From Ignavibacteriales bacterium (GTDB taxonomy: Bacteria; Bacteroidota; Ignavibacteria; UBA10030), in the NCBI GenBank assembly GCA_026390575.1, contig JAPLFR010000003.1:1-64000 (forward strand): a stretch of 64,000 nt of DNA, given 5' to 3'. A program made the position numbers and the translations under genes. The notes beneath the pieces were generated by a model, which did no database searches, was not told where the DNA came from, and saw only the letters and a program-made list of their open reading frames with translations. Shown piece by piece: positions 1 through 64,000 of the stretch. How positions within the stretch are numbered: the stretch's first letter is position 1; every line of letters starts with the position of its first letter.

Positions 1-137
1 CTGCTCGGCGATAGCGTGATCGATGTCGCTGACTTCTTTCCATCTATCCTCCTTTGGATTCTTCTCGCTGTGGTACCCAAAGTATAAACTCTGGGTACCA
101 TCTGCAAGAAAAGTAGGAGGACAAATGTCCTTATTTC
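1..137 (-). other. possible 5' end of a gene running off the left edge
   Basis: More than one minus-strand frame is open from the T9SS remnant to the window edge. One frame has protein-like composition (it reads ...EDRWKEVSDIDHAIAEQ at the edge) but no clear ATG. A second has an ATG near 107. A third has an AAAGGAGG-like site at about 49-57 before an ATG at 41-43, but its product is arginine-rich and unlikely. The evidence does not choose between them, so no gene is named. Confidence 0.25.
71..100. repeat. perfect 9-bp inverted repeat
   Basis: TGGTACCCA (71-79) and TGGGTACCA (92-100) form a perfect inverted repeat with a 12-base loop. There is no T-run on either side, so it is not an ordinary intrinsic terminator. 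It lies just beyond the T9SS tail remnant. Confidence 0.45.
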
Positions 138-208
138 AGCAGAAGCATCTTCATTGTTTTTGCAAATCCATTACTGCCGGTAAGTCTGTAAAGATAGATT
201 ACTGTCCA
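131..208 (-). pseudogene. orphan T9SS C-terminal sorting tail (gene remnant)
   Basis: Read on the minus strand from about 208 to the TAA at 131-133, this segment gives IYLYRLTGSNGFAKTMKM followed by LLLK and a stop. This is the usual end of a type A T9SS sorting domain (Y-x-Y-R-L ... K-x-x-L-L-K). The intact T9SS gene at 63291-63755 ends in a comparable way (GTYFCRIDFNNAF...LLK). The frame differs from that of the preceding DUF5686 gene, whose stop overlaps the start of this segment, and no start codon or cargo domain precedes it. The simplest reading is a secreted-protein gene whose body was deleted. A frameshifted extension of the DUF5686 protein is less likely because that protein already ends like a barrel strand. 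Confidence 0.6.
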
Positions 209-2598
209 AAGCCAGAAACAAAATCTGAGAGCAAGAGCGTGAGTATCACTTTGCCCGGCTGCGTGAACCGATATGATAAATCGAGACGGAAGAAATCGAA
301 TATATTCGAAACACCGATTCCTGCTTCATAGTACCAGCCATCGGTGTCTTTCACAGGAAATTGCGGTGTTCGAAGTGCCTCGTCCGTCAACCATGACCGC
401 GCCACAGATCCTATCACAATAAATTCAAGTTTCGATTCATAGAGTGCTTTAATTCCGGTAAGCGCAAACGGCGCCCGTCGGAAATTATATTCAATGGAAG
501 CCAGGGCATAACGGTCTCCATAGTATTCACGCGACTCTACCCCGCGCAATGTCCCTTGCTCTCCTACGAATAACACGTTGGAGGCAAGCGAGAAATATCT
601 CTGCGGTGGAAGCTGTCCTGCTGTTGTTCCTGCATTGACGATAACTGTGAGCGATGGCGGGAATAACAGGTTATAATTCATCGTGGATATTTTACTGCGA
701 AGTTTCAGGTGAAATTGCGTAAACGAATAATCACTTCTCAGAGATGGATCTGAGTATTCCACTACAGTCGATGCACTGAATGAATTCCGTGTGATGCCCG
801 GCATTTCAGTCGTTGCGTATCTTGCATTCAATGTGAAGCTATTCATTCTCCCATCAATGATAGAAGGATTATCCGGGTACATCTCGGAACGATTGAAGAA
901 TGAATACTCGGTATGCTTGGCAAGCGATTGTTGATTCTCTGAAAGCTCTGCCAGGGAAAAACGCCAGCAATCTGCCGGCAAATAGGTCACTGTTGTCTTC
1001 ACGCCGTGGGCACGATAATAATCGTACGCGTCTGCATGTGCGAACAAACCATTGAAGATATTGAAGAACCGATCTTTCATCAACACCAGAGGAAATTCTT
1101 CCAACTGGTCATACATATCCAACGATATCGACCATCTCCGGTTGGACATCGTTATTGCTGCGGCGCCGAAAGCCGTAGTGCGGCTCACTGTATCACCGAA
1201 CGAAAGTGTCGCCCCTGCATGCCATTTCCATCTCTCATCGGCTGTGCCGTACGCCACTCCACCACGGACACCCAAGTCGCTCGTTAATGAATCTGCCGTT
1301 TTTGAAAATCCCAGGTGCCATGCTTCCACACGATTGAATGTCAGATCGAGGTAACTCAATACACCGGTAGTCATCGCATTCATAAAACTCATCATCGCCC
1401 CGGATGGGGCAAATTGTTTTTCCAGCGTCTGTGTGCTGTCGAGTTTATGATAGGCGCTGTCCTGTTCCATTGTCAATGGCAGCACATCATGTGTTGCCCA
1501 AAACGTGGAATCAATTTTCTTCGCAGAAGAGTCGACTGCTGTTTTGCTTATGGTGCGAATACTATCGGGGAGTTCTGGATTCACCCGATAATCGTAGATG
1601 ACCACGTCCCGCTCAACACCGATGGGCGGAAATTTAATCCCCATAATACGTAATTCCATATTTGCTTCGAATCGGTAATGCACAGGAAGCCAGACAGAAC
1701 TATTGAAAAATCGGAACGATTGTTTATAATGGGATTTCAAAAAATATATAAACGGCGGCCCGTACGCTTCATTGGGTTCAAGATCGGCTTCGATGACCGC
1801 ATAGGTGCGTTCTGCAATTTCAATCATCCCTTTGAATAAAGGATTGATACGTGACTTCGGAATAACTTCTATCTCGTATACTTCGAAATCATCCATTCTT
1901 CTCGTGGAGCGCAGCTTGTAGTCATAGAGATCGAATGCGTCCGGTGCAGTCGGGCCTGTAAACTGAAAGCCGCCCATCGTAATTTCATCATCATTAAAGT
2001 TGATGATATGGCCGACACGAACCGCCTGCATCGACTTCGGCAGATTACCTGTTTGCTTCTGCTGTGTAACAATTTCGCGGAGGGAATCATCGCTTCGCCA
2101 GTAGAGCGTCGAATATGATTCTGTGATGGCAGCGATGGAATCCTGCGCACGAATGACTAGCCGGTTGAATGCCTTGCCTTCGTAGGATGTCAACCGCTTC
2201 ATCCATTTTTTTTTGCTTTCAATAGCATAGCGAATAATTTGATATGCAGGATCTTCACCTGTCACTACCATTTCTGCAACCTGAATGGCATTGGGCTGTA
2301 AACGGATCAACAATCTGTGAGCACCTCGATCGGTTATGATCACTGTATCCGATGTATGGCCGACATAACTTACAACCAGAGTGACAAGAGAATCACGCAA
2401 GGCAAACCGAAAATCTCCTTCTCTATTTGTAATAGTTCCCAGCATCGATCCGGCAATTCTGATGGTCGCCGAAGGAAGCGGTTCGTTCTCGACAGCGTCC
2501 ACTACTTTGCCGTGGATAACAAATGATTGCTGCGAGAGCGCTGTACTTACACCGATAAGTATAAGGATCCACAGAGCGATTGTATGCGGTCGTGTCAT
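199..2598 (-). CDS. DUF5686 / CarboxypepD_reg-like outer-membrane protein
   Basis: A 799-residue envelope protein. A signal peptide (about residues 1-22, ending LSQQ) is followed by a carboxypeptidase-regulatory-like beta-sandwich (about 25-110, GKVVDAVENEPLPSATI) and then a long DUF5686-type region rich in alternating hydrophobic and aromatic residues that should form an outer-membrane barrel. The family is typical of Bacteroidota and relatives; its substrate is unknown. The ATG at 2598 directly precedes a clear signal sequence. It is the last gene of a minus-strand run after rluD. No terminator is visible; the stop overlaps an out-of-frame T9SS tail remnant. Family assignment is confident, function is not. 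Confidence 0.85.
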   Translation of the reverse strand: MTRPHTIALWILILIGVSTALSQQSFVIHGKVVDAVENEPLPSATIRIAGSMLGTITNREGDFRFALRDSLVTLVVSYVGHTSDTVIITDRGAHRLLIRLQPNAIQVAEMVVTGEDPAYQIIRYAIESKKKWMKRLTSYEGKAFNRLVIRAQDSIAAITESYSTLYWRSDDSLREIVTQQKQTGNLPKSMQAVRVGHIINFNDDEITMGGFQFTGPTAPDAFDLYDYKLRSTRRMDDFEVYEIEVIPKSRINPLFKGMIEIAERTYAVIEADLEPNEAYGPPFIYFLKSHYKQSFRFFNSSVWLPVHYRFEANMELRIMGIKFPPIGVERDVVIYDYRVNPELPDSIRTISKTAVDSSAKKIDSTFWATHDVLPLTMEQDSAYHKLDSTQTLEKQFAPSGAMMSFMNAMTTGVLSYLDLTFNRVEAWHLGFSKTADSLTSDLGVRGGVAYGTADERWKWHAGATLSFGDTVSRTTAFGAAAITMSNRRWSISLDMYDQLEEFPLVLMKDRFFNIFNGLFAHADAYDYYRAHGVKTTVTYLPADCWRFSLAELSENQQSLAKHTEYSFFNRSEMYPDNPSIIDGRMNSFTLNARYATTEMPGITRNSFSASTVVEYSDPSLRSDYSFTQFHLKLRSKISTMNYNLLFPPSLTVIVNAGTTAGQLPPQRYFSLASNVLFVGEQGTLRGVESREYYGDRYALASIEYNFRRAPFALTGIKALYESKLEFIVIGSVARSWLTDEALRTPQFPVKDTDGWYYEAGIGVSNIFDFFRLDLSYRFTQPGKVILTLLLSDFVSGFGQ

Positions 2599-2657
2599 TT
2601 TTTTATTACAGGCTTAATTGAGGATAAAGTATTACTGTTCACAGATCCATGGCAATT

Positions 2658-3647
2658 TTAGATATGCTCTAAAATCAATTGCATATCTGCCGGTAATTCG
2701 GAATCAAACTTCACAAATTCTTTTGTTGCAGGATGAATAAAACCGATCGTCTTTGCATGCAGTGCCTGTCGCGGGATGAGCTTCAGAAGATTTGCAGCGG
2801 CATGCGCTTTCTTCCCTTCCAGTCCATTCCACGTATTGGTTCGTCCGCCATACGTAGGATCGCCAAATACCGGATGATTAATGTGCGCCAAATGCACGCG
2901 AATTTGATGCGTGCGGCCGGTCATGAGATGCAGTCGAACGAGTGTAAGAAACTCGAATTCTTTTAGTACTTCATATTCCGTAATTGCAGATTTTCCATCT
3001 TCTGTAACCGCTACTTTTTTCCGATCGCGCTTGCTCCGGCCAAGATTTGCATCGATCGTTCCTTTTGGCGATTTGAATCTGCCCCAGACTATTGCCCAGT
3101 ACTCCCGGTCGATGGTACGCTTGGCAAATTGTTTTGCAAGAAATGCATGCACCGCATCGCTTTTCGCCACCACCATAAGTCCCGTTGTATCCTTATCTAA
3201 CCGGTGCACAATGCCGGGGCGCATCTCGGTGTTAAGTGTAGAAAGATGATTGCAATGATGCAGGAGTGCGTTCACGAGCGTGCCGGAATAATTGTTGTAT
3301 GCGGGATGAGTGACCATGCCTGCCGGTTTATTCACAATCAACAGGGACGCATCTTCAAAAACAATATCGAGCGGAATATCTTCCGGCTCCGCATCCATGC
3401 GCGGCGGGCGCGGAAACGTAATATCAATAACGTCATTCGGATTGAGCAGGTAACTCGACTTGACAATCTTGCCGTTCACCAGCACCATTCCAGCTTCGAT
3501 GGCTTGCTGAACTTTATTGCGCGTGGCATTCTCTACACGATGTGTAAGATAGACATCGAGACGTTTGCGGTGTTCACCGGGAGGAACGACGATGCGGAGT
3601 TGCTCGCGCTCCTCTGTATTCGTACCAGAGGGCTCCTGAGGGGACAT
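2658..3647 (-). CDS. rluD: 23S rRNA pseudouridine synthase, RluD family
   Basis: This 329-residue enzyme isomerises uridines in large-subunit rRNA (E. coli RluD modifies positions 1911, 1915 and 1917 of helix 69). An S4 RNA-binding domain lies at about 20-85. The catalytic domain carries the hallmark HRLDKDTTGLMVVAKS, whose aspartate is the nucleophile, and ends with the RTHQIRVHLAHINHPVFGD motif. Length is normal. It follows lspA with an 11-bp gap, in the order ileS-dksA-lspA-rluD that is common in Bacteroidota and Chlorobi. Assignment to RluD rather than another RluA-family paralogue rests on the S4 domain, length and context. Confidence 0.9.
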   Translation of the reverse strand: MSPQEPSGTNTEEREQLRIVVPPGEHRKRLDVYLTHRVENATRNKVQQAIEAGMVLVNGKIVKSSYLLNPNDVIDITFPRPPRMDAEPEDIPLDIVFEDASLLIVNKPAGMVTHPAYNNYSGTLVNALLHHCNHLSTLNTEMRPGIVHRLDKDTTGLMVVAKSDAVHAFLAKQFAKRTIDREYWAIVWGRFKSPKGTIDANLGRSKRDRKKVAVTEDGKSAITEYEVLKEFEFLTLVRLHLMTGRTHQIRVHLAHINHPVFGDPTYGGRTNTWNGLEGKKAHAAANLLKLIPRQALHAKTIGFIHPATKEFVKFDSELPADMQLILEHI

Positions 3648-3658
3648 AATTCGTGATG

Positions 3659-4315
3659 TTATGATGGATTCACCGAAGAACTCTGGACATCGTTCTTAGG
3701 TTCATTCATATTGCTGATCGAAGGATTTTGATCGGCAGAATTTTGTTCTGCATCAATCGCTGTTGCTGCCGGTTCTTCTATTTTAGAAAACTTCCGATAA
3801 AACAGCAGCATCAATACAATACCGGTAGAGACTGAAGCATCGGCAATGTTGAAAATAGCAAAACGGTTCATATGGATTGCAAGAAAGTCGATGTGAAAAA
3901 AATCCATATCGATGAAATCTACAACTTTGCCGTAGAACAGCGGCCCTTCGCCGAACATAACACCGTAAAATATTCGGTCGATGAGGTTACCAATCGCTCC
4001 GCCAAGGATCATTGCCAACGTTAAACGAACAATGAACGATTCCTTGCGCAAATGATAGATGTAGTAGAAGATACCGATGCTTGCAGCGAACGAGAAAAGC
4101 GTAAGGAATAATCGACCGCCGATTTCAATGCCGAATGCCATACCTGGATTTTCGACAAACGTGAGCCGAAGAAAATCACCGATGACCGGAATAGTTTGTC
4201 CAAGCTGCATTCCCTGGTGATAGTAGTCGAAGATCGGAAGAGTAAATCCTTTCACCACCAACTTGGTTATTTGATCAACAATAACAATACAGAGAGTTAC
4301 ATACAAGACACGCAA
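3659..4315 (-). CDS. lspA: lipoprotein signal peptidase (signal peptidase II)
   Basis: An inner-membrane aspartyl protease that cleaves prolipoprotein signal peptides ahead of the lipidated cysteine. Four membrane segments are visible. The two catalytic aspartates sit in GNLIDR and FNIADA. The soluble C-terminal tail of about 40 residues (rich in N, S and E) is longer than usual. I place the start at the TTG at 4315, since GAGG lies six bases upstream; an in-frame TTG at 4327 is also possible, and no ATG is suitably placed. Predicted substrates in this window include the lipobox proteins at 38205-39146 and 59630-60145. Confidence 0.9.
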   Translation of the reverse strand: MRVLYVTLCIVIVDQITKLVVKGFTLPIFDYYHQGMQLGQTIPVIGDFLRLTFVENPGMAFGIEIGGRLFLTLFSFAASIGIFYYIYHLRKESFIVRLTLAMILGGAIGNLIDRIFYGVMFGEGPLFYGKVVDFIDMDFFHIDFLAIHMNRFAIFNIADASVSTGIVLMLLFYRKFSKIEEPAATAIDAEQNSADQNPSISNMNEPKNDVQSSSVNPS

Positions 4316-4327
4316 GAAAAACCTCAA

Positions 4328-4410
4328 TAATCAATCGTTGTGAGTGAAGAGCAAACAGTGAAGAGTGATTTTAAATTATTCATTCATCACTATTCATTGA
4401 TCGCTGTTCG
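4328..4410. repeat. degenerate short-repeat spacer
   Basis: Between the dksA-like gene and lspA lies an AT-rich spacer built from imperfect repeats: GTGAAGAG and AGTGAAGAGTGATT recur, followed by ATTCATTCATCACTATTCATTGATC. No coding capacity is evident. It resembles the spacers at 8124-8186, 26760-26832 and 54310-54419. Confidence 0.4.
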
Positions 4411-4917
4411 TTAGTTACCGCCTTTTTTCATTTTGCACTTAACGCACTGATGCGCATGCGGCACTGCCTCGAGGCGTTCCTTGTCAATGAGATTACCACA
4501 TTCAGAACAGAATCCGTATGTTCCATGCGCGATACGCTGCAGGGCGTCATCTAAATAATTAAGAAACTTGCCTTCGCGTGAAGCAAAAAGAAATGTCTTT
4601 TCCCGCTCCATCGCGTCCGTACCCTGTTCCATGTGAAGCGAGTAGGTCGAATTTTCAATCTCGTACTGCCCGGTTGTTACATCCATCATTGTGGATTTCA
4701 ACGACTCAAGTTCCTCGAGAATTTCTTTCCGTTTATCCAAAATAATTTTCTTAAACCGCTCAAGGTCCGCTTTGCCATACCCCTTCTTGGATGGCACTTT
4801 CTGAGCCACGGCTTTCGTTTTCATTTTCTTTGCTGTGGTTTTTTTAGCGGCTTTTGTCGAAACGCGTTTCGTCGTTTTTTTTGTTATTGATTTCTTCACA
4901 ACTTTTTTCTTGGCCAT
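4411..4917 (-). CDS. TraR/DksA-type zinc-finger protein with histone H1-like tail
   Basis: A 168-residue protein. The first 45 or so residues are lysine-, threonine- and alanine-rich (KKTTAKKMKTKA), like an H1-type DNA-binding tail. A coiled-coil (about 50-125) and a C4 zinc finger follow (C137, C140, C158, C161 in CSEC...CVKC). DksA-family proteins bind RNA polymerase through the secondary channel and tune rRNA and stress transcription. Here the acidic coiled-coil tip typical of true DksA is not obvious, so I give no gene symbol. A GGGAGG site precedes the ATG. The position between ileS and lspA is conserved in related genomes. Confidence 0.85.
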   Translation of the reverse strand: MAKKKVVKKSITKKTTKRVSTKAAKKTTAKKMKTKAVAQKVPSKKGYGKADLERFKKIILDKRKEILEELESLKSTMMDVTTGQYEIENSTYSLHMEQGTDAMEREKTFLFASREGKFLNYLDDALQRIAHGTYGFCSECGNLIDKERLEAVPHAHQCVKCKMKKGGN

Positions 4918-4980
4918 GGCTTTCCTCCCGTGTTATTGGGATAATGAAAAAAACAATCAATTAAACTTCACAAATATAAA

Positions 4981-7900
4981 CTAAATTCTCACAACTGCAA
5001 TTAAACTTTGCTCACTATTAATATCTTCACTTTTAGCACTCAGTTTCCGGGCATCTTCGTCAGATATTGCCTGGAACTCAATTGCCAGTGTTTCTTGCTT
5101 CACATACTCCGTCATACGATCCAGCGCTTTGGTTAATCGCTCTGACGATGCGTGGTGAATACGAATCCGGTCTGTAACGTCAAAACCAGAGTCTTTCCTC
5201 AGGTTCTGCACGCGATTTACAAATTCTCGTGCCAGCCCTTCGTCAACGAGTTCGTCTGTCAAAGCCGTATCTAACGCAACTGTCAGCGAACCATCGGTTT
5301 CAACTAACCAACCCTGAATATCTTCGTGTACTATCTCAACATCGCTCGTGTCTATGGTGTACTCTGTACCGTCGACTTTGAGCAAGAGCGTCCCCTGCAC
5401 CTGAAGCTTGCTGATTTCTTCGGATGTCAAATTGCGAAGCCGCGCCGCGATCGGCTGGACTGATTTACCAAACTTGGGACCAAGAGATTTAAAGTTCGGT
5501 TTCGATTTCTTTTTTATGATAGCAGATTCATCCGCCACGTATTCAATATGCTTGACGTTTATCTCTTCAAGAATGACATCTTCCATCAATGCAATTTCTT
5601 TCCGGTCGGCCTCAGATTTCACCGGTAGAATAATTTTTTGCAGCGGCTGGCGGACTTTCAAATTTGATTTCATCCGCATCGCGCGCACAAGTCCGACGAT
5701 CCGGATGACATGTTCCATCCGATATTCAAGTTCCGGATTGATGGTACTCCCATCCGCCTTCGGCATGGACTCCAAATGAACAGATTGGAGTGCCGATGTG
5801 TTCCCCATCATCAGATTGCGATATAGTTCATCCGACAAAAACGGAGCGAACGGCGCAATGAGCTTGCAGATTGTCAGTAAACATTCGAGCAGCGTTTGAT
5901 ATGCCGCGGTTTTATCTCTTCCTTTTTCACTCTTCCAGAAACGACGCCTGTTGCGGCGCACGTACCAATTGGAAAGCTGATCAATCGTGAAATCGCTTAC
6001 AGCTCTCGCTGCCCGTGTCACATCATACCCTTCCATCGATTGAATATAATTTTTTATGAGCGAATTCAGCTCAGATAAAATCCATTGATCAATTTCCTGC
6101 CGCTCGCTTGTGGGGATTCTTAGTTCACTGTTGTCGAATCCATCCACATTCGCATACAGCGCGAAGAAAGAGTACGTGTTCACAAGCGTACTGAAGAATT
6201 TTCGTTGAACTTCGCCTATGATCTCTGAATCAAATAATGTCGGCCGCCATACGGGACTTTGCGAAACCAAATACCACCGCACTGTATCAGCGCTGTATTT
6301 CTTCAGCAGTTCAAACGGGTCAACCGTGTTCTTCTTCGATTTGGACATTTTCTGTCCTTGCTTGTCGAGAATGAGTTCGTTCACAAGCACATTTTTGAAC
6401 GCCGGTTTCTCGAAAAGAAATGTGCCGATGGCATGCAGTGTATAAAACCATCCGCGCGTTTGATCGATGCCTTCAGAAATAAAATCGGCAGGGTATGCCT
6501 TTTCAAATCGTTCTTTATTCTCGAATGGATAATGCCATTGCGCGAACGGCATCGAACCGGAATCGAACCATACATCGATAAGCTCGGGTGTGCGTTTCAT
6601 CGTCCCGCCGCATTCACACGCAAACGTTACAGCATCAACATACGGCTTATGCAAATCGAGCGGCTCTGAAACATTCTCACCTTTTCTATATTCTTCCACG
6701 CTGCCGATGCACTTTTGCTTGCCGCATTGTTCACACAACCAAATGGGAAGCGGTGTTCCCCAGAAACGGTCGCGCGAAAGCGCCCAATCTTTATTATCTT
6801 CCAGCCAGTTGCCGAACCTGCCGGCGCCGACTTCCGGCGGAATCCAGTTGATTTGTTTGTTCAACGCAATCATCCGGTTCGCGTAATCGGTAGTGCGAAT
6901 GTACCACGATTCACGGGCATAATACAACAGCGGCGACGCACAACGCCAGCAATGCGGATAACTGTGGAGATGCATTTCCTTCTTATAAAGAATATTTCGA
7001 TGACGAAGATTCTGAATGATCTCCGGGTCGGCATCCTTCACAAACATCCCGGCAAAATCGGTGACCTCGGCATTAAACTCGCCTGATTTATTCACTGGAT
7101 GAATCGTCGGCAAGCCGTACTTCCTGCCGATTTGATAATCATCTTCACCGTACGCCGGTGCCATATGAACAATACCGGAGCCGTCTTCCGTTGTGACAAA
7201 ATCAGCGAGAACAACGTACCACCCTTTTTCTTTCACGTGATGGTATGAATATATCCGTTCGTACTCTTTGCCGGCAAGCGCTGCGCCTTTGAATTTTTCC
7301 AGCACAACGTATTCATCACCAAGAACCGACAGACGGGCTTCAGCAAGAATGAAGTTTTCACCTTTCTGTTCAACTTTGACGTACTCAATCTCCGGATGAA
7401 CGGCCAGTGCGACGTTCGAGATCAGCGTCCATGGTGTTGTCGTCCAAACGAGGAAGAACGTATTCTCTTCCCCTTTTACTTTTAATTTTATATAGACCGA
7501 TGGATCTTTCACATCTTTGTACCCGAGCGAAACTTCGTGCGAAGACAATGGTGTTTCGCATCGCGGGCAGTACGGCTGAATTTTATATCCTTTATAGATA
7601 AGTCCTTTGTCAAAGTACTGCTTCAGTGCCCACCAAATGGACTCGATATAATTGTTTTCGAATGTGACGTAGGGATGCTGGAGGTCAACCCAGTAGCCCA
7701 TGATCTTCGTCAATTCTTCCCAATCGGCTTTGTATTTCCAAACCGACTTCTTGCACTCCTCGTTGAACTTTGCCACACCATAACCGATGATGTCGTCCTT
7801 GTGTTTGAAGCCGAGTGATTTTTCCACTTCGATTTCAACCGGCAAGCCGTGCGTGTCCCATCCTGCTTTGCGATGCACTTGATATCCCTGCATCGTCTTA

Positions 7901-8112
7901 TAGCGGCAAATGGTATCCTTCAGCGTTCGGCCCATCACGTGATGAATGCCGGGGCGGCCGTTTGCCGTTGGCGGACCTTCGTAAAAAGTGAACTCCGGTT
8001 TCCCTTCACGCGTTGAGATACTCTTCTTGAAAATGTCGTTTGTTTCCCAAGACTTCAGAATTTCTGATTCGAGTTCATGGTAATTTAATTTGTCTGTTAA
8101 CTGCCTGAACAT
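4981..8112 (-). CDS. ileS: isoleucyl-tRNA synthetase, type 2-like
   Basis: This 1043-residue class I synthetase charges tRNA-Ile and edits mischarged valine. The HIGH-type signature is HHVM (residues 57-60, GRPGIHHVMGRTLKD) and the KMSKS motif is GQKMSKSKKN. Both forms resemble the eukaryote-like IleRS2 group rather than IleRS1 ([12 protein letters not shown]), as do the length and the lack of an obvious C-terminal zinc finger. A central editing domain and an anticodon-binding helical domain follow in the normal order. IleRS2 enzymes are generally poorly inhibited by mupirocin; that is inferred here. It sits downstream of punA, separated by an octamer-repeat spacer. Confidence 0.95.
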   Translation of the reverse strand: MFRQLTDKLNYHELESEILKSWETNDIFKKSISTREGKPEFTFYEGPPTANGRPGIHHVMGRTLKDTICRYKTMQGYQVHRKAGWDTHGLPVEIEVEKSLGFKHKDDIIGYGVAKFNEECKKSVWKYKADWEELTKIMGYWVDLQHPYVTFENNYIESIWWALKQYFDKGLIYKGYKIQPYCPRCETPLSSHEVSLGYKDVKDPSVYIKLKVKGEENTFFLVWTTTPWTLISNVALAVHPEIEYVKVEQKGENFILAEARLSVLGDEYVVLEKFKGAALAGKEYERIYSYHHVKEKGWYVVLADFVTTEDGSGIVHMAPAYGEDDYQIGRKYGLPTIHPVNKSGEFNAEVTDFAGMFVKDADPEIIQNLRHRNILYKKEMHLHSYPHCWRCASPLLYYARESWYIRTTDYANRMIALNKQINWIPPEVGAGRFGNWLEDNKDWALSRDRFWGTPLPIWLCEQCGKQKCIGSVEEYRKGENVSEPLDLHKPYVDAVTFACECGGTMKRTPELIDVWFDSGSMPFAQWHYPFENKERFEKAYPADFISEGIDQTRGWFYTLHAIGTFLFEKPAFKNVLVNELILDKQGQKMSKSKKNTVDPFELLKKYSADTVRWYLVSQSPVWRPTLFDSEIIGEVQRKFFSTLVNTYSFFALYANVDGFDNSELRIPTSERQEIDQWILSELNSLIKNYIQSMEGYDVTRAARAVSDFTIDQLSNWYVRRNRRRFWKSEKGRDKTAAYQTLLECLLTICKLIAPFAPFLSDELYRNLMMGNTSALQSVHLESMPKADGSTINPELEYRMEHVIRIVGLVRAMRMKSNLKVRQPLQKIILPVKSEADRKEIALMEDVILEEINVKHIEYVADESAIIKKKSKPNFKSLGPKFGKSVQPIAARLRNLTSEEISKLQVQGTLLLKVDGTEYTIDTSDVEIVHEDIQGWLVETDGSLTVALDTALTDELVDEGLAREFVNRVQNLRKDSGFDVTDRIRIHHASSERLTKALDRMTEYVKQETLAIEFQAISDEDARKLSAKSEDINSEQSLIAVVRI

Positions 8113-8123
8113 TCTAACAATTT

Positions 8124-8186
8124 CGATTTAGTGATTCGGTGATTGGGTGATTTAAGATTTGATGATTCTGTGATTCAGTGATTTTT
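8124..8186. repeat. degenerate octamer tandem repeat (GTGATTnn)
   Basis: Between punA and ileS the plus strand reads GTGATTCG GTGATTGG, then GTGATTTA AGATTTG, then ATGATTCT GTGATTCA and GTGATTTT. The TGATT core recurs every eight bases with one 7-base slip. No hairpin or ORF explains it. Confidence 0.6.
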
Positions 8187-8209
8187 CACTTTTCATTTTT
8201 ACTTTTGCT

Positions 8210-9037
8210 TTATTGCTTCATTCTCTTCACGACTTCCTTCATAATCGCTGTCATCTTCGGTTCGGCTTTTGTGGCAACTTTGAGAATCTCTTCCAGCAGT
8301 GCCGGCTTCAACGCATCCGGGAAACATTCATCAGTGAGGATAGAAAAGCCAAGAACTTTCATTCCCATATGGACAGCAACGATATCTTCGGGAACCGTGG
8401 ACATGCCGACAGCATCTGCACCAACAGTACGCAAGAAACGATACTCGGCTTTCGTCTCAAGATTTGGTCCCTGCATCGCAACGTAAACACCCTTCTGCAC
8501 ACGGATCTTCAAATCAAGCGCAGCTTGTTCGGCGAGAGCGATGAGTTCTTTGCTGTATGCTTCCGACATATCCGGAAAGCGCGGCCCGAGTTCATCGTCA
8601 TTGGGGCCGATGAGCGGATTGTCGCCCAGCAAGTTGATGTGGTCTGAAATAAGCATGACATCGCCTTTTTGAAAAAGCGGATTGAGCGCACCGGCGGCAT
8701 TGGAAACAAGAATGTTTTCGACACCGAGAAATTTCATGACGCGGACTGGAAAAGTAATTTGCTTCAGATCATATCCTTCATACAGGTGAAATCGTCCCTG
8801 CATCGCCACGATTTTTTTCCCGGCAAGTGTTCCAAAAATCAATTTGCCGTGATGTGATTCAACCGTCGAGACAGGAAAATGGGGAATGTTGGCGTAGTCG
8901 ATGATAACTTCCTTTTTGATCTCTTTCACCAATCCGCCAAGGCCGGTTCCAAGAATAATGCCGATCTTGGGCTTTGCGTCCGTTTTGGTTCGGATAAATT
9001 CCAACGCTTGTGCAATTTGATTTCTCAGTTCAGTCAT
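8210..9037 (-). CDS. punA: purine-nucleoside phosphorylase, trimeric class
   Basis: This enzyme phosphorolyses purine nucleosides to base and (deoxy)ribose-1-phosphate for purine salvage. Family motifs are clear: GTGLGGL, ESHHGKL, MQGRFHLYEGY, VSNAAGALNP and the purine-binding MQGPNLETKAEY. The start at 9037 gives 275 residues and has GAGGA about eight bases upstream; an ATG six codons earlier (9055) is possible. At the position of human Asn243, which favours 6-oxopurines, there is an Asp (in SILTDECF, D236). In human PNP the N243D change allows adenosine cleavage, so specificity may be broader than for inosine and guanosine. It follows divIVA closely. Confidence 0.9.
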   Translation of the reverse strand: MTELRNQIAQALEFIRTKTDAKPKIGIILGTGLGGLVKEIKKEVIIDYANIPHFPVSTVESHHGKLIFGTLAGKKIVAMQGRFHLYEGYDLKQITFPVRVMKFLGVENILVSNAAGALNPLFQKGDVMLISDHINLLGDNPLIGPNDDELGPRFPDMSEAYSKELIALAEQAALDLKIRVQKGVYVAMQGPNLETKAEYRFLRTVGADAVGMSTVPEDIVAVHMGMKVLGFSILTDECFPDALKPALLEEILKVATKAEPKMTAIMKEVVKRMKQ

Positions 9038-9059
9038 CTTCTCGTCCTCTATCATACTC

Positions 9060-9587
9060 TTACAACTTCTTCAGAATCCCTTCGAGTTCCAAATAATCTT
9101 TCCCTGTTCCTCTGGACGGATCTTTTGTCCCTTCGTCATCATCAATCTCAAGCGCTTTCATTAGATTTAATTCCGACGAAAGCAAGACTTTTAACCGACT
9201 GAGAACACTTTCCTTCCTTGCCTTGAGCTGGGATATTTCTTCTTTGACGTGAGCAAAATCCAGCCGTGCTTTCTCCAAAATTTGCGACGCCTTGATCTCC
9301 GCTTCCTTCACGATAAGCTCCCCTTCACGTTTGGAGTTTTCAATGGATTTTCCGCTTGTCTCCTGCGCTTGCATCAACGTCTGCTGAAGTGTCTTTTCAA
9401 TGTTTTTATAATCAACAAGCTGCGTTTCCTGTTGTAGGAGTTGATCTTTCTGTTCCCTGTTCTCGTGAATGAGATCTTCCACTTCGTTCGAGACCATTTC
9501 AAGAAACGTTTCCACTTCGACGGGATCGTATCCGCGCATCGATTTCTTGAACTGCTGGTGCTTAATTTCTAACGGAGTAATTTTCAT
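9060..9587 (-). CDS. DivIVA-domain coiled-coil protein
   Basis: A 175-residue protein with the DivIVA N-terminal membrane-binding domain (MKITPLEIKHQQFKKSMRG, with YDPVEVETFL after it) and a long coiled-coil from about residue 30 to 140. DivIVA proteins sense membrane curvature at division sites or poles. The ATG at 9587 is chosen over an upstream in-frame TTG at 9602 because AAAGGA precedes it at good spacing. It sits directly after yggS, as in many Gram-positive division clusters, although this is a Gram-negative genome and sepF and ylmH are absent. Role here is inferred from the domain only. Confidence 0.8.
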   Translation of the reverse strand: MKITPLEIKHQQFKKSMRGYDPVEVETFLEMVSNEVEDLIHENREQKDQLLQQETQLVDYKNIEKTLQQTLMQAQETSGKSIENSKREGELIVKEAEIKASQILEKARLDFAHVKEEISQLKARKESVLSRLKVLLSSELNLMKALEIDDDEGTKDPSRGTGKDYLELEGILKKL

Positions 9588-9598
9588 CGTTGTTCCTT

Positions 9599-10297
9599 TC
9601 AATTCAAGTTCTTTGTGCGTCTCCCAAATACTGCCGTTCCGATACGAACCAGGGTAGCTCCTTCTTCAATCGCTACTTCAACGTCATGCGTCATACCCAT
9701 CGAAAGGTGACGCATCTGTACATTCACAATTCCCTCAGCTTCAATCTGTTTTTTCAAATCAGTCACACATCGAAAAGAAGAACGAGAATCATTCGGGTTA
9801 TCCGAAAACGGTCCCATCGTCATCAATCCGCAGACACGAAGATGAGGTAACTGTGATAATTCTTTTATCAATGCGATAGCATGCTCCGGCTGAACACCAA
9901 ATTTTGTCGCCTCGTCGGTGGTGTGAATTTCCACCAGCACATCCTGAACGCGGTTACATCGCTCGGCACGTTTGCTGATTTCTTTGCCAAGATTCAAATC
10001 ATCCACTGAGTGAATAAGGTGAACATATTCGGTTATATATTTCACCTTGTTTGATTGCAGATGACCGATAAAATGCCAACGTATTGATCGTTCAGCGAGA
10101 GCTTTATGTTTTTCCTGCAATTCCTGAACATAATTCTCACCAAAATCAATCTGACCTGCATCGAGTGCCTCTTGTATCAAACCTGTCGAAAACGTTTTCG
10201 CAACTGCAATAATCTGCACTTCATCAATTTTTCGTCCACATTCTTGACAGGTCTGCTCGATGCGTTTCCGCAGATTTTTGAGGTTTTCAGCAATCAT
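9599..10297 (-). CDS. yggS: YggS-family PLP homeostasis protein
   Basis: A PLP-binding TIM-barrel protein that helps regulate vitamin B6 and amino-acid pools and has no known catalytic activity. Visible motifs are IIAVAKTFS (the PLP lysine), GQIDFGENYVQEL, WHFIGHLQSNKVK, the C-terminal LSMGMTHDVEVAIEEG and VRIGTAVFG. The start at the ATG 10297 (MIAENLKNL) gives 232 residues, normal for the family; a 31-residue upstream extension is not protein-like in family terms. It is transcribed divergently from the TPR gene and is first in a run with divIVA and punA. Confidence 0.9.
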   Translation of the reverse strand: MIAENLKNLRKRIEQTCQECGRKIDEVQIIAVAKTFSTGLIQEALDAGQIDFGENYVQELQEKHKALAERSIRWHFIGHLQSNKVKYITEYVHLIHSVDDLNLGKEISKRAERCNRVQDVLVEIHTTDEATKFGVQPEHAIALIKELSQLPHLRVCGLMTMGPFSDNPNDSRSSFRCVTDLKKQIEAEGIVNVQMRHLSMGMTHDVEVAIEEGATLVRIGTAVFGRRTKNLN

Positions 10298-10400
10298 TCT
10301 GCTTTTTAGACAATAAATATACTCCAACTCGCCGCCAAAATCAAATACAAACATAAAAGAGCAATTTTTGAAAATTTGAAAAGATGACATTGCACATTTC

Positions 10401-10429
10401 TTGACTTCAAGTCGTTAATTTCTTTTATT
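10401..10429 (+). promoter_or_regulatory. possible sigma-70 promoter for the TPR gene
   Basis: TTGACT at 10401-10406 lies 17 bases before TTTATT (10424-10429), in the divergent region between yggS and the TPR gene. The -35 matches the two better promoters in this window; the -10 is weak. The -35 is also embedded in a short palindrome (GACTTcAAGTC). Confidence 0.35.
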
Positions 10430-10445
10430 ACTACGTGAACTATTG

Positions 10446-11879
10446 ATGACGGAGTACGCTGTGTCTAATTTTGATCATTTTGAAGATAACAACATGGGAC
10501 CGAAGCAGAACAAACATTCGGAAGACGATGTTCGGCGGTTCCGTGAATTACTCCGTAACGGCGGCAAGGATATTAACAATCCGGAAGCATTGGAAGAAAT
10601 TATCCAATTTTACTTTGAACACGATAAATATGACGATGCATTAACGTATGCCGAACGATTGCTCTCATTTGAACCGTTCAATGCTGATGCTTGGCAGAGA
10701 AAAGGCATGATCCTCAATAATTTATTCAAGTATGATGAGGCGCTCCTCTGCTTTGAGAAAGCACTGGGACTCAATCCTATAGATCCTGAGGCATATATCA
10801 ATCGCGGTATAACATTAGATAATTTAAATCGCATACATGAATCGATGGAATCGTTCGATAAGGCGCTCGAACTTGATCCATCCCATGAAGATGCGCTGTT
10901 TCATAAAGGTGTAACGCTGGAAAAACTGGAACGATACGCTGAAGCGGAATCAATCTTTCATCGTATTCTTCAGATCGATGCGAACTATATTGATGCGTGG
11001 TATGAACTTGGGTATTGTTACGATTACCTTGATAAACCCGAAGAATCCATCCGCTGTTATGATGAACATATCAATCACGACCCATATAACTTTAACGCGT
11101 GGTATAATAAAGGCATCGTCCAGAATCGGATTGGGCAATTCACGAAAGCCATTGAGAGTTACGAATATGCTCTCGCGATTAAGGAGGATTTCCCTGCGGC
11201 ATGGTATAATATGGGCAACGGATATGCAAATCTAGGGCGGCTGCAGGATGCTATTAAATGTTTCAAAACAACTCTTCACTATGAACCGAAGGACGTAGCA
11301 GCGCTGCATAATCTCGGCAATGCATATGAAGAATTAAATGATTTCACCGAAGCCATCGCTTGCTATTCAGCTGCAATTAAGATTAACGATCGGCACCACG
11401 AATCATATTTTGGCAAAGGATGCTGCTACGATGCACTCGGGCAGACGACGCAGGCTTTAGCTGAATACCAGAAAGCCGCTGAGATTAATTCTGAATATCC
11501 GGAATATTGGTACGCTTGCGGTGATGCACTGTACAATCTTGGACGAATCGATGACTGCCTTGAGTGTTATAGAAGAGTTGTGACATTGGATCCGAAAGAT
11601 CCGGAAATTTGGTTCGATCTTGGCGACACACTGGGCGAAAAAGGATCTTATGATAAAGCGCTCTCGGCATTAGGAGAATGTATACGACTTGATCCAAAAT
11701 TTGCACCGGCATATTTCAGTCGAGGAAAAGTATTGCTGTCAATGAATTCCAAAGAAGAAGCATCGAATGAATTTTTTATCGCTTTTAATTTGGTGCCAGA
11801 TATGAAAAAAGATTTTGAACAACTCTATCCCAGCCTCGTGACCGACCAAGTGTTCGGGCACCTTTTTAGAAAACAGTAA
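10446..11879 (+). CDS. TPR-repeat protein
   Basis: A 477-residue protein made almost wholly of tandem 34-residue tetratricopeptide repeats from about residue 55 (roughly eleven or twelve units; for example AWYNMGNGYANLGRLQDAIK and AYFSRGKVLLSMNSKEEASN). No signal peptide, membrane segment or catalytic domain is seen, so it is probably a cytoplasmic scaffold. The ATG at 10446 is used; the preceding TTG is in frame, and an internal ATG at MGPKQNKHSEDD could also start it. The short acidic N-terminus has no recognised motif. It is followed by aroE after a 70-bp gap. Partner unknown. Confidence 0.85.
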   Translation: MTEYAVSNFDHFEDNNMGPKQNKHSEDDVRRFRELLRNGGKDINNPEALEEIIQFYFEHDKYDDALTYAERLLSFEPFNADAWQRKGMILNNLFKYDEALLCFEKALGLNPIDPEAYINRGITLDNLNRIHESMESFDKALELDPSHEDALFHKGVTLEKLERYAEAESIFHRILQIDANYIDAWYELGYCYDYLDKPEESIRCYDEHINHDPYNFNAWYNKGIVQNRIGQFTKAIESYEYALAIKEDFPAAWYNMGNGYANLGRLQDAIKCFKTTLHYEPKDVAALHNLGNAYEELNDFTEAIACYSAAIKINDRHHESYFGKGCCYDALGQTTQALAEYQKAAEINSEYPEYWYACGDALYNLGRIDDCLECYRRVVTLDPKDPEIWFDLGDTLGEKGSYDKALSALGECIRLDPKFAPAYFSRGKVLLSMNSKEEASNEFFIAFNLVPDMKKDFEQLYPSLVTDQVFGHLFRKQ

Positions 11880-11949
11880 CCGCTCTTCATTCGTACATCT
11901 AATCTCTGCGGTTTTTCATTTTATACTAAATTCAGGACATGTATCTCTT

Positions 11950-12795
11950 ATGAAACATTTTGCAGTTATCGGCCATCCCATCGGTCATTCTCTTTCTCCG
12001 CTCATGCACAATACGGCATTTACATTACTTGGCTTGGATTGCCAGTACGAAATGCTTGATATCGAACCGGCTTCTTTGCAACAATCAATCGAACGTTTTC
12101 GAGAACTGAATTTGGACGGGTTCAATGTGACCGTTCCACATAAAGAAACAATCATCCCCTTACTCGATGAAGTTGTTCCGGAAGCACAAGCCATCGGTGC
12201 CGTGAATACTGTCGTGAATCGCAATAATAAACTCATTGGATATAACACAGACATTATCGGTGTTGAGCGATCGCTTCGCCTCGATCGGGAAAAAATCGAG
12301 GGTACCATGTGTACGATTATGGGCTCTGGTGGTGTGGCTCGTTCAGTAGCGCACGTGCTGGCTCACACGATCAGACCTAAGGCGATTACATTCTCAGCTC
12401 TGTTTCCAGAACAAGCGTATGCGATTATTAAAGGCATAGGCAGAAGCACTGTCCAATTCAATGTGATCCATTGTACTGATGCAGCCCTTGAAGCTGCAAT
12501 CAAGGACTCTACACTCATCGTTAATGCAACCGCTGTGGGAATGTTCCCTCAAGTCCTTGACTCTCCACTCCCCAATAAAAATTGGTTATCGAAGAAGCAT
12601 ATTGTCTTCGATCTTATTTATCGACCATTAACTACCCGTCTGCAAAGCGATGCGCAAGCCGCCGGGGCAAAAACAATTGACGGTTTGGGGATGTTTATTC
12701 ATCAAGGAGCTGCAGCGTTTCAACTCTGGACGGGAATGGAAATGCCATTGGAGCAGATCCGGCAAGTTCTTGAAGGCAAATTAGCTGAGAAATGA
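11950..12795 (+). CDS. aroE: shikimate dehydrogenase
   Basis: Reduces 3-dehydroshikimate to shikimate with NADPH in aromatic amino-acid synthesis. The N-terminal substrate domain has VIGHPIGHSLSPLMHN and the catalytic lysine in GFNVTVPHKETI. The nucleotide-binding domain has MGSGGVARSVAHVL, a slightly unusual glycine-rich loop (usually GAGGAARA), then NATAVGM and the C-terminal GLGMFIHQGAAAFQLWTG. The 281-residue length is typical. It stands between the TPR gene and rplU, with no other shikimate-pathway gene nearby. Confidence 0.92.
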   Translation: MKHFAVIGHPIGHSLSPLMHNTAFTLLGLDCQYEMLDIEPASLQQSIERFRELNLDGFNVTVPHKETIIPLLDEVVPEAQAIGAVNTVVNRNNKLIGYNTDIIGVERSLRLDREKIEGTMCTIMGSGGVARSVAHVLAHTIRPKAITFSALFPEQAYAIIKGIGRSTVQFNVIHCTDAALEAAIKDSTLIVNATAVGMFPQVLDSPLPNKNWLSKKHIVFDLIYRPLTTRLQSDAQAAGAKTIDGLGMFIHQGAAAFQLWTGMEMPLEQIRQVLEGKLAEK

Positions 12796-12820
12796 AATTT
12801 TTCATTCCTTGGAAAATTCG

Positions 12821-12849
12821 TTGACTCTCTTCCACTTTTTCACTAACTT
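12821..12849 (+). promoter_or_regulatory. promoter of rplU-rpmA
   Basis: TTGACT (12821-12826), a 17-base spacer and TAACTT (12844-12849), followed by ATAAGG. The box fits the TAnnTT(TG) -10 pattern of Bacteroidota-type primary sigma factor. The same arrangement, including the trailing ATAAGG, occurs at 58746-58774 before the zinc-ribbon/rpsU pair. Inferred from sequence only. Confidence 0.55.
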
Positions 12850-12887
12850 ATAAGGTTCAAAAACGATTGTATTCAGTGAGGACAATA

Positions 12888-13196
12888 ATGTACGCAGTAG
12901 TAGAAATTGCTGGAACACAAGTGAAGGTCTCCCCTTCCGACAAAGTGTTCGTACCGAAAATGCAGTCGGAAGTCGGCTCAACGGTAAAGTTTGACAAGGT
13001 CATCCTAACGGGCGACGAAAAGAAAGCAACGGTCGGTAATCCCTTTATTCAAGGAGCGTTTGTCGAAGCGAAAGTGCTGCGACACGTGAAAGACGAGACG
13101 GTCATCGTGCTCAAAAAGAAGAAGCGGAAGGGATACAGAGTCCGCAACGGACACCGGCAGCAGTACACAGAAATTGAAATAACAAATCTTGCTTAA
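12888..13196 (+). CDS. rplU: ribosomal protein bL21
   Basis: A large-subunit protein that binds 23S rRNA. The sequence ([20 protein letters not shown] ... [20 protein letters not shown]) is a standard bL21 of 102 residues. The start at ATG 12888, preceded by GAGGA, is preferred to a start seven codons earlier. It is followed after 14 bp by rpmA, the usual pairing. A promoter of TTGACT-N17-TAACTT type lies about 40 bp upstream. Confidence 0.97.
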
Positions 13197-13210
13197 ACTG
13201 GAGAGGTTGT

Positions 13211-13468
13211 ATGGCACATAAAAAAGGCGGTGGAAGTTCTCGGAACGGCCGCGATAGTAATGCTCAACGCCTCGGAGTGAAACGCTTTGGCGGTCAAGTT
13301 GTACTCGCCGGCAACATCCTCGTGCGTCAACGCGGCACAAAGTTTCATCCCGGCTTAAATGTCGGTATCGGCAGTGATGATACACTCTTTGCACTTGCCA
13401 CAGGTATTGTGAAGTTTGAACGCGTTGGCAAAACAAGACAGCGTGTGAGTATTTTACAAGCCGTTTAA
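13211..13468 (+). CDS. rpmA: ribosomal protein bL27
   Basis: An 85-residue large-subunit protein whose N-terminus reaches the peptidyl-transferase centre. It begins [20 protein letters not shown], so there is no N-terminal cleavage extension of the Firmicutes type. GAGAGG precedes the ATG. Co-transcribed with rplU and closed by a strong terminator at 13492. Confidence 0.97.
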
Positions 13469-13491
13469 ATTCAAAAAATAGTTTTTACATA

Positions 13492-13516
13492 GCCCCCGTT
13501 TGGGGGCTTTTTTTTT
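13492..13516 (+). terminator. intrinsic terminator after rpmA
   Basis: GCCCCC (13492-13497), a 4-base loop and GGGGGC (13502-13507) are followed by a run of nine T. Confidence 0.9.
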
Positions 13517-13547
13517 CCATACAAGAATTTTCTTCATATCGGATTGA

Positions 13548-13575
13548 TTGGCAAGGAACTCTAAAATTTTAATCT
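13548..13575 (+). promoter_or_regulatory. possible mdh promoter
   Basis: TTGGCA (13548-13553), a 16-base spacer and TAATCT (13570-13575), which is followed by TTG. It lies between the rpmA terminator and the mdh ribosome-binding site. A plausible but unproven match. Confidence 0.35.
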
Positions 13576-13612
13576 TTGTTCTTACATTCATCATAATGCA
13601 ATTTTAACATAG

Positions 13613-14545
<933 letters not shown>

Positions 14546-14572
14546 ATACTCTCTTTTTTCATAGCATCTATG

Positions 14573-14607
14573 AACCCCGCCGAGAATTTCCGCGGGGTTT
14601 CTTTTTT
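14573..14607 (+). terminator. intrinsic terminator after mdh
   Basis: AACCCCGC (14573-14580) pairs with GCGGGGTT (14592-14599) and is followed by TCTTTTTTC. Confidence 0.9.
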
Positions 14608-14785
14608 CTCGCTTCACGATTCACCGTTTCCTTCGTTGTTCTACAATTGGCAATAAATTTGTATTCTGAAAATTGCATCTTAATAATTCATTTATTATAC
14701 TGCTTGCAATTGGAACATACTGCGAGATATCTTGTTTGATTTAACAACAAATCACAAATCACTCACATCACTTCAGGAGGTCACA

Positions 14786-16126
14786 TTGAGAAAGCTTTCC
14801 TTCCATGTAATCGGGACTATCGTCCTTTCTGTGCTTATTGTTTGTATCGCTTTAGGCGGCGGATACCAGTTAAATGAACAAGGAGCACGTGCTGTAGGTA
14901 TGGGCGGTGCGTTTGTTGCTCGAGCTTCAGACCCATCTGCAATCTATTTCAATCCCGCTGGAATGACATCGCTCAAAGGAATTAATGTGCTTGGTGGATT
15001 TAATTTAATCATGCCCTCGTCTACATTTAAGGGTGTCGGCGTTATGCAACCAGTGGAAGCATCAGCAAAATCGCAAGTATTTACACCGATCAATGTTTAT
15101 GGCACATATCAGGCCAATGACAGGGTTACCGTTGGTCTTGGAATATATAATCCATATGGACTTGGCACTGAATGGGATAACCTGTGGGGACCAGCTTTGA
15201 ATGGTGCTTACCTCGGCAGTATGAAATCGGTAAAAGCAGATATTGCAACTTGGTACTTCAATCCCTCCTTTGCTCTCAAGATTAATGATCAATTATCTGT
15301 CGGATGGGGTGTAAGTTATGTGTACGCAACAGTAACGTTGACAAAGAATCCTCTAGGAATACCAACCAGTCTGATGGAAATGACAGGAACCGGAAAAGGA
15401 TGGAATGCCAATTTTGGTGCAACGTATAAACCTATGGATAAGTTATCGATTGGATTGTCCTATAGAGCCAGTACCAATATTGAATTTACCGGTGACCTAA
15501 AATTTTCCGGAATGAATGTTCATATTCCCGGTTTACCAGCTACGTATACATATGCCCTTTTATTCCCAGGTGGAACAGGCAAAGCAACATTACCTTTACC
15601 AGCCAATCTCCAGGTTGGTGCAGCATACGAAATTATGCCTGAACTAACAGTTGAAGGCGATTTCCAATTTGTCCAGTGGTCGGCATATAAACAGCTAAGC
15701 ATAGCTATCACTCCTCCGGTTATTATTCCCCTCCCCCCTCCATACCCTACATTAGTTGGTCAGGGGACAATCACTCAGGATAAGAATTGGGATGATGGAT
15801 TCCTGCTTCGTGCCGGCGCTGAATATAAGTATAATGCAGATATTACACTTCGTGGCGGATTGATTCTCGATCTTACTCCGCAGCCAGCAAGCAAGACCGA
15901 ACCAATGCTTCCAGATGCGGATAGAACCGATATTACACTCGGCGGCAGCTATAAAATTAACGATAATCTCTCCGTAGATGCATCTTATATGTTAGTTCTT
16001 TTTGCTGAAAAGAATGCAGCGAGTTCAAATCCGACAGGAAGCAGTTCCTCAAGTATTGGCGGTGTCCCTGGAGTCTATAACTCCACAGCTCATATATTTA
16101 GTGTGAACGTCGGTTACGCATTCTAA
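14786..16126 (+). CDS. OMPP1/FadL/TodX-family outer-membrane transport protein
   Basis: A 446-residue outer-membrane barrel of the FadL family, which moves hydrophobic compounds such as fatty acids or aromatics. I start it at the TTG 14786, because AGGAGG lies five bases before it and the product then begins with a short charged stretch and a hydrophobic signal segment (LSFHVIGTIVLSVLIV). The family N-terminus (LNEQGARAVGMGGAFVA and YFNPAG) follows, with beta-strand-rich sequence to an aromatic end (SVNVGYAF). It has its own terminator. The transported substrate cannot be told from sequence. Confidence 0.88.
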   Translation: MRKLSFHVIGTIVLSVLIVCIALGGGYQLNEQGARAVGMGGAFVARASDPSAIYFNPAGMTSLKGINVLGGFNLIMPSSTFKGVGVMQPVEASAKSQVFTPINVYGTYQANDRVTVGLGIYNPYGLGTEWDNLWGPALNGAYLGSMKSVKADIATWYFNPSFALKINDQLSVGWGVSYVYATVTLTKNPLGIPTSLMEMTGTGKGWNANFGATYKPMDKLSIGLSYRASTNIEFTGDLKFSGMNVHIPGLPATYTYALLFPGGTGKATLPLPANLQVGAAYEIMPELTVEGDFQFVQWSAYKQLSIAITPPVIIPLPPPYPTLVGQGTITQDKNWDDGFLLRAGAEYKYNADITLRGGLILDLTPQPASKTEPMLPDADRTDITLGGSYKINDNLSVDASYMLVLFAEKNAASSNPTGSSSSSIGGVPGVYNSTAHIFSVNVGYAF

Positions 16127-16155
16127 ATATTTTCATATTTATTTTTCTTAAAAAC

Positions 16156-16190
16156 AAAAAACCCGTCTCTCTTGAGGCGGGTTTTTCTTT
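16156..16190. terminator. bidirectional intrinsic terminator
   Basis: AAAAACCCGTCTC pairs with GAGGCGGGTTTTT (one G-U pair) around a short loop, with T-runs on both strands. It can end the FadL gene on the plus strand and the kinase-like gene on the minus strand. Confidence 0.88.
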
Positions 16191-16211
16191 TTCTTTACTC
16201 CTGCACAAGCG

Positions 16212-16664
16212 TCAGTGAAGTTTTACTTTCATCTCCACAACAGAACCAGACTTTAATCGTTTAAATTTCACTTGATCCATGAGCGAACGCATTAAAAACA
16301 CACCGCGACCGTTTTCTTTCATCAAATTTTTCTTATCACGCGGATCTTGTAAGTTTTCCGAATCAAATCCACTTCCTTCATCTTGTACATAAATAGTGAG
16401 ATTCTTATCCCTAACGACGCAGCGAATAGTAACGTCCTTATCGGGATCGGATTTATTTCCATGGACAATTGCATTATTCACTGCTTCTGTGCAGGAAACC
16501 AGCAGACGGTACATCATACCATCATCGATATGAAGATGTTTGCTGACTTGCTGCAGAAATTCTTCAATCCGTGATATTTCTTTTGGGTTGCTTCGGCAAA
16601 TCATTTTATAAATACATTTTTGATGTATTTTATCCGCCTTTTTCTTGTTCAATGTTGATTTCAT
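16212..16664 (-). CDS. RsbW/SpoIIAB-like anti-sigma-type ATP-binding protein
   Basis: A 150-residue HATPase_c_2 protein of the serine-kinase anti-sigma group. The GHKL motifs are visible: N-box EAVNNAIVHG, G1 DEGSGFD and G2 GRGVFLM. Family members bind and phosphorylate an STAS-domain antagonist, or act in partner-switching networks. No antagonist, PP2C phosphatase or sigma gene lies next to it, so the partner is unknown. It is 13 bp downstream of the barrel gene at 16678 and ends at the bidirectional terminator. Confidence 0.85.
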   Translation of the reverse strand: MKSTLNKKKADKIHQKCIYKMICRSNPKEISRIEEFLQQVSKHLHIDDGMMYRLLVSCTEAVNNAIVHGNKSDPDKDVTIRCVVRDKNLTIYVQDEGSGFDSENLQDPRDKKNLMKENGRGVFLMRSLMDQVKFKRLKSGSVVEMKVKLH

Positions 16665-16677
16665 TTCGTTTCCAACA

Positions 16678-18606
16678 TTAAATGATAAATCCTACTTGTA
16701 TTGATAGATTCGAAAGTATTGTTGCCGTTTTTCCATTGTTTTTTTGTTCTTCCCGCCATCCATTAATAACAACTTTTTCACCTGACAATCCTGACCATTC
16801 AATAGATGCGGTCGGGCCCATGGCTTCTATCCCTTGAGAAAATATTCGCTGATTACTTTCGTATGTGTATCGGTCTTGACCAAAATAACGGAATCCAATT
16901 CCAATTTTTACTCCAATCATCGAAGACCAAACGATTTCCGGCCACATCGTTTTTTCGATGACATATTCTTCCGGCTTTTCCGTGAACTCCTGCCAACGAA
17001 GCGTGCCACGTTCAAAGATACGCAAGCTTCCTGAAAAGTTACACTGGATTCTTTCGCTGAGCTGCACAACGGTGGAATCTGACCACAAGACCTGCCTAAA
17101 TGAAAAGCTTCGTATAGACGCGACCTGCTGCTCATAATCACTGACTGTATAATTTGCCAGCACTTCGGTTCGCATAGCTGTGCGGAACCAAGAACTCGGC
17201 ATGTATTCGACACTTGGCGAGAATCGGATAACACGGTTCCAATTATTATTTGCACTCTGATCTCGATGCAGATACACAAGATGAAATAATGTCAGATCTG
17301 CGTTCAGCATCAGCAGGAGGCGAGATGAAAAGCGATGCAAATACTCGGCTCCTGATGTCAGAAGTAATTCATCGCGATCATCAGTATTGAAGATACTTGG
17401 TGTATCATAACGCAGAATGCCTGCCGACGATACAACGCGGATTTTATCATCCTGCGTCACATCAGCTTTGAGGGCCGCCGTCAATGTCGTGCGTTGAGCA
17501 GTATTCTCTAAGCGGCTTACCGAAGCGCGTTGTGTATCAATAATAGCATTCGATGCCTGAATATCATCCAGCACTGAATGTCGTTCATCTTTTTCGGTGT
17601 ATGCAAGTTTAACATCTGCCCTAAGCCAATACAGTGGTGACCACTGCAATGAAATACTGCCAAAGAATTGTATTTCTTGGATGCGCGAATCGAGAATCAG
17701 GGATGCGGGATGAAGGTAATCTTTAAAGCGATATCCTCGATTGATCAGCTGATTTGAGATTCCGATTGAAACAACCAGGGAGAAATTTTGATCCAAGTTA
17801 TACTTCATTTGATTAGAAATTTCTAACACGCTTGCATCACGCTGAAGAATATTATGCGGTACACCGAGAGTGAGCTGGGTAGAAGAATCGAGCGACGTAT
17901 AGAATTGCCTGCGCTGTGTGCTGTAATTCACCGCAAGCGAATCGTCAATGCCGCTGCCGAAATCACGTAAAAGGATAAGCTTGATATCTCCTGTACGAGG
18001 CGAACGACGGCCGAGCAAGGATTGGTTCCATGATGATTGAAGAGATGCTTTGAATTCTTCAAGGTCTACTTGACGTGCGTTGAAACCGAGTGCGTAAGCA
18101 AAACCATTATCGTTCTCCTCCTCTTGTGTGTTCAGTTCATATCCGCCCAGTGCTTCACCGGCGATATTTCCCGTCGGCAAGTACTCGAACCCTGCAAGAA
18201 CCTGATGCTGTGCCATTCTGCCGAGATCAATTGCACGATTGTCAGCGAGGACATTGGATGAGTTTTTAATTTGGAAATTCCAGTTTTCAAAGAGCCGTGC
18301 ACGTAAAGCAATGAGACCCTGATACTCATCTTGAATTGCCGTCTGGTTCGTTTTTATAAGGCGAGATCGAATTTTCTGATGTAACGTAACATCCCAAAGC
18401 TGTCCGTAGATATCCTTTTTGAAATCTCCTGACCATATATACGTGTTGAGAACGTGATCAAAACTAAGAGAAGAAAGCTTCAAACTATCTGCTTCAGGAG
18501 CTGTAAAAGGATGAAACAATTCCTGACCAATCGCTCTTTCTTGGAAGAAGAACAATCCCAAAATAAAAAGATATAGGAAAGTGCATGGACTTCTGAGCAC
18601 AAACAT
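16678..18606 (-). CDS. putative outer-membrane beta-barrel protein, unknown function
   Basis: A 642-residue protein with an N-terminal signal sequence (FLYLFILGLFFFQ...AIGQ) and a long body of alternating polar and hydrophobic stretches with many aromatic residues, as expected for an outer-membrane barrel. I recognise no catalytic domain. The ATG at 18606 is preferred to the GTG just before it. The product ends in a hydrophobic strand (SNLSIQVGFII), typical of barrel C-termini. It may be co-transcribed with the RsbW-like gene downstream. Confidence 0.65.
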   Translation of the reverse strand: MFVLRSPCTFLYLFILGLFFFQERAIGQELFHPFTAPEADSLKLSSLSFDHVLNTYIWSGDFKKDIYGQLWDVTLHQKIRSRLIKTNQTAIQDEYQGLIALRARLFENWNFQIKNSSNVLADNRAIDLGRMAQHQVLAGFEYLPTGNIAGEALGGYELNTQEEENDNGFAYALGFNARQVDLEEFKASLQSSWNQSLLGRRSPRTGDIKLILLRDFGSGIDDSLAVNYSTQRRQFYTSLDSSTQLTLGVPHNILQRDASVLEISNQMKYNLDQNFSLVVSIGISNQLINRGYRFKDYLHPASLILDSRIQEIQFFGSISLQWSPLYWLRADVKLAYTEKDERHSVLDDIQASNAIIDTQRASVSRLENTAQRTTLTAALKADVTQDDKIRVVSSAGILRYDTPSIFNTDDRDELLLTSGAEYLHRFSSRLLLMLNADLTLFHLVYLHRDQSANNNWNRVIRFSPSVEYMPSSWFRTAMRTEVLANYTVSDYEQQVASIRSFSFRQVLWSDSTVVQLSERIQCNFSGSLRIFERGTLRWQEFTEKPEEYVIEKTMWPEIVWSSMIGVKIGIGFRYFGQDRYTYESNQRIFSQGIEAMGPTASIEWSGLSGEKVVINGWREEQKNNGKTATILSNLSIQVGFII

Positions 18607-18710
18607 CACTGACTCATTCCATTATCGTTCACTGAACATCTGCAGAAATCGTTCACAATCCGTGCGTGCTTCGATTTCAACTGAGTACGCGAGTATATCA
18701 AATCTCATTT

Positions 18711-20108
18711 TCACACTTCAAACTTCTCACCTGTCACCGGAATGTAAATCTCCTCTTTCACATGAGTTTCTTTGAGTTTCGCAGAAAGTTTTTCGATCTG
18801 CACTAATTCACCATGCACCAGAAATAGTTTTTTCAATTGGGTTTGGTCAGCCGCAGTAATATACTCCACCAATTCATCCTGGCCAGCGTGCGCTGAGAAT
18901 GAATTCAGAACCACCACTTCTGCATTCAATTTAAGTATTTCCCCAAAGATGCTCACTTCCGGCTGTTTCTCCACTATCCGTCTGCCGAGTGTGTGTTCTG
19001 CCTGATATCCAACGATAAGGATGGTGTTGTTAGGATTTTCGATGTTGTTGGCAAGATGGTGTACAATTCTTCCGCCTTCGCACATGCCGGAGGCTGAAAT
19101 GATAACGCAAGGAGAATGCATATCGTTCAATTTTTTCGATTCATCCACCGACCGCACATACAGTAACCGATTGAAGCCAAACGGATCTTCATGCGCATGC
19201 AAGTGATTAAGTGTTTCTTGATCAAAACATTCGGTATGCGAACGGAAAATGTCGCTTGCATTTACTGCAAGCGGGCTATCGACGTAAATTGGTACAACAG
19301 GTAATCTGCCTTCATCAAACAATTCGGATAAAAGATATGCAATCTCCTGTGTCCTTCCAACACTGAATGACGGTACGATCACCTTCCCGCCGCGGTCAGA
19401 TGTTTGCTGGATGACGTTACACAGCGAATCCTTCATGCCAGTTACCGGATCATGCAGTTTACCGCCATAGGTACTTTCAGAAATGAGAACATCCACGCTG
19501 TCAATTGGCTGCGGATCTCTGATGATCGGCGCATTCTTTCTTCCCAAATCGCCGGTGAAACCGATCTTCTTTCTTTTACCACCTTCTTCTACCTCAAGCA
19601 CGATCACGGCAGATCCTAGGATATGTCCGGCATCGAGGAATTTCACCATCACTCCATTAGCAACCTGCACTTGTTGTTCATAATTGATACTAATGAATTG
19701 TGTCATAGCTGTGGTTACATCCACAACATCATATAACGGCTGTACAAACGGCTCATGCTTTCTTTGGTGTCTCTTATTCACGTATTCAACGTCCCGCTCT
19801 TGAATGTATGCGCTATCGTAGAGCATAATATTGCACAAATCGCGCGTTGCCGAAGTGGCATAGATAGGACCGCGATAACCGTTCTTCACAAGATTGGGAA
19901 GATTGCCGGCATGGTCAATATGGGCATGCGAGAGAATGACCGCATCAATGTTGGATGGATCGAATGGAAAATTGCGATTCTTTTCGTACGCTTCCGCTCG
20001 TTTTCCCTGAAACATGCCGCAGTCGAAAAGAATTTTTGTACCATTCACAGAGACGAGATGCATTGAGCCGGTGACAGTCCGTGCGGCTCCGAGAAATTGA
20101 ATGTTCAT
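18711..20108 (-). CDS. MBL-fold/beta-CASP RNA-processing exonuclease
   Basis: A 465-residue metallo-beta-lactamase-fold hydrolase of the beta-CASP group, which cleaves RNA (CPSF-73/YSH1-like). Metal ligands are visible in LSHAHIDHAGNLP (HxHxDH), DAGHILGSA and FTGDLGR. The beta-CASP cap and the RNA-metabolising C-terminal segment follow (ISASGMCEGGRIVHHL, then SFSAHAGQ). The ATG at 20108 begins MNIQFLGAARTVTG, the usual start of the family; an upstream extension of 34 codons crosses the terminator hairpin at 20176-20207 and is rejected. Confidence 0.88.
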   Translation of the reverse strand: MNIQFLGAARTVTGSMHLVSVNGTKILFDCGMFQGKRAEAYEKNRNFPFDPSNIDAVILSHAHIDHAGNLPNLVKNGYRGPIYATSATRDLCNIMLYDSAYIQERDVEYVNKRHQRKHEPFVQPLYDVVDVTTAMTQFISINYEQQVQVANGVMVKFLDAGHILGSAVIVLEVEEGGKRKKIGFTGDLGRKNAPIIRDPQPIDSVDVLISESTYGGKLHDPVTGMKDSLCNVIQQTSDRGGKVIVPSFSVGRTQEIAYLLSELFDEGRLPVVPIYVDSPLAVNASDIFRSHTECFDQETLNHLHAHEDPFGFNRLLYVRSVDESKKLNDMHSPCVIISASGMCEGGRIVHHLANNIENPNNTILIVGYQAEHTLGRRIVEKQPEVSIFGEILKLNAEVVVLNSFSAHAGQDELVEYITAADQTQLKKLFLVHGELVQIEKLSAKLKETHVKEEIYIPVTGEKFEV

Positions 20109-20169
20109 TGGATATTGCTTTCCACAATAGTATGATTCATTGTTTGAAAATAGAAAGAAGAGAGATGAA

Positions 20170-20207
20170 ATGCAAAAGAGGCGATCCTGATTCCAGAATC
20201 GCCTCTT
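20170..20207 (-). terminator. intrinsic terminator after the barrel gene at 20305
   Basis: AAGAGGCGAT (20176-20185) and ATCGCCTCTT (20198-20207) make a perfect 10-bp stem. On the minus strand a short T tract (TTTT) follows. Confidence 0.75.
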
Positions 20208-20304
20208 CACTGTGTAGGAAGGTATAAGAGATTAATGCTTTACATCGTTTATCCTCTGATCATCATGAAAGCGCTTACTCGATCAACTCTTTCGGCTTAC
20301 GAAC

Positions 20305-21612
20305 CTAAAAATCATAAATAAAACTGACTTTCGGTTCTACTCGATCTTGTTTTTCAAAGGAACCATCAGCATGTAAGGAGCCATCTGGATATCTGTTTGA
20401 GAAGGTACGCTGATAAAGCATTGACACCAATAAATATTTGACAGGTTTGTACCCAATCTCTGCGCTCAGGATAGAAAAATTATCCAATATAAAAACGCGG
20501 CCTATTCTTGTTTTATCAAACGCCCCTCGCACAACGATACCGGCGACCTGCGGCAATTGCAATTCTGCATGCAGTATGCCTTGGTTTTTGACGTCATAAG
20601 GAGCCTGATAGCCGGCGACGATGTTAAAGGTGTTCAGGACGCTAATAATGATCTCGCCAAAATAACCTCGGTTTGCAGCAACTTGCAAAAGCGTGTCTGA
20701 TTTACTGAGTCTAGTGACAACATTAAACCGATCATGTTCATATAATGCGTTGAAATAAGCAGGTATATAATTTGCACCATTTATGCGAAATTCATATTTC
20801 CCTCTGAGTGTGAGGATTCCCATACCTGAAAGAAACATGTTTATCCCGACGGTAGAGCCATGTCCATAATTGGAGATCTGAGCAAAATCGTAGTACAAGG
20901 TCGATTTTAAGAATGAGTAAGATAATATGGGCAACCCAAGATCGAAACCATAGATCGAAAGACCGGCTCTACTCGAGTCAAGGTGTGTGTAATCGGCATA
21001 CAGGTCCATATCACGTGCATAGGTGACGCCGACTTCAAAGTTGCTGATCACCGGAACCTTCGCAAGACTTGTGAACTTTAAGGGTTTTGCATACCCGCGT
21101 AACCCCAAGAGTCCTCTTCCTGTAAAATCGCTGTATACAAATTCGAAACCGAACTTCTCAAAATTGAAATCTAATTCCATTCCTGTTCTCCGCATATCAT
21201 AGCTTGCACTATTTCGGTAATTATAGATGATCGATCCGTGGCCAAGTAGCGAGTAATCAAGCTGACCGACACGTACGTAGAATGGATCACCTTTTTGCGC
21301 CCAGCGAACATAACGAATGATACGGAGATAGTCTTCAAATTTTGAATAATCACCCATGCGTAGCTTCCCCTGCGTATTGAAACGCAAATTGAGATCGAGA
21401 CCTATGCCGAGCTGTCCGAATGCTACTTCCGGCGTAATGTTGATCAAGTAATACATTTCGCCATCTATGAAAGTGGCGCCAAAGCCCATCGGGATTGTAC
21501 CACCACTCTTTCCCATCATCGCTGCGGCGGCATTTGGGAGTTGTGCGTTTACGGAGAACGATACAAACATCAGCATCAAGAATATGACAACGAGTATTTT
21601 AATTGATTTCAT
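20305..21612 (-). CDS. putative outer-membrane beta-barrel protein
   Basis: A 435-residue secreted protein. It has a clear signal peptide (IKILVVIFLMLMFVSFSVNA|Q) and a body of short amphipathic strands with many Tyr, Gly and Arg, consistent with an outer-membrane barrel; it ends in an aromatic strand (RVEPKVSFIYDF), the usual assembly signal. AGGAGG precedes the ATG. The family is not recognised. It starts 31 bp after spmB and ends at a hairpin terminator, so it may share a transcript with spmA-spmB. Confidence 0.65.
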   Translation of the reverse strand: MKSIKILVVIFLMLMFVSFSVNAQLPNAAAAMMGKSGGTIPMGFGATFIDGEMYYLINITPEVAFGQLGIGLDLNLRFNTQGKLRMGDYSKFEDYLRIIRYVRWAQKGDPFYVRVGQLDYSLLGHGSIIYNYRNSASYDMRRTGMELDFNFEKFGFEFVYSDFTGRGLLGLRGYAKPLKFTSLAKVPVISNFEVGVTYARDMDLYADYTHLDSSRAGLSIYGFDLGLPILSYSFLKSTLYYDFAQISNYGHGSTVGINMFLSGMGILTLRGKYEFRINGANYIPAYFNALYEHDRFNVVTRLSKSDTLLQVAANRGYFGEIIISVLNTFNIVAGYQAPYDVKNQGILHAELQLPQVAGIVVRGAFDKTRIGRVFILDNFSILSAEIGYKPVKYLLVSMLYQRTFSNRYPDGSLHADGSFEKQDRVEPKVSFIYDF

Positions 21613-21642
21613 GATTCCTCCTGTTGTTTTTCTGTTCGTTTT

Positions 21643-22191
21643 CTAAATTCCGAAAAGGATCCGACAAATAAAAACAGCGCCGACCATGCCGGCAAGATCT
21701 GCCAGTAACCCGACTGGTACAGCGTGCCGGGAATTTTTAATGTTCACCGCTCCGAAATAAACGGCAAGCACATAAAACGTTGTTTCCGAACTGCCGTACA
21801 TTGTTGAAGCAAGTACGCCGACGAACGAATCAGGACCATGCGCCTTCATCAACTCTGTCATAATTCCCAATGAACCGCTGCCTGACAGCGGGCGCATGAG
21901 CGCCATCGGCAATGTGTCTGCAGGCATACCGATTAAATTTGTGACTGGTGAAATTATCACAACCAGTAAATCCATCGCACCGCTGGCACGGAAAATACCG
22001 ATAGCAAACAACATTGCTACTAAATAGGGAATGATGCGAATCGCTGTATGAAATCCATCTTTAGCACCTTCCACGAAGACTTCATACACGCGCACTTTCT
22101 TCACAAATCCCCAGCCGAGAAACACTGCAATCATCAGCGGAATAGCAAATATAGAAATCAGGTTTATGATGGAACGAAAGAGGTCAGCCAT
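21643..22191 (-). CDS. spmB: SpmB-like nucleoside-recognition (Gate) membrane protein
   Basis: A 182-residue membrane protein of the SpmB group (nucleoside recognition/Gate domain), with several hydrophobic segments and the family signature region GSGSLGIMTELMKAHGPDS. In Bacillus SpmA/SpmB affect spore-core dehydration; in non-spore-formers the role is unknown. The start at ATG 22191 overlaps the end of spmA by 8 bp, and an upstream in-frame extension lies inside spmA, so the shorter form is chosen. Confidence 0.82.
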   Translation of the reverse strand: MADLFRSIINLISIFAIPLMIAVFLGWGFVKKVRVYEVFVEGAKDGFHTAIRIIPYLVAMLFAIGIFRASGAMDLLVVIISPVTNLIGMPADTLPMALMRPLSGSGSLGIMTELMKAHGPDSFVGVLASTMYGSSETTFYVLAVYFGAVNIKNSRHAVPVGLLADLAGMVGAVFICRILFGI

Positions 22192-23191
22192 GGCTTTTCC
22201 CCTTTGCTGCTTTTCTTTCTTGTTCCAAGTCTTTTTTGTATCTCGGAAGACGCTGAAGAATTTTTGATGCAATCACTCCGGTTATCGTCGCGCATCCCGC
22301 ACCAAAGATTGCTGTGCCGATAATGATCCCGGGATTTGCAGAACCAGATGCTGCTCGCACTGCAATCGCAGTAGCGGGAATCAAAATTAATCCGCCCGTA
22401 TTAATTGCAAGGAACGTTACCATTGCGTTTGTTGCAGTACCGGCTTTTGGATTGAGCTTATTCAGTTCCTCCATTGCTTTCAAACCCATCGGTGTTGCAG
22501 CGTTGCTGAGGCCGAGCATATTTGCCGCCGTATTCATAATGATCGCACCAATAGCAGGATGATCAGAGGGAACATCTGGAAATAAACGTTTCGTAAGTGG
22601 TGCAAGCAATCGTGTAAGCACTTTCACCAATCCGGCTTCCTCTGCAACTTTTATGAGACCAAGCCACAGCGCCATGACACCAATGAGTCCAATTGCAATC
22701 TCAACTGCAGTGTTTGCGAAATCGATCGCTGCTTGTGTAATGGCTTTCAATTTCACAAACCGAATCGGTTCCAGTATTATTTTTGCTTTCGCCCAAGATT
22801 TGTCGTCAGAAAATACTATGTTCTCCACTTTCCCCGTCAGTTTGTCCTTGGCAGAAGCGGATTTTCCCATTTCTTTCCAATACATCGGTGTTACATCAGT
22901 GGACGAAAAAATAAAACTCCCCGTTCCATCTGATAAAAGCGAAATAACAACGGGTTGTTTGACTTCATCAATTTGCGATGTCGTTCCGTAGAAATCGTTG
23001 AATTGTTTTGCCGTAAGATAAAACTGCCCTTCCCATCTCATAGCAGTCCCTGATGGTATTTGCGGAGAGAGGAATGTCACTTCCAGCGGCACACCATTTT
23101 GGTAGGTGTTTCGTAATTCATCGTTGATATCTTTGCCAACACCAACGATGAGCGCGATGGCAATAAGAAAGAGCCAGATGTAATTTAGCAT
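22184..23191 (-). CDS. spmA: SpmA-like nucleoside-recognition (Gate) membrane protein with inserted domain
   Basis: A 335-residue membrane protein. After the first membrane segment (residues 3-18) there is a soluble stretch of about 120 residues, then the SpmA/Gate core, whose motifs include IMNTAANMLGLSNAATPMGL and NAMVTFLAINTGGLI. Classical SpmA is near 200 residues, so the soluble part is an insertion between TM1 and the core. It is coupled to spmB by an 8-bp overlap. Function is not established outside sporulating Firmicutes, and nothing else here suggests sporulation. Confidence 0.82.
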   Translation of the reverse strand: MLNYIWLFLIAIALIVGVGKDINDELRNTYQNGVPLEVTFLSPQIPSGTAMRWEGQFYLTAKQFNDFYGTTSQIDEVKQPVVISLLSDGTGSFIFSSTDVTPMYWKEMGKSASAKDKLTGKVENIVFSDDKSWAKAKIILEPIRFVKLKAITQAAIDFANTAVEIAIGLIGVMALWLGLIKVAEEAGLVKVLTRLLAPLTKRLFPDVPSDHPAIGAIIMNTAANMLGLSNAATPMGLKAMEELNKLNPKAGTATNAMVTFLAINTGGLILIPATAIAVRAASGSANPGIIIGTAIFGAGCATITGVIASKILQRLPRYKKDLEQERKAAKGKSHG

Positions 23192-23476
23192 TACAAATCC
23201 CTATGATAGACACTTTAAGCAGACTACATTGAACTCGACGTCAAATTATTCTTTTATATGCAGAAAACCAAACGGAATGTTGAGAATGCGACATCAATCA
23301 CATTTCGAAAGAAGATAGATGAGAATCAAATATTACAAACGTTCGACGCCTGCGGCTTCAAAGATATTGGTGTATAAAGAATTCCTGAAATCTCTCCAAT
23401 GAACGCTGTGAGATTTCGAGAACATTTCTTCTTCAAACGAGGGAAAACGCTGAGTAGGTATGCCTATGCAATCAAA
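23192..23476. other. 285-bp intergenic region without a gene
   Basis: Between spmA and the RND permease I see no ORF with coding character. One inverted repeat, GAAATCTC (23387-23394) with GAGATTTC (23410-23417), could be a weak transcript end for neither gene in particular. No clear promoter. Confidence 0.4.
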
Positions 23477-26400
23477 CTACTTCTTTGATGAAGAAGAGTC
23501 GGATGTTTTTTTCCCTTTTCGTACCGCCGGTTTTTTCATCGTAGTCGATTTCTCTACTTTTATTTCGGTTTGCATAGGTATTGATTCAATTTCAATAGGC
23601 GCATCTTCATCACTTTGTATTTTTCGTTTGAATCGTTCTTCAAATATTGTGTAGAGAATTGGAATGAAGAACAGTGTCAGTGTTGTCGAAAATGTCAATC
23701 CGCCGATGACGGCAATTGCGAGCGGTGCTTGAGTGGATTCGCCGCCCATGCCAATCGCCATGGGAATCAATCCCAACACCGTTGCGAGCGAAGTCATGAG
23801 AATTGGCTTAAGTCTCGTTCTGCCGCCGCGGACAACTGCTTCATGGAGCTCAACTCCGGATGCACGCAGTTTGTTTATATAGTCTACTAGTAATATTCCA
23901 TTACTCACGACAATTCCCACCATAACGATAATGCCTTGCGCAGATGTGACGGAAAGCGTAGTACTAGTCAAAAAGAGCGTCCAGAATACTCCAGCGATCC
24001 CGAGCGGAATGGTGAACATGATGATGAAGGGATCAATAAATGATTGGAATTGCGACGCCATCACAACATAGACAAGGAGTATTGCAAGTGCGAACGCGAG
24101 TAAAAGTTCGCGGTTCGTTTTCTGCTGCTGCTCAACATTGCCGGTTTGTTTCACTTCAAAACCGAGAGGAATAGTGAGCTGATCAACTTTATTCTGAATA
24201 TCACTTGCGACGCTTCCTAAATCACGACCTGCAACATTTGCCGTCACTTCTACTAATCGCTGTTGATATTTCCGATCGATCTGGACCGGTGAATTTGCTT
24301 TCACGATTGTCGCTATATTCCCAAGGAGTACTTGTTTTCCGCTGTTCGTCGTGATAACAAGTTTTTTCAAATCATCAATCCTCGAACGGTAGTCTTGATC
24401 CAAACGTACGAGAATGTCATACTGATTGCCCGTCGTTGGATCAGTAAAAACGGAAGCAACCGTTCCATTCATGCAAGTGTTAATAGTGTTCGAAATATTA
24501 GCGACGTTAATGCCAAGAACTCCTGCCTTATCCCGATCTATTTGCACGCGCAATTCAGGGAGATTATCATCCCTTGAAATCTGGACGTCAACCGCACCTG
24601 GTGTAGAGCGAACAATACCCAAAATATCCTTCGCCAGCGCTGTTCCTTTTTCTAAATCATATCCTCGTATTTCTACATCAATCGGAGCTGACGATCCAAA
24701 ATTCATCAAAAATCTCAAGAAACCTCCTTGATCGAGAAACACCGCAGCACCCGGGATTCTTTGAAGTTGTGGGCGTAGTTGTCTGGTAATTTCAAAGACA
24801 GATCTGTCGCGTTTGTCTGATGGTACCAGAGCAACCTGTATTCTCGCTGCATGACTTCCTGCATTTCCCCCGCCGCCGCCGCCACCACCGCCTTTTGAGG
24901 AGGTAGGGATACCCACATCAACAATCATTGCTTGAACTTCCGGCACATTCTTTTGGATAATCTCTTCAATCAATCTTGCCACTTTGTCTGTATTTTCAAC
25001 TCTTGAGCCTACCGGAAGTTTGATCGAAACGCTAAATTGACTTTCGTCCTGATCAGGGAAAAATTCTGTTCCGATGAAGGCAAATAATCCAAAGGACAGA
25101 AGCGAAAAACCAAGGATTCCGATTACAATAGACCGTCTATGTCCCATTGCCCATGTGAGTCGTTGTTCATACCAAGTATCCAATTGATCAAGTGCATCGT
25201 GCGCCTTAACGCGAATACGATCTTGTAATTTTAATGAAGCTCGATTAATTTCTTTTTCAGGCGGCAGATAGTTCAAACACATCAATGGTGTTATTGTTCT
25301 CGAAACAAAAAACGATCCGAATAATGCTACAGCAATAGTAACCGTGAGTGGAATAAAAAGAAGTTTTGCAATACCCGTGAGAAAAACGATTGGGAGGAAA
25401 ACAATAACTGTTGTCAACGTCGACACGAAAATAGGTGCTGCCACTTCCTTTGCTGCTTCAAGTGTCGCTTCAATCTTTGACTGTCCCGGTTTACGCCTAT
25501 TGTAATGCCGTGAGATGGCCTCCAACTCTACGATCGAGTCATCCACGAGTCTTCCGACAGCGAGTGCCAATCCTCCAAATGTCATGATATTCAGTGTGAT
25601 GTTCCCAAAACGAAATAAAATAAACGTAATGAGGATAGACATAGGAATAGCGACAAGAATGATAAGCGTACCGCGAACATTCCGAAGGAATAGTAAAATG
25701 ATGATCATCGCCAATACACCGCCGAGCGTCGCTTCACGCTGCAAACCTGAAATTGTATTGCGAATGTAGAGCGATTGATCGAAGGAGATAGACAATCGTA
25801 CCGACTCTGGAATACCGGTCAGCTTTGGCAGGTTGCGCATAACGTTATCAACCACATCAACCGTATTTGCACCTGCAAGTTTCTGTACGCGCAAGGTCAA
25901 TCCCGGTTTACCATTGATGCGTACGATTTCTGTTTGTTCCTGATAACTATCTTCGACCGCACCAATATCTTTGATGCGGATTGGGATTCCATTGACTGTA
26001 TTCACAATAACATCTTCCATCGGCTTGACGATGTTAAAACGGCTTTCCGTCTTCAACGAATAATCAAATTGACCTGTTCGGAGATCACCGGAAGGAATAA
26101 TAAGATTGGAATTTGCAACGGCATCCAGGACAGTCGCAACAGGAAGCTGCATTGCTTCGAGTCTGTTCCGGTCAAGCGTCACATGGATTTCTCGAATTCG
26201 GCCTCCTGAAACAGGCGCGGAAGCTACTCCTGACAAATGTTCTATCTGTGGTTCAATGATGTTATATGCCAGATCATAGAGATCTCGTTCATCCATATCG
26301 CCAAAGACGACTACATTACATACCGGCTGACTGTTTATATCGAAGCGCAGCACTGAGGGTTGTTGAATTCCCTCCGGAAGCTGGCTGAGAACGCGATTTA

Positions 26401-26734
26401 CCCGCTGCATGACATCGATCATTCCGACATCCACGTTGGCATCCCAATTAAAATTTACTCTGACACGTGAAATACCTTCTCGAGTGCTTGATTGCACATA
26501 ACTTACATCGTTGACCGAACTGACGCTGCGTTCAATAATGCGCGTTACGGATTGCTCCATGTCAAGTGGACCTGCTCCGGGATAATACGTGACCGAAGTG
26601 ACAACAGGAATCGAAATGTTCGGCAGCAGATCAATGGGAAGCTGTGTGAACGATACAAATCCTAGAACAACAATCGTGCACGCAAAAAGGAATGTCGAGA
26701 TTGGATAGCGAAGTGCAAGCCGCGTTAGCCACAT
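23477..26734 (-). CDS. RND-family multidrug/hydrophobe efflux permease
   Basis: A 1085-residue inner-membrane proton-driven pump of the HAE1/AcrB type, expected to act as a trimer. Features are the N-terminal LTRLALRYPISTFLFA, the TM4 proton-relay aspartate pair in GRLVDDSIVELEAI, large periplasmic loops and a second half with GIVVSNGILLVDYINKLR in TM10. A run of nine glycines (residues 615-623) interrupts the periplasmic porter region. A charged C-terminal tail follows the last membrane segment. It is the last gene of the sigma/anti-sigma/Spy/adaptor operon; no TolC-type channel gene is present. Confidence 0.93.
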   Translation of the reverse strand: MWLTRLALRYPISTFLFACTIVVLGFVSFTQLPIDLLPNISIPVVTSVTYYPGAGPLDMEQSVTRIIERSVSSVNDVSYVQSSTREGISRVRVNFNWDANVDVGMIDVMQRVNRVLSQLPEGIQQPSVLRFDINSQPVCNVVVFGDMDERDLYDLAYNIIEPQIEHLSGVASAPVSGGRIREIHVTLDRNRLEAMQLPVATVLDAVANSNLIIPSGDLRTGQFDYSLKTESRFNIVKPMEDVIVNTVNGIPIRIKDIGAVEDSYQEQTEIVRINGKPGLTLRVQKLAGANTVDVVDNVMRNLPKLTGIPESVRLSISFDQSLYIRNTISGLQREATLGGVLAMIIILLFLRNVRGTLIILVAIPMSILITFILFRFGNITLNIMTFGGLALAVGRLVDDSIVELEAISRHYNRRKPGQSKIEATLEAAKEVAAPIFVSTLTTVIVFLPIVFLTGIAKLLFIPLTVTIAVALFGSFFVSRTITPLMCLNYLPPEKEINRASLKLQDRIRVKAHDALDQLDTWYEQRLTWAMGHRRSIVIGILGFSLLSFGLFAFIGTEFFPDQDESQFSVSIKLPVGSRVENTDKVARLIEEIIQKNVPEVQAMIVDVGIPTSSKGGGGGGGGGNAGSHAARIQVALVPSDKRDRSVFEITRQLRPQLQRIPGAAVFLDQGGFLRFLMNFGSSAPIDVEIRGYDLEKGTALAKDILGIVRSTPGAVDVQISRDDNLPELRVQIDRDKAGVLGINVANISNTINTCMNGTVASVFTDPTTGNQYDILVRLDQDYRSRIDDLKKLVITTNSGKQVLLGNIATIVKANSPVQIDRKYQQRLVEVTANVAGRDLGSVASDIQNKVDQLTIPLGFEVKQTGNVEQQQKTNRELLLAFALAILLVYVVMASQFQSFIDPFIIMFTIPLGIAGVFWTLFLTSTTLSVTSAQGIIVMVGIVVSNGILLVDYINKLRASGVELHEAVVRGGRTRLKPILMTSLATVLGLIPMAIGMGGESTQAPLAIAVIGGLTFSTTLTLFFIPILYTIFEERFKRKIQSDEDAPIEIESIPMQTEIKVEKSTTMKKPAVRKGKKTSDSSSSKK

Positions 26735-26759
26735 AGTATGATCCTACTGGAAAAATCCA

Positions 26760-26832
26760 AACAAGTAATAATGAATGAAGACATAAGGATGACGTATAAA
26801 GGATACCCTCATTGCTCATTATGAATTACGAA
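26760..26832. repeat. degenerate short-repeat spacer
   Basis: The gap between the RND adaptor and permease holds AT-rich imperfect repeats (on the minus strand GATTCGTAATTCATAATGAG and GCAATGAGGG). It resembles the other spacers of this type in the window and has no evident coding role. Confidence 0.35.
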
Positions 26833-27885
26833 TCATCGCTGTACTGTAACCTGCCCGCCGTCTTTCACGAATTGCTGACCTACCGTAATAATGGTCTCGT
26901 CTCCCGTCAAGCCTGAAAGGATCTCCGTGCGTTCAACTTGCTCAACTCCTGTCTGCACCCTGATGCGTTTTACTTTTTTCTCTTCAAGTGCAAAGATATA
27001 TTGACCATTTTCATCTTTCAGGAGAGCATTGGTCGGCACCGTAACAGCATTTTGATGTTCTGCAAGCGTTATTTGGACGGTTGCGAACATTCCCGGCTTA
27101 ATAACATGAGAACGATTTGCAATCTCGATTTGAATGGCCATCGTTCGGGTTGATAAGTCGATTGCCTCGCTGAAGCGCGTCACCTTTCCTGTGAATGCTT
27201 TCCCAGGCAAAGCATCGAGTGTCACGAGTGCCGTACGAATCTGATAGACATACGGAACAACTTTCTCAGGTACGTTGACAATAATTTTCACATTATCCAG
27301 ATTCATTAATATAAACAGTGTCGAGCTATTCGCTGTTACCAATGCACCCGGATCAAGAAAACGTTTGATAATAATTCCATTGAATGGCGCGACGATTCGT
27401 GAATAGCTCAACCGGGTCGAAGCAGCCTCAAAGTTTGCCTGAGCAACTTTCATTGCGGCATCCGCATTATCTAAATCTTGTTTCGACGCTAAGCTTTTTT
27501 CTATTAATTGTTTTATGCGATCAAATGTAATTCGCGCGTTCTGGTACGTCGCCTTCGTTTGTAGATATTGCTGATACAATTCTGCTGAATCAATCGTTGC
27601 CAACAATTGGTTCGCTCGAACGACAAATCCCATGTCGGTATAGATGCGCTCAAGATTACCGCTGACCTTAGAGAATATTCCTGCTTGCCTTACAGGCAGA
27701 ACATCGCCGTTGAATTGAAGCTGTATCTTTACCAATTCATGCAACGGTTTTTCTACTTTTACTAAAGGCGCTATAGAACGTCGCGTATCCGCTGTCTTTG
27801 CATTCGTTGTAATTTTATACGCTATAACCGAGCCAGCGATTAAAATAATAAGAAGTGGAACACTATATTTCCATATTTTCTTCAC
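26833..27885 (-). CDS. RND efflux periplasmic adaptor (membrane-fusion protein)
   Basis: A 350-residue HlyD/AcrA-type adaptor that links an RND pump to an outer-membrane channel. An N-terminal membrane anchor (VPLLIILIAGSVIAYKI) leads to split lipoyl halves (RQAGIFSKVSG and IVAPFNGIIIKRFLDPGALV) around a helical hairpin (about 105-160), then beta-barrel and membrane-proximal domains (GMFATVQI, VPTNALL). The start is GTG, with AGGAATAACCTC before it. The permease gene follows downstream across a repeat-like spacer. Confidence 0.92.
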   Translation of the reverse strand: MKKIWKYSVPLLIILIAGSVIAYKITTNAKTADTRRSIAPLVKVEKPLHELVKIQLQFNGDVLPVRQAGIFSKVSGNLERIYTDMGFVVRANQLLATIDSAELYQQYLQTKATYQNARITFDRIKQLIEKSLASKQDLDNADAAMKVAQANFEAASTRLSYSRIVAPFNGIIIKRFLDPGALVTANSSTLFILMNLDNVKIIVNVPEKVVPYVYQIRTALVTLDALPGKAFTGKVTRFSEAIDLSTRTMAIQIEIANRSHVIKPGMFATVQITLAEHQNAVTVPTNALLKDENGQYIFALEEKKVKRIRVQTGVEQVERTEILSGLTGDETIITVGQQFVKDGGQVTVQR

Positions 27886-27969
27886 GAGGTTATTCCTACT
27901 AAGACATATTGCTCAAGTGTGGTTATTGATTTTTTAATATAGCCCAAATTGAATCTTGATGACAAAACC

Positions 27970-28335
27970 CTATTTCTTTGGTGAATCGTGTTCCCGTCTT
28001 TTCGCGTCATGTGCATCCTTTTCCTGAAGAATTTCATCAAATATTTTCAGTTGATCGACATTTAAAATTCGACGGATTTCCAATCGTGTTGTATCCCACA
28101 CTGCATGCATTTGGTTTCTTTGAATCTCCATTTGTTTCTTGCGTGCTTCAAGAATTGAATCCAATTGCGCGATTTGACTCTCATTAAGGTGAAGCCGTTC
28201 CGTTAACATTTTTTGGAAATCTGGCGGTGTATGACCTGATTTTATAAAAACGCGATCCTGCATAAACCAACCACATATAACTCCCAAAATAAAACTGAGA
28301 AGAATAAACAGAATTGTTTTTGTCTTTGGTTTCAT
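27970..28335 (-). CDS. Spy/CpxP-like periplasmic sensor protein
   Basis: A 121-residue protein with one N-terminal membrane segment (ILFILLSFILGVICGWFM) and an all-helical periplasmic part resembling Spy/CpxP or heavy-metal-sensor proteins (LNESQIAQLDSILEARKKQM; LNVDQLKIFDEIL takes the place of an LTxxQ motif). Such proteins sense envelope stress or act as periplasmic chaperones. Its place between an anti-sigma factor and an RND pump suggests it contributes to induction of the pump. Histidines and acidic residues cluster at the C-terminus. Family assignment is tentative. Confidence 0.7.
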   Translation of the reverse strand: MKPKTKTILFILLSFILGVICGWFMQDRVFIKSGHTPPDFQKMLTERLHLNESQIAQLDSILEARKKQMEIQRNQMHAVWDTTRLEIRRILNVDQLKIFDEILQEKDAHDAKRREHDSPKK

Positions 28336-28354
28336 AACTCGCCCTTTTCACTCA

Positions 28355-28810
28355 TTATTTAGTCATCACCGCATATAATAAATCACTCTTCGAGAGATTT
28401 TCTTGTTGGAGTAATACCTGTGTCGAGACAGAATTTGATGTAATTTTATTTAATAGTTGATCATTCATTGCCGATCCAGTATTATTGTTGTAACTCGTAA
28501 AAAAGAATAGGATAAGGACCAAAGTCGCAAGCAAGATAAATGTATTTCTCGCTGAGGGTTCTATTCCAAGCCATTCTACAGTTTGTTCGTCCCGCTTCTC
28601 TACTGAATATGCCACATGTGCTGCAAAGGAATTTGCAAGTTCTACTTCACCGAGTGCGCAGATATTTTCTCGCATAAGTTTCGCCTGTTCAATGAATCGA
28701 CGGCATTCAGGACATACTTCGAGATGTGAAAGTGCCTCAGCTTTTTCACTCTCGTTGACTTCACCATCCAAATAGGATGATACGAGTAATTGTATCTTTT
28801 TGTGGTTCAT
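28355..28810 (-). CDS. zinc-finger (zf-HC2) anti-sigma factor
   Basis: A 151-residue membrane protein. The N-terminal cytoplasmic anti-sigma domain has the H-x3-C-x2-C zinc motif (H29, C33, C36 in SHLEVCPECRRF). A single membrane span follows (about 89-107, NTFILLATLVLILFFFTSY), then a short periplasmic tail. It should hold the ECF sigma factor inactive until an envelope signal arrives. The ATG overlaps the sigma gene stop by 4 bp (ATGA), so the two are translationally coupled. Confidence 0.88.
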   Translation of the reverse strand: MNHKKIQLLVSSYLDGEVNESEKAEALSHLEVCPECRRFIEQAKLMRENICALGEVELANSFAAHVAYSVEKRDEQTVEWLGIEPSARNTFILLATLVLILFFFTSYNNNTGSAMNDQLLNKITSNSVSTQVLLQQENLSKSDLLYAVMTK

Positions 28811-29379
28811 GTTCGTTCCTCGAAATATTCACTCAAGAGATTTTTGAGCTCAGATCGTGCACGAAAGATGCGTGATTTCACAGCTTCCAAGCTGATATTA
28901 AGCGTCTCTGCAATCTCACTATATCCTAAATCTTTATACTCACGCAACACAAGGATATCTCTGTGTTCTGGTTTTAATCGTTGAAGCGCCGATTGAACTA
29001 CCTGACGCCTTTCCTCAGTTAACAGCGAATCAGAGGGCATTCCATGATCTTTATTCTTTCGGCTTTTTTCCAGCGCATCTTCTGTTAAGAAATCTAACGA
29101 TAAAACTTTCCTGATCTTGCGTTTCCGAATTTCATCAATGCACAAATTCATCGTAATCCGATAAATCCATGAAAAGAATGATGCATCGAACTTAAACCGC
29201 GGCAATGACCGATATACTCGAATAAATACTTCTTGTGCGATATCATCCACGTCATCAGAGCTGCCCATTGTTACATAGATCAGGTTTGCCACCTGACGCT
29301 GATAACGGTGGACCAGCGACTCAAATGCTTGATGATCACCTGCCTGAATCGCTTTAATAAGTGCAAAATCGTCGGTCAC
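28807..29379 (-). CDS. ECF RNA polymerase sigma factor
   Basis: A 190-residue group 4 sigma factor. Region 2 spans about 20-90 (YVTMGSSDDVDDIAQEVFIR and the DEIRKRKIRK segment) and region 4 spans about 125-180 (ILVLREYKDLGYSEIAETLN, SLEAVKSRIFRAR). The start appears to be GTG, with no strong Shine-Dalgarno. It heads an operon with its zf-HC2 anti-sigma factor, a Spy/CpxP-like protein and an RND pump, so the pump is probably under its control. I could not identify its own promoter motif upstream. Confidence 0.92.
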   Translation of the reverse strand: MTDDFALIKAIQAGDHQAFESLVHRYQRQVANLIYVTMGSSDDVDDIAQEVFIRVYRSLPRFKFDASFFSWIYRITMNLCIDEIRKRKIRKVLSLDFLTEDALEKSRKNKDHGMPSDSLLTEERRQVVQSALQRLKPEHRDILVLREYKDLGYSEIAETLNISLEAVKSRIFRARSELKNLLSEYFEERT

Positions 29380-29566
29380 TGTCGTTTCAGTTTCCGCATA
29401 ATAAACGCATAATGCATCAATTTGTTTCCGCTTCTATTAATTATTGCAGATTTTTAGGGTACAATGTAACGAAAACGAGAAGATCATTGAGGGAACATGA
29501 GTTATCATTCAAGAACAACTTCAACAGCCGCCCAAATTATTCTGCAAAGAATCTTCTTTCCCATCA

Positions 29567-30676
29567 TCAATCCAAGACCTGTTCTATCACACCACCGCAG
29601 AGAACATCGTCTCCATCATATATCACTACCGATTGACCTGGAGTGATTGCGCGTTTCGGCTGATCAAACGTCACTTTAATATTTCCATTTTCCTCTAAAG
29701 AAACAAGTGCATCCGTTCCACTATCCTTATATCGTACTCTTGCCCGCACACGAAGATTCTTTTCCAGCACAGCTATTCCGCTCCAGTTTACTTGACTAGC
29801 GATGAGAGTACGATGATGAAGTTCATCATCCGTTCCAATTTTTATCGTATTTGTGTTACTGTCGATTTCAGTTACATACATTTTCTGGCCATATGCTCCG
29901 ATATTACGGCGTTGACCAATGGTGTAGAATGGATATCCATTGTGCTTGCCGACAACATTTCCATCTTGCACAATATCGCCGCCGGAAACTTGTCCCTGTA
30001 AATTGGGAATGCGTTCCTTCAAAAACCTTTCGTAATTATCGTCGGGAACGAAACAGATTTCATAACTTTCGTGTTTTCGTGCATTGATGAGTTCGTACTG
30101 TTCCGCAAGTGCCCGCACTTCCGGTTTTGTCATTTCACCGAGAGGAAACATCGTCTTGCTCAGTGCTTCCTGCGTTACCGCCCACAGTGCATAAGATTGG
30201 TCTTTCTCAGCATACATGCCACGCGAAAGAATATGCCTTTTCCGATGCTGGTCGAAACGAACACGGGCATAATGCCCGGTTGCAATATACTGAGCTCCAC
30301 GTTCCTGCGCCTTTTCCAGGAGCACGCCGAATTTAATCTTCCGATTACAGATGACACATGGATTTGGCGTTCGACCTTTGAGATATTCTTCTACAAAATT
30401 GTTGATAACGGCAGTTCCAAATTCTTCGCGCAAGTTGACAACGTAATGTGGAAAGCCCAACTTCTCTGCAACGGCATGAGCATCCATCACAGCGTTGAGA
30501 TCGCAGCAGCTGCTCTCGTTCGGACCAAAACCGCCAACTTCCATATAATCGTACGTCTTCATCGTAATACCAATGACGCTGTAACCTTCTTTCAGCAGCA
30601 GCGCGGCTGCAACCGAGGAATCCACACCACCGCTCATGCCAACTGCTACCGTAATATTTTTATTATCCGTTTTCAT
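29567..30676 (-). CDS. mnmA: tRNA-specific 2-thiouridylase
   Basis: Installs the 2-thio group of mnm5s2U34 in tRNA-Lys, -Glu and -Gln using a cysteine-bound persulfide. The PP-loop GMSGGVDSSVAAALL is at the N-terminus. The catalytic cysteines lie in NPCVICNRKIKFG and YEICFVPDD. The central adaptor and C-terminal barrel regions follow, with YTIGQRRNIG in between. The 369-residue length is normal. It is transcribed as a single gene between the sigma-factor operon and the sugar-nucleotide gene. Confidence 0.96.
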   Translation of the reverse strand: MKTDNKNITVAVGMSGGVDSSVAAALLLKEGYSVIGITMKTYDYMEVGGFGPNESSCCDLNAVMDAHAVAEKLGFPHYVVNLREEFGTAVINNFVEEYLKGRTPNPCVICNRKIKFGVLLEKAQERGAQYIATGHYARVRFDQHRKRHILSRGMYAEKDQSYALWAVTQEALSKTMFPLGEMTKPEVRALAEQYELINARKHESYEICFVPDDNYERFLKERIPNLQGQVSGGDIVQDGNVVGKHNGYPFYTIGQRRNIGAYGQKMYVTEIDSNTNTIKIGTDDELHHRTLIASQVNWSGIAVLEKNLRVRARVRYKDSGTDALVSLEENGNIKVTFDQPKRAITPGQSVVIYDGDDVLCGGVIEQVLD

Positions 30677-30834
30677 TTCACTCTTAAGATATGAAACAAT
30701 TACCCCGTGTTCAAAAACAACAAATGGGATCTGCAGCCCAATTGTTTAACAATGCGAACGATAGAAAAGGTTTCAGCTATGGATGGAATTGTTTCTAACA
30801 AACATGGAATGACTTCATATCGTGAGCAAACCCC

Positions 30835-31740
30835 TTAACGCGATACACCAAGACTATCGAGATCTTTCAAGACCTGTTCCTTAGTCCCCCAATCACTCCA
30901 AAGAATTCCCTCTCCACGCAAGACAAAAAGACTTTCCGGAATTACTTCGAGTACGCATTTTGAAAAACTTCTCGATGGAATATTTTCAAATGCATCTACA
31001 ATAAAGGATTCTTCTTCATCCGTACCATACACCGATTTTCCTTTTTTAAAGGCATCATAAATAACTTTCAGTTGCTGACGGTACATCTTTACTAATGTTT
31101 CGCATTTTGCCGCTAACACCAGCGAATTCCACAAACATCCTTTATCAAAGAGTTTTTGCGCTTCTTCCAAATTCGGCTTCTCGCGGAAATTGAGAACCCT
31201 GTAGAAACGATTTCTTTCATGCAAAAGAAAATTTTTATTTGGTTCAATCCATCCATATTCCGGATTTGCGTTGGTTGGTTTGATTCCCAAGAGAACGACG
31301 TAATCGGGATGCTCTCCAATGAACGATATTGCCCGTTCGACATAGTAAAGAAAACGTTCTTCCTCACCGATGAAATGATCTGATGGAAAGATTGCCACAA
31401 CAGCGTCCGGATCACGGAAATAAATATGCGAAAGTGCAAGATACACACTTGCCGCTGACTCCCGGTTTTCTGGGGCTACAAGAACTGCCTTCATCTCGCG
31501 TTCTTTGAGCTCTTCCGGTAAGTATTTTCTGTGTTTACGGGCAACAACAATTTGAAGTTGTCTGGGGGGAATTAATTTTTCTACACGATCAAGCGTGTGG
31601 CGCAGCATGGATCGTTTGCCGATAATTGCAGAGTATTGTTTTGGACGATCGACACCATACCGCTTACGGATAAATTCCTGCAGACGTTTTCCTTCTCCGC
31701 CGGCGAGAACGATTCCCCAAAGATGATCTGTGTCTGCCAT
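30835..31740 (-). CDS. mannose-1-phosphate guanylyltransferase-like nucleotidyltransferase
   Basis: A 301-residue sugar nucleotidyltransferase. It has the signature VLAGGEGKRL with RPKQY and the FPSDHFI aspartate motif, as in GDP-mannose pyrophosphorylases, but lacks the C-terminal cupin isomerase domain of bifunctional ManC. It would supply GDP-mannose for glycans or surface polysaccharide. The start is the ATG at 31740; a TTG nine codons upstream is also in frame. No sugar pathway genes are adjacent. A perfect TATAAT lies about 135 bp upstream, beside unusual interleaved inverted repeats. Confidence 0.82.
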   Translation of the reverse strand: MADTDHLWGIVLAGGEGKRLQEFIRKRYGVDRPKQYSAIIGKRSMLRHTLDRVEKLIPPRQLQIVVARKHRKYLPEELKEREMKAVLVAPENRESAASVYLALSHIYFRDPDAVVAIFPSDHFIGEEERFLYYVERAISFIGEHPDYVVLLGIKPTNANPEYGWIEPNKNFLLHERNRFYRVLNFREKPNLEEAQKLFDKGCLWNSLVLAAKCETLVKMYRQQLKVIYDAFKKGKSVYGTDEEESFIVDAFENIPSRSFSKCVLEVIPESLFVLRGEGILWSDWGTKEQVLKDLDSLGVSR

Positions 31741-31873
31741 GTGTTGCTCTTTTTTCGTGAGCGGCAATCACACACTGTCATTGTGCAGTAGTTGTCTGGA
31801 CAGTGTTCTTTCTTAAAGAAATTTATGAAAGAAGTACCATTGGCGCAACAACAGATTTTTCGACCAATGCATA

Positions 31874-31902
31874 ATTATACATCTAGTGCCGTTTCCATTA
31901 AA
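31874..31902 (-). promoter_or_regulatory. candidate promoter of the guanylyltransferase gene
   Basis: On the minus strand TATAAT (31879-31874) matches the -10 consensus exactly. The hexamer 17 bases upstream (TTTAAT) is a weak -35. The spacer is occupied by one arm of the inverted repeat at 31885-31899, so binding there could block or help RNA polymerase. Confidence 0.4.
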
Positions 31903-31987
31903 TAATCTTGTGTTTTAGATAATGCGGTTGCAAATGGAAACGAGCACTACTGCCTTTTTTATTTTTGTTTAATAAAAACACAAGATT
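31885..31987. repeat. two interleaved inverted repeats (pseudoknot-like order)
   Basis: Arm A, AGTGCCGTTTCCATT (31885-31899), pairs with AATGGAAACGAGCACT (31933-31948) with one bulged base. Arm B, AATCTTGTGTTTT (31904-31916), pairs perfectly with AAAACACAAGATT (31975-31987). The order A, B, A', B' is that of a pseudoknot or of two mutually exclusive hairpins. It lies between the pyk stop and the downstream guanylyltransferase gene. Confidence 0.7.
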
Positions 31988-32009
31988 TCTTTTTAGAAGT
32001 GGCCCTAGA

Positions 32010-33449
32010 TTATTCCACACGCTCCACATGAACAGTATCCGTTGTTCCCATCGCCTTCAATGGTAATCCGGCAGTGAAGACAACAAAGTTACCGCGTTCA
32101 ACATATCCTTCTTGTTTGAGACATTCAATAATCTTGCGGAATGCTGTATCATTATCTTGGATGAAATCTTTCATGACAATACCGCGCACAGACCATACGA
32201 GGTTTAAACTGCGAAGGATTCTTTCGTCGCTGGTTATTGCAACGATCCTCGATTCGGGGCGATACTTGCTTATTTTCACTGCTGTTGCACCTGAATGTGT
32301 GATTGGTACGATTGCTGTGGCATTCACCTGGCGAGCCAAGACACAAGCCGCACGCGCGATAGCATCAAATACATTCTGCTGAATTTCCGCTGGAATTTGT
32401 TTGATGCTTAAGTGATTGCGCAAGCGAATTTCAGCCCGGCAAATAATGCGATCCATCGTTTGCACAGTCTCAACCGGATATTTTCCGACCGACGTTTCTG
32501 CGCTTAACATAACAGCATCTGCGCCATCAAGCACGGCGTTTGCGACATCGCTTGCCTCGGCACGTGTGGGTCGCGGGTTTTCTATCATCGATTCCAGCAT
32601 TTGCGTTGCGATAATCACGGGGACACCGGCTTCATTGCACTTTCGCACAATCATCTTCTGCAGGATGGGCACATCTTCCGGCATCATCTCAACTCCAAGA
32701 TCACCACGCGCGACCATAACAACATCGGTTTCCGCCACGATGGAATCAATGACATCGATCGCTTCTTTCATTTCTATTTTTGCAACAATAGGGACCCGTA
32801 CTTTTGTCTGCTGCTGAATGACGGACCGTAGATGTCGAATATCTTCGGCAGACCGCACAAATGAAAGCGCCACATAATCTACGTCATGTAAAATGCCGAA
32901 TTGCAAATCCTCTATGTCTTTTTCAGTCAACGACGGTGTACTCAACTTGACACCTGGTAGATTCATTCCCTTATGTTCCTTCAGAATGCCGCCATTGATC
33001 ACCGTACATTCAACATCCCTTACTGTTTTCGATACAACCCGCAGTGCCATTTTCCCATCATCCAATAAAATAGTATCTCCCGCTTTCACATCATCCGGTA
33101 ATTCACGGTACGTCGTTGCAACCCGGTGTTCATCTCCCACAATTTCATCGATGGTGAATGTGAACGTTGCACCGGCTTTCAATTCAATGGAATTATTCTG
33201 AAGTTTTCCTGTCCGGATCTTCGGCCCGCACAAATCCTGTAAGATGCTGATGTGCTCTCCCGTGAGTTTGCTCGCCTCTCGTACATTTTGGATGGATAAG
33301 AGATGATCCTCATGCGTTCCATGTGAAAAATTCAATCGCGCAACATCCATACCTGCATTAATAAGTTCCACCAATTGTTTAATACTCTGCGAAGCAGGAC
33401 CGAGTGTGCAAATAATTTTTGTTTTGGCGATCGCTTTTTTAATTCTCAT
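32010..33449 (-). CDS. pyk: pyruvate kinase
   Basis: Converts phosphoenolpyruvate and ADP to pyruvate and ATP, the last step of glycolysis. The 479-residue enzyme shows the N-terminal KTKIICTLGPAS, the active-site lysine strand VAKIEMKEAID, the metal-binding MVARGDLGVEM and the ATQMLESMIENPRPTRAEASD signature, plus the C-terminal allosteric-type domain. AGGAGAGAG precedes the ATG. Its first 11 bp overlap the end of the sirtuin gene, so the two are coupled. The interleaved repeats follow its stop. Confidence 0.96.
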   Translation of the reverse strand: MRIKKAIAKTKIICTLGPASQSIKQLVELINAGMDVARLNFSHGTHEDHLLSIQNVREASKLTGEHISILQDLCGPKIRTGKLQNNSIELKAGATFTFTIDEIVGDEHRVATTYRELPDDVKAGDTILLDDGKMALRVVSKTVRDVECTVINGGILKEHKGMNLPGVKLSTPSLTEKDIEDLQFGILHDVDYVALSFVRSAEDIRHLRSVIQQQTKVRVPIVAKIEMKEAIDVIDSIVAETDVVMVARGDLGVEMMPEDVPILQKMIVRKCNEAGVPVIIATQMLESMIENPRPTRAEASDVANAVLDGADAVMLSAETSVGKYPVETVQTMDRIICRAEIRLRNHLSIKQIPAEIQQNVFDAIARAACVLARQVNATAIVPITHSGATAVKISKYRPESRIVAITSDERILRSLNLVWSVRGIVMKDFIQDNDTAFRKIIECLKQEGYVERGNFVVFTAGLPLKAMGTTDTVHVERVE

Positions 33450-34197
33450 AGCTCTCTCCTTTTCTTTCTTCTTTTATCTTGAGAAGCTGCGGCAGTATTT
33501 CTCCTGCTTTTCCCAGAAGTGTTTCATGAACAGAGTGCGATATTTCCGTTCGCTCCATATTAATTTCCACAACGTATGCACCATGCTTTCGTGCGGTTAG
33601 AGGAAGACTTGCGGCAGGATACACTACCGCCGATGTACCGACAGTAAGGAATAATTCACACCGCTCCGCTGCTTCTGTTGCCGCTTCAAAGACTCCTTCC
33701 GGCAGCATCTCGCCAAACCACACAATATCGGGACGAATGATTCCGTTGCAGGATTGACAGTGCGGCACTTTGTTTTCCAAAGAAACTTCGACGTTCGCAA
33801 CAAATTTTCCACAACCGATGCAGTAACTGCGCTCTATGTTGCCATGGAGTTCTAACACGTGTGTACTGCCAGCACGTCGATGCAGATTGTCGACGTTCTG
33901 TGTCACTAATGTGAAATCTTTTACCAATTCCTGCATACGCGCAAGGGCGAAATGTGCAGGGTTGGGTTTCACATGGTGTATAATTTCCTTTCTGTAGTTA
34001 TACCATTCCCATACGAGCTCCGGATTACGCATAAACGCATCGAAGTTCGCTAGTTCTTCCGGTTTGAGCTTCGACCATAATCCATTGGAGCCGCGAAAAG
34101 TTTCTACGCCGCTTTCTGCTGAAATACCAGCGCCCGTAAGCACACAAATTGATTCTGTATTTTGAAGTAACGAACGAAGCTTATGAGAGATATTCAT
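33439..34197 (-). CDS. cobB: sirtuin-type NAD-dependent protein deacylase
   Basis: A 252-residue sirtuin that removes lysine acyl groups with NAD. Motifs are GAGISAESGVETFRG, TQNVDNLHRRAG, the catalytic H118 in LELHGN and the zinc cysteines C126, C129, C147 and C150. Y66 and R69 in WYNYRK match the Tyr/Arg pair of class III sirtuins (SIRT5, E. coli CobB), which favour succinyl, malonyl and glutaryl groups; desuccinylase activity is inferred. It overlaps penicillin acylase by 4 bp upstream and pyk by 11 bp downstream. Confidence 0.93.
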   Translation of the reverse strand: MNISHKLRSLLQNTESICVLTGAGISAESGVETFRGSNGLWSKLKPEELANFDAFMRNPELVWEWYNYRKEIIHHVKPNPAHFALARMQELVKDFTLVTQNVDNLHRRAGSTHVLELHGNIERSYCIGCGKFVANVEVSLENKVPHCQSCNGIIRPDIVWFGEMLPEGVFEAATEAAERCELFLTVGTSAVVYPAASLPLTARKHGAYVVEINMERTEISHSVHETLLGKAGEILPQLLKIKEERKGESYEN

Positions 34198-36611
34198 CGC
34201 ATTGGTCTTAGTGTGAGAACATCCCGGTATGTCGATTCTATTATTGATAACTGCATCGGACGAATTTTGTATGCGCCATTGAGCCAGAGTGATACCTGAT
34301 CTTTATAATGGCTGGAAAATACCTGCCCCGATTGTCCCGGAGGCAAAACACTTCGTGTATCGTTTATGTCGGCGAGATTAAATACTTGCCGCATCGACGG
34401 TCCAACGGCACTTTTAAAAGAATGAGCAATGAAGTACTGCCCGACGTTAATCGTCGAGTGCGAACCTCCAATCGGGAATGGCCCGATGTTGAAGAATCCG
34501 GAGAGTACTTTGTTCGCGCCAAGGACATGTTCGAATGTTACCGTGTGCACTCTTCCCCACTGCCATTCCTTGAGATCACCGCCAAGTTCGCTCTTGAGCA
34601 TAACCAGTGCATCGCTAACGCTCTTGCGGATAAGATCATCCCGCGTTTCTTGCAAAGGCGTTTTGGAATCATCGAACCACTCAGAATTTGGGTTCTTCAG
34701 CAAATGAGACAATGCTGACAACGGTGTGCTTGCCAGGGTGTCATACAATCCATACAACCGGTCTCCCATTTTATCGTGGAAGGTATTGTAGATAAGAGCG
34801 TTGATCGTCGCTTGGAAAAGAGTTGTACTGACATCTTCTTTTCGCATTTCGAAATTCCAATTCCGAAAATATTCCAATATCGTTTTCACATCTTTATCTA
34901 CGACGACAACACTATCGTATGCATGAAGGATGTACGGAACCATTTCTCTTGCATGCGTGGAAACAAGATCGAACTGCAGGCGCTGGATTTCTTCTACCGT
35001 AAACTTATTTTGTTCGGTAAGTACCTCGCTGATGCGGATCGACCGCCACGGAGATTCCCAATGATGAGAGATGGTATAAGGATACGAATCATCGACGATC
35101 TTGTTGTTGGCTGTCGCTATAAATCCTTCCGGTGGATTAAAGACATGCGGCATCTGATCGAACGGGACAAATCCATTCCAATCGTACTCGTCTGTCCAGC
35201 CTGGGAACGGCAATGTCGGCCCTTTCGTTTTTCTGATCGGCAACTTGCCGCCCGTGCGGTATCCAATATTACCGTCAACATCAGCGTAGACAAAATTCTG
35301 TGCGGGTACGGTAAATAATTTTAACGCTTCCTGAAACTCCTGCCAGTTGCCGGATTTGTTCATACGATATAAAGCACCGGCTTCATTCGAGATTTCATTT
35401 CCAGTCCATCGCATAGATATGAGCGATGATGCAGATTGAGCGGCGGGTTCCATTTTATTCACAATCGGTCCGCGGTGTGTACTGAATATGGAAAGTGCAA
35501 CAGGCAATGCTCCTTTCACAACAATCGTATCAACGGTCTCTCCAATAGACAGCCATTCGTTGTTGAATCGATACCGTGTCGGATGTTGAAGCGAATCGAC
35601 TTCTTCAAGATAAAAGTCTTCGTCATCCATCATTGCATTCGTCACACCCCACGCTATACGCTCATTTCTTCCTACCACAATAAATGGCACGCCGGGAATA
35701 GTCATTCCGGCAACATCCAGACTTGGTGCGCTGATATGAAGTTCGTACCACCGCGCGGGCGACATCAATATAAGATGTGGATCGTTTGCAAGAAGTGGTT
35801 TTCCGGTAACAGACTTTGCACTGGAGATTACCCACGCATTGCTGCCCGACTCAAGAGCACGAATACCGAGAAGTGAACGGCAGGCTCCTTCCGCATCGAA
35901 CAACGGACGAAGGTCCTCAGCAATCGTCTTCCCTTTCAATTCCTTTGGAATAATACACGGGGCATTCTCCGGCCAGTACGGGAAGATTTCTTTCGCCTTC
36001 GCTTCACCAAACCGCTGAACGAGTTCTGCAAGCAGTAAATCTATCCAGCGCGAGTAATTCAATTCCCACGCCATCAATCGGCTGACAAGGAGTGAATGTT
36101 CAATCGTCCACGGCTCCGGTACAATATTTAACATATCAAATTCAATAGGATATTTACCGGAATGTGTTGTCAAGAACTGATTCACGCCATCCGCATACGC
36201 CTGCAATGCTTTGCGTGTATCATCATCAAGCGCTTGCGATAGTTTATGCGCATGCCGCCATAAGCCGAGTGTGTGAAACATTTTATCAATCGGAAGCGCC
36301 GGCTCTCCTAACACCTCCGCTAAGCGCCCCATACCGACACGCCGCGTCAATTCCATTTGCCACAACCGATCCTGTGCCTGAGTAAAACCAACTGCAAAGA
36401 ATGCATCATATTCCGATTGAGCGAAAATATGCGGGACGCCATATTCATCCCGATAGACTTTTACTTCCTGCACTAATCCTTTCACGTTTATTGTCCCGGT
36501 AACCTTTGGAAATGATCGCATCACGAGAAAATAACCGATGACAGTGCTCATAAACAAAACAACAATAATTATTATACCGATTCCAATCAGAGCTTTTCGC
36601 GTCATTCGCAT
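34194..36611 (-). CDS. penicillin acylase-family N-terminal nucleophile hydrolase
   Basis: An 805-residue envelope amidase of the penicillin acylase/acylhomoserine lactone acylase family. An N-terminal membrane or signal segment (ALIGIGIIIIVVLFMSTVIG) precedes the alpha-chain region. The autocatalytic cleavage site and nucleophile are at G256-S257 (ESGSNAWVIS), and KPLLANDPHL follows as in the family. Substrates in nature may be acylated amines, acyl-homoserine lactones or others; sequence does not decide. It is first in a tightly overlapping set with the sirtuin and pyk genes. Confidence 0.92.
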   Translation of the reverse strand: MRMTRKALIGIGIIIIVVLFMSTVIGYFLVMRSFPKVTGTINVKGLVQEVKVYRDEYGVPHIFAQSEYDAFFAVGFTQAQDRLWQMELTRRVGMGRLAEVLGEPALPIDKMFHTLGLWRHAHKLSQALDDDTRKALQAYADGVNQFLTTHSGKYPIEFDMLNIVPEPWTIEHSLLVSRLMAWELNYSRWIDLLLAELVQRFGEAKAKEIFPYWPENAPCIIPKELKGKTIAEDLRPLFDAEGACRSLLGIRALESGSNAWVISSAKSVTGKPLLANDPHLILMSPARWYELHISAPSLDVAGMTIPGVPFIVVGRNERIAWGVTNAMMDDEDFYLEEVDSLQHPTRYRFNNEWLSIGETVDTIVVKGALPVALSIFSTHRGPIVNKMEPAAQSASSLISMRWTGNEISNEAGALYRMNKSGNWQEFQEALKLFTVPAQNFVYADVDGNIGYRTGGKLPIRKTKGPTLPFPGWTDEYDWNGFVPFDQMPHVFNPPEGFIATANNKIVDDSYPYTISHHWESPWRSIRISEVLTEQNKFTVEEIQRLQFDLVSTHAREMVPYILHAYDSVVVVDKDVKTILEYFRNWNFEMRKEDVSTTLFQATINALIYNTFHDKMGDRLYGLYDTLASTPLSALSHLLKNPNSEWFDDSKTPLQETRDDLIRKSVSDALVMLKSELGGDLKEWQWGRVHTVTFEHVLGANKVLSGFFNIGPFPIGGSHSTINVGQYFIAHSFKSAVGPSMRQVFNLADINDTRSVLPPGQSGQVFSSHYKDQVSLWLNGAYKIRPMQLSIIESTYRDVLTLRPMR

Positions 36612-36626
36612 GCCTATTCTTTTATG

Positions 36627-36671
36627 AAAAAAAAATTCCGTCCCGATTGATCATATCAATCGGAACGGAAT
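36627..36671 (-). terminator. intrinsic terminator after the FadL-like gene at 36706
   Basis: A 17-base arm (36635-36651) pairs with 36655-36671 with only two mismatched positions; on the minus strand it is followed by a run of eight T. Confidence 0.9.
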
Positions 36672-36705
36672 AATGTAATCAAACTTGAAAAGCAGTGCAA
36701 CTAAG

Positions 36706-38169
36706 CTAAAAACGATACAGCAGAGTCAAATTCAAATTGCTGGTTGTAACTGTTTCGTCAGTTCCCTCATCGTATGTATAACCGGATGCTGAATATGAGT
36801 AATTATTTCGTAAAGATTTCCAGGTTCCATATGCATATCCTGCATCGATGGATGTACGTTCATCAAGCATGTACCCTATTCCCGCAGTATAGTACATCTG
36901 ATTGCGACTTGTCGGATCACCTTTCCATGGTGACGGATTGTAAATAATCCCGCCGCGCAGCTTCAAACCTAAATTCCTTAGGGAGACTTCACCACCTCCG
37001 CGAAGATTAGTTGTTGCTCGCAATTCGTTCTTGATACGAGAATTTTGAGTACTAAAATCTACACCATCCGCACTTAAATCCATTTGCGTCCAATCCGTAT
37101 ACTCAACATCCCCGGCTAAAAGAAGCCATTCTAAAGGCTGAACAGAAACACCTCCGCTCAATATATAAGGCGTTGTAACTTCATATTTGATGGAGTTGGA
37201 CGTTAGTGGATAGGAGTATGCACTGAAGCCATTGACATCCTTAGTCTTAAATTGACTCGATGCGGCTTCAGTATATGTTTCAGAGATATTATAGGTGGTT
37301 GATGTTCGAATAGCGAACCCGATCGAGTATTTTCCCGTTTTACGAAACATCAATCCAAAGAGAGCGTTGAATCCTTTTATATCATCATTTACTGTGCTCT
37401 CATAGCTAAACTGGTTGAAATCTTCAGGAGATATCGATACAGGATAATAATTTTTCGTATCACTTTCGTTCACTGTCTGGTCATACGAATATGATCCTCC
37501 TGCATAATTGAGTGAAATACCTACAGAAAGATTTGGACCAACATCAATAGCACCGCCAAATGTCCAATGGTTCAATCCTCCACCTTCAATCACGTTTATC
37601 GCTTGTTGGACATTTCCATTCAGGATTGGAATGACATTACCCAAGGTATCGGCATTAGCAAGAAAAAGTTTATACGGAATGTTGTATGCCAATGGTTTTT
37701 CTAATAAATAAATACTTTGAGAATAGGAACTATATGGATTAAATGTACTCATGGATGCTGTCGTCGTATAATTTGCGGCTCTGTAGAATCCGAATGCAAA
37801 AGTAAGGCTCCCCCGTACAGTCGGGATTGGATACACAAGTCCAAGGTTGTTGAGGTTCACCACACTATTATTTGAGGATGTTTTCGTCCCTATATACGAT
37901 ACATCATTTGAATATCCAAGACTTGATAAGCCGAAGGAAAACTCGAAATCTCGTTCAAGCGCCAAACCCGCCGGATTCCAGAACAACGCGGAGTAATCAT
38001 CAACACCTCCAACGGTTGCATTACCCATTCCGAGTTGTCGTGCACTTACACCTAATCCGAGTTGAGAATATCGCAACGCATCTTCTGCAAATTGCGCGTT
38101 CACAGGCTGAATCTGTAACCCAATTATCATCAAAATAACCAACCAATATGTTTTACGAAACGTTTTCAT
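36706..38169 (-). CDS. OMPP1/FadL-like outer-membrane protein
   Basis: A 487-residue outer-membrane barrel. A signal peptide (TYWLVILMIIGLQIQPVNAQ) is followed by the family-typical LGMGNATVGGVDDYSALFWN and NPAGLA. The rest is strand-rich and Tyr/Ser/Asn-rich with a C-terminal NLTLLYRF. This subtype resembles the PorV/OMPP1-like barrels of Bacteroidota, so transport of hydrophobic compounds or a role near T9SS are both possible. It ends at a strong terminator. The gene lies directly downstream of the aromatic-rich lipoprotein gene. Confidence 0.82.
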   Translation of the reverse strand: MKTFRKTYWLVILMIIGLQIQPVNAQFAEDALRYSQLGLGVSARQLGMGNATVGGVDDYSALFWNPAGLALERDFEFSFGLSSLGYSNDVSYIGTKTSSNNSVVNLNNLGLVYPIPTVRGSLTFAFGFYRAANYTTTASMSTFNPYSSYSQSIYLLEKPLAYNIPYKLFLANADTLGNVIPILNGNVQQAINVIEGGGLNHWTFGGAIDVGPNLSVGISLNYAGGSYSYDQTVNESDTKNYYPVSISPEDFNQFSYESTVNDDIKGFNALFGLMFRKTGKYSIGFAIRTSTTYNISETYTEAASSQFKTKDVNGFSAYSYPLTSNSIKYEVTTPYILSGGVSVQPLEWLLLAGDVEYTDWTQMDLSADGVDFSTQNSRIKNELRATTNLRGGGEVSLRNLGLKLRGGIIYNPSPWKGDPTSRNQMYYTAGIGYMLDERTSIDAGYAYGTWKSLRNNYSYSASGYTYDEGTDETVTTSNLNLTLLYRF

Positions 38170-38204
38170 AAGATTACATTACTCCATTCTTTTTTTTAAT
38201 TTAA

Positions 38205-39146
38205 TCAACGGCCTGATCTACCTGAACCACTGCTTTGACGGCCACCACCGCCATCGCTTCTTGGTGCTGGTGCACTACTTGGAGCAGAACTTGGCGCAGA
38301 ACTTGTCCGGGTCGATGGATGCGGTGTATAGCTTGGCGCCGAACTCTGATCGCTTGATCTGGATTGATTGCTGCTTGCACCTTGACCTCGAGCTTGTCCG
38401 CTGCCGCGAGTATTGCTGTGTCTGGAACTTCTCGTCGTCGTCATAGTACTTTGATCCCGATAACGCGGCTGCTGAACGGCCGGATTATAGTGGCCGCCGC
38501 TCGATCGGCGGGATGTTGAAACACCACTGGAAGCACCACGTGTAGTTCCTGTTGTTCCAGTACTTCCACTTTGCGATCCTACCCTTCCAGCTGAACCAGG
38601 AAGACTAACATTTCCCCGGCTAGTTCCGTTTCGTCCATCATACATTCCTCCTGTATTGTCTGCTCCAGTTGTTCCTATATATCCAGATCTTGTACTACCC
38701 GATGTTTGTCTGATATTACCGCCTCTCTGATATCCGGAATTGCGTGTTACAAACGGCCGGGAAGAATAATAATGATTGTATCCTCCATAGCCTGAATAAG
38801 AATTCCAATAACCCCAATGATGAGGATAATATGAATAGCCGACATAGAACGCAGAACCCCAATACCATGGATCCCAATACGATGGATAAACACAACCGTA
38901 ATCCCACGACCAATATGAACGCCAGCCAGGATAATAATATGAGAATCCGAGATATTGATGTGATTGCCAATTATCGTTATCCTCACCATAGTATGAAGAA
39001 TCGTTTTGAACAGCAGGTTGTTGTTCCTGTTGATAAGATGAATCTTCTTCATGCATTGTCACAAATTGCGTGTAGCAGCCTTGGAAAAGAAACGCCATCA
39101 ATCCTATCGGCAGAAGAAGTTTGAAGAAGAATATCATTGTTTTCAT
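38205..39146 (-). CDS. low-complexity aromatic-rich putative lipoprotein
   Basis: A 313-residue protein with a lipobox (LMAFLFQGC), so it should be lipidated and placed in the outer membrane or on the surface. Residues of about 55-130 are extremely rich in Tyr, Trp and Gly (YYYPGWRSYWSWDYG). The C-terminal half is Ser/Thr/Gly/Arg-rich and disordered in appearance. I recognise no domain. The start at ATG 39146 is chosen because GAGG lies just before it; the ATG four codons upstream overlaps that site. It may be an adhesive or structural surface protein; this is a guess. Confidence 0.7.
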   Translation of the reverse strand: MKTMIFFFKLLLPIGLMAFLFQGCYTQFVTMHEEDSSYQQEQQPAVQNDSSYYGEDNDNWQSHQYLGFSYYYPGWRSYWSWDYGCVYPSYWDPWYWGSAFYVGYSYYPHHWGYWNSYSGYGGYNHYYSSRPFVTRNSGYQRGGNIRQTSGSTRSGYIGTTGADNTGGMYDGRNGTSRGNVSLPGSAGRVGSQSGSTGTTGTTRGASSGVSTSRRSSGGHYNPAVQQPRYRDQSTMTTTRSSRHSNTRGSGQARGQGASSNQSRSSDQSSAPSYTPHPSTRTSSAPSSAPSSAPAPRSDGGGGRQSSGSGRSGR

Positions 39147-39201
39147 GATTGACCTCATTTGTTTGACGCTTAAAAAGTGCTCAAGTTTCTTGCCAGTGAT
39201 T

Positions 39202-39248
39202 TATAAAAATAAAAGACCTGAATTCGGCGATTTTTCGCCATCTTCAGG
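39202..39248 (-). terminator. intrinsic terminator after the gene at 39386
   Basis: CCTGAA-TTC-GGCGA and TCGCC-ATC-TTCAGG form a near-perfect stem (39217-39248) with a T-rich tract on the minus strand. It lies about 140 bp after the stop, so the transcript would have a long 3' untranslated region. Confidence 0.8.
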
Positions 39249-39385
39249 CGGCTATACGAACGATAAAATATTCAACCGTACACAAAACTAATCGCTACTG
39301 TCCTCAGTCATGCACAATAAACTTCAATATTTTCTGGCAGGTTAACACATTGAAATTTATATATAAATTTAGAGATAATAGCGGA

Positions 39386-40168
39386 TCAAAAATTTCCTAT
39401 ATAATCAATTTGGAGTGTACGATTTCCAACATTCACATTGTCTTGGTTCTTTGTGATATTTTTCAAATTGAAGCCGACAATGAGACCTTTTGCACACGTC
39501 CATCGGAAACCAAAATTAAGGTATCCGTTTCCTTTGCCAAGTGCATGATCATTATTATCATTTGCTGCGAAATCGAACTCGAACATAATCGATATATCTC
39601 TGCCTATCGATTTCTCTGCACCTACGTACATATTGAGATCTTTATCACCGTCATCTGTTTCCAGAGATTTATTGAATCCGCCATGCACACTGAGATTGCC
39701 AAGTAACTCATAGTTTTTACTGGCTGCAATATACACTCCTGGCGATTTGACTGTGTAACGCTTTAATGTATCAGCATTGAGATATGGTTCTTTGCCTTGA
39801 GAATCAAAACCGATAGCAAGCGCTGGCATAGTAGAACTCTCGCTCACAAGACGCAGTTTTGCGTTCATTCCGGGCATGGGGTTCATGTTAATTTTGTTTT
39901 GGCCGACAATATCTGTTCCGCCATACGAAATTCCAAATGTGAACGGTTCAAAAATTCCCACTGAAATCCCCACCAATACACCGCCATTCTGAAAGAAGTT
40001 CGAAGAAACGGAATACGATCCGCGCTTCAGCAAACCTGCTGTCGGTTTATCAATCAGCATTGTCGGTTCAACAGTCGCTGCATCGCCTGCATAACTTTGT
40101 GCTTCCGCCGTTTCTATTGTCACGATCATTAAAATATTTACGATCAGCAATACACTGAGTTTTTTCAC
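39386..40168 (-). CDS. putative envelope protein, YjbH-like/unknown
   Basis: A 260-residue exported protein. I start it at the GTG 40168, which has AAGGAGAATAAC just before it and begins a clean signal peptide (KKLSVLLIVNILMIVTIETAEA|Q); a longer frame to 40213 is possible. The mature part is rich in Gly and alternating hydrophobic residues (GGVLVGISVGIFEPFTFGIS; MYVGAEKSIGRDISIMFEFD), like a small outer-membrane barrel. The family is not certain. It follows the amidohydrolase gene, whose end overlaps an upstream extension of this frame. Confidence 0.65.
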   Translation of the reverse strand: MKKLSVLLIVNILMIVTIETAEAQSYAGDAATVEPTMLIDKPTAGLLKRGSYSVSSNFFQNGGVLVGISVGIFEPFTFGISYGGTDIVGQNKINMNPMPGMNAKLRLVSESSTMPALAIGFDSQGKEPYLNADTLKRYTVKSPGVYIAASKNYELLGNLSVHGGFNKSLETDDGDKDLNMYVGAEKSIGRDISIMFEFDFAANDNNDHALGKGNGYLNFGFRWTCAKGLIVGFNLKNITKNQDNVNVGNRTLQIDYIGNF

Positions 40169-40193
40169 GTTATTCTCCTTTTCACAAACTGAC

Positions 40194-41720
40194 TTATGCT
40201 TCATCATCTCCAAATATTTTCTTCACATTTTTTGGAAGTTCCTTACCAGTTTCAGTTGAGCTAATGTCTTTTGTTTGCGGAGCGGATTTTGTCCGTTCCT
40301 TCCGAACAATTCTGAATCCTTCTTCAACAACCATTTCATCTGCAGAAGATGTACTCTCATTTTTTTGTTGTGCAGGAAATTGGAGTATCGTTGCCGGCGA
40401 CAACTGTACGACGGTTTTCTCTTCAGTGAGAGATAATAATTTTTTGAAAATTGATTGTGCTTCCCTTGCCAAATCTTCTTCTGAATATGTGAGAACATGT
40501 CTTTCGCGGATATAGAACTCGCCATTGATCATGACATCGCTCACCTGCTGCGAGCCGGCTTCTTGAAGAACAACTTCAAGAATTCGTTCGGCATTTTTAT
40601 CAGCAAGAATAGCATTCAGACGAAACTCAGAGAGATCAAGGAAAACTAGATCGGCTTTCTTTCCTGTTTCGATTGTTCCAATATCAGCATCAAGCCCAAG
40701 TGCGTACGCTCCATTCTTTGTATGAAGAGCAAGCAGACGGTACGCTTGTTCTTGCGGCAAACTAAGGGTTTTAAGTATGGAGCAATAGGAATGAATATTT
40801 TCCAATGGCTGTGCTGATCCCCAATCAGTACCCAATGCCAGCGTAATTTTATGCTTGAGTAATTCTCCGAAAGGCGGCATTTCTGTTCCTTTTTGAAGAA
40901 TTGCTGATGGTGAATATACTAACGGAGCCCTAGACTTTACGATGATTTCATAATCTCCCTCGTCAAAACACGAGAGGTGAAGCAGATGTACCGGCGAATC
41001 AATCGCCCCATACTCGGCATAAAGTTGCGCTATGGATTTATTGAAGTTTTTCTTGACAATGTTAAACGCTTGACGGGTCTGCCCCAAATGCAATATAATC
41101 GGCCACTGAAGTTCACGTGCAGAACGAATGCTGGATTGAAGATTGTATGTCGTAAGATTTTCTTCATCGGCGATAACAAATGCAAAACGAATTGACGATT
41201 CGCGTAACTTACGAGCCGCCTCAATTTGATCGCCATTATGCAAACCGATAAAACCTCTTTGGTTCGTTTGCTGCATCGCCTCAAATGACGCTGGAAAGGA
41301 ATGTTCAGGATTATCTAAGCCATACTCTGCCAATGTTGTTACACCGGATTTGAGCGCGGCATAATACGATAATCGGTACAACGTTAAGAATTCTTGGAAT
41401 GTAGCTTCTTTCCGAACATAATCGAGAGAACGGCTCGGGAGCGGATTCTTATTCCATCGCGCCATCGGCTGACCGGATGTTAAATAGTGTAAGATAAACG
41501 ACTCACCCGTATGATGCGCATCTACAAATCCCGGTAATATAATTTTTCCTGCGGCATCAATGACTTCAGCATTTGGATATGTTGCCTTGAGAGCATCAGC
41601 ACGCTTACCGACCTCGATAATGCGGCCGTTTTGAATTATTAGCGTCAGTTTCCCGGCACGGTTTTGTGTATCGCCGGTAAAAACGAATCCGTTTTCGATT
41701 ATTTTAATGGAATCGATCAT
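40194..41720 (-). CDS. amidohydrolase-superfamily protein with atypical metal motif
   Basis: A 508-residue cytosolic protein of the amidohydrolase superfamily, most like the TRZ/ATZ group. It has the N-terminal composite domain (GRIIEVGKRADAL and AAGKIILPGFVDAHH), a TIM-barrel and the late motifs LALGTDWG and IGTIETGKKADLVFLD. The usual HxH metal pair reads H69-H70-T71, so the second ligand is missing or shifted. Later histidines (ILHLGQTRQ, HLLHLSCFDEGD) are present. Activity and substrate are uncertain. A charged, disordered C-terminal extension of about 60 residues is unusual. It ends 6 bp from cysS. Confidence 0.8.
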   Translation of the reverse strand: MIDSIKIIENGFVFTGDTQNRAGKLTLIIQNGRIIEVGKRADALKATYPNAEVIDAAGKIILPGFVDAHHTGESFILHYLTSGQPMARWNKNPLPSRSLDYVRKEATFQEFLTLYRLSYYAALKSGVTTLAEYGLDNPEHSFPASFEAMQQTNQRGFIGLHNGDQIEAARKLRESSIRFAFVIADEENLTTYNLQSSIRSARELQWPIILHLGQTRQAFNIVKKNFNKSIAQLYAEYGAIDSPVHLLHLSCFDEGDYEIIVKSRAPLVYSPSAILQKGTEMPPFGELLKHKITLALGTDWGSAQPLENIHSYCSILKTLSLPQEQAYRLLALHTKNGAYALGLDADIGTIETGKKADLVFLDLSEFRLNAILADKNAERILEVVLQEAGSQQVSDVMINGEFYIRERHVLTYSEEDLAREAQSIFKKLLSLTEEKTVVQLSPATILQFPAQQKNESTSSADEMVVEEGFRIVRKERTKSAPQTKDISSTETGKELPKNVKKIFGDDEA

Positions 41721-41725
41721 GGACG

Positions 41726-43183
41726 TTAGTTTATCTTACGCCAGCTTGTCCCATCTTTTTTATCTTCGATTATAAAACCAATTATCTTCAAACCGTCACG
41801 AATGATATCAGACAGCGCCCAAAGCTTTTGCTTCCGCACTTCTGTACGGATACGAATGACCAAATCCATGAGATGAGATTCTGTCTTTGCATCACCAGTG
41901 GCAGATTGAAGTTCGTCTGGTATAATTCCCAAGACTTTTCCACCAAGTTCGTCAAAGAGTTGGTCGATTTGTTTGAGCGTCTCACTACTCAACTTTTGTT
42001 CAGAGTTTAGCGATTGATTTGTTTCGCGTGCCAAATCAAATAACACTCCAACAGCGAGCGGTGCGTTAAAATCATCGTTCATTGCTTCTAAAAAATGTTT
42101 TTTATGCGAAGAGAGATCAAATCCCGCTCCATGTGACCGCTGTTCAGATTCAGCTTTCTTTAATTCCTCCCGGAGATTGCGGATGGTGTTCAGCAATTTA
42201 TCATATCCGGCGTTCGCGCCTTGTACTGCTTCATCGCTGAAATCCAACGTGCTGCGATAATGACTTTGCAGAATGAAAAAACGCACGACGAGCGGATCAT
42301 ATTTCTTGAAAGCATCTTTTAACGTTACAAAATTTCCGAGTGACTTTGACATTTTCTTCCCGTTCACAGTCACAAGGTTGTTGTGAATCCAGTACTTCAC
42401 AAACTGTTTTCCGGTTGCAGCTTCACTCTGCGCAATCTCGCATTCGTGATGCGGAAATTGGTTATCCATTCCGCCACCGTGGATGTCAAATGTCTCGCCA
42501 AGATATTTCATCGACATTGCCGAACATTCGATGTGCCATCCGGGAAATCCTGCGCCCCACGGACTCGGCCATCGCATAATATGCCCGCTTTCCGCTTTCT
42601 TCCACAATGCAAAATCCGCCGGATGTCGCTTCTCCGAACGCGATTCAACGCGCGTTCCTTCAACCGAATCCTCCAGCACACGACCCGAAAGCTTGCCGTA
42701 ATTCTTAAATTTCGGGACGTCATAATACACAGAACCGTTCACCTCATACGCATAACCGTTCGCAAGTAGCTGCTTTATGATTTCGATCTGTTCGATGATG
42801 TGTCCCGACGCTCGCGGTGAAATATCCGGGCGCTCGATTCCAAGCTTATCCATATCATCAAAATAACTGCGCGTATTCGTCTCGGCGATTTGCATTGGAT
42901 GGACACGATCAAGGCGCGCTTGTTTCATAATTTTATCTTCACCTTCGTCTGCATCGTCGGTAAGATGACCAACATCGGTAATGTTCTGAATATAAAGTAC
43001 TTTATTGCCAAGATAACGCAAGTATCGAACGATGACATCGAAGGAAATATAACTTTTTGCATGACCGATGTGCGAATGACTGTATACGGTAGGTCCGCAG
43101 ACATAGATCCCCACATGCCCTTCGTGAATCGGCTTGAATTCTTCTTTTGTACGGGAAAGTGTGTTATAGATAAAAAGGGGCAT
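41726..43183 (-). CDS. cysS: cysteinyl-tRNA synthetase
   Basis: Charges tRNA-Cys with cysteine. Zinc ligands lie in [18 protein letters not shown], which also holds the HIGH motif, and in WHIECSAMS and [20 protein letters not shown] is present. The 485-residue length is normal. It follows the four-helix-bundle gene after 9 bp and overlaps none of its neighbours; no operon logic with the amidohydrolase is evident. Confidence 0.96.
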
Positions 43184-43192
43184 AATAATTGA

Positions 43193-43603
43193 TCAGGTTT
43201 TAGGCATTAAGTTTTGGGATTTAGGTAACTTTTTGTATTTTTTCTCGCTTCTTTCCTTTATGCTTGCAATAAAGCTGTTGAGCATTTTCTGTTCTTCGGA
43301 AAGTAATTGAAGCATAGGAAAAACTTTTTCTTCTGAAACAAGATTGATGTTTTCAACGATAGTCAATTGAGTTTCAAGTTCGTATGTTGAACCTATCGCA
43401 ATTTCTAAGAACCTTTTAAAATCAATTTCACTATTCCGACTACAACCCTCAGCTATGTTTGATGGTATAGAAACAGCCGCCCGTTGAAGCTGAGTTTTCA
43501 GTCCGAACTTTTCATCTTTTGGCAATAGACTAGTAAGTTGATAAACACCAGTTACAATATCCATTCCCTTTTGCCATATTTTAAGTTCTCGAAAATTTCT
43601 CAT
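43193..43603 (-). CDS. four-helix-bundle protein (S23/23S-intervening-sequence family)
   Basis: A 136-residue protein of the four-helix-bundle family first known from 23S rRNA intervening sequences. Its hallmarks are NFRELKIWQKGMDIV, LQRAAVSIPSNIAEG, FLEIAIGSTYELETQL and a final helix. The ATG at 43603 begins the conserved part; a longer TTG-started frame exists. The last dozen codons run into repeat-like DNA (CCTAAA units). No rRNA is near, and the function of chromosomal copies is unknown; related Avd proteins serve diversity-generating retroelements, but no reverse transcriptase or repeat pair is here. Inverted AGGTTTTAGG copies bracket it. Confidence 0.85.
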   Translation of the reverse strand: MRNFRELKIWQKGMDIVTGVYQLTSLLPKDEKFGLKTQLQRAAVSIPSNIAEGCSRNSEIDFKRFLEIAIGSTYELETQLTIVENINLVSEEKVFPMLQLLSEEQKMLNSFIASIKERSEKKYKKLPKSQNLMPKT

Positions 43604-43628
43604 CCCCGCACTCTTCTTCCTAAAACCT
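43195..43628. repeat. 10-bp inverted repeat enclosing the four-helix-bundle gene
   Basis: AGGTTTTAGG is on the plus strand at 43195-43204 and on the minus strand at 43619-43628, giving a 434-bp unit with the four-helix-bundle gene inside. Further degenerate TTAGG-type heptamers flank both ends (GGGATTTAGG; on the other strand GGGATTAGG and TCTTAGG). Confidence 0.55.
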
Positions 43629-43649
43629 AAGACCTCTTGCCTAATCCCT

Positions 43650-45401
43650 TCATTTTTTCGCAATCAATTCTCTTGCACCGTTCAAACTCGTTTCGGTCAC
43701 TTCTTCACCGCTGAGGAGTCTGGCGACTTCCTGGATGCGCTCTTCTTCTTCTAACTTACGAATAGTTGAAGATGTGCGCTGTTTTTTCTCGCTCTTCTCC
43801 ACGACAAAATGGCAATCAGCAAATCCGGCAATTTGCGGCAAATGTGTGATGGCGATGACTTGATGGAATTGGGATAAACTCTTCATACTTTTACCCACTG
43901 CTTGAGCAATTCTTCCGCTTATACCGACGTCAATTTCATCAAAGACGAGCAGCGGCAGACGGTCTGCTTTGGCTAGAATTGTTTTCAGTGCAAGCATGAT
44001 ACGCGATATTTCACCTCCGGATGCGACCTTCGCCAATGGTTTCAAGTCTTCACCAACATTTGTTGAAAGGTAAAACTCAACAACGTCGATTCCGCTTTGT
44101 GTTGCATCGTACAATTCTCGTCCGAGTTTGACATAGGCACTGTTCGCTTTACCGTCTAATTTCCCCAGCACGCGATTGTCAATCTTCACATCGAACTGTG
44201 CGTTTGCAATACCCAGCTTGGCCAACTCTGTACACACCGATTTGCTGATCTTGCTGACCAGCTCCCGCCGTTTTGTTGAGAGACGCTGAGCAGCGGCAGA
44301 ACAGCTTTTTCGTTCAAGCTCAATGTATTCATTCAATTTCCGGATTTCACTTTCGAAATTCTCCGCCATGGCAAACTCTTTACCAATCTTCTCACGATGT
44401 TCAATCACACCATCCAATGAACCTCCGTATTTTTTCTTGAGGAGTGTGATCTGACCAAGTCGTTCGCGAATTTGTTCCAGCCGCTCAGGATTAAATTCAA
44501 TCTTAGAATTATAACTCTGAATAAACTTCGTCAATTCGCCGACAATCGCTGCCGCCGATGCACATTCATTCTTGATATCTTCAAAGGTCGTATCAATCGC
44601 TGCAAGATCTTCAAGCTGGTTGCGCGCTTTGAGCAATAAATCATACACCGACTGCCCTCCCGTGTTCTCAGAACTCTGCCGGGCTGTCTCTCCTTCGTAG
44701 AGTGATTGATAGAGTTGCGATGTCGCTTCATAAAGTTTTTCAGAGTTCTCTAAAATGCGCAATTCATTTTCCAGATCACCTTCTTCACCAGAACGCGGAT
44801 CGACAGCATCGATTTCTTTTATCTGAAATTCATACAGATCGCGCTTTTCTCTCAGTTCTTTCTCTTTCAACGAAAGCGCACGCAATTCCGTGAAAAGCAC
44901 CGTGAGCCGGTCGTAAGATTCGCGATATTCATCCACTAACGTATCTAAACTTCCGAATTCATCCAGCAAGCCGATATGCGTCTCTGGTCGCAGCAATGAT
45001 TGATGTTCATGCTGACCATGAAGGTCAACAAGGTGATCACCGATTTCTTTGAGAACTGTGAGCGATACAGGTGAATCGTTCACAAAGCAGCGGGATTGTC
45101 CTTTCATTGAAACTTCGCGGCGGAGAATAAAATCTTCCTGCAATTCGATCTCATTTTGTTTCAGAAGTGCCTTCACTTTTTCGTTTTCCGCCATTCCGAA
45201 GATACCTTCGACAATAGCTTTGTCGCTTCCTTTGCGCACCACATCAGAACTTGCGCGATCCCCGAGTATGAGACTCAACGCATCGATAATAATAGATTTG
45301 CCGGCGCCGGTTTCGCCCGTGAGGATATTCAGCCCGCTCTCGAATTCGATTTCAACGGATTCGATAAGAGCATAGTTGCGAATGGTCAGGGATTTGAGCA
45401 T
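43650..45401 (-). CDS. recN: DNA repair ATPase RecN
   Basis: A 583-residue SMC-like ATPase that acts early at DNA double-strand breaks. Walker A is GETGAGKS (residues 29-36), a long coiled-coil spans about 150-380, and the ABC signature VASGGEISRIMLALK is followed by Walker B LPLLVFDEIDVGISG. Normal length. The stop lies 47 bp before the four-helix-bundle start. No LexA-type box was looked for beyond the immediate upstream region, where none is obvious. Confidence 0.95.
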   Translation of the reverse strand: MLKSLTIRNYALIESVEIEFESGLNILTGETGAGKSIIIDALSLILGDRASSDVVRKGSDKAIVEGIFGMAENEKVKALLKQNEIELQEDFILRREVSMKGQSRCFVNDSPVSLTVLKEIGDHLVDLHGQHEHQSLLRPETHIGLLDEFGSLDTLVDEYRESYDRLTVLFTELRALSLKEKELREKRDLYEFQIKEIDAVDPRSGEEGDLENELRILENSEKLYEATSQLYQSLYEGETARQSSENTGGQSVYDLLLKARNQLEDLAAIDTTFEDIKNECASAAAIVGELTKFIQSYNSKIEFNPERLEQIRERLGQITLLKKKYGGSLDGVIEHREKIGKEFAMAENFESEIRKLNEYIELERKSCSAAAQRLSTKRRELVSKISKSVCTELAKLGIANAQFDVKIDNRVLGKLDGKANSAYVKLGRELYDATQSGIDVVEFYLSTNVGEDLKPLAKVASGGEISRIMLALKTILAKADRLPLLVFDEIDVGISGRIAQAVGKSMKSLSQFHQVIAITHLPQIAGFADCHFVVEKSEKKQRTSSTIRKLEEEERIQEVARLLSGEEVTETSLNGARELIAKK

Positions 45402-45467
45402 ACAGATTCGCTCAAATGTAAGGAAAAAAGATGGAATTTCAATGAAGGAGAATGTTTTTGCAGTAAA

Positions 45468-46301
45468 TCAATTTTGCGACGGATTGCTTGTCTCAACATC
45501 AAAGAACAGTATCTCCGGCACATCGCCTATGACACCATGGAAGTAGGCATAATGAATAAACTCGGCTAAACTTTCTTCTTCCTGCTCGCCGAAATCATAT
45601 GAGAACGATGAAATATAACCAGTCAATTCATGTACAGAAAGATTCTGCTGTTGTGCTACACTTTGTGCAATTTGTGATTTTAGAAGAATCCCGTTATTTT
45701 TTGCCGCGAGCAATGCCTGCGCTTCTGTTTTTGATAATTCTTCTTCTCGCCCAACCCAAAATCCATGAATGTACGGCAAACCGGTCAGGTCATTCCATTC
45801 TTCTACAAGATCAAGCGTGAACGTGCCTGTACGACCGATCATCTGCGGTTTATCCTGCACAATGAGGGCAGCATCAGCTTTCGCTAACATTGCATCAATA
45901 TCCGGCATCATCGGAATAAATTGAAGCTTTGCATGCGATGGCTGGTTACGGTATTTTTCCGAAAGAATGATCTTTGCGAGAATGATTTCAGACGTGAATC
46001 GCACATCGATTGCAACACGCTCAATATTATGCAGGTTGGATTTGAGAACAAGCTGAATGGTGTTGGTCTGATTGGATGATGCGATGCAAATGTTCGGCAT
46101 TATCCGGTATTCCCCGCCATGCCGCGCATAATCGATAGGTGACAAAAAAGCGTTCCGAATTCCTCCGGAACGCTCGCTGAGTTTAACTGCATTGTTTGCT
46201 GGAATATCTGTAACCACTTCAAACGGCGAATCCGTTCGATCCAATCCAAAGACGAGCGGCTTCAGATACAGTGCATCGGATACTGCAAGCCGCGATTTCA
46301 T
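45468..46301 (-). CDS. mqnA: chorismate dehydratase, futalosine menaquinone pathway
   Basis: A 277-residue protein of the MqnA/MqnD fold that dehydrates chorismate to 3-enolpyruvylbenzoate, the first step of futalosine-dependent menaquinone synthesis. Visible family features are the N-terminal AVSDALYLKPLVFGL, the SERSGGIRNAFLSPIDYARH region, DAALIVQDKP and the conserved EEWNDLTGLPYIHGFW. Length suits MqnA. The ATG overlaps the rplS stop by one base. No other mqn gene is in the window; use of menaquinone in respiration is inferred. Confidence 0.85.
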   Translation of the reverse strand: MKSRLAVSDALYLKPLVFGLDRTDSPFEVVTDIPANNAVKLSERSGGIRNAFLSPIDYARHGGEYRIMPNICIASSNQTNTIQLVLKSNLHNIERVAIDVRFTSEIILAKIILSEKYRNQPSHAKLQFIPMMPDIDAMLAKADAALIVQDKPQMIGRTGTFTLDLVEEWNDLTGLPYIHGFWVGREEELSKTEAQALLAAKNNGILLKSQIAQSVAQQQNLSVHELTGYISSFSYDFGEQEEESLAEFIHYAYFHGVIGDVPEILFFDVETSNPSQN

Positions 46302-46642
46302 CAGGCATTCGTTTTTTGAGCAACTGCTTTCGTTGCCAAATCGCGAACATAATAGATTTTCGAGCGGCGAACTCTGCCATCTTTCACCTTCTCAATCTTT
46401 GCGACACTGGGAGAATGAACAGGGAAAATTCGCTCGACGCCAACGCCGTCAGAAATCTTGCGAACAGTGAATGTGGCATTGACGCTGGAACCACGCCGAC
46501 CTATGACAATGCCTTGAAATTCCTGAATGCGTTCTTTATCGCCTTCCTTGACTTTCACATGCACGTTAACGATATCGCCGGATTTAAATTGCGGGACATC
46601 GGTTTTCAGTTGAGTTGCCTCAACAAGTTTTAATTTATCCAT
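46301..46642 (-). CDS. rplS: ribosomal protein bL19
   Basis: A 113-residue large-subunit protein located at the 30S-50S interface. It has the standard bL19 sequence ([40 protein letters not shown]). It closes the conserved rpsP-khpA-rimM-trmD-rplS block and touches mqnA by one base. No terminator follows it, so read-through into mqnA is likely. Confidence 0.97.
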
Positions 46643-46693
46643 TTGTATTTCACTCCACTAAATCAAAGTACTGTGTATTATCTTCAATTATTT

Positions 46694-47371
46694 TTATGAA
46701 ACAAAGCTGTCGCCGCGCAGACGTTTCGTTCTTCGTTCACGCTGCTCCTGACGCCAGCGATCTATTTCCTGATGATTTCCTGAAAGCAATACATCCGGTA
46801 CAGTCAATCCGCGAAATTCCGCCGGCCGTGTGAATTGCTGACATCCAAGCAAACCATCCTGAAACGAATCCGTCAATGCGGATTCACCATCGTTTAACAC
46901 ACCGGGAATGAGCCGCACAACTGCATCCACTACAACTGCCGCAGCCAGCTCACCGCCCGTGAGGACATAATCACCGATAGAAACCTCACGTGTGACTAAC
47001 AAATCACGAACCCGCTGATCGATGCCTTTATAGTGTCCGCACAACATTATTAAATTATTTTTCAGCGATAACTCCGTCGCGATCTTTTGCGTAAGCACAT
47101 CGCCATCTGCTGACAGAAAAATAATTTCATCATACATGCGTTGTGCTTTCAACTCTTCCACACATTCAAAGAACGGTTCCGGCTTCAGTACCATTCCCGC
47201 ACCGCCTCCAAAAGGCGTGTCGTCAATAGTATGATGTTTATCGTGCGTGTACGCACGGAGATCGTGAACAACGATCTCTACAATTTCTTTCTCCTGTGCC
47301 CGTTTCAAAATACTTTCCTGAAGCGGACTTTCCAATAACTTCGGCAATCCTGTAATAATATCTATCCGCAT
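46694..47371 (-). CDS. trmD: tRNA (guanine37-N1)-methyltransferase
   Basis: Methylates G37 of tRNAs with G at position 36, preventing frameshifts. The SPOUT-fold knot region is [17 protein letters not shown], with [19 protein letters not shown]. The N-terminal [13 protein letters not shown] and 225-residue length are usual. Its ATG overlaps the rimM stop by one base. Confidence 0.97.
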
Positions 47372-47877
47372 CAGTTAAGCAATCCATCTAAAGCGTGAAT
47401 AGTGATGCGTTTCTTTTCAACATCCACCTGCCGAATAACCGCTTTGACAGCCGGAATGAGAATTTCCTGTGCACCTTTTTTAACAACCCACACATCATTC
47501 ATGGGAAGCGAAAGCAAATCCGTTACCGTACCAACAATCGTTTGCTCTTCTGTCACCACTTCGCATCCAATCACATCGTCCACGAAGTAGGTTCCGTTTT
47601 CAAGCTCAACAGCATCTTCCTTCGGAATAAAAAGATACAGGTCTTTTAATTTTTCCGCTTCTTCAATCGTCTCGATGCCATGGAAACCAAGAACCACCTG
47701 CTTGGTATCGATTCTCACCTTCAGAATCTTCTTCCATTCTACTTTCGCCGCATCATATCCAAGCCACACTGCTGGCAGATTCTCAAATCTCCGTTTGTCA
47801 TCTGTCAACGGCGAAATTTTCACTTCACCCCGAGTGCCAATCGGTTTAGAAATTCTTCCGATCGCAATTAAATCCAT
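47371..47877 (-). CDS. rimM: ribosome maturation factor RimM
   Basis: A 168-residue 16S/30S maturation factor. The N-terminal RimM domain ([20 protein letters not shown]) is followed by a PRC-barrel ([30 protein letters not shown]). It lies between khpA and trmD with a one-base overlap with trmD. Confidence 0.95.
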
Positions 47878-47930
47878 ACAAATTCTTTGGTTTCAATCCC
47901 GAGATACAGGTCCCGGAAACGGATGACCAT

Positions 47931-48161
47931 TCATCCTATGATATCCAGTACCGCTCGCTTACCTTCTTTTGCAGCGACTGCTTTTAAAAGCACACGCAGG
48001 GAAGTTGCCGTTTGACCATGTCTGCCAATAATCTTCCCAATATCTCCTTCTGCTACTTTTAGTTTGAAGATGTGATTATTATCTTTCTCTTCAAGCTCGA
48101 CGATTATGCTTTCTGGATGATCCACCAGATGCTTTACAACAAACTCCAGAAATTCCTTCAT
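47931..48161 (-). CDS. khpA: KhpA-type KH-domain RNA-binding protein
   Basis: A 76-residue single KH-domain protein with the GKIIGRHGQTATSLRVLL motif that binds RNA. KhpA partners KhpB (EloR/Jag) in other bacteria and affects cell elongation and division. The start at ATG 48161 is chosen because GGAGG lies seven bases upstream; an ATG just before it is also possible. It lies in the conserved rpsP-rimM-trmD-rplS neighbourhood. Confidence 0.92.
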   Translation of the reverse strand: MKEFLEFVVKHLVDHPESIIVELEEKDNNHIFKLKVAEGDIGKIIGRHGQTATSLRVLLKAVAAKEGKRAVLDIIG

Positions 48162-48425
48162 CATTCCACCTCCCGCATAGGATAACGGCTGTGTGAGCAT
48201 AATGACGGATCTTTTTTCCGTTCATTTCACAACCATTTCAATTGTGGAAACTGTGTTAGGGCTTTACCACTGCTCTAACTATGGATTATTGAACTAAAAG
48301 AAATTTTCAATATCCGTTCGATGGAAAACCATCAAGTATCCTCTGGCGTAAGGTCGATCCGTCTTCCACCAAAAGATCATGCACATCGTACTGCGCACGC
48401 GCGGAGTTCAGACTCGTTGATCGCC

Positions 48426-48866
48426 TTAAGCGGCTGCAACAGGAGCTTCAGCGGGTGCTTGAGCTGGAGCTTCTGCTGGCGGTGTTGCTGCTTTTTTCTT
48501 TCGCTCCGAACGCCGTGCTTTCCGGTCTGCTTCATGCTTTGGTTTGTCAACCTGAAGCATTTGCCAGCGTTCCATGACGCTCTTTACCGTTGCCTCATCT
48601 TTACCCTGGCGCGTAAGCGTCCAGTGCAGCCAGAAGCCGGTCCGTCTCAGCAACGAACGCACGGTATCAGTGGGCTGGGCGCCTTGCTTCAGCCAGTATT
48701 CTATTCGCGGTTCTTTCAGCACTAAAGTGATGGGGTTGGTATGCGGATCGTACTGACCGAGAGCTTCAAGGTATCCACCATCACGAGGAGAACGGGAATC
48801 CGTTGCAACTAACTTGTAAATAGGATGCTGCTTCTTCCCTTCTCTTCGCATTCGAATTTTTACCAA
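48426..48866 (-). CDS. rpsP: ribosomal protein bS16 with C-terminal extension
   Basis: A small-subunit protein. The start is TTG (VKIRMRREGKKQHPIYKLV), with GGAG eight bases upstream. The bS16 core covers about 80 residues. The remainder is a Lys/Arg- and then Ala/Pro/Glu-rich tail (PAEAPAQAPAEAPVAAA), giving 146 residues; such tails are known in this lineage. About 260 bp separate it from khpA downstream. Confidence 0.95.
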   Translation of the reverse strand: MVKIRMRREGKKQHPIYKLVATDSRSPRDGGYLEALGQYDPHTNPITLVLKEPRIEYWLKQGAQPTDTVRSLLRRTGFWLHWTLTRQGKDEATVKSVMERWQMLQVDKPKHEADRKARRSERKKKAATPPAEAPAQAPAEAPVAAA

Positions 48867-48927
48867 TGTTGTTACTCCTCTGTTTGACTTGATTCTGTTA
48901 CAAAAATAGTTGTTTTCATACTCTTCA

Positions 48928-50256
48928 TTAATTCATTGGGAATTGCATACCGCGCATGGTACGGCGCATATTTCCTTTACTGAACCGTTTCATCATCCGC
49001 TGCATTTCATCAAATTGTTTTAGCAGACGATTAACATCTTGAACCGTCGTGCCGCTGCCGAGTGCAATACGTCGTCTCCGATTTCCGTTGATGATCGATG
49101 GCCGTACGCGCTCTTCTGCCGTCATCGATTGAATGATCGCTTCTACCCGAACGAGGCCCTTCTCATCAACCGTGGCGTTTGCCGGAAGTTTATTCATTCC
49201 CGGTATCATACTCATCATTTGATCCAAAGAACCCATCTTTTTAATTTCACGGAGTTGATCCAGGAAATCTTCGAAAGTAAATTGCGACTTCCGAAGTTTT
49301 TCCTCTAACTTGACAGCTTTTGCTTCATCAAAATGTTCTTGCGCCTTTTCGACGAGTGTTACTATATCACCCATCCCAAGGATACGAGAAGCAATACGCT
49401 CGGGATAAAACGGCTCCAAAGCATCCAGTTTTTCTCCAACACCAATAAATTTTATCGGCTTCTGGACCACACCACGAATCGAAAGCGCTGCGCCGCCGCG
49501 GCTATCACCATCAAGTTTTGTAAGAACAATACCGTCGAAATTCAAACGTTCGTGAAATGCTCTCGCTGTGTTGACGGCATCCTGTCCGGTCATTGCATCA
49601 ACGACAAACAGAATTTCATGCGGTTGTGCCTTCTCGCGCACCGCTTCTACTTCCTTCATCATGTCTTCATCGATATGCAGACGCCCTGCAGTATCGATAA
49701 TAACTGTATCGCGAACGTTTTTGCGTGCAAAAGTGATAGCATCTTCAGCAATCTTCACCGCGCTTGATCCACGTTCAGCGTACACAGGAATCTGAAGTTG
49801 TTTCCCCAGCATCTCCAGTTGATCGATTGCCGCAGGCCGGTGAACATCTGCCGCAACAAGCAATGGAAATCGTCCTTTGCTCTTCAAGTGGTTCGCCAAC
49901 TTTGCAGAAAATGTTGTCTTTCCGGATCCCTGCAATCCCGCCACCAGAATAACTGTCGGAGGAGCTTGTGCTGTTGCAATATCTGCTTTCGATTCCCCAA
50001 GCAGCTTTACCATCTCCTCATGAATAATTTTGATGATGAGCTGGCCTGGAGTGATACTCGCAAGCACTTCCTGTCCTACGGCTCTTTTCTGAACATCTTC
50101 AATGAACTGTTTTGTAACCTTGTAATTGACATCAGCATCAAGCAGTGCTCGACGCACTTCGCGCAGGGATTCCTCAATATTTTGAGGTGTTATCTTTCCT
50201 TGTCCGCGAAGTTTCTTAAAAGCTATTTCTAACTTCTGGGTAAGACTTTCGAACAT
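48928..50256 (-). CDS. ffh: signal recognition particle protein Ffh
   Basis: The SRP54-type GTPase that binds signal sequences and 4.5S RNA and directs inner-membrane proteins to FtsY. N, G and M domains are present: the G1 loop GLQGSGKT (107-114), DTAGRLHIDEDMM, TKLDGDSRGGAALS, and a methionine-rich M domain to the end (MMKRFSKGNMRRTMRGM). The 442-residue length is normal. It is followed by rpsP after 61 bp. Confidence 0.97.
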   Translation of the reverse strand: MFESLTQKLEIAFKKLRGQGKITPQNIEESLREVRRALLDADVNYKVTKQFIEDVQKRAVGQEVLASITPGQLIIKIIHEEMVKLLGESKADIATAQAPPTVILVAGLQGSGKTTFSAKLANHLKSKGRFPLLVAADVHRPAAIDQLEMLGKQLQIPVYAERGSSAVKIAEDAITFARKNVRDTVIIDTAGRLHIDEDMMKEVEAVREKAQPHEILFVVDAMTGQDAVNTARAFHERLNFDGIVLTKLDGDSRGGAALSIRGVVQKPIKFIGVGEKLDALEPFYPERIASRILGMGDIVTLVEKAQEHFDEAKAVKLEEKLRKSQFTFEDFLDQLREIKKMGSLDQMMSMIPGMNKLPANATVDEKGLVRVEAIIQSMTAEERVRPSIINGNRRRRIALGSGTTVQDVNRLLKQFDEMQRMMKRFSKGNMRRTMRGMQFPMN

Positions 50257-50283
50257 TCACTTTCCAGAGCCAATAATACAATA

Positions 50284-50410
50284 AAGCTTCTTTTGTCTTA
50301 GCATTACAAAACCGCTAGAACAAGAAGCTTCTACGACTTTACTAATTGAAAAATAGCGAAAAAAGGGGAGGCAATCAAGAAGTTATTTTGTGGATTTTCA
50401 TTTCCACAAA
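50284..50410. repeat. inverted repeats between gspE-like gene and ffh
   Basis: Two hairpin-capable repeats occupy the 187-bp gap: AAGCTTCTTTTGT (from 50284) with ACAAGAAGCTT (ending about 50332), and TTTTGTGGA with TCCACAAAA near 50384-50410. The second could end the gspE-like transcript on the minus strand, but it has no following T-run. Confidence 0.35.
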
Positions 50411-50443
50411 AAGAGAGATAAAATCATTTTTTTTCTTATCACA

Positions 50444-51733
50444 TTAACCAAGCACGCGTGTGATTTCTTGCAGAGTTGTTATGCCAGTGATTGCTTTACG
50501 CACTGCATCCTGCCGGATGCCTTGGAAACCAAAATTGGCTGCTTCTTCTCGCATAGCCAGGATCGATTCTTTTTGAAAGATCATATCACGCAACGTCGGA
50601 CTAACTGTCACAATTTCACAAATTGCAGTTCGACCTTTATAACCGGTGCCCAAGCAATTCGGACAGCCGCGACCGCGGAACAACTTAAGATCAGATGATT
50701 CCATAGGAGCACCAACCATTTGGAGTTCTTCAGGCGAAAGCTGGTATTCTTCTTTGCAATTGGGACAAATTTTGCGGATGAGAAGTTGATACACAATTCC
50801 AACAACCGTTGAAGCGAGCCAATATGCTGGTACACCAAGATTGAGCAGGCGGTGAATTGCTCCAATCGCATCGTCAGCAAGCATGGTACTGAGCACAAGA
50901 TTACCCGTGAGTGCGGCTTCACCGGCAACAATGCCGGTTTCCGCGTCGCGGATTTCACCAACCATAATAATGTTTGGATTCTGTCGAAGAATTGCTCTGA
51001 GCGCATCAATAAAATTAAATGATTTATCAGGAGGCAAATGCACCTGGCTTGCATACGGCAGGCGATACTCAACCGGATCTTCAACAGTAATCACACATTT
51101 TTCAGGAGTCGCCACATAGTTCACAGAGGCATATACCGTTGTTGTTTTGCCGCTTCCCGATGGCCCTGTGATTAACAGCAAGCCTCGAGGATTACGAAGC
51201 AATACTCTTAGTCGTTCAAGATTCTCTTTACTGAATCCAAGTTCTTCAATTCTGGAAATACTTGCAGTTTTGTGCAACAATCGGACCAAACACCGTTCAC
51301 CCGAAAGTACAGGAATCACGTTGACGCGAAAATCAATCGCCTCATTTCCATAGACCGCCGAATAGCGCCCCTCTTGAGGTTTCTTTTTTTCAAATTGATT
51401 CAGCGTTGCTTTTGATTTCAGCACACTAATTAAGGAATCGTTCATATCAGGTGGGAGAGAGAGCAAACGTTTGAGCGTTCCTTCATGCCCTAATCGAATT
51501 TGCATTTCTCCTTCAATCGGTTCGAAATGGATATCATTCGCATTAGCTTGAACAGCTCGGGTCAGAATTTCTTCAACAATCTGATCAGCTGTGGGAAGTT
51601 TTCCTTGCCGGAACAAATCCCGGATCTTATCCTTTGAGAGCTCATTGACATCGATCTGTTCCAAGGAAATACGTTGCGGCCCTTGCACAGGTACTGTGCG
51701 CGGTTGGTTTGGTTGTTGCGGCGTGACTGCCAT
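50444..51733 (-). CDS. GspE/PilB-type secretion ATPase, degenerate His box
   Basis: A 429-residue ATPase of the type II secretion/type IV pilus assembly family. Walker A is GPSGSGKT (190-197), the Asp box VITVEDPVEYR, Walker B IIMVGEIRDAETG and a zinc tetracysteine (C323, C326, C357, C360). The His box, usually GHLVLSTLHTNDA, reads GNLVLSTMLADDA (277-289), losing both histidines. The N-terminal domain is short. No other secretion or pilus gene is adjacent. It may be a specialised or partly degenerate motor; assembly role is inferred from family. Confidence 0.85.
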   Translation of the reverse strand: MAVTPQQPNQPRTVPVQGPQRISLEQIDVNELSKDKIRDLFRQGKLPTADQIVEEILTRAVQANANDIHFEPIEGEMQIRLGHEGTLKRLLSLPPDMNDSLISVLKSKATLNQFEKKKPQEGRYSAVYGNEAIDFRVNVIPVLSGERCLVRLLHKTASISRIEELGFSKENLERLRVLLRNPRGLLLITGPSGSGKTTTVYASVNYVATPEKCVITVEDPVEYRLPYASQVHLPPDKSFNFIDALRAILRQNPNIIMVGEIRDAETGIVAGEAALTGNLVLSTMLADDAIGAIHRLLNLGVPAYWLASTVVGIVYQLLIRKICPNCKEEYQLSPEELQMVGAPMESSDLKLFRGRGCPNCLGTGYKGRTAICEIVTVSPTLRDMIFQKESILAMREEAANFGFQGIRQDAVRKAITGITTLQEITRVLG

Positions 51734-51847
51734 AACTCTTCTCCTCGAAGTGATGGCTCTATGAACCTATCGGAAAAGGTATTCCTAAATTCTCCAACAA
51801 GCAACCGCTCGCCTTGTTATTTACGCGAACGGTAAAACGAAAACCGT

Positions 51848-52747
51848 TTAACTTGCTTTTTTTAACGCCTCTGCTCCGCTGACAATTTCAAGCAACTCCT
51901 TGGTGATGCTTGCCTGCCGCGCTTTGTTATACGACAGGGTCAAATCACGGATCAGTTCTTTTGCATTCTCCGTGGCATTGTTCATCGCCGTCATCCGTGC
52001 ACCTTCTTCGGCAGTGCTGGATTCCAGCAACACATGCCACATCAGGAAATTTAAATGCTTCGGCAGCAGCACATCGATAATTTCACTGCTCGATGGTTCA
52101 AAGATATAATCAACCTGAGCGAGTGCGTGGATGTCATTTGTCTTCTGAATTTGTTCTGGAGGAATCGGCAATATCTGCTCAACAATAATTCGCTGCTGAA
52201 TAACAGACTTAAACTCGTTATAAATAACTTCCACCTTGTCGAATTCACCTTTGAGATAATCGTCTATTAATTGTTGAATGATCGTTCGCGCATAACCGAT
52301 ATGAAGATTTCCAAATAAACCGATGTGTTGAGCATACAGGTTGTAATTTCTCTTCACAAAGAAGTCGGTTGCTTTTTTCCCAACTGTAACAATGCGAACG
52401 CCGTCGGGCTCCTTCATGAGATTTGAATAATGAGTATTCACATGATCGACAGCAGCTTTGATAATATTACCGTTGAACGCTCCGCACATTCCCCGATCAC
52501 CTGCAACCACTACCAGAACCACTCGCTTGATTTCCCGCTCGTGCAGCAACGGATGGATAGATGGATCAACTTTTGTGACAAGATGTCTCAGCAGCTCGTT
52601 CATCTTGCGGGCATAGGGACGCGCCGAAACAAGCGCTTCTTGTGCACGTCGTAGTTTTGCCGCGGCAACCATTTTCATGGCCTTTGTAATTTTTTGCGTG
52701 CTCGTAACGCTTGTTACGCGGCGCCGGATTTCTCGAAGTGTTGCCAC
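51848..52747 (-). CDS. atpG: F1F0 ATP synthase gamma subunit
   Basis: The central rotor stalk of the F1 motor. The N-terminal TLREIRRRVTSVTSTQKITK and C-terminal NNATENAKELIRDLTLSYNK motifs are intact; 299 residues is usual. The start is GTG, three bases after the atpA stop. It is the last atp gene here: atpD (beta) and atpC (epsilon) do not follow, and must lie elsewhere. Confidence 0.96.
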   Translation of the reverse strand: MATLREIRRRVTSVTSTQKITKAMKMVAAAKLRRAQEALVSARPYARKMNELLRHLVTKVDPSIHPLLHEREIKRVVLVVVAGDRGMCGAFNGNIIKAAVDHVNTHYSNLMKEPDGVRIVTVGKKATDFFVKRNYNLYAQHIGLFGNLHIGYARTIIQQLIDDYLKGEFDKVEVIYNEFKSVIQQRIIVEQILPIPPEQIQKTNDIHALAQVDYIFEPSSSEIIDVLLPKHLNFLMWHVLLESSTAEEGARMTAMNNATENAKELIRDLTLSYNKARQASITKELLEIVSGAEALKKAS

Positions 52748-52750
52748 GGG

Positions 52751-54304
52751 TTACTTTATCGTCCCTTTAAATTTCTGAACAAATTCTTTTGCGATACTGT
52801 GAAGCTGCGCGTCAAGATCTTTCGAGAGTTCTTTTGTCTCGGCAATAGCATTGAGTACATTGAGATATTTCATATCCATCATTTCGAGAAACTCTTTTTC
52901 GAACCGCTGTACTTCTGTCAATGGCAACTCGTCCAAATACCCGTTTGTACCGGTGAACATACTTGCTACCTGTTTTTCAACAGGCATCGGAACATATTGA
53001 TCTTGTTTGAGCAATTCTACAAGATGCGATCCTCGACGTAATGTTTGCTGCGTCGATTTATCAAGATCTGAACCGAATTTTGCAAATGCTTCCAGTTCTC
53101 GATACTGAGCAAGATCCATGCGTAAACGTCCCGCCACTCGCTTCATCGCTTTGATTTGAGCGTTGCCGCCGACACGCGATACCGAAATACCAACGTTGAT
53201 AGCAGGCCGTACACCGGCATTGAACAAACTGGGTTCAAGATAAATCTGACCATCGGTGATCGAGATGACATTTGTCGGAATGTACGCTGAAACGTCACCT
53301 GCCTGCGTTTCGATGATCGGTAATGCAGTGAGACTTCCACCGCCGAGTTGTTCATTGAGTTTTGATGCACGTTCCAGCAAACGTGAATGCAAATAGAAAA
53401 CATCGCCCGGATATGCTTCACGTCCCGGCGGACGGCGCAATAGTAACGACATCTGCCGGTACGCCTGCGCGTGCTTGGACAAATCGTCATAGATCACAAG
53501 CGCGTGACGGCTTGAATCCCGGAAAAATTCGCCAAGTGTTGCGCCCGCATAGGGAGCAATGAACTGCATAGGCGCAGAGTCGCTTGCCGATGCATGGATC
53601 ACCGTTGTATATTCCATTGCACCATGCTCTTCCAGCATTGCTACCACCTGAGCAACCGTCGATCCTTTCTGACCGATGGCAACATAGATGCAATAGACCG
53701 GTTTGATACCTTCCTTCTTTGCCTTTTCAGTGTGTGTATATTTTTGATTGATAATTGTATCAATCGCAATAGCGGTCTTTCCTGTCTGGCGGTCGCCGAT
53801 AATTAACTCTCGCTGTCCGCGTCCGATCGGAATCATCCCATCGACCGGTTTGAGACCGGTCTGCAGCGGCTCTTTTACCGGACTTCGAGCAACGACGCCA
53901 AGGGCTTTACGCTCCAACGGAAGAAATTTATTTGTCTTAATTGGTCCTTTACCGTCAAGAGGTTGTCCAAGCGGTGTCATCACACGGCCAAGCATTTGCT
54001 CGCCAACGGGCATAGACGCAACTCGGCCTGTCCGTTTCACGGTATCGCCTTCCTTGATATGGGAAGTCTCACCAAAGATCACGCATCCGACATTATCTTC
54101 TTCTAGATTTAAAGCCATACCGAACACATTGCCGGGGAATTCTACCAGCTCGCTTGCCATGACTTTTGAAAGGCCGTAAATACGCGCAATGCCATCACCT
54201 ATCTGCAGAACAGTGCCAACATCATATACATCTACTTCTTTTTCAAAACCGGAAAGCTGTTTCCGTAATATTGCCGATACTTCATCAGGTCGTACTTCTG
54301 CCAT
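52751..54304 (-). CDS. atpA: F1F0 ATP synthase alpha subunit
   Basis: The regulatory nucleotide-binding F1 subunit. The P-loop GDRQTGKT is at 170-177, with [34 protein letters not shown] and [14 protein letters not shown] motifs. Length of 517 is normal. A degenerate AT-rich spacer of about 115 bp separates it from atpH upstream, and atpG follows at once. Confidence 0.97.
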
Positions 54305-54309
54305 TTTCT

Positions 54310-54419
54310 TCCTCTATGTACTTTTAGCTCTTGGCTATGATCGTTGAGCTTTGAGCTTATTGTTCCTATTCTTATTTTTACTCTTAAATCCTTAACTTTT
54401 ATTTTTAACTTCTAAATTA
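54310..54419. repeat. degenerate short-repeat spacer between atpH and atpA
   Basis: The gap holds imperfect repeats on the plus strand such as GTTGAGCTTTGAGCTTATTG and TTAACTTTTATTTTTAACTT. Tight atp operons seldom have such a spacer. No ORF or clear hairpin is seen. Confidence 0.4.
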
Positions 54420-54968
54420 TCACACAATCAATTCCTCCGCAAAACGCTTGCGGAGTAGTTCAAGCTGCTGCTTCACACTGCCATCAAACACTGTATCTCC
54501 GATGCGAGCAATAAACCCTCCGATCAGTTGTTTATCTAAACTGAGATCGATTTGTACTTTCTTTTTCGAGTATGCTTCAAATCGTTGTGTAAGCTCCATC
54601 GTCTGCTGTTGTGATAATTCCGCAGCTGTTTTAACGCTGACATGAACAATGCCTAACAGTTCATCCTGCAGTCGGAAAAAAGATTCAATGACACCCGGTA
54701 GAGCCTCTTCTCGTTCTTTTTCAACGAGCAGGGATAAAAATTGTAGTGTAAGCGGCTGAACCGATGAGCCAAAAGTTGCTTTGAATACCTCTTGTTTTTT
54801 ATCCTTCTTGATGACAGGACTTTTCAAGAAACGTTGGAAATCGTGCGAGTCTTTAATGATTCGCTGGACGACAATGAGGTCATCACTTACCTTTTTCAAG
54901 ATGTGCAATTCTTCAGCAGCGGTTAATAAAGCTTCAGCATATCGATTTGCTATTCGCAGATTTGCCAT
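54420..54968 (-). CDS. atpH: F1F0 ATP synthase delta subunit
   Basis: The F1-stator connector (OSCP homologue), 182 residues, with the N-terminal IANRYAEALLTAAEE and the C-terminal IGGFIARIGDTVFDGSVK signature. It follows atpF by 5 bp. Confidence 0.94.
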   Translation of the reverse strand: MANLRIANRYAEALLTAAEELHILKKVSDDLIVVQRIIKDSHDFQRFLKSPVIKKDKKQEVFKATFGSSVQPLTLQFLSLLVEKEREEALPGVIESFFRLQDELLGIVHVSVKTAAELSQQQTMELTQRFEAYSKKKVQIDLSLDKQLIGGFIARIGDTVFDGSVKQQLELLRKRFAEELIV

Positions 54969-54974
54969 AGTCCG

Positions 54975-55469
54975 TCAATTCTTAGGAAGCTTATTAATCA
55001 CGGAATCTGTAAGCTTCTTCTGCTTCTTCTCGTCTAATGTCTCTTCGAGAATTTTTTCTGTTGCCTTAATGGCAAGGTCGGCAACTTCAGAACGAAGCTG
55101 CAGCTTTGCCGCTTCAACATTGCGCTGAATTTCTTCCGCTGCCCGATTCAACTCTTGTTGTGCCTGCTGTTTTGCCTTTACCACAATTTCATCTTTTATT
55201 TTTTCAGCAAACGCCTTGCCTTCGCGAATCATTTTTTGATATTCTTCCTCAGCGCGGGCAAGATTTTTTTCGTTTTGTTTTATCATCTCTGCTGTTTCCG
55301 TCCGGGCACGTTCTGCCTGTTCTAACGCAGTACGAATTTGCCCTTCACGGTCTCCAAGCATTTTCAGGATTGGATTCCAAGCGTATTTTGCCAGTACGAT
55401 CAGCAAAATAAGGAATGAGATAATCGTCCAGACAATAAGCCCCGGATTCGTGTCAAATAGTAACTCCAT
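54975..55469 (-). CDS. atpF: F1F0 ATP synthase b subunit
   Basis: The peripheral stalk of F0, 164 residues. One N-terminal membrane segment (LIVWTIISFLILLIVLAKYAW) is followed by a long charged helix rich in Glu, Lys, Ala and Gln. It is placed between atpE and atpH as expected. Only one b-type gene is present, so no b' form is seen. Confidence 0.95.
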   Translation of the reverse strand: MELLFDTNPGLIVWTIISFLILLIVLAKYAWNPILKMLGDREGQIRTALEQAERARTETAEMIKQNEKNLARAEEEYQKMIREGKAFAEKIKDEIVVKAKQQAQQELNRAAEEIQRNVEAAKLQLRSEVADLAIKATEKILEETLDEKKQKKLTDSVINKLPKN

Positions 55470-55483
55470 GGATCAATGTTCCT

Positions 55484-55714
55484 TTAGCTCTTCGTTGCAA
55501 GAATAATGCAAATCGCAAGTGCAAAAAATGTTGCACCTTCGATCAGTGCCGCGGCAATCAACATTGATGTACGCACTTCTGAAGCAACTTCCGGCTGGCG
55601 TCCGCTGGCTTCCATTGCAGCGGCGGCAAGTTTACCAATACCGTATGCTGCACCTAATATGACGAGTCCAGCTCCAAATCCTGCTGCTAAATACGCTATT
55701 GCAATTTTTTCCAT
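55484..55714 (-). CDS. atpE: F1F0 ATP synthase c subunit
   Basis: A 76-residue two-helix proteolipid that forms the rotor ring. The ion-carrying carboxylate is E59 in AALIEGATFFALAI. The Gln and the Glu-Ser/Thr pair of sodium-type rings are absent, so a proton-type ring is inferred. The loop GRQPE is conserved. AGGAGG precedes the ATG. Confidence 0.96.
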   Translation of the reverse strand: MEKIAIAYLAAGFGAGLVILGAAYGIGKLAAAAMEASGRQPEVASEVRTSMLIAAALIEGATFFALAICIILATKS

Positions 55715-55766
55715 TGACTAATCCTCCTAATGATTTTTATTGTGTGTGTGAAATGATTTTATTCTA

Positions 55767-56684
55767 TTAATGAGTGTGACTTTCTTCATGATGTTCTCCT
55801 TGCATACCTAATCCCATAAACAACGAAGTCAGCATCGTGAAAACGTATGCCTGCAGAAAGGCAACAAAGAGTTCTAACATATAAATTCCAACAACGAATA
55901 ACACCGACACAGGCGCTACGATAAATGAACGAAACATAAAAATCAAACCAAAGAGCGAAAGAATAACAATGTGGCCGCCGGTCATGTTCGCAAACAGACG
56001 CATACACAACGCAAATGGTTTTGTGAACAAGCCAAGAATTTCAATGGGAATCATAATCGGCCAAAGAAACCAGGGCGTTCCACCCGTTAGTTCTGCAAGA
56101 TAATGTCTGAGGCCCTTAGCTCTAATTGCTGATATCTGAATCATGAAGAATGCGATAATGGCAAGCCCGGCAGTGACCATAATATTACCGGTTGCAGTCG
56201 CACCGAAAGGCACTAATCCGGAAAGATTCATAATAAGGATGTAGAAGAATGTCGTCAGCAAGTACGGCAGATACTTGAGTCCACCCGGTCCCATATTCGG
56301 TAATACGACTTCATCTCTGATGAAAATGATAATCAATTCCATCAGGTTCACAAATCCTCGCGGAACAAGGTTCTTCTTATACGATCGTGCTGCATACACA
56401 GAAGCGATGAGAAGCAGAACAGCGCCAAGAAGGAGGAAGAAGACATGTTTTGTCAGAGAAAGATCTAAGGTGATACCGCCTATCTGCATCGGTGCAAACT
56501 GAGGCAGCATGAGATGAATACCGGGTAATTCAACGCTATTCGAATTTTTTATATGCTCCAGCAAGTGCACGAAATTAAATCCTTCTCCATGCCCGCCGGA
56601 AGCATGCGCTGCTGCCGCAGTATCTGCAACTGTCTGAGCAGTGTGGTGAAGTGTATCAGCTATCAAAGAAGATTCAAAGATCAA
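55767..56684 (-). CDS. atpB: F1F0 ATP synthase a subunit
   Basis: The membrane stator subunit that forms the proton half-channels. It has about six membrane segments, with the essential arginine in FALCMRLFANMTGGH. A roughly 60-residue N-terminal extension holds a His-rich segment. The start is TTG; AGGA lies nine bases upstream. 305 residues, longer than the E. coli protein, as in many Bacteroidota. Confidence 0.94.
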   Translation of the reverse strand: MIFESSLIADTLHHTAQTVADTAAAAHASGGHGEGFNFVHLLEHIKNSNSVELPGIHLMLPQFAPMQIGGITLDLSLTKHVFFLLLGAVLLLIASVYAARSYKKNLVPRGFVNLMELIIIFIRDEVVLPNMGPGGLKYLPYLLTTFFYILIMNLSGLVPFGATATGNIMVTAGLAIIAFFMIQISAIRAKGLRHYLAELTGGTPWFLWPIMIPIEILGLFTKPFALCMRLFANMTGGHIVILSLFGLIFMFRSFIVAPVSVLFVVGIYMLELFVAFLQAYVFTMLTSLFMGLGMQGEHHEESHTH

Positions 56685-56695
56685 CGATTTCTATC

Positions 56696-57079
56696 CTATT
56701 TTTTTGAGGAAACCCTTTTCTGAAGATAAAAAATCTCCAGAACTAAATTCATGACATAAAAAAAGAGCAAAGACAACATTAATGATGCGGAATGAAAATT
56801 ATATACTCGAATAAGAAGCAGCAACACGCCCCACATGAGCATGAGCCGTACCACCATTCCGCCTAACACATATTTTAAGAACGTCGTATGCGACCGTTCA
56901 TACGAAATTTCAATCGCCACATACCCCAGCAGCAAATTGATGAGACTCATCACGCCGCCGGCAATAATACCGTGCAGGACTTCAGCTGTCGCAAATTCGG
57001 AAATCGGATAGTACGTTAACACAGCAGCGCCTGCGAAACAGAGAACTACCAGCCGCAGAAATGACCAATCAATCTTCAT
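56696..57079 (-). CDS. atpI: AtpI-like membrane protein of the ATP synthase cluster
   Basis: A 127-residue hydrophobic protein with four predicted membrane segments (LVVLCFAGAAVLTYYPI, IIAGGVMSLINLLLGYVA, YVLGGMVVRLMLMWGVLLLL, LLFFYVMNLVLEIFYL). Its place between atpZ and atpB matches ATP synthase subunit I, thought to help c-ring assembly. The start at 57079 overlaps atpZ by 11 bp; an upstream ATG at 57109 lies inside atpZ. Family naming is by position and topology. Confidence 0.72.
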   Translation of the reverse strand: MKIDWSFLRLVVLCFAGAAVLTYYPISEFATAEVLHGIIAGGVMSLINLLLGYVAIEISYERSHTTFLKYVLGGMVVRLMLMWGVLLLLIRVYNFHSASLMLSLLFFYVMNLVLEIFYLQKRVSSKK

Positions 57080-57365
57080 GCTTGTTCTTCGCTCGTTGTT
57101 TCTTTTCATCAGCTGTGATGGATGCTACTGTCTTAAAGAACTTTATAAATCCGCCGGTACTGCCGATGACGATGCCGACCAGTGTTCCAATCGGCGCAAT
57201 GTCAAATTTATTATCAATCCAATGACCAAGAAAAAAAAACAATAGCACTGCTACGGCAAGCTGGATTCCCATGGTCAGGAATGGTGCAAAATTTCGAGAG
57301 ATGCTTGGTACGCTCTCTTTTTTTTGTTTTAGGTTCGATTGCCGATTTGGAGATTCAGAGTCCAT
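57069..57365 (-). CDS. atpZ: AtpZ/AtpI-family protein
   Basis: A 98-residue membrane protein with two helices (FLTMGIQLAVAVLLFFFLGH; the second contains IGTLVGIVIGSTGGFIKFF). This is the small F0-associated AtpZ family, which often heads atp operons and may help magnesium or assembly. It lies after bactofilin and overlaps atpI. Confidence 0.82.
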   Translation of the reverse strand: MDSESPNRQSNLKQKKESVPSISRNFAPFLTMGIQLAVAVLLFFFLGHWIDNKFDIAPIGTLVGIVIGSTGGFIKFFKTVASITADEKKQRAKNKHED

Positions 57366-57397
57366 GGTGTGTCCCTGTTCTCCGCGGTTATTCCAGA

Positions 57398-57763
57398 TTA
57401 ATGCTTCACTTCGTATATCGGAACCTTTTCCGTCATCGAGACTCTGCCGTCAAAAATCGATCCTTCGTCAATGATAAGACGAGTGGCTCGTATATCGCCC
57501 CGGATAACCGATTTTCCTTCGAACACTATTTTTTCTGAAGCACTAATGGTGCCGCGTACTTTTCCGCCAATAGTGACATTCTTTGCCGTAATATTTCCTT
57601 CAATCTCTCCGGTGACGCCTACGGAAAGCGATTCACTCGCAGTTACCTCGCCGATCAGCTTCCCATCAACGCGCACATTTCCTTGGCTTCGAATCTTTCC
57701 TTCGACAACCGTTCCGGCACCGATGATATTCATTTCTTTAACAGGATCAAATTTTGTAGACAC
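57398..57763 (-). CDS. bactofilin (polymer-forming cytoskeletal protein)
   Basis: A 121-residue bactofilin: a right-handed beta-helix of repeated short strands (NVRVDGKLIGEVTASESLSV; NVTIGGKVRGTISASEKIV) that polymerises without nucleotide. Bactofilins scaffold cell-shape enzymes. It begins with GTG, with AAAGGTGG upstream, and lies 9 bp after the M23 peptidase gene, a common pairing in shape determination. The ATP synthase cluster follows after 32 bp. Confidence 0.93.
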   Translation of the reverse strand: MSTKFDPVKEMNIIGAGTVVEGKIRSQGNVRVDGKLIGEVTASESLSVGVTGEIEGNITAKNVTIGGKVRGTISASEKIVFEGKSVIRGDIRATRLIIDEGSIFDGRVSMTEKVPIYEVKH

Positions 57764-57772
57764 GCGCCACCT

Positions 57773-58672
57773 TTAGAGATAAAAATTTATCAAATAGAGG
57801 GATGGATCTACTGGAACTCCATCTTTCCAGATCTCAAGATGCAGATGCGGACCGGAACTCGTTGTTCCGGAATTACCGAGTGTTGCAATCGGATCTCCGC
57901 GCCGCACAAACGAACCTGAAGATTTCAGCAATGCTTGATTGTGTTTATAAAAGCTCATAAAACCGCCCGCATGAGAAACAATCACGATATAGCCACCATC
58001 GTACGTCCAGCCAGAAAAAACTATGCTACCGTCCGCTGCTGCAACAATTAAATTACCCGTCTTCCCGGCAATATCCAAACCGAAATGATTATGTTCCGGA
58101 TCAAATCCCCTCGTCATATATCCTTCTGTCGGAAGGATAGCCGGGAACGAAACCGCAACTCTCGCATCTGGTTCAAGTTTCACAGATCGGGCAGGTATCA
58201 TCTGTTGTACCGGGCTCATGAATGGCTGGACATTCGCAGCCATCTGTTCATCCTTGCCGATCTTATTCTTTTCTACGGCGGCTGTTCTTGGCACAGTTTT
58301 CACGACTCCAGAATCAGAAATCGTCAAATTTTCACCCATTGCCCGCCGCAACTTCATGTTGTAGGATCGCAACTCAACAAGTTGTTCCATCAAACTCGTC
58401 ATTCGCTGGTTAAGCGAAATCAGTTCTTTGCCGTACTTATTTTCAAGCCCTGGGTTTGATAATGGGAAGATCTCACCCACTGGAGTATAAATAAGAATAA
58501 GCAGTACGAGCACAACCGCTGCCACCGCAAATGTTAATAATCCCGCAACAAATTGCCAAGGAGCTAATCGAAAGTTTTTCGCTTTACTGGCATCTTCATC
58601 CGGCACTAAAACAATGGTGAAACGGTTCTTTTTTGAACTATGGTGCTGACTTTCTGCTGCCAAAAGCTTCAA
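57773..58672 (-). CDS. M23-family (LytM-type) peptidoglycan endopeptidase
   Basis: A 299-residue membrane-anchored metallopeptidase. A cytoplasmic N-terminus, one membrane segment (residues 43-63) and a coiled-coil (about 75-112) precede the LytM domain (about 175-292). Zinc and catalytic residues are intact: H196 and D200 in HNHFGLD, then H276 and H278 in GPHLHLE. It should cut peptide cross-bridges in peptidoglycan. The start is uncertain: TTG at 58672 or a TTG three codons later. It is followed by bactofilin, which probably recruits it. Confidence 0.92.
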   Translation of the reverse strand: MKLLAAESQHHSSKKNRFTIVLVPDEDASKAKNFRLAPWQFVAGLLTFAVAAVVLVLLILIYTPVGEIFPLSNPGLENKYGKELISLNQRMTSLMEQLVELRSYNMKLRRAMGENLTISDSGVVKTVPRTAAVEKNKIGKDEQMAANVQPFMSPVQQMIPARSVKLEPDARVAVSFPAILPTEGYMTRGFDPEHNHFGLDIAGKTGNLIVAAADGSIVFSGWTYDGGYIVIVSHAGGFMSFYKHNQALLKSSGSFVRRGDPIATLGNSGTTSSGPHLHLEIWKDGVPVDPSLYLINFYL

Positions 58673-58745
58673 CCTTTACTTCAAAAGTGATTCATTTGCG
58701 GCTAAAGTATAATAAAAAAAGGCTGAAAATCAAAATTTCTGCGGC

Positions 58746-58774
58746 TTGACTTACCAGCCAATTTTCCGTACTTT
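58746..58774 (+). promoter_or_regulatory. promoter of the zinc-ribbon/rpsU pair
   Basis: TTGACT (58746-58751), 17 bases, then TACTTT (58769-58774), followed by ATAAGG. Geometry and trailing bases match the rplU promoter at 12821-12849. The M23 gene starts divergently at 58672. Confidence 0.55.
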
Positions 58775-58860
58775 ATAAGGCAGTTGGCGTACTCCTGTAT
58801 CATTCATGCTGAATCAGCCAATCTGAAGTAGTCCCAAAAAAGATTTTATAGGGAATTAAT

Positions 58861-59289
58861 ATGGCAAAGACAAAATATATCATGCATCAATGTGCATACT
58901 GCCGGCGGGAAACAAAAATGGAATTCGTTGGCGGTCAGCCAACCGAGAATACCGGCACGGAGACCGTCAATGAGACTGTAAAAATGTGGTACCGATGCGG
59001 TAAGTGTAAACAAACTGCTTTATTAACTCTTTCTGTTGCCAGTCAGACGAAGAAGAAGGTTCAAGCTATCGCTCTCATTCGTGAACAATGCACTCCGTAC
59101 TCCAAACAAAAGACATTTACCATCGGTGAACAGATTTATCACTCGGATTTGGATGATATGGGAAGAGTCGTTCGAAAAGATAAAATGTCGAATGGAATCC
59201 ATTCTATTGTTGTTGCATTCGAGAAGCTTGGTGAGCGGAAACTGTTAGAGAATATTGCAGAAGAGGTAGTGGAAAACGAAGCTGTATAA
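58861..59289 (+). CDS. zinc-ribbon protein with Tudor-like C-terminal segment
   Basis: A 142-residue protein. Two CxxC pairs (C11, C14 and C46, C49) form a zinc ribbon. The C-terminal part (TFTIGEQIYHSDLDDMGRVV ... VAFEKLGERKLLENI) resembles the Tudor-like C-terminal fold of PcrA/UvrD and CarD-type proteins, which bind RNA polymerase; that comparison is my reading, not a known hit. A clear promoter lies 85 bp upstream. It is the first gene of a unit with rpsU, 32 bp downstream. Function is unknown; a transcription- or translation-linked role is inferred. Confidence 0.65.
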   Translation: MAKTKYIMHQCAYCRRETKMEFVGGQPTENTGTETVNETVKMWYRCGKCKQTALLTLSVASQTKKKVQAIALIREQCTPYSKQKTFTIGEQIYHSDLDDMGRVVRKDKMSNGIHSIVVAFEKLGERKLLENIAEEVVENEAV

Positions 59290-59321
59290 AAAATGTAATC
59301 TTGAGCGAAGGAGGTGATTTC

Positions 59322-59516
59322 TTGGTCGGCATTCTTATTGGTGAAAATGAACCCATCGACCGTGCGTTACGACGGTTCAAAAAAAAGTATGAACGATCGG
59401 GCATTTTAAAGGAAGTGAAAAAACGTGCATTTTTCACAAAACCTTCGGTCAAGAAACGTATGAAACAGGCAAAAGCAATTCGCCGAACCATACGTGCGGC
59501 GTCAGAAGAACTTTAA
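59322..59516 (+). CDS. rpsU: ribosomal protein bS21
   Basis: A 64-residue small-subunit protein near the anti-Shine-Dalgarno region. The sequence VGILIGENEPIDRALRRFKK with YERSGILKEVKKRAFF is typical. The start is the TTG at 59322: AAGGAGGTGA (59308-59317) is an almost full complement of the 16S 3' end with ideal spacing. The upstream TTG at 59301 would add seven non-conserved residues. In Bacteroidota bS21 takes part in hiding the anti-Shine-Dalgarno, so such a strong site here may be a control element. Terminator follows. Confidence 0.93.
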   Translation: MVGILIGENEPIDRALRRFKKKYERSGILKEVKKRAFFTKPSVKKRMKQAKAIRRTIRAASEEL

Positions 59517-59538
59517 ACCTCCGTACACATTTTACTAT

Positions 59539-59571
59539 GAAGCCCCTTCAGTGAAATACTGGAGGGGCTTC
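59539..59571. terminator. intrinsic terminator between rpsU and the NTF2-like gene
   Basis: GAAGCCCCTTCAGT and ACTGGAGGGGCTTC form a 14-base stem with one mismatch, a loop of five. T-tracts are weak on both sides; it may serve both convergent transcripts. Confidence 0.75.
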
Positions 59572-59629
59572 GTGCGTTTTGGATCACCTTCTATCTTACT
59601 ATCAATTCAAGTATTTCCTGATTGACCTG

Positions 59630-60145
59630 CTATTCGCGTCGTTGTGCTATATTCATAAGATGCTGAATCGTCTGAAAATCGGCCGAACGCTGCGAATGCA
59701 CCACCACCCACTGTTTCTCGCGACGTTCAAATACAAATGTTGTTGGCAGGTATTCATCCATGAGAATCCCGTTGAGCGTGTACGTTTGACGCAAGATAAA
59801 AAAAGCATACGCTCCATCGCCGTAGACTTTGACGTTCATGCTTTCTATCCGGTTATCATAATCTTTGATTCCAGGCAGGGCATGGCGCAGACGCGATTTT
59901 GTCGAATCGATGGGCTCGGTCATTCCCCAGTAGGTCACATAATAAACATCCTTCCCGAAGAAATTATCCATCAAGCTGTCGGTGTTTATGGAAGCACCGT
60001 TATATGCCCGTTTGAGTTCGTGGTGAAAATCAGCAATCTCTTGTTCAATCACTGCAGCATCTTCTGAGAACGAAGCAGTTGTTTTCTTTTTATCCGGGAC
60101 ACAGGATATGAAGAGTAAGAGAAAGAACAACGGAAAGATTTTCAT
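59630..60145 (-). CDS. NTF2/SnoaL-like lipoprotein
   Basis: A 171-residue putative lipoprotein. The lipobox is LLFISC. The mature part has the look of an NTF2-like (DUF4440/SnoaL) cone fold: an N-terminal helix (EIADFHHELKRAYNGASINT), then strands (YYVTYWGM, YAFFILRQTYTLNG, FVFERREKQWVVVHSQRS). These domains bind small molecules or serve as non-enzymatic partners. GGAG lies six bases before the ATG at 60145, favouring it over the ATG four codons upstream. No functional clue from neighbours. Confidence 0.72.
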   Translation of the reverse strand: MKIFPLFFLLLFISCVPDKKKTTASFSEDAAVIEQEIADFHHELKRAYNGASINTDSLMDNFFGKDVYYVTYWGMTEPIDSTKSRLRHALPGIKDYDNRIESMNVKVYGDGAYAFFILRQTYTLNGILMDEYLPTTFVFERREKQWVVVHSQRSADFQTIQHLMNIAQRRE

Positions 60146-60225
60146 TGCGAACTCCATTTTTCTATTTTAAGAAACAGTGAGCAATTTGTTATACGCAGGG
60201 TTTGCAATTCTCTTGAACACAGAGA

Positions 60226-61197
60226 TCATCCTTGGTAGAAATCTCGTTCCCATGTATGATTGCGCAGTTCGGCAACGAGAGAATCACTCAGCTTCCTTCT
60301 GTCAGAAAGCAGGCAGTTCGCCTCAACATTGGAAATACTGCGCATACCGGGGATAACCGTCGAGACTGCCGGATGGTGCAGGCAAAACCGGAGAGCAAGT
60401 TCGGCTAATGTTTGAGCTTCTTCGCCGAGGAGTTTCTTGAGTGCATCTGCATGTTCGGCAACTTGCTGTTTCCGATTGTCGCGAAAGTAACTGTTGCGGA
60501 AATCGCGTTCGGGAAATTTTGTCTCCGCAGTAATATTTCCCGACAATCCGCCTTCATCTAACGGTACGCGCACAATAATGCCAATTTTATTTTTCTGACA
60601 TAGTGGAAAGAGATTCTTCTCCGGTGTCTGATCGTAAATATTATAGATAACCTGGAACGAATCGACTAATCCGGTTGCAGCAACTTTCAGAGCATTATCT
60701 GGCTCATGATTATTGAGAGACATTCCAAAGAAATGAATTTTTCCTTGTTCCTTCAATTTGGCAACTGCATCCTGCCATTCGTTCTCTGCTGCCCAAGCAT
60801 CATCCCACACGTGGAATTGTTGAACATCAATCGTATCAACGCCAAGGTTCTTCAAACTCATTTCCGTGCATTTGATGATGTGATCGAAAGGAAATGCCTC
60901 CTGCAGAGGTGTTCCCGGCATCGCCGGCCATTTGAGGTTCTTCGGCGGAATTTTCGATGTAACGTATAACCGTTCCTTCCGTTCTTTGATCACCTTTCCA
61001 ACCAAATTCTCGGAATGCCCTTCACCGTACACTAATGCGGTGTCGATAAAATTCAAGCCGAGATCAATTGCTCGATGCAGCGCCCGAAGTGATTCATCAT
61101 CTTTCGAACCCTGCCACATCGCACCGCCAATGCCCCATGCACCATAACCGATTTCTGAGATAGTAATTCCTGTTTTCCCGAACGCTCTGTATTCCAT
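60226..61197 (-). CDS. aldo/keto reductase
   Basis: A 323-residue NADPH-dependent oxidoreductase with a TIM-barrel fold. The catalytic aspartate and tyrosine lie in FIDTALVYGEGHSE and the lysine in VTSKIPPKN; FHVWDD follows at the His position. Sequence resembles the general-stress YhdN/YccK-type reductases. Substrate is unknown. It is adjacent to the small unknown gene downstream at 61213 (upstream in transcription), so they may be co-transcribed. Confidence 0.92.
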   Translation of the reverse strand: MEYRAFGKTGITISEIGYGAWGIGGAMWQGSKDDESLRALHRAIDLGLNFIDTALVYGEGHSENLVGKVIKERKERLYVTSKIPPKNLKWPAMPGTPLQEAFPFDHIIKCTEMSLKNLGVDTIDVQQFHVWDDAWAAENEWQDAVAKLKEQGKIHFFGMSLNNHEPDNALKVAATGLVDSFQVIYNIYDQTPEKNLFPLCQKNKIGIIVRVPLDEGGLSGNITAETKFPERDFRNSYFRDNRKQQVAEHADALKKLLGEEAQTLAELALRFCLHHPAVSTVIPGMRSISNVEANCLLSDRRKLSDSLVAELRNHTWERDFYQG

Positions 61198-61212
61198 GTG
61201 TTTTTTCCCTGA

Positions 61213-61443
61213 TTATTTCCCTTTTGCCAGTTTATTCCATGCGTCTTCGAGATCTTCTTTAGAATGCTTCGGAAAGAATTTACCATGCAACTGTTTCAGC
61301 TTTGCCATGGTCAGCGAATCAAGTTCTTCATCGTCGTGGTCCCGTTTTACCATCATCTCAAATCCTCGCCGCTCATCCGCACTCATTTTCATTACAACTG
61401 GCTTCAGTTTCTGAATCATCTTACGCTGTTCCACTGATGTCAT
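61213..61443 (-). CDS. small charged protein of unknown function
   Basis: A 76-residue hydrophilic protein, strongly helical by appearance, with Lys/Met/Asp-rich stretches (MMVKRDHDDEELDSLTMAKL). No signal peptide or motif is recognised. It begins with an ATG and lies just before the aldo/keto reductase gene in transcription order. It may be real because it is spaced like an operon member, but I cannot name a family. Confidence 0.55.
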   Translation of the reverse strand: MTSVEQRKMIQKLKPVVMKMSADERRGFEMMVKRDHDDEELDSLTMAKLKQLHGKFFPKHSKEDLEDAWNKLAKGK

Positions 61444-61465
61444 ATATACCTCGCAGATAATAAAC

Positions 61466-61984
61466 CTACTTTGCCCACTTTTTCAAGAAGTTAAATACTT
61501 TTTTCTTATCGTGCCCTTTAATAGGATAATTCTTTGGATATTCTAATTCTCCCGTATCTTGTGAGTGCAAAAGCTTACCGTTTCTATCCAGCACAAAGAG
61601 GTGTGGATATCCAGGTACCTGGGGATATTTTGATAAAAGTTTCTGGTTCTTGTTCTCTTTGCTCACATTAATCTTCACAACAACATAATGCTTGTCTAAA
61701 TATTCTGCAAGATCTTTGTTTTGAAGGAACAGACTATCGAGGCGGTGGCACCAGATGCACCATTCACCTCCGACATCGAGAAGAATACGTCTGTCCGATT
61801 TCTTAGCGAGAACAATTGCTTCTTTGATATCTTCTTGTGCATTTCGCGCCGGGTCAAACTTCTTGTGCTGCTCAGATGATGTTGGTTTGGCAGAGTCAGC
61901 AATTTGTGCAATAGCTAATGGAACAATCAATAAACTTATTGCCAATATCGATATGATTATTGTTTTCAAAGTAATTCCTTTCAT
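61466..61984 (-). CDS. thioredoxin-family exported protein
   Basis: A 172-residue protein with an N-terminal signal or anchor (TIIISILAISLLIVPLAIAQ) and a thioredoxin-fold domain holding CxxC in GGEWCIWCHRLDSLF. It has the features of thiol-disulfide proteins near DsbD-gamma or DUF255, with YPQVPGYPHLFVLDRNG carrying the cis-proline. It should act in the periplasm. The ATG at 61984 is used; a TTG at 61969 with AAAGGA upstream is also possible. Confidence 0.82.
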   Translation of the reverse strand: MKGITLKTIIISILAISLLIVPLAIAQIADSAKPTSSEQHKKFDPARNAQEDIKEAIVLAKKSDRRILLDVGGEWCIWCHRLDSLFLQNKDLAEYLDKHYVVVKINVSKENKNQKLLSKYPQVPGYPHLFVLDRNGKLLHSQDTGELEYPKNYPIKGHDKKKVFNFLKKWAK

Positions 61985-62050
61985 GTAAATGAGCAAGCAA
62001 AAGGGAAAACGAAGAACGATTTGGTTTGAGTATATCGAGAGATAAGTCAT

Positions 62051-62222
62051 CTGATATTCAGAAACACTTTATATTTGAACACGTCTGGTCATGAATTATC
62101 CTTATGACATGATACAAAATTGTACGTATCAACTCAACCATCTTTGATATTCCTCCTATTTGCGCAAGCTTGTTCTTCACAAGAAAGCGGCGATGTTTAA
62201 TCTGAGGACGAGACAGACAACT
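62051..62222. other. intergenic region without a gene
   Basis: Between the thioredoxin-like gene and the terminator of the SUMF1-type gene I see no coding sequence. One GTCAT...ATGAC repeat lies near 62090-62120. It presumably holds the promoter of the thioredoxin gene, but no convincing boxes stand out. Confidence 0.4.
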
Positions 62223-62248
62223 AAAAGCCCCGTCGTGATGGCGGGGCT
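62223..62248 (-). terminator. intrinsic terminator after the SUMF1-type gene
   Basis: AGCCCCG (62226-62232) pairs with CGGGGCT (62242-62248). On the minus strand a TTTT follows. Confidence 0.75.
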
Positions 62249-62342
62249 GGATTTATTTTTCGGTTAAGAGTTTTCGCAAGCAATTTTTAAAAATACTATT
62301 TATTCACTCGCTTCGTCGTAAATGGGTAAAAGAGTAAAAGCG

Positions 62343-63269
62343 TTAATCCTGGACGCAGCGGAAGCCACTGTTCCATTGGCGGACGTTCGGGAAGTCGCCG
62401 CCGTAGACGAAGATGCGGTAAGCCATCGCGCAGGTGCCCCCATCAGCGTCGAACGAACCGCCCTTAAACACCCGAAAGCTTTGAGTAGTCGATGGACCCT
62501 TAGGATCTGTCGTCCCGGACGGATACGTGCTGGAATACCAATCCCATACCATTTCCCACACATTGCCGCTCATGTCGTAAATACCAAGTTCATTTGCCAT
62601 TTTTGTCCCCACGGTGTGCGTATTGATTGGGGAGTTTTGCCAACACCAAGCAACATTGTCAAAGGTGTTACTGCCACTATAGGTGTATCCCTGTGTGGAA
62701 TTTCCTCCTCGGGCGGCGAAATCCCACTCTGTTTCTGTCGGCAAACGATAGCCGTTTGCTGTCCATTTCACCGCGTCTGTATTAATCACTGTCTCTCCCG
62801 TCCTATACACCGTGCTTTGTGCACTTGTGGTATAGTAAACAGGAGTTAGTCCATCTTTCTCCGAACGGGCATTGCACCATTTTACTATATCAAACCAATT
62901 CAAAGAGTCTACAGGATTATTCGTCCCAATCGGATTGTGACCATTCTTGCCTGCCGCCAAATCAGTATAACCGTTCGTCAATGCCCAGGTTCTTACTTCT
63001 GTCCATTTCTCAAATGTAACTTCATATTTATCAATCGTGAAACTGCTGATCGTGACAGGTGTTGTGCCGACCGTAAATGTGCCGCCCGCAACTGGGATCA
63101 TACCGCCCAAAGGGGAAGTAGAAGAACCCGATTTGAATGAAATGCTCTTCACATCGGACAGAAACAAAGAATCTGTTGTTCCATTGTTTTTATTGATGAA
63201 CATCTTTGTCTGAGAATATGCTGAAAAAGACATCCCCAAAAAGAGAAGAAATATAAATGTGCGCTTCAT
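62343..63269 (-). CDS. exported SUMF1/FGE-sulfatase-domain protein
   Basis: A 308-residue secreted protein. The signal peptide (FIFLLFLGMSFSAYSQ) is followed by a short segment of the type F-x-x-K-x-x-G-T (MFINKNNGTTDSLFLSDVK) and then a formylglycine-generating-enzyme-like domain (YRLPTETEWDFAARGG; GNVWEMVWDW; FRVFKGGSFDAD; WNSGFRCV). Most bacterial members bind ligands or glycans and lack true FGE activity; here the usual paired catalytic cysteines are not evident. AAGGAG precedes the ATG. It follows the T9SS-tailed gene by 21 bp and ends at a terminator. Confidence 0.88.
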   Translation of the reverse strand: MKRTFIFLLFLGMSFSAYSQTKMFINKNNGTTDSLFLSDVKSISFKSGSSTSPLGGMIPVAGGTFTVGTTPVTISSFTIDKYEVTFEKWTEVRTWALTNGYTDLAAGKNGHNPIGTNNPVDSLNWFDIVKWCNARSEKDGLTPVYYTTSAQSTVYRTGETVINTDAVKWTANGYRLPTETEWDFAARGGNSTQGYTYSGSNTFDNVAWCWQNSPINTHTVGTKMANELGIYDMSGNVWEMVWDWYSSTYPSGTTDPKGPSTTQSFRVFKGGSFDADGGTCAMAYRIFVYGGDFPNVRQWNSGFRCVQD

Positions 63270-63290
63270 AATAATCTCCTTGGTGAATTG

Positions 63291-63755
63291 CTATTTGAGA
63301 AGGACTAGTTTCTTGACAAGAAATGCATTATTGAAATCAATGCGGCAAAAGTATGTACCGCTCGCAACAATGGTTCCCCCGTTGCTACGAGCATCCCACA
63401 CTATGCTATGTGAGCCCGCCTGTTGAGTGAGGCTTGCCAGGGATCGAACAAGGCGGCCTTGAATATCATACACAGCTACGTTGACTTCACCGTTACGAGG
63501 AATATCATACTGGATAGTCGTCGTCGGATTAAACGGGTTTGGAAAATTTTGACGGAGCGCAAAAGAAGAAAGAACCGTCTGTATTAACTCTTGATCTCTT
63601 ATGCTCGTAGGTAAATCAGAAAAGGAAATCTGGTTTATCAAAGAGATTGGATAACCGCGGATTGTTCCATCCATCTTCTCCACGAACAGCGAATCTGTTT
63701 GAGCGAGACAGATGGAGCTACAAGCCGTGAATAGTAAAGCAATGACACGTCGCAT
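63291..63755 (-). CDS. short T9SS-sorted secreted protein
   Basis: A 154-residue secreted protein. The signal peptide (VIALLFTACSSICLAQ) leads into DSLFVEKMDGTIRGYPISLI, a motif shared with the adjacent SUMF1 protein. The C-terminal half is a type A T9SS sorting domain (NFPNPFNPTTTIQYDIP; VAVYDIQGRLVRSL; GTYFCRIDFNN ... KKLVLLK). There is almost no cargo domain between. ATG 63755 is preceded by GGAGG; a longer frame to 63995 is rejected. It is probably carried over the outer membrane and attached or released by the T9SS. Confidence 0.9.
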   Translation of the reverse strand: MRRVIALLFTACSSICLAQTDSLFVEKMDGTIRGYPISLINQISFSDLPTSIRDQELIQTVLSSFALRQNFPNPFNPTTTIQYDIPRNGEVNVAVYDIQGRLVRSLASLTQQAGSHSIVWDARSNGGTIVASGTYFCRIDFNNAFLVKKLVLLK

Positions 63756-64000
63756 TGTTCCTCCGGTGATTGTTGGTGGGCTACATTGTACCGTTAAATG
63801 GCAACAAATTTGTTGTCGGGTGTGTAGGGGATCTTCTGAAGCAAATATTTTGCAGAATATTGCAAACATATTCGTTTCTCTGTCTGTGAATACGAGAGAG
63901 GCGCCTGCGACGACCCTCCTCGTCTTATGACCGTGTTGGTATGTGGTTGAAGATAGGTTGAATAAGGAAGAATAGCAAAGAAGATTCCCCGTCATCGAGC
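63756..64000. other. upstream region of the T9SS-tailed gene
   Basis: About 245 bp to the window edge. An in-frame extension of the T9SS gene reads through it but lacks a signal peptide. TTTGC...GCAAA elements near 63840-63870 could be regulatory. No other gene is supported. Confidence 0.35.

Follow-up and report, generated by a model that had tools for sequence, protein, structure and literature searches.

Results

In the 64,000-nucleotide stretch of Ignavibacteriales DNA analyzed here (the window), two long inverted repeats are interleaved between the end of a minus-strand gene that we take from its translation to be pyk (stop codon at 32010-32012) and the beginning of a second minus-strand gene, presumably GDP-mannose/nucleotidyltransferase-like and likewise named from its translation. 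The order A-B-A'-B' given by the first-pass annotation was confirmed, as was its description of one near-perfect and one perfect stem: arm A (AGTGCCGTTTCCATT, 31885-31899, plus strand) pairs with arm A' (31933-31948, plus strand) apart from a single bulged base, A31943, on the A' side, and arm B (AATCTTGTGTTTT, 31904-31916, plus strand) pairs perfectly with arm B' (31975-31987, plus strand). Such an arrangement had been judged very unlikely by chance, and simulations supported this for B-B' and for the interleaving. In the 64-kb window, B-B' was the only perfect inverted repeat of at least 13 bp whose arms start no more than 90 bp apart (first-order Markov mean of 0.05), and an interleaved combination of inverted repeats of at least 10 and at least 13 bp appeared in none of 40 simulated windows. 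The same did not hold for A-A' taken alone, since the window has five perfect 10-bp inverted pairs within 60 bp and simulated windows have 3.35 on average.

The first-pass annotation also placed a promoter at one of the arms. The TATAAT motif is indeed present on the minus strand (31879-31874), but a sigma-70 consensus scan reported no promoter-like site, which makes the promoter a weak claim, and among five same-genus relatives aligned only one (G004) has the motif. Upstream of the GDP-mannose gene and outside the repeats, a block at 31818-31852 (AAAGAAATnTAnGAAAGAAGT...CGCAA) is largely conserved in all six genomes of the genus that were aligned. As a candidate promoter or leader it is preferable to the TATAAT. 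No intrinsic terminator was found by a scan with a loop limit of 3-8; the A-A' stem (hairpin 1) of the window is followed by a T run that begins 7 bases past the stem, a run that is absent in the copies inspected from G008, G191, and G097. A search against Rfam yielded nine matches up to an E-value of 10, none of which reached its gathering score, and those overlapping the repeats were to miRNA and CRISPR-repeat models, with scores well short of the cut-offs.

Alignment of dispersed copies, together with a covariance model (R1) built from 24 copies in six genomes, delimited a unit of 124 bp that runs from a left TA to a right TA (31884-32007), and R1 matched the window over this very interval at 125.5 bits, the window copy being one of the 24 in the model. 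The aligned copies have the common ends TAGTGCC...GGCACTA and no common flanking sequence. The left terminal repeat (31884-31916, plus strand) consists of the tip GTGCC, the variable stem arm A, and the conserved inner block B, and the right terminal repeat (31975-32007, minus strand) carries B' as its inner block. Both stems are thus enclosed by a larger imperfect inverted repeat (31881-31916 and 31975-32010, 78%), which is the terminal repeat of the element. Two halves of ~60-68 bp meet at a central TA (31948-31949) in copies of 124-133 bp, and the second half of the window copy opens with an inner tip, CTGCC, followed by a T run (31950-31960, plus strand). Copies of the family are mostly about 105-130 bp long and contain no transposase, as in a miniature inverted-repeat transposable element (MITE). 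The right tip of the window copy reads GGCCCTA, and this copy may be dead as a result of the alteration. A loose tip search of the window returned one further 119-bp stretch (20853-20971) bounded by TAGAGCC and GGCTCTA, which is probably a chance occurrence.

The genome from which the window comes has a second copy that is 98% identical to the window copy (C16:243971-244095). A 107-bp subfamily is represented there by three copies, on contigs C8 and C9, one of them a weak match (39.7 bits). By DNA search, 8 of 21 genomes, this one included, had matches, with up to 25 places in one genome. When R1 was run against 294 genomes of the class, matches were found in 16 genomes, of which 14 belong to the same family; these are counts of genomes, not of copies, because at most 11 candidates were scored per genome under stricter filters. 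Among the 24 genomes listed for the family, five of the 14 with a match were sources of the model, nine were independent of it, and the other 10 had no match to the model. Outside the family, G169 had two 172-bp copies without the inner tip and G043 had one copy. A pattern scan of named genomes found complete copies in two Ignavibacteria metagenome-assembled genomes (MAGs) and in one MAG labelled Bacteroidetes. It also returned the tip in Planctomycetota and other records, some possibly by chance, and in several other matches the tip was present while the second end was not recognizable. Two of the Planctomycetota stretches (L133:3660-3813, and L148 from 5171; one is 154 bp) are MITE-like, with the same tip (TAGTGCCGTTTCCAAT) and a second end and without inner arms, which suggests that the tip is widespread among such elements. 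Two unusual forms were seen as well: a solitary 62-bp second half with intact tips on both sides (L115:1768-1829, from G002:C150), as if a half-element could exist, or be left, alone, and a ~500-bp unit (L048:898-1397, from G005:C208) with a MITE-like left end, a MITE-like right portion, and an unrelated middle, which may be a larger non-autonomous relative.

The first-pass annotation had linked the repeats to the GDP-mannose gene. At the window junction, two genomes of the same genus (G004 and G005) keep the pyk and GDP-mannose neighbors without the insert, in a junction that has otherwise diverged, and three others (G001, G002, and G003) have other sequence there. Since copies are dispersed over many places and this junction lacks the element in G004 and G005, the link to the gene looks accidental.

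In order to define the insertion site, we compared flanks and empty sites. Flanking the left TA (31884-31885) of the window copy is a C at 31883, and a G (32008) follows the right TA (32006-32007). In the flanks of 29 elements (27 MITE copies and 2 full-size elements), C preceded the left TA in 23 and G followed the right TA in 28. IS630 itself is said, by the title of a 1991 study by Tenzen and Ohtsubo, to prefer CTAG. A clean filled and empty pair was provided by the 107-bp subfamily, in which G000:C8 reads ...CAGTTC-TA[GTGCC...GGCAC]TAG-AA and G005 reads ...CAATTC-TAG-ACC. The flanking frame of 681 residues ends as C-TA[element]TA-G in G000:C8, while its counterpart on G005:C66 ends as C-TAG with no insert; the two proteins are 75% identical and align through the last residue, 681. 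The G000:C8 site is an insertion at CTAG with the TA duplicated, and duplication of TA is a habit of the IS630/Tc1-mariner family, as the portion of PMC2170065 consulted describes for IS630 and ISY100.

The rebuilt stop codon at this site was seen once as a filled and empty pair, and its generality was examined through open frames of at least 90 codons (not gene calls) that reach an element, among the 122 element sides for which 300 or more bases of flank were available. The terminal codon of the element stopped the flanking frame exactly in 41 of 52 cases (TAG in 38 and TAA in 3), compared with a chance expectation of about one third. Two identical pairs (G246_C309/C315 and G246_C71/C131) represent one place each, and as their four sides are out of frame, counting each pair once gives 41 of 50. 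With a limit of 60 codons, 47 of 65 were in frame 0. CTAG is strongly depleted in the window (21 seen, against 45 expected under a Markov model and 241 under a zero-order model), 18 of the 21 fall within gene-like frames, and CTAG closes none of the 57 frames of this kind. As judged from this one stretch, the location of CTAG therefore does not explain the bias toward stop codons. The window copy itself lies outside any stop codon, directly after the TAA of pyk and 2 bp from that stop.

Full-size elements with such ends were found in related genera, namely G008:C17 (1140 bp), G012:C167 (1141 bp), and G246:C184 (~1146 bp). All three have a match to DDE_3. The protein pieces of the G008 and G012 elements, the two whose reading frames were read, match Pfam HTH_29/HTH_32 and the IS630 model NF033545, the latter below the NCBIfam whole-protein cut-off of 100 bits, and in both the transposase is split into pieces in different frames. 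The left terminal repeat of the window copy shares 27-28 of 33 positions with the best ends of the G012 and G008 elements; the right terminal repeat shares 27 of 33 with the minus-strand end of the G012 element and 22-25 of 33 with the six other ends tried, and the G246 ends agree with those of the window at 23-26 of 33. Block B is conserved in sequence, the full-size ends included. The inner arm A' as such was not found by R1 in the two full-size elements searched (L111 and L112), where the matches to the ends were weak (18.5-24.2 bits). In G246:C184, a 66-bp fragment resembling one MITE half lies ~100 bp past the right end of the full-size element (L248:889-2197). DDE_3 was found in four of 11 genomes searched; the surroundings of the G256 match and of one of two G246 matches, in the DNA examined, contained no such ends. 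No DDE_3 was found in the other seven, which are the genome of the window, G002, G005, G007, G191, G097, and G259, so that the transposase is absent, lost, or missed in these genomes and the MITE looks orphaned in its own.

To compare the two stems, we performed arm-swap tests, in which the pairing of an arm with its own partner is set against its pairing with the partners from other clusters. Of 79 copies collected, 75 were used, in 29 clusters; the four left out were the two 172-bp copies of G169 and one 98-bp copy of G259, which have no recognizable inner arm, and one truncated copy of G256. For A-A', cognate arms gave -19.2 kcal/mol and non-cognate arms -15.2 kcal/mol, none of 20,000 permutations was as good, and with one copy per genus from nine genera all 400 draws reached P<=0.01, although no more than 7 of the 29 clusters had the cognate arm as the single best partner. 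The letters of the arms differ among copies, as in GTTTCCA/TGGAAAC, GCTTCCAA/TTGGAAGC, GGTTCCAA/TTGGAACC, and GTTCCAAC/GTTGGAAC. For B-B', cognate and non-cognate arms were alike (-7.4 and -7.5 kcal/mol), 11,953 of 20,000 permutations were as good, and none of 400 per-genus draws reached P<=0.01. Kinship among copies can inflate such tests, and B-B' serves as a control on the same copies, together with a swap of left and right tips, which was likewise null (7,854 of 20,000 permutations did as well, and P<=0.01 was reached in none of 400 per-genus draws). A plain count over the 24-copy alignment is insufficient by itself to separate the stems (A-A', 86.0% of cells pair, with changes on both sides in 7 of 14 pairs; B-B', 74.7%, with such changes in 5 of 13). 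Covariation in relatives, proposed by the first-pass annotation as a check, is therefore found for A-A' and not for B-B', and the A-A' hairpin is one that compensating changes have kept between genera while its letters changed. B-B' is complementary because both ends of the element carry the same block, and in the absence of covariation in this stem the pseudoknot or the two exclusive RNA folds that had been suggested are not supported.

The second half of the element mirrors the first, with a second inner arm that pairs with the right tip, more weakly in most clusters. Hairpin 2 is strong in G008, G191, and one copy of G097, where it has a stem unlike that of the first half (for example, GCTCCCA/TGGGAGC) and an extra base in the inner arm; it is weak in the genus of the window, which has CTGCC and the T run instead. 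In the arm-swap test none of 20,000 permutations was as good and 395 of 400 per-genus draws reached P<=0.01, with the cognate arm as the single best partner in only 5 of 29 clusters. A single extra inner base was found in 20 of 75 copies, and one further copy had more than one. The 107-bp subfamily (own genome and G009), which is the source of the clean empty site, barely forms hairpin 1; in G000_C8 the inner arm gave -9.9 kcal/mol with its own tip and -13.5 kcal/mol with the other tip.

We considered how the pairing of tip and inner arm could arise without being selected. It is quite possible, if not our favored reading, that templated quasipalindrome repair matches the arms, or that the subfamilies originated independently, each through an inverted duplication of its own tip, as either process would yield matching arms without any function. 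The non-standard pairs of hairpin 1 (9 G-T and 11 A-C cells) fit with this, and with no excess of G-T they give no support for selection on a one-strand RNA, leaving DNA folding or arm-templated repair. However, 61 of 75 copies carry an extra base of varied identity on inner arm 1 near the tip (47 A, 6 G, 6 T, and 2 C; none in 14), a feature that repair would tend to erase and that independent origins would not be expected to share, and hairpin 2 is poorly paired in many clusters and has not been corrected. On these two grounds we tentatively place selection for the hairpin ahead of arm-templated repair. Alternatively, and in our estimate improbably, the inner arms are extra binding sites for the transposase, and the arms look paired only because both the tips and the inner copies track one enzyme. 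The inner arms do resemble the tips, the inner tips of the G008 and G191 copies stand back to back like two ends, and a preference of inner arm 2 for its own tip is seen in only 15 of the 29 clusters, with 1 tie. Against this, inner arm 1 fits its own tip better than the other tip of the element in 27 of 29 clusters, the left tip of an element does not change in step with its right tip, and where two tips differ in one element (GTTCCAA and GCTCCCA in G008) the inner arms follow their own side.

A cis-regulatory RNA of the GDP-mannose gene, folding as a pseudoknot or as two exclusive structures, is very unlikely. Its low folding energy on both strands (z of -4.0 and -3.7), its place between two genes of one strand, and the both-side changes in B-B' would suit such an RNA, but the element is dispersed and missing from the same junction in relatives, B-B' shows no covariation in the swap tests, no Rfam family was matched at its gathering score, and the conserved upstream block lies outside the element.

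Discussion

Overall, the dispersed copies, empty junctions, IS630-type ends, and duplication of TA point to a non-autonomous MITE and not to a gene-specific switch, and we conclude with high confidence that the feature in the window is one copy of an IS630/Tc1-mariner MITE family of Ignavibacteria that inserts at the TA of CTAG and whose A-A' hairpin is kept by compensating changes. The MITE cannot move by itself and probably uses a transposase supplied by an insertion sequence of the IS630 type. The transposase of a full-size IS630-type element would recognize ends of ~33 bp, made up of the tip TAGTGCC and the block CTTGTGTTTT, and would excise the element and reinsert it into the TA of a CTAG site, with duplication of the TA. 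Since the element begins with G, an insertion into a C-TAG stop codon would rebuild TAG from the TA and the G of the element, and the placement of copies is consistent with such insertions being harmless and surviving. This suggests that a CTAG target combined with an end that starts with G is a simple route to harmless insertion.

The element may need its hairpin, whether in DNA that is extruded during mobility or in an RNA just past a stop codon. A bolder proposal, which we regard as doubtful, is that the transposon tip must pair with its internal arm, with the hairpin and its extra inner base as a working part of mobility. If true, a hairpin would take part in mobility, for example by hiding or presenting the end in an extruded or single-stranded form, and the mechanism would differ from that described for ISY100, which is a plain cut-and-paste of double-stranded DNA. 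How MITEs spread to many copies despite cut-and-paste helpers is an old question, and a part of a transposon end that covaries with an internal partner across nine genera offers a direct test of whether folding, of DNA or of RNA, matters in the spread or the tolerance of MITEs.

Several known repeats resemble this family. IS630 and ISY100 likewise duplicate TA, but they are full-size elements with a transposase (portion of PMC2170065 consulted). The REPIN group, which depends on RAYT, is not known to duplicate its target as a habit, whereas TA was duplicated at the one filled and empty pair seen here. It is thus highly improbable that the repeats are palindromes of the REP/REPIN type mobilized by a tyrosine transposase (RAYT): compensatory stem changes are reported for REPINs in the sections of PMC3116915 seen, and termini that often supply a TAG stop codon for GTAG-tagged REPs in those of PMC3733652, but the Ignavibacteria MITE duplicates TA at an empty site and shares its ends over ~33 bp with DDE-type IS630 elements.

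Closer parallels are found among other short repeats, as described in the part of PMC2229807 consulted. The Caulobacter CIR is likewise ~110 bp, with two inverted-repeat arms and a linker, and is called unlike other bacterial repeats; it has GANTC sites and a mobility mechanism said to need more information, whereas the Ignavibacteria MITE has IS630 ends and TA/CTAG insertion. With regard to two arms, hairpin 1 is clear in the MITE, and hairpin 2 passes the swap tests with an own-tip preference of its inner arm in about half of the clusters. The Correia/NEMIS elements of Neisseria are likewise MITEs (~105-107 or 155 bp) with filled and empty sites and an RNA that folds; the same excerpt of PMC2229807 relates that their stem-loop transcripts were proposed as RNase III substrates and that, for the 155-bp form, putative divergent promoters as well as an IHF site inside the element were reported. 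RUP of Streptococcus pneumoniae (107 bp, linked to IS630-Spn1) has IS630-type terminal inverted repeats, a TA target, a similar length of ~107 bp, and an intergenic, non-coding nature; within the consulted part of PMC2229807 it is given no other structural or functional signature, while the Ignavibacteria MITE, in another phylum, pairs its tip with a covarying inner arm. Among the open-licence papers listed in our literature searches, none dealt with Ignavibacteria MITEs or with a MITE of IS630 type whose inner arms covary. The view of the first-pass annotation that nothing known matches is wrong for the kind of element, since IS630-type MITEs are already known, but it is fair for the architecture in which a tip is paired with an inner arm.
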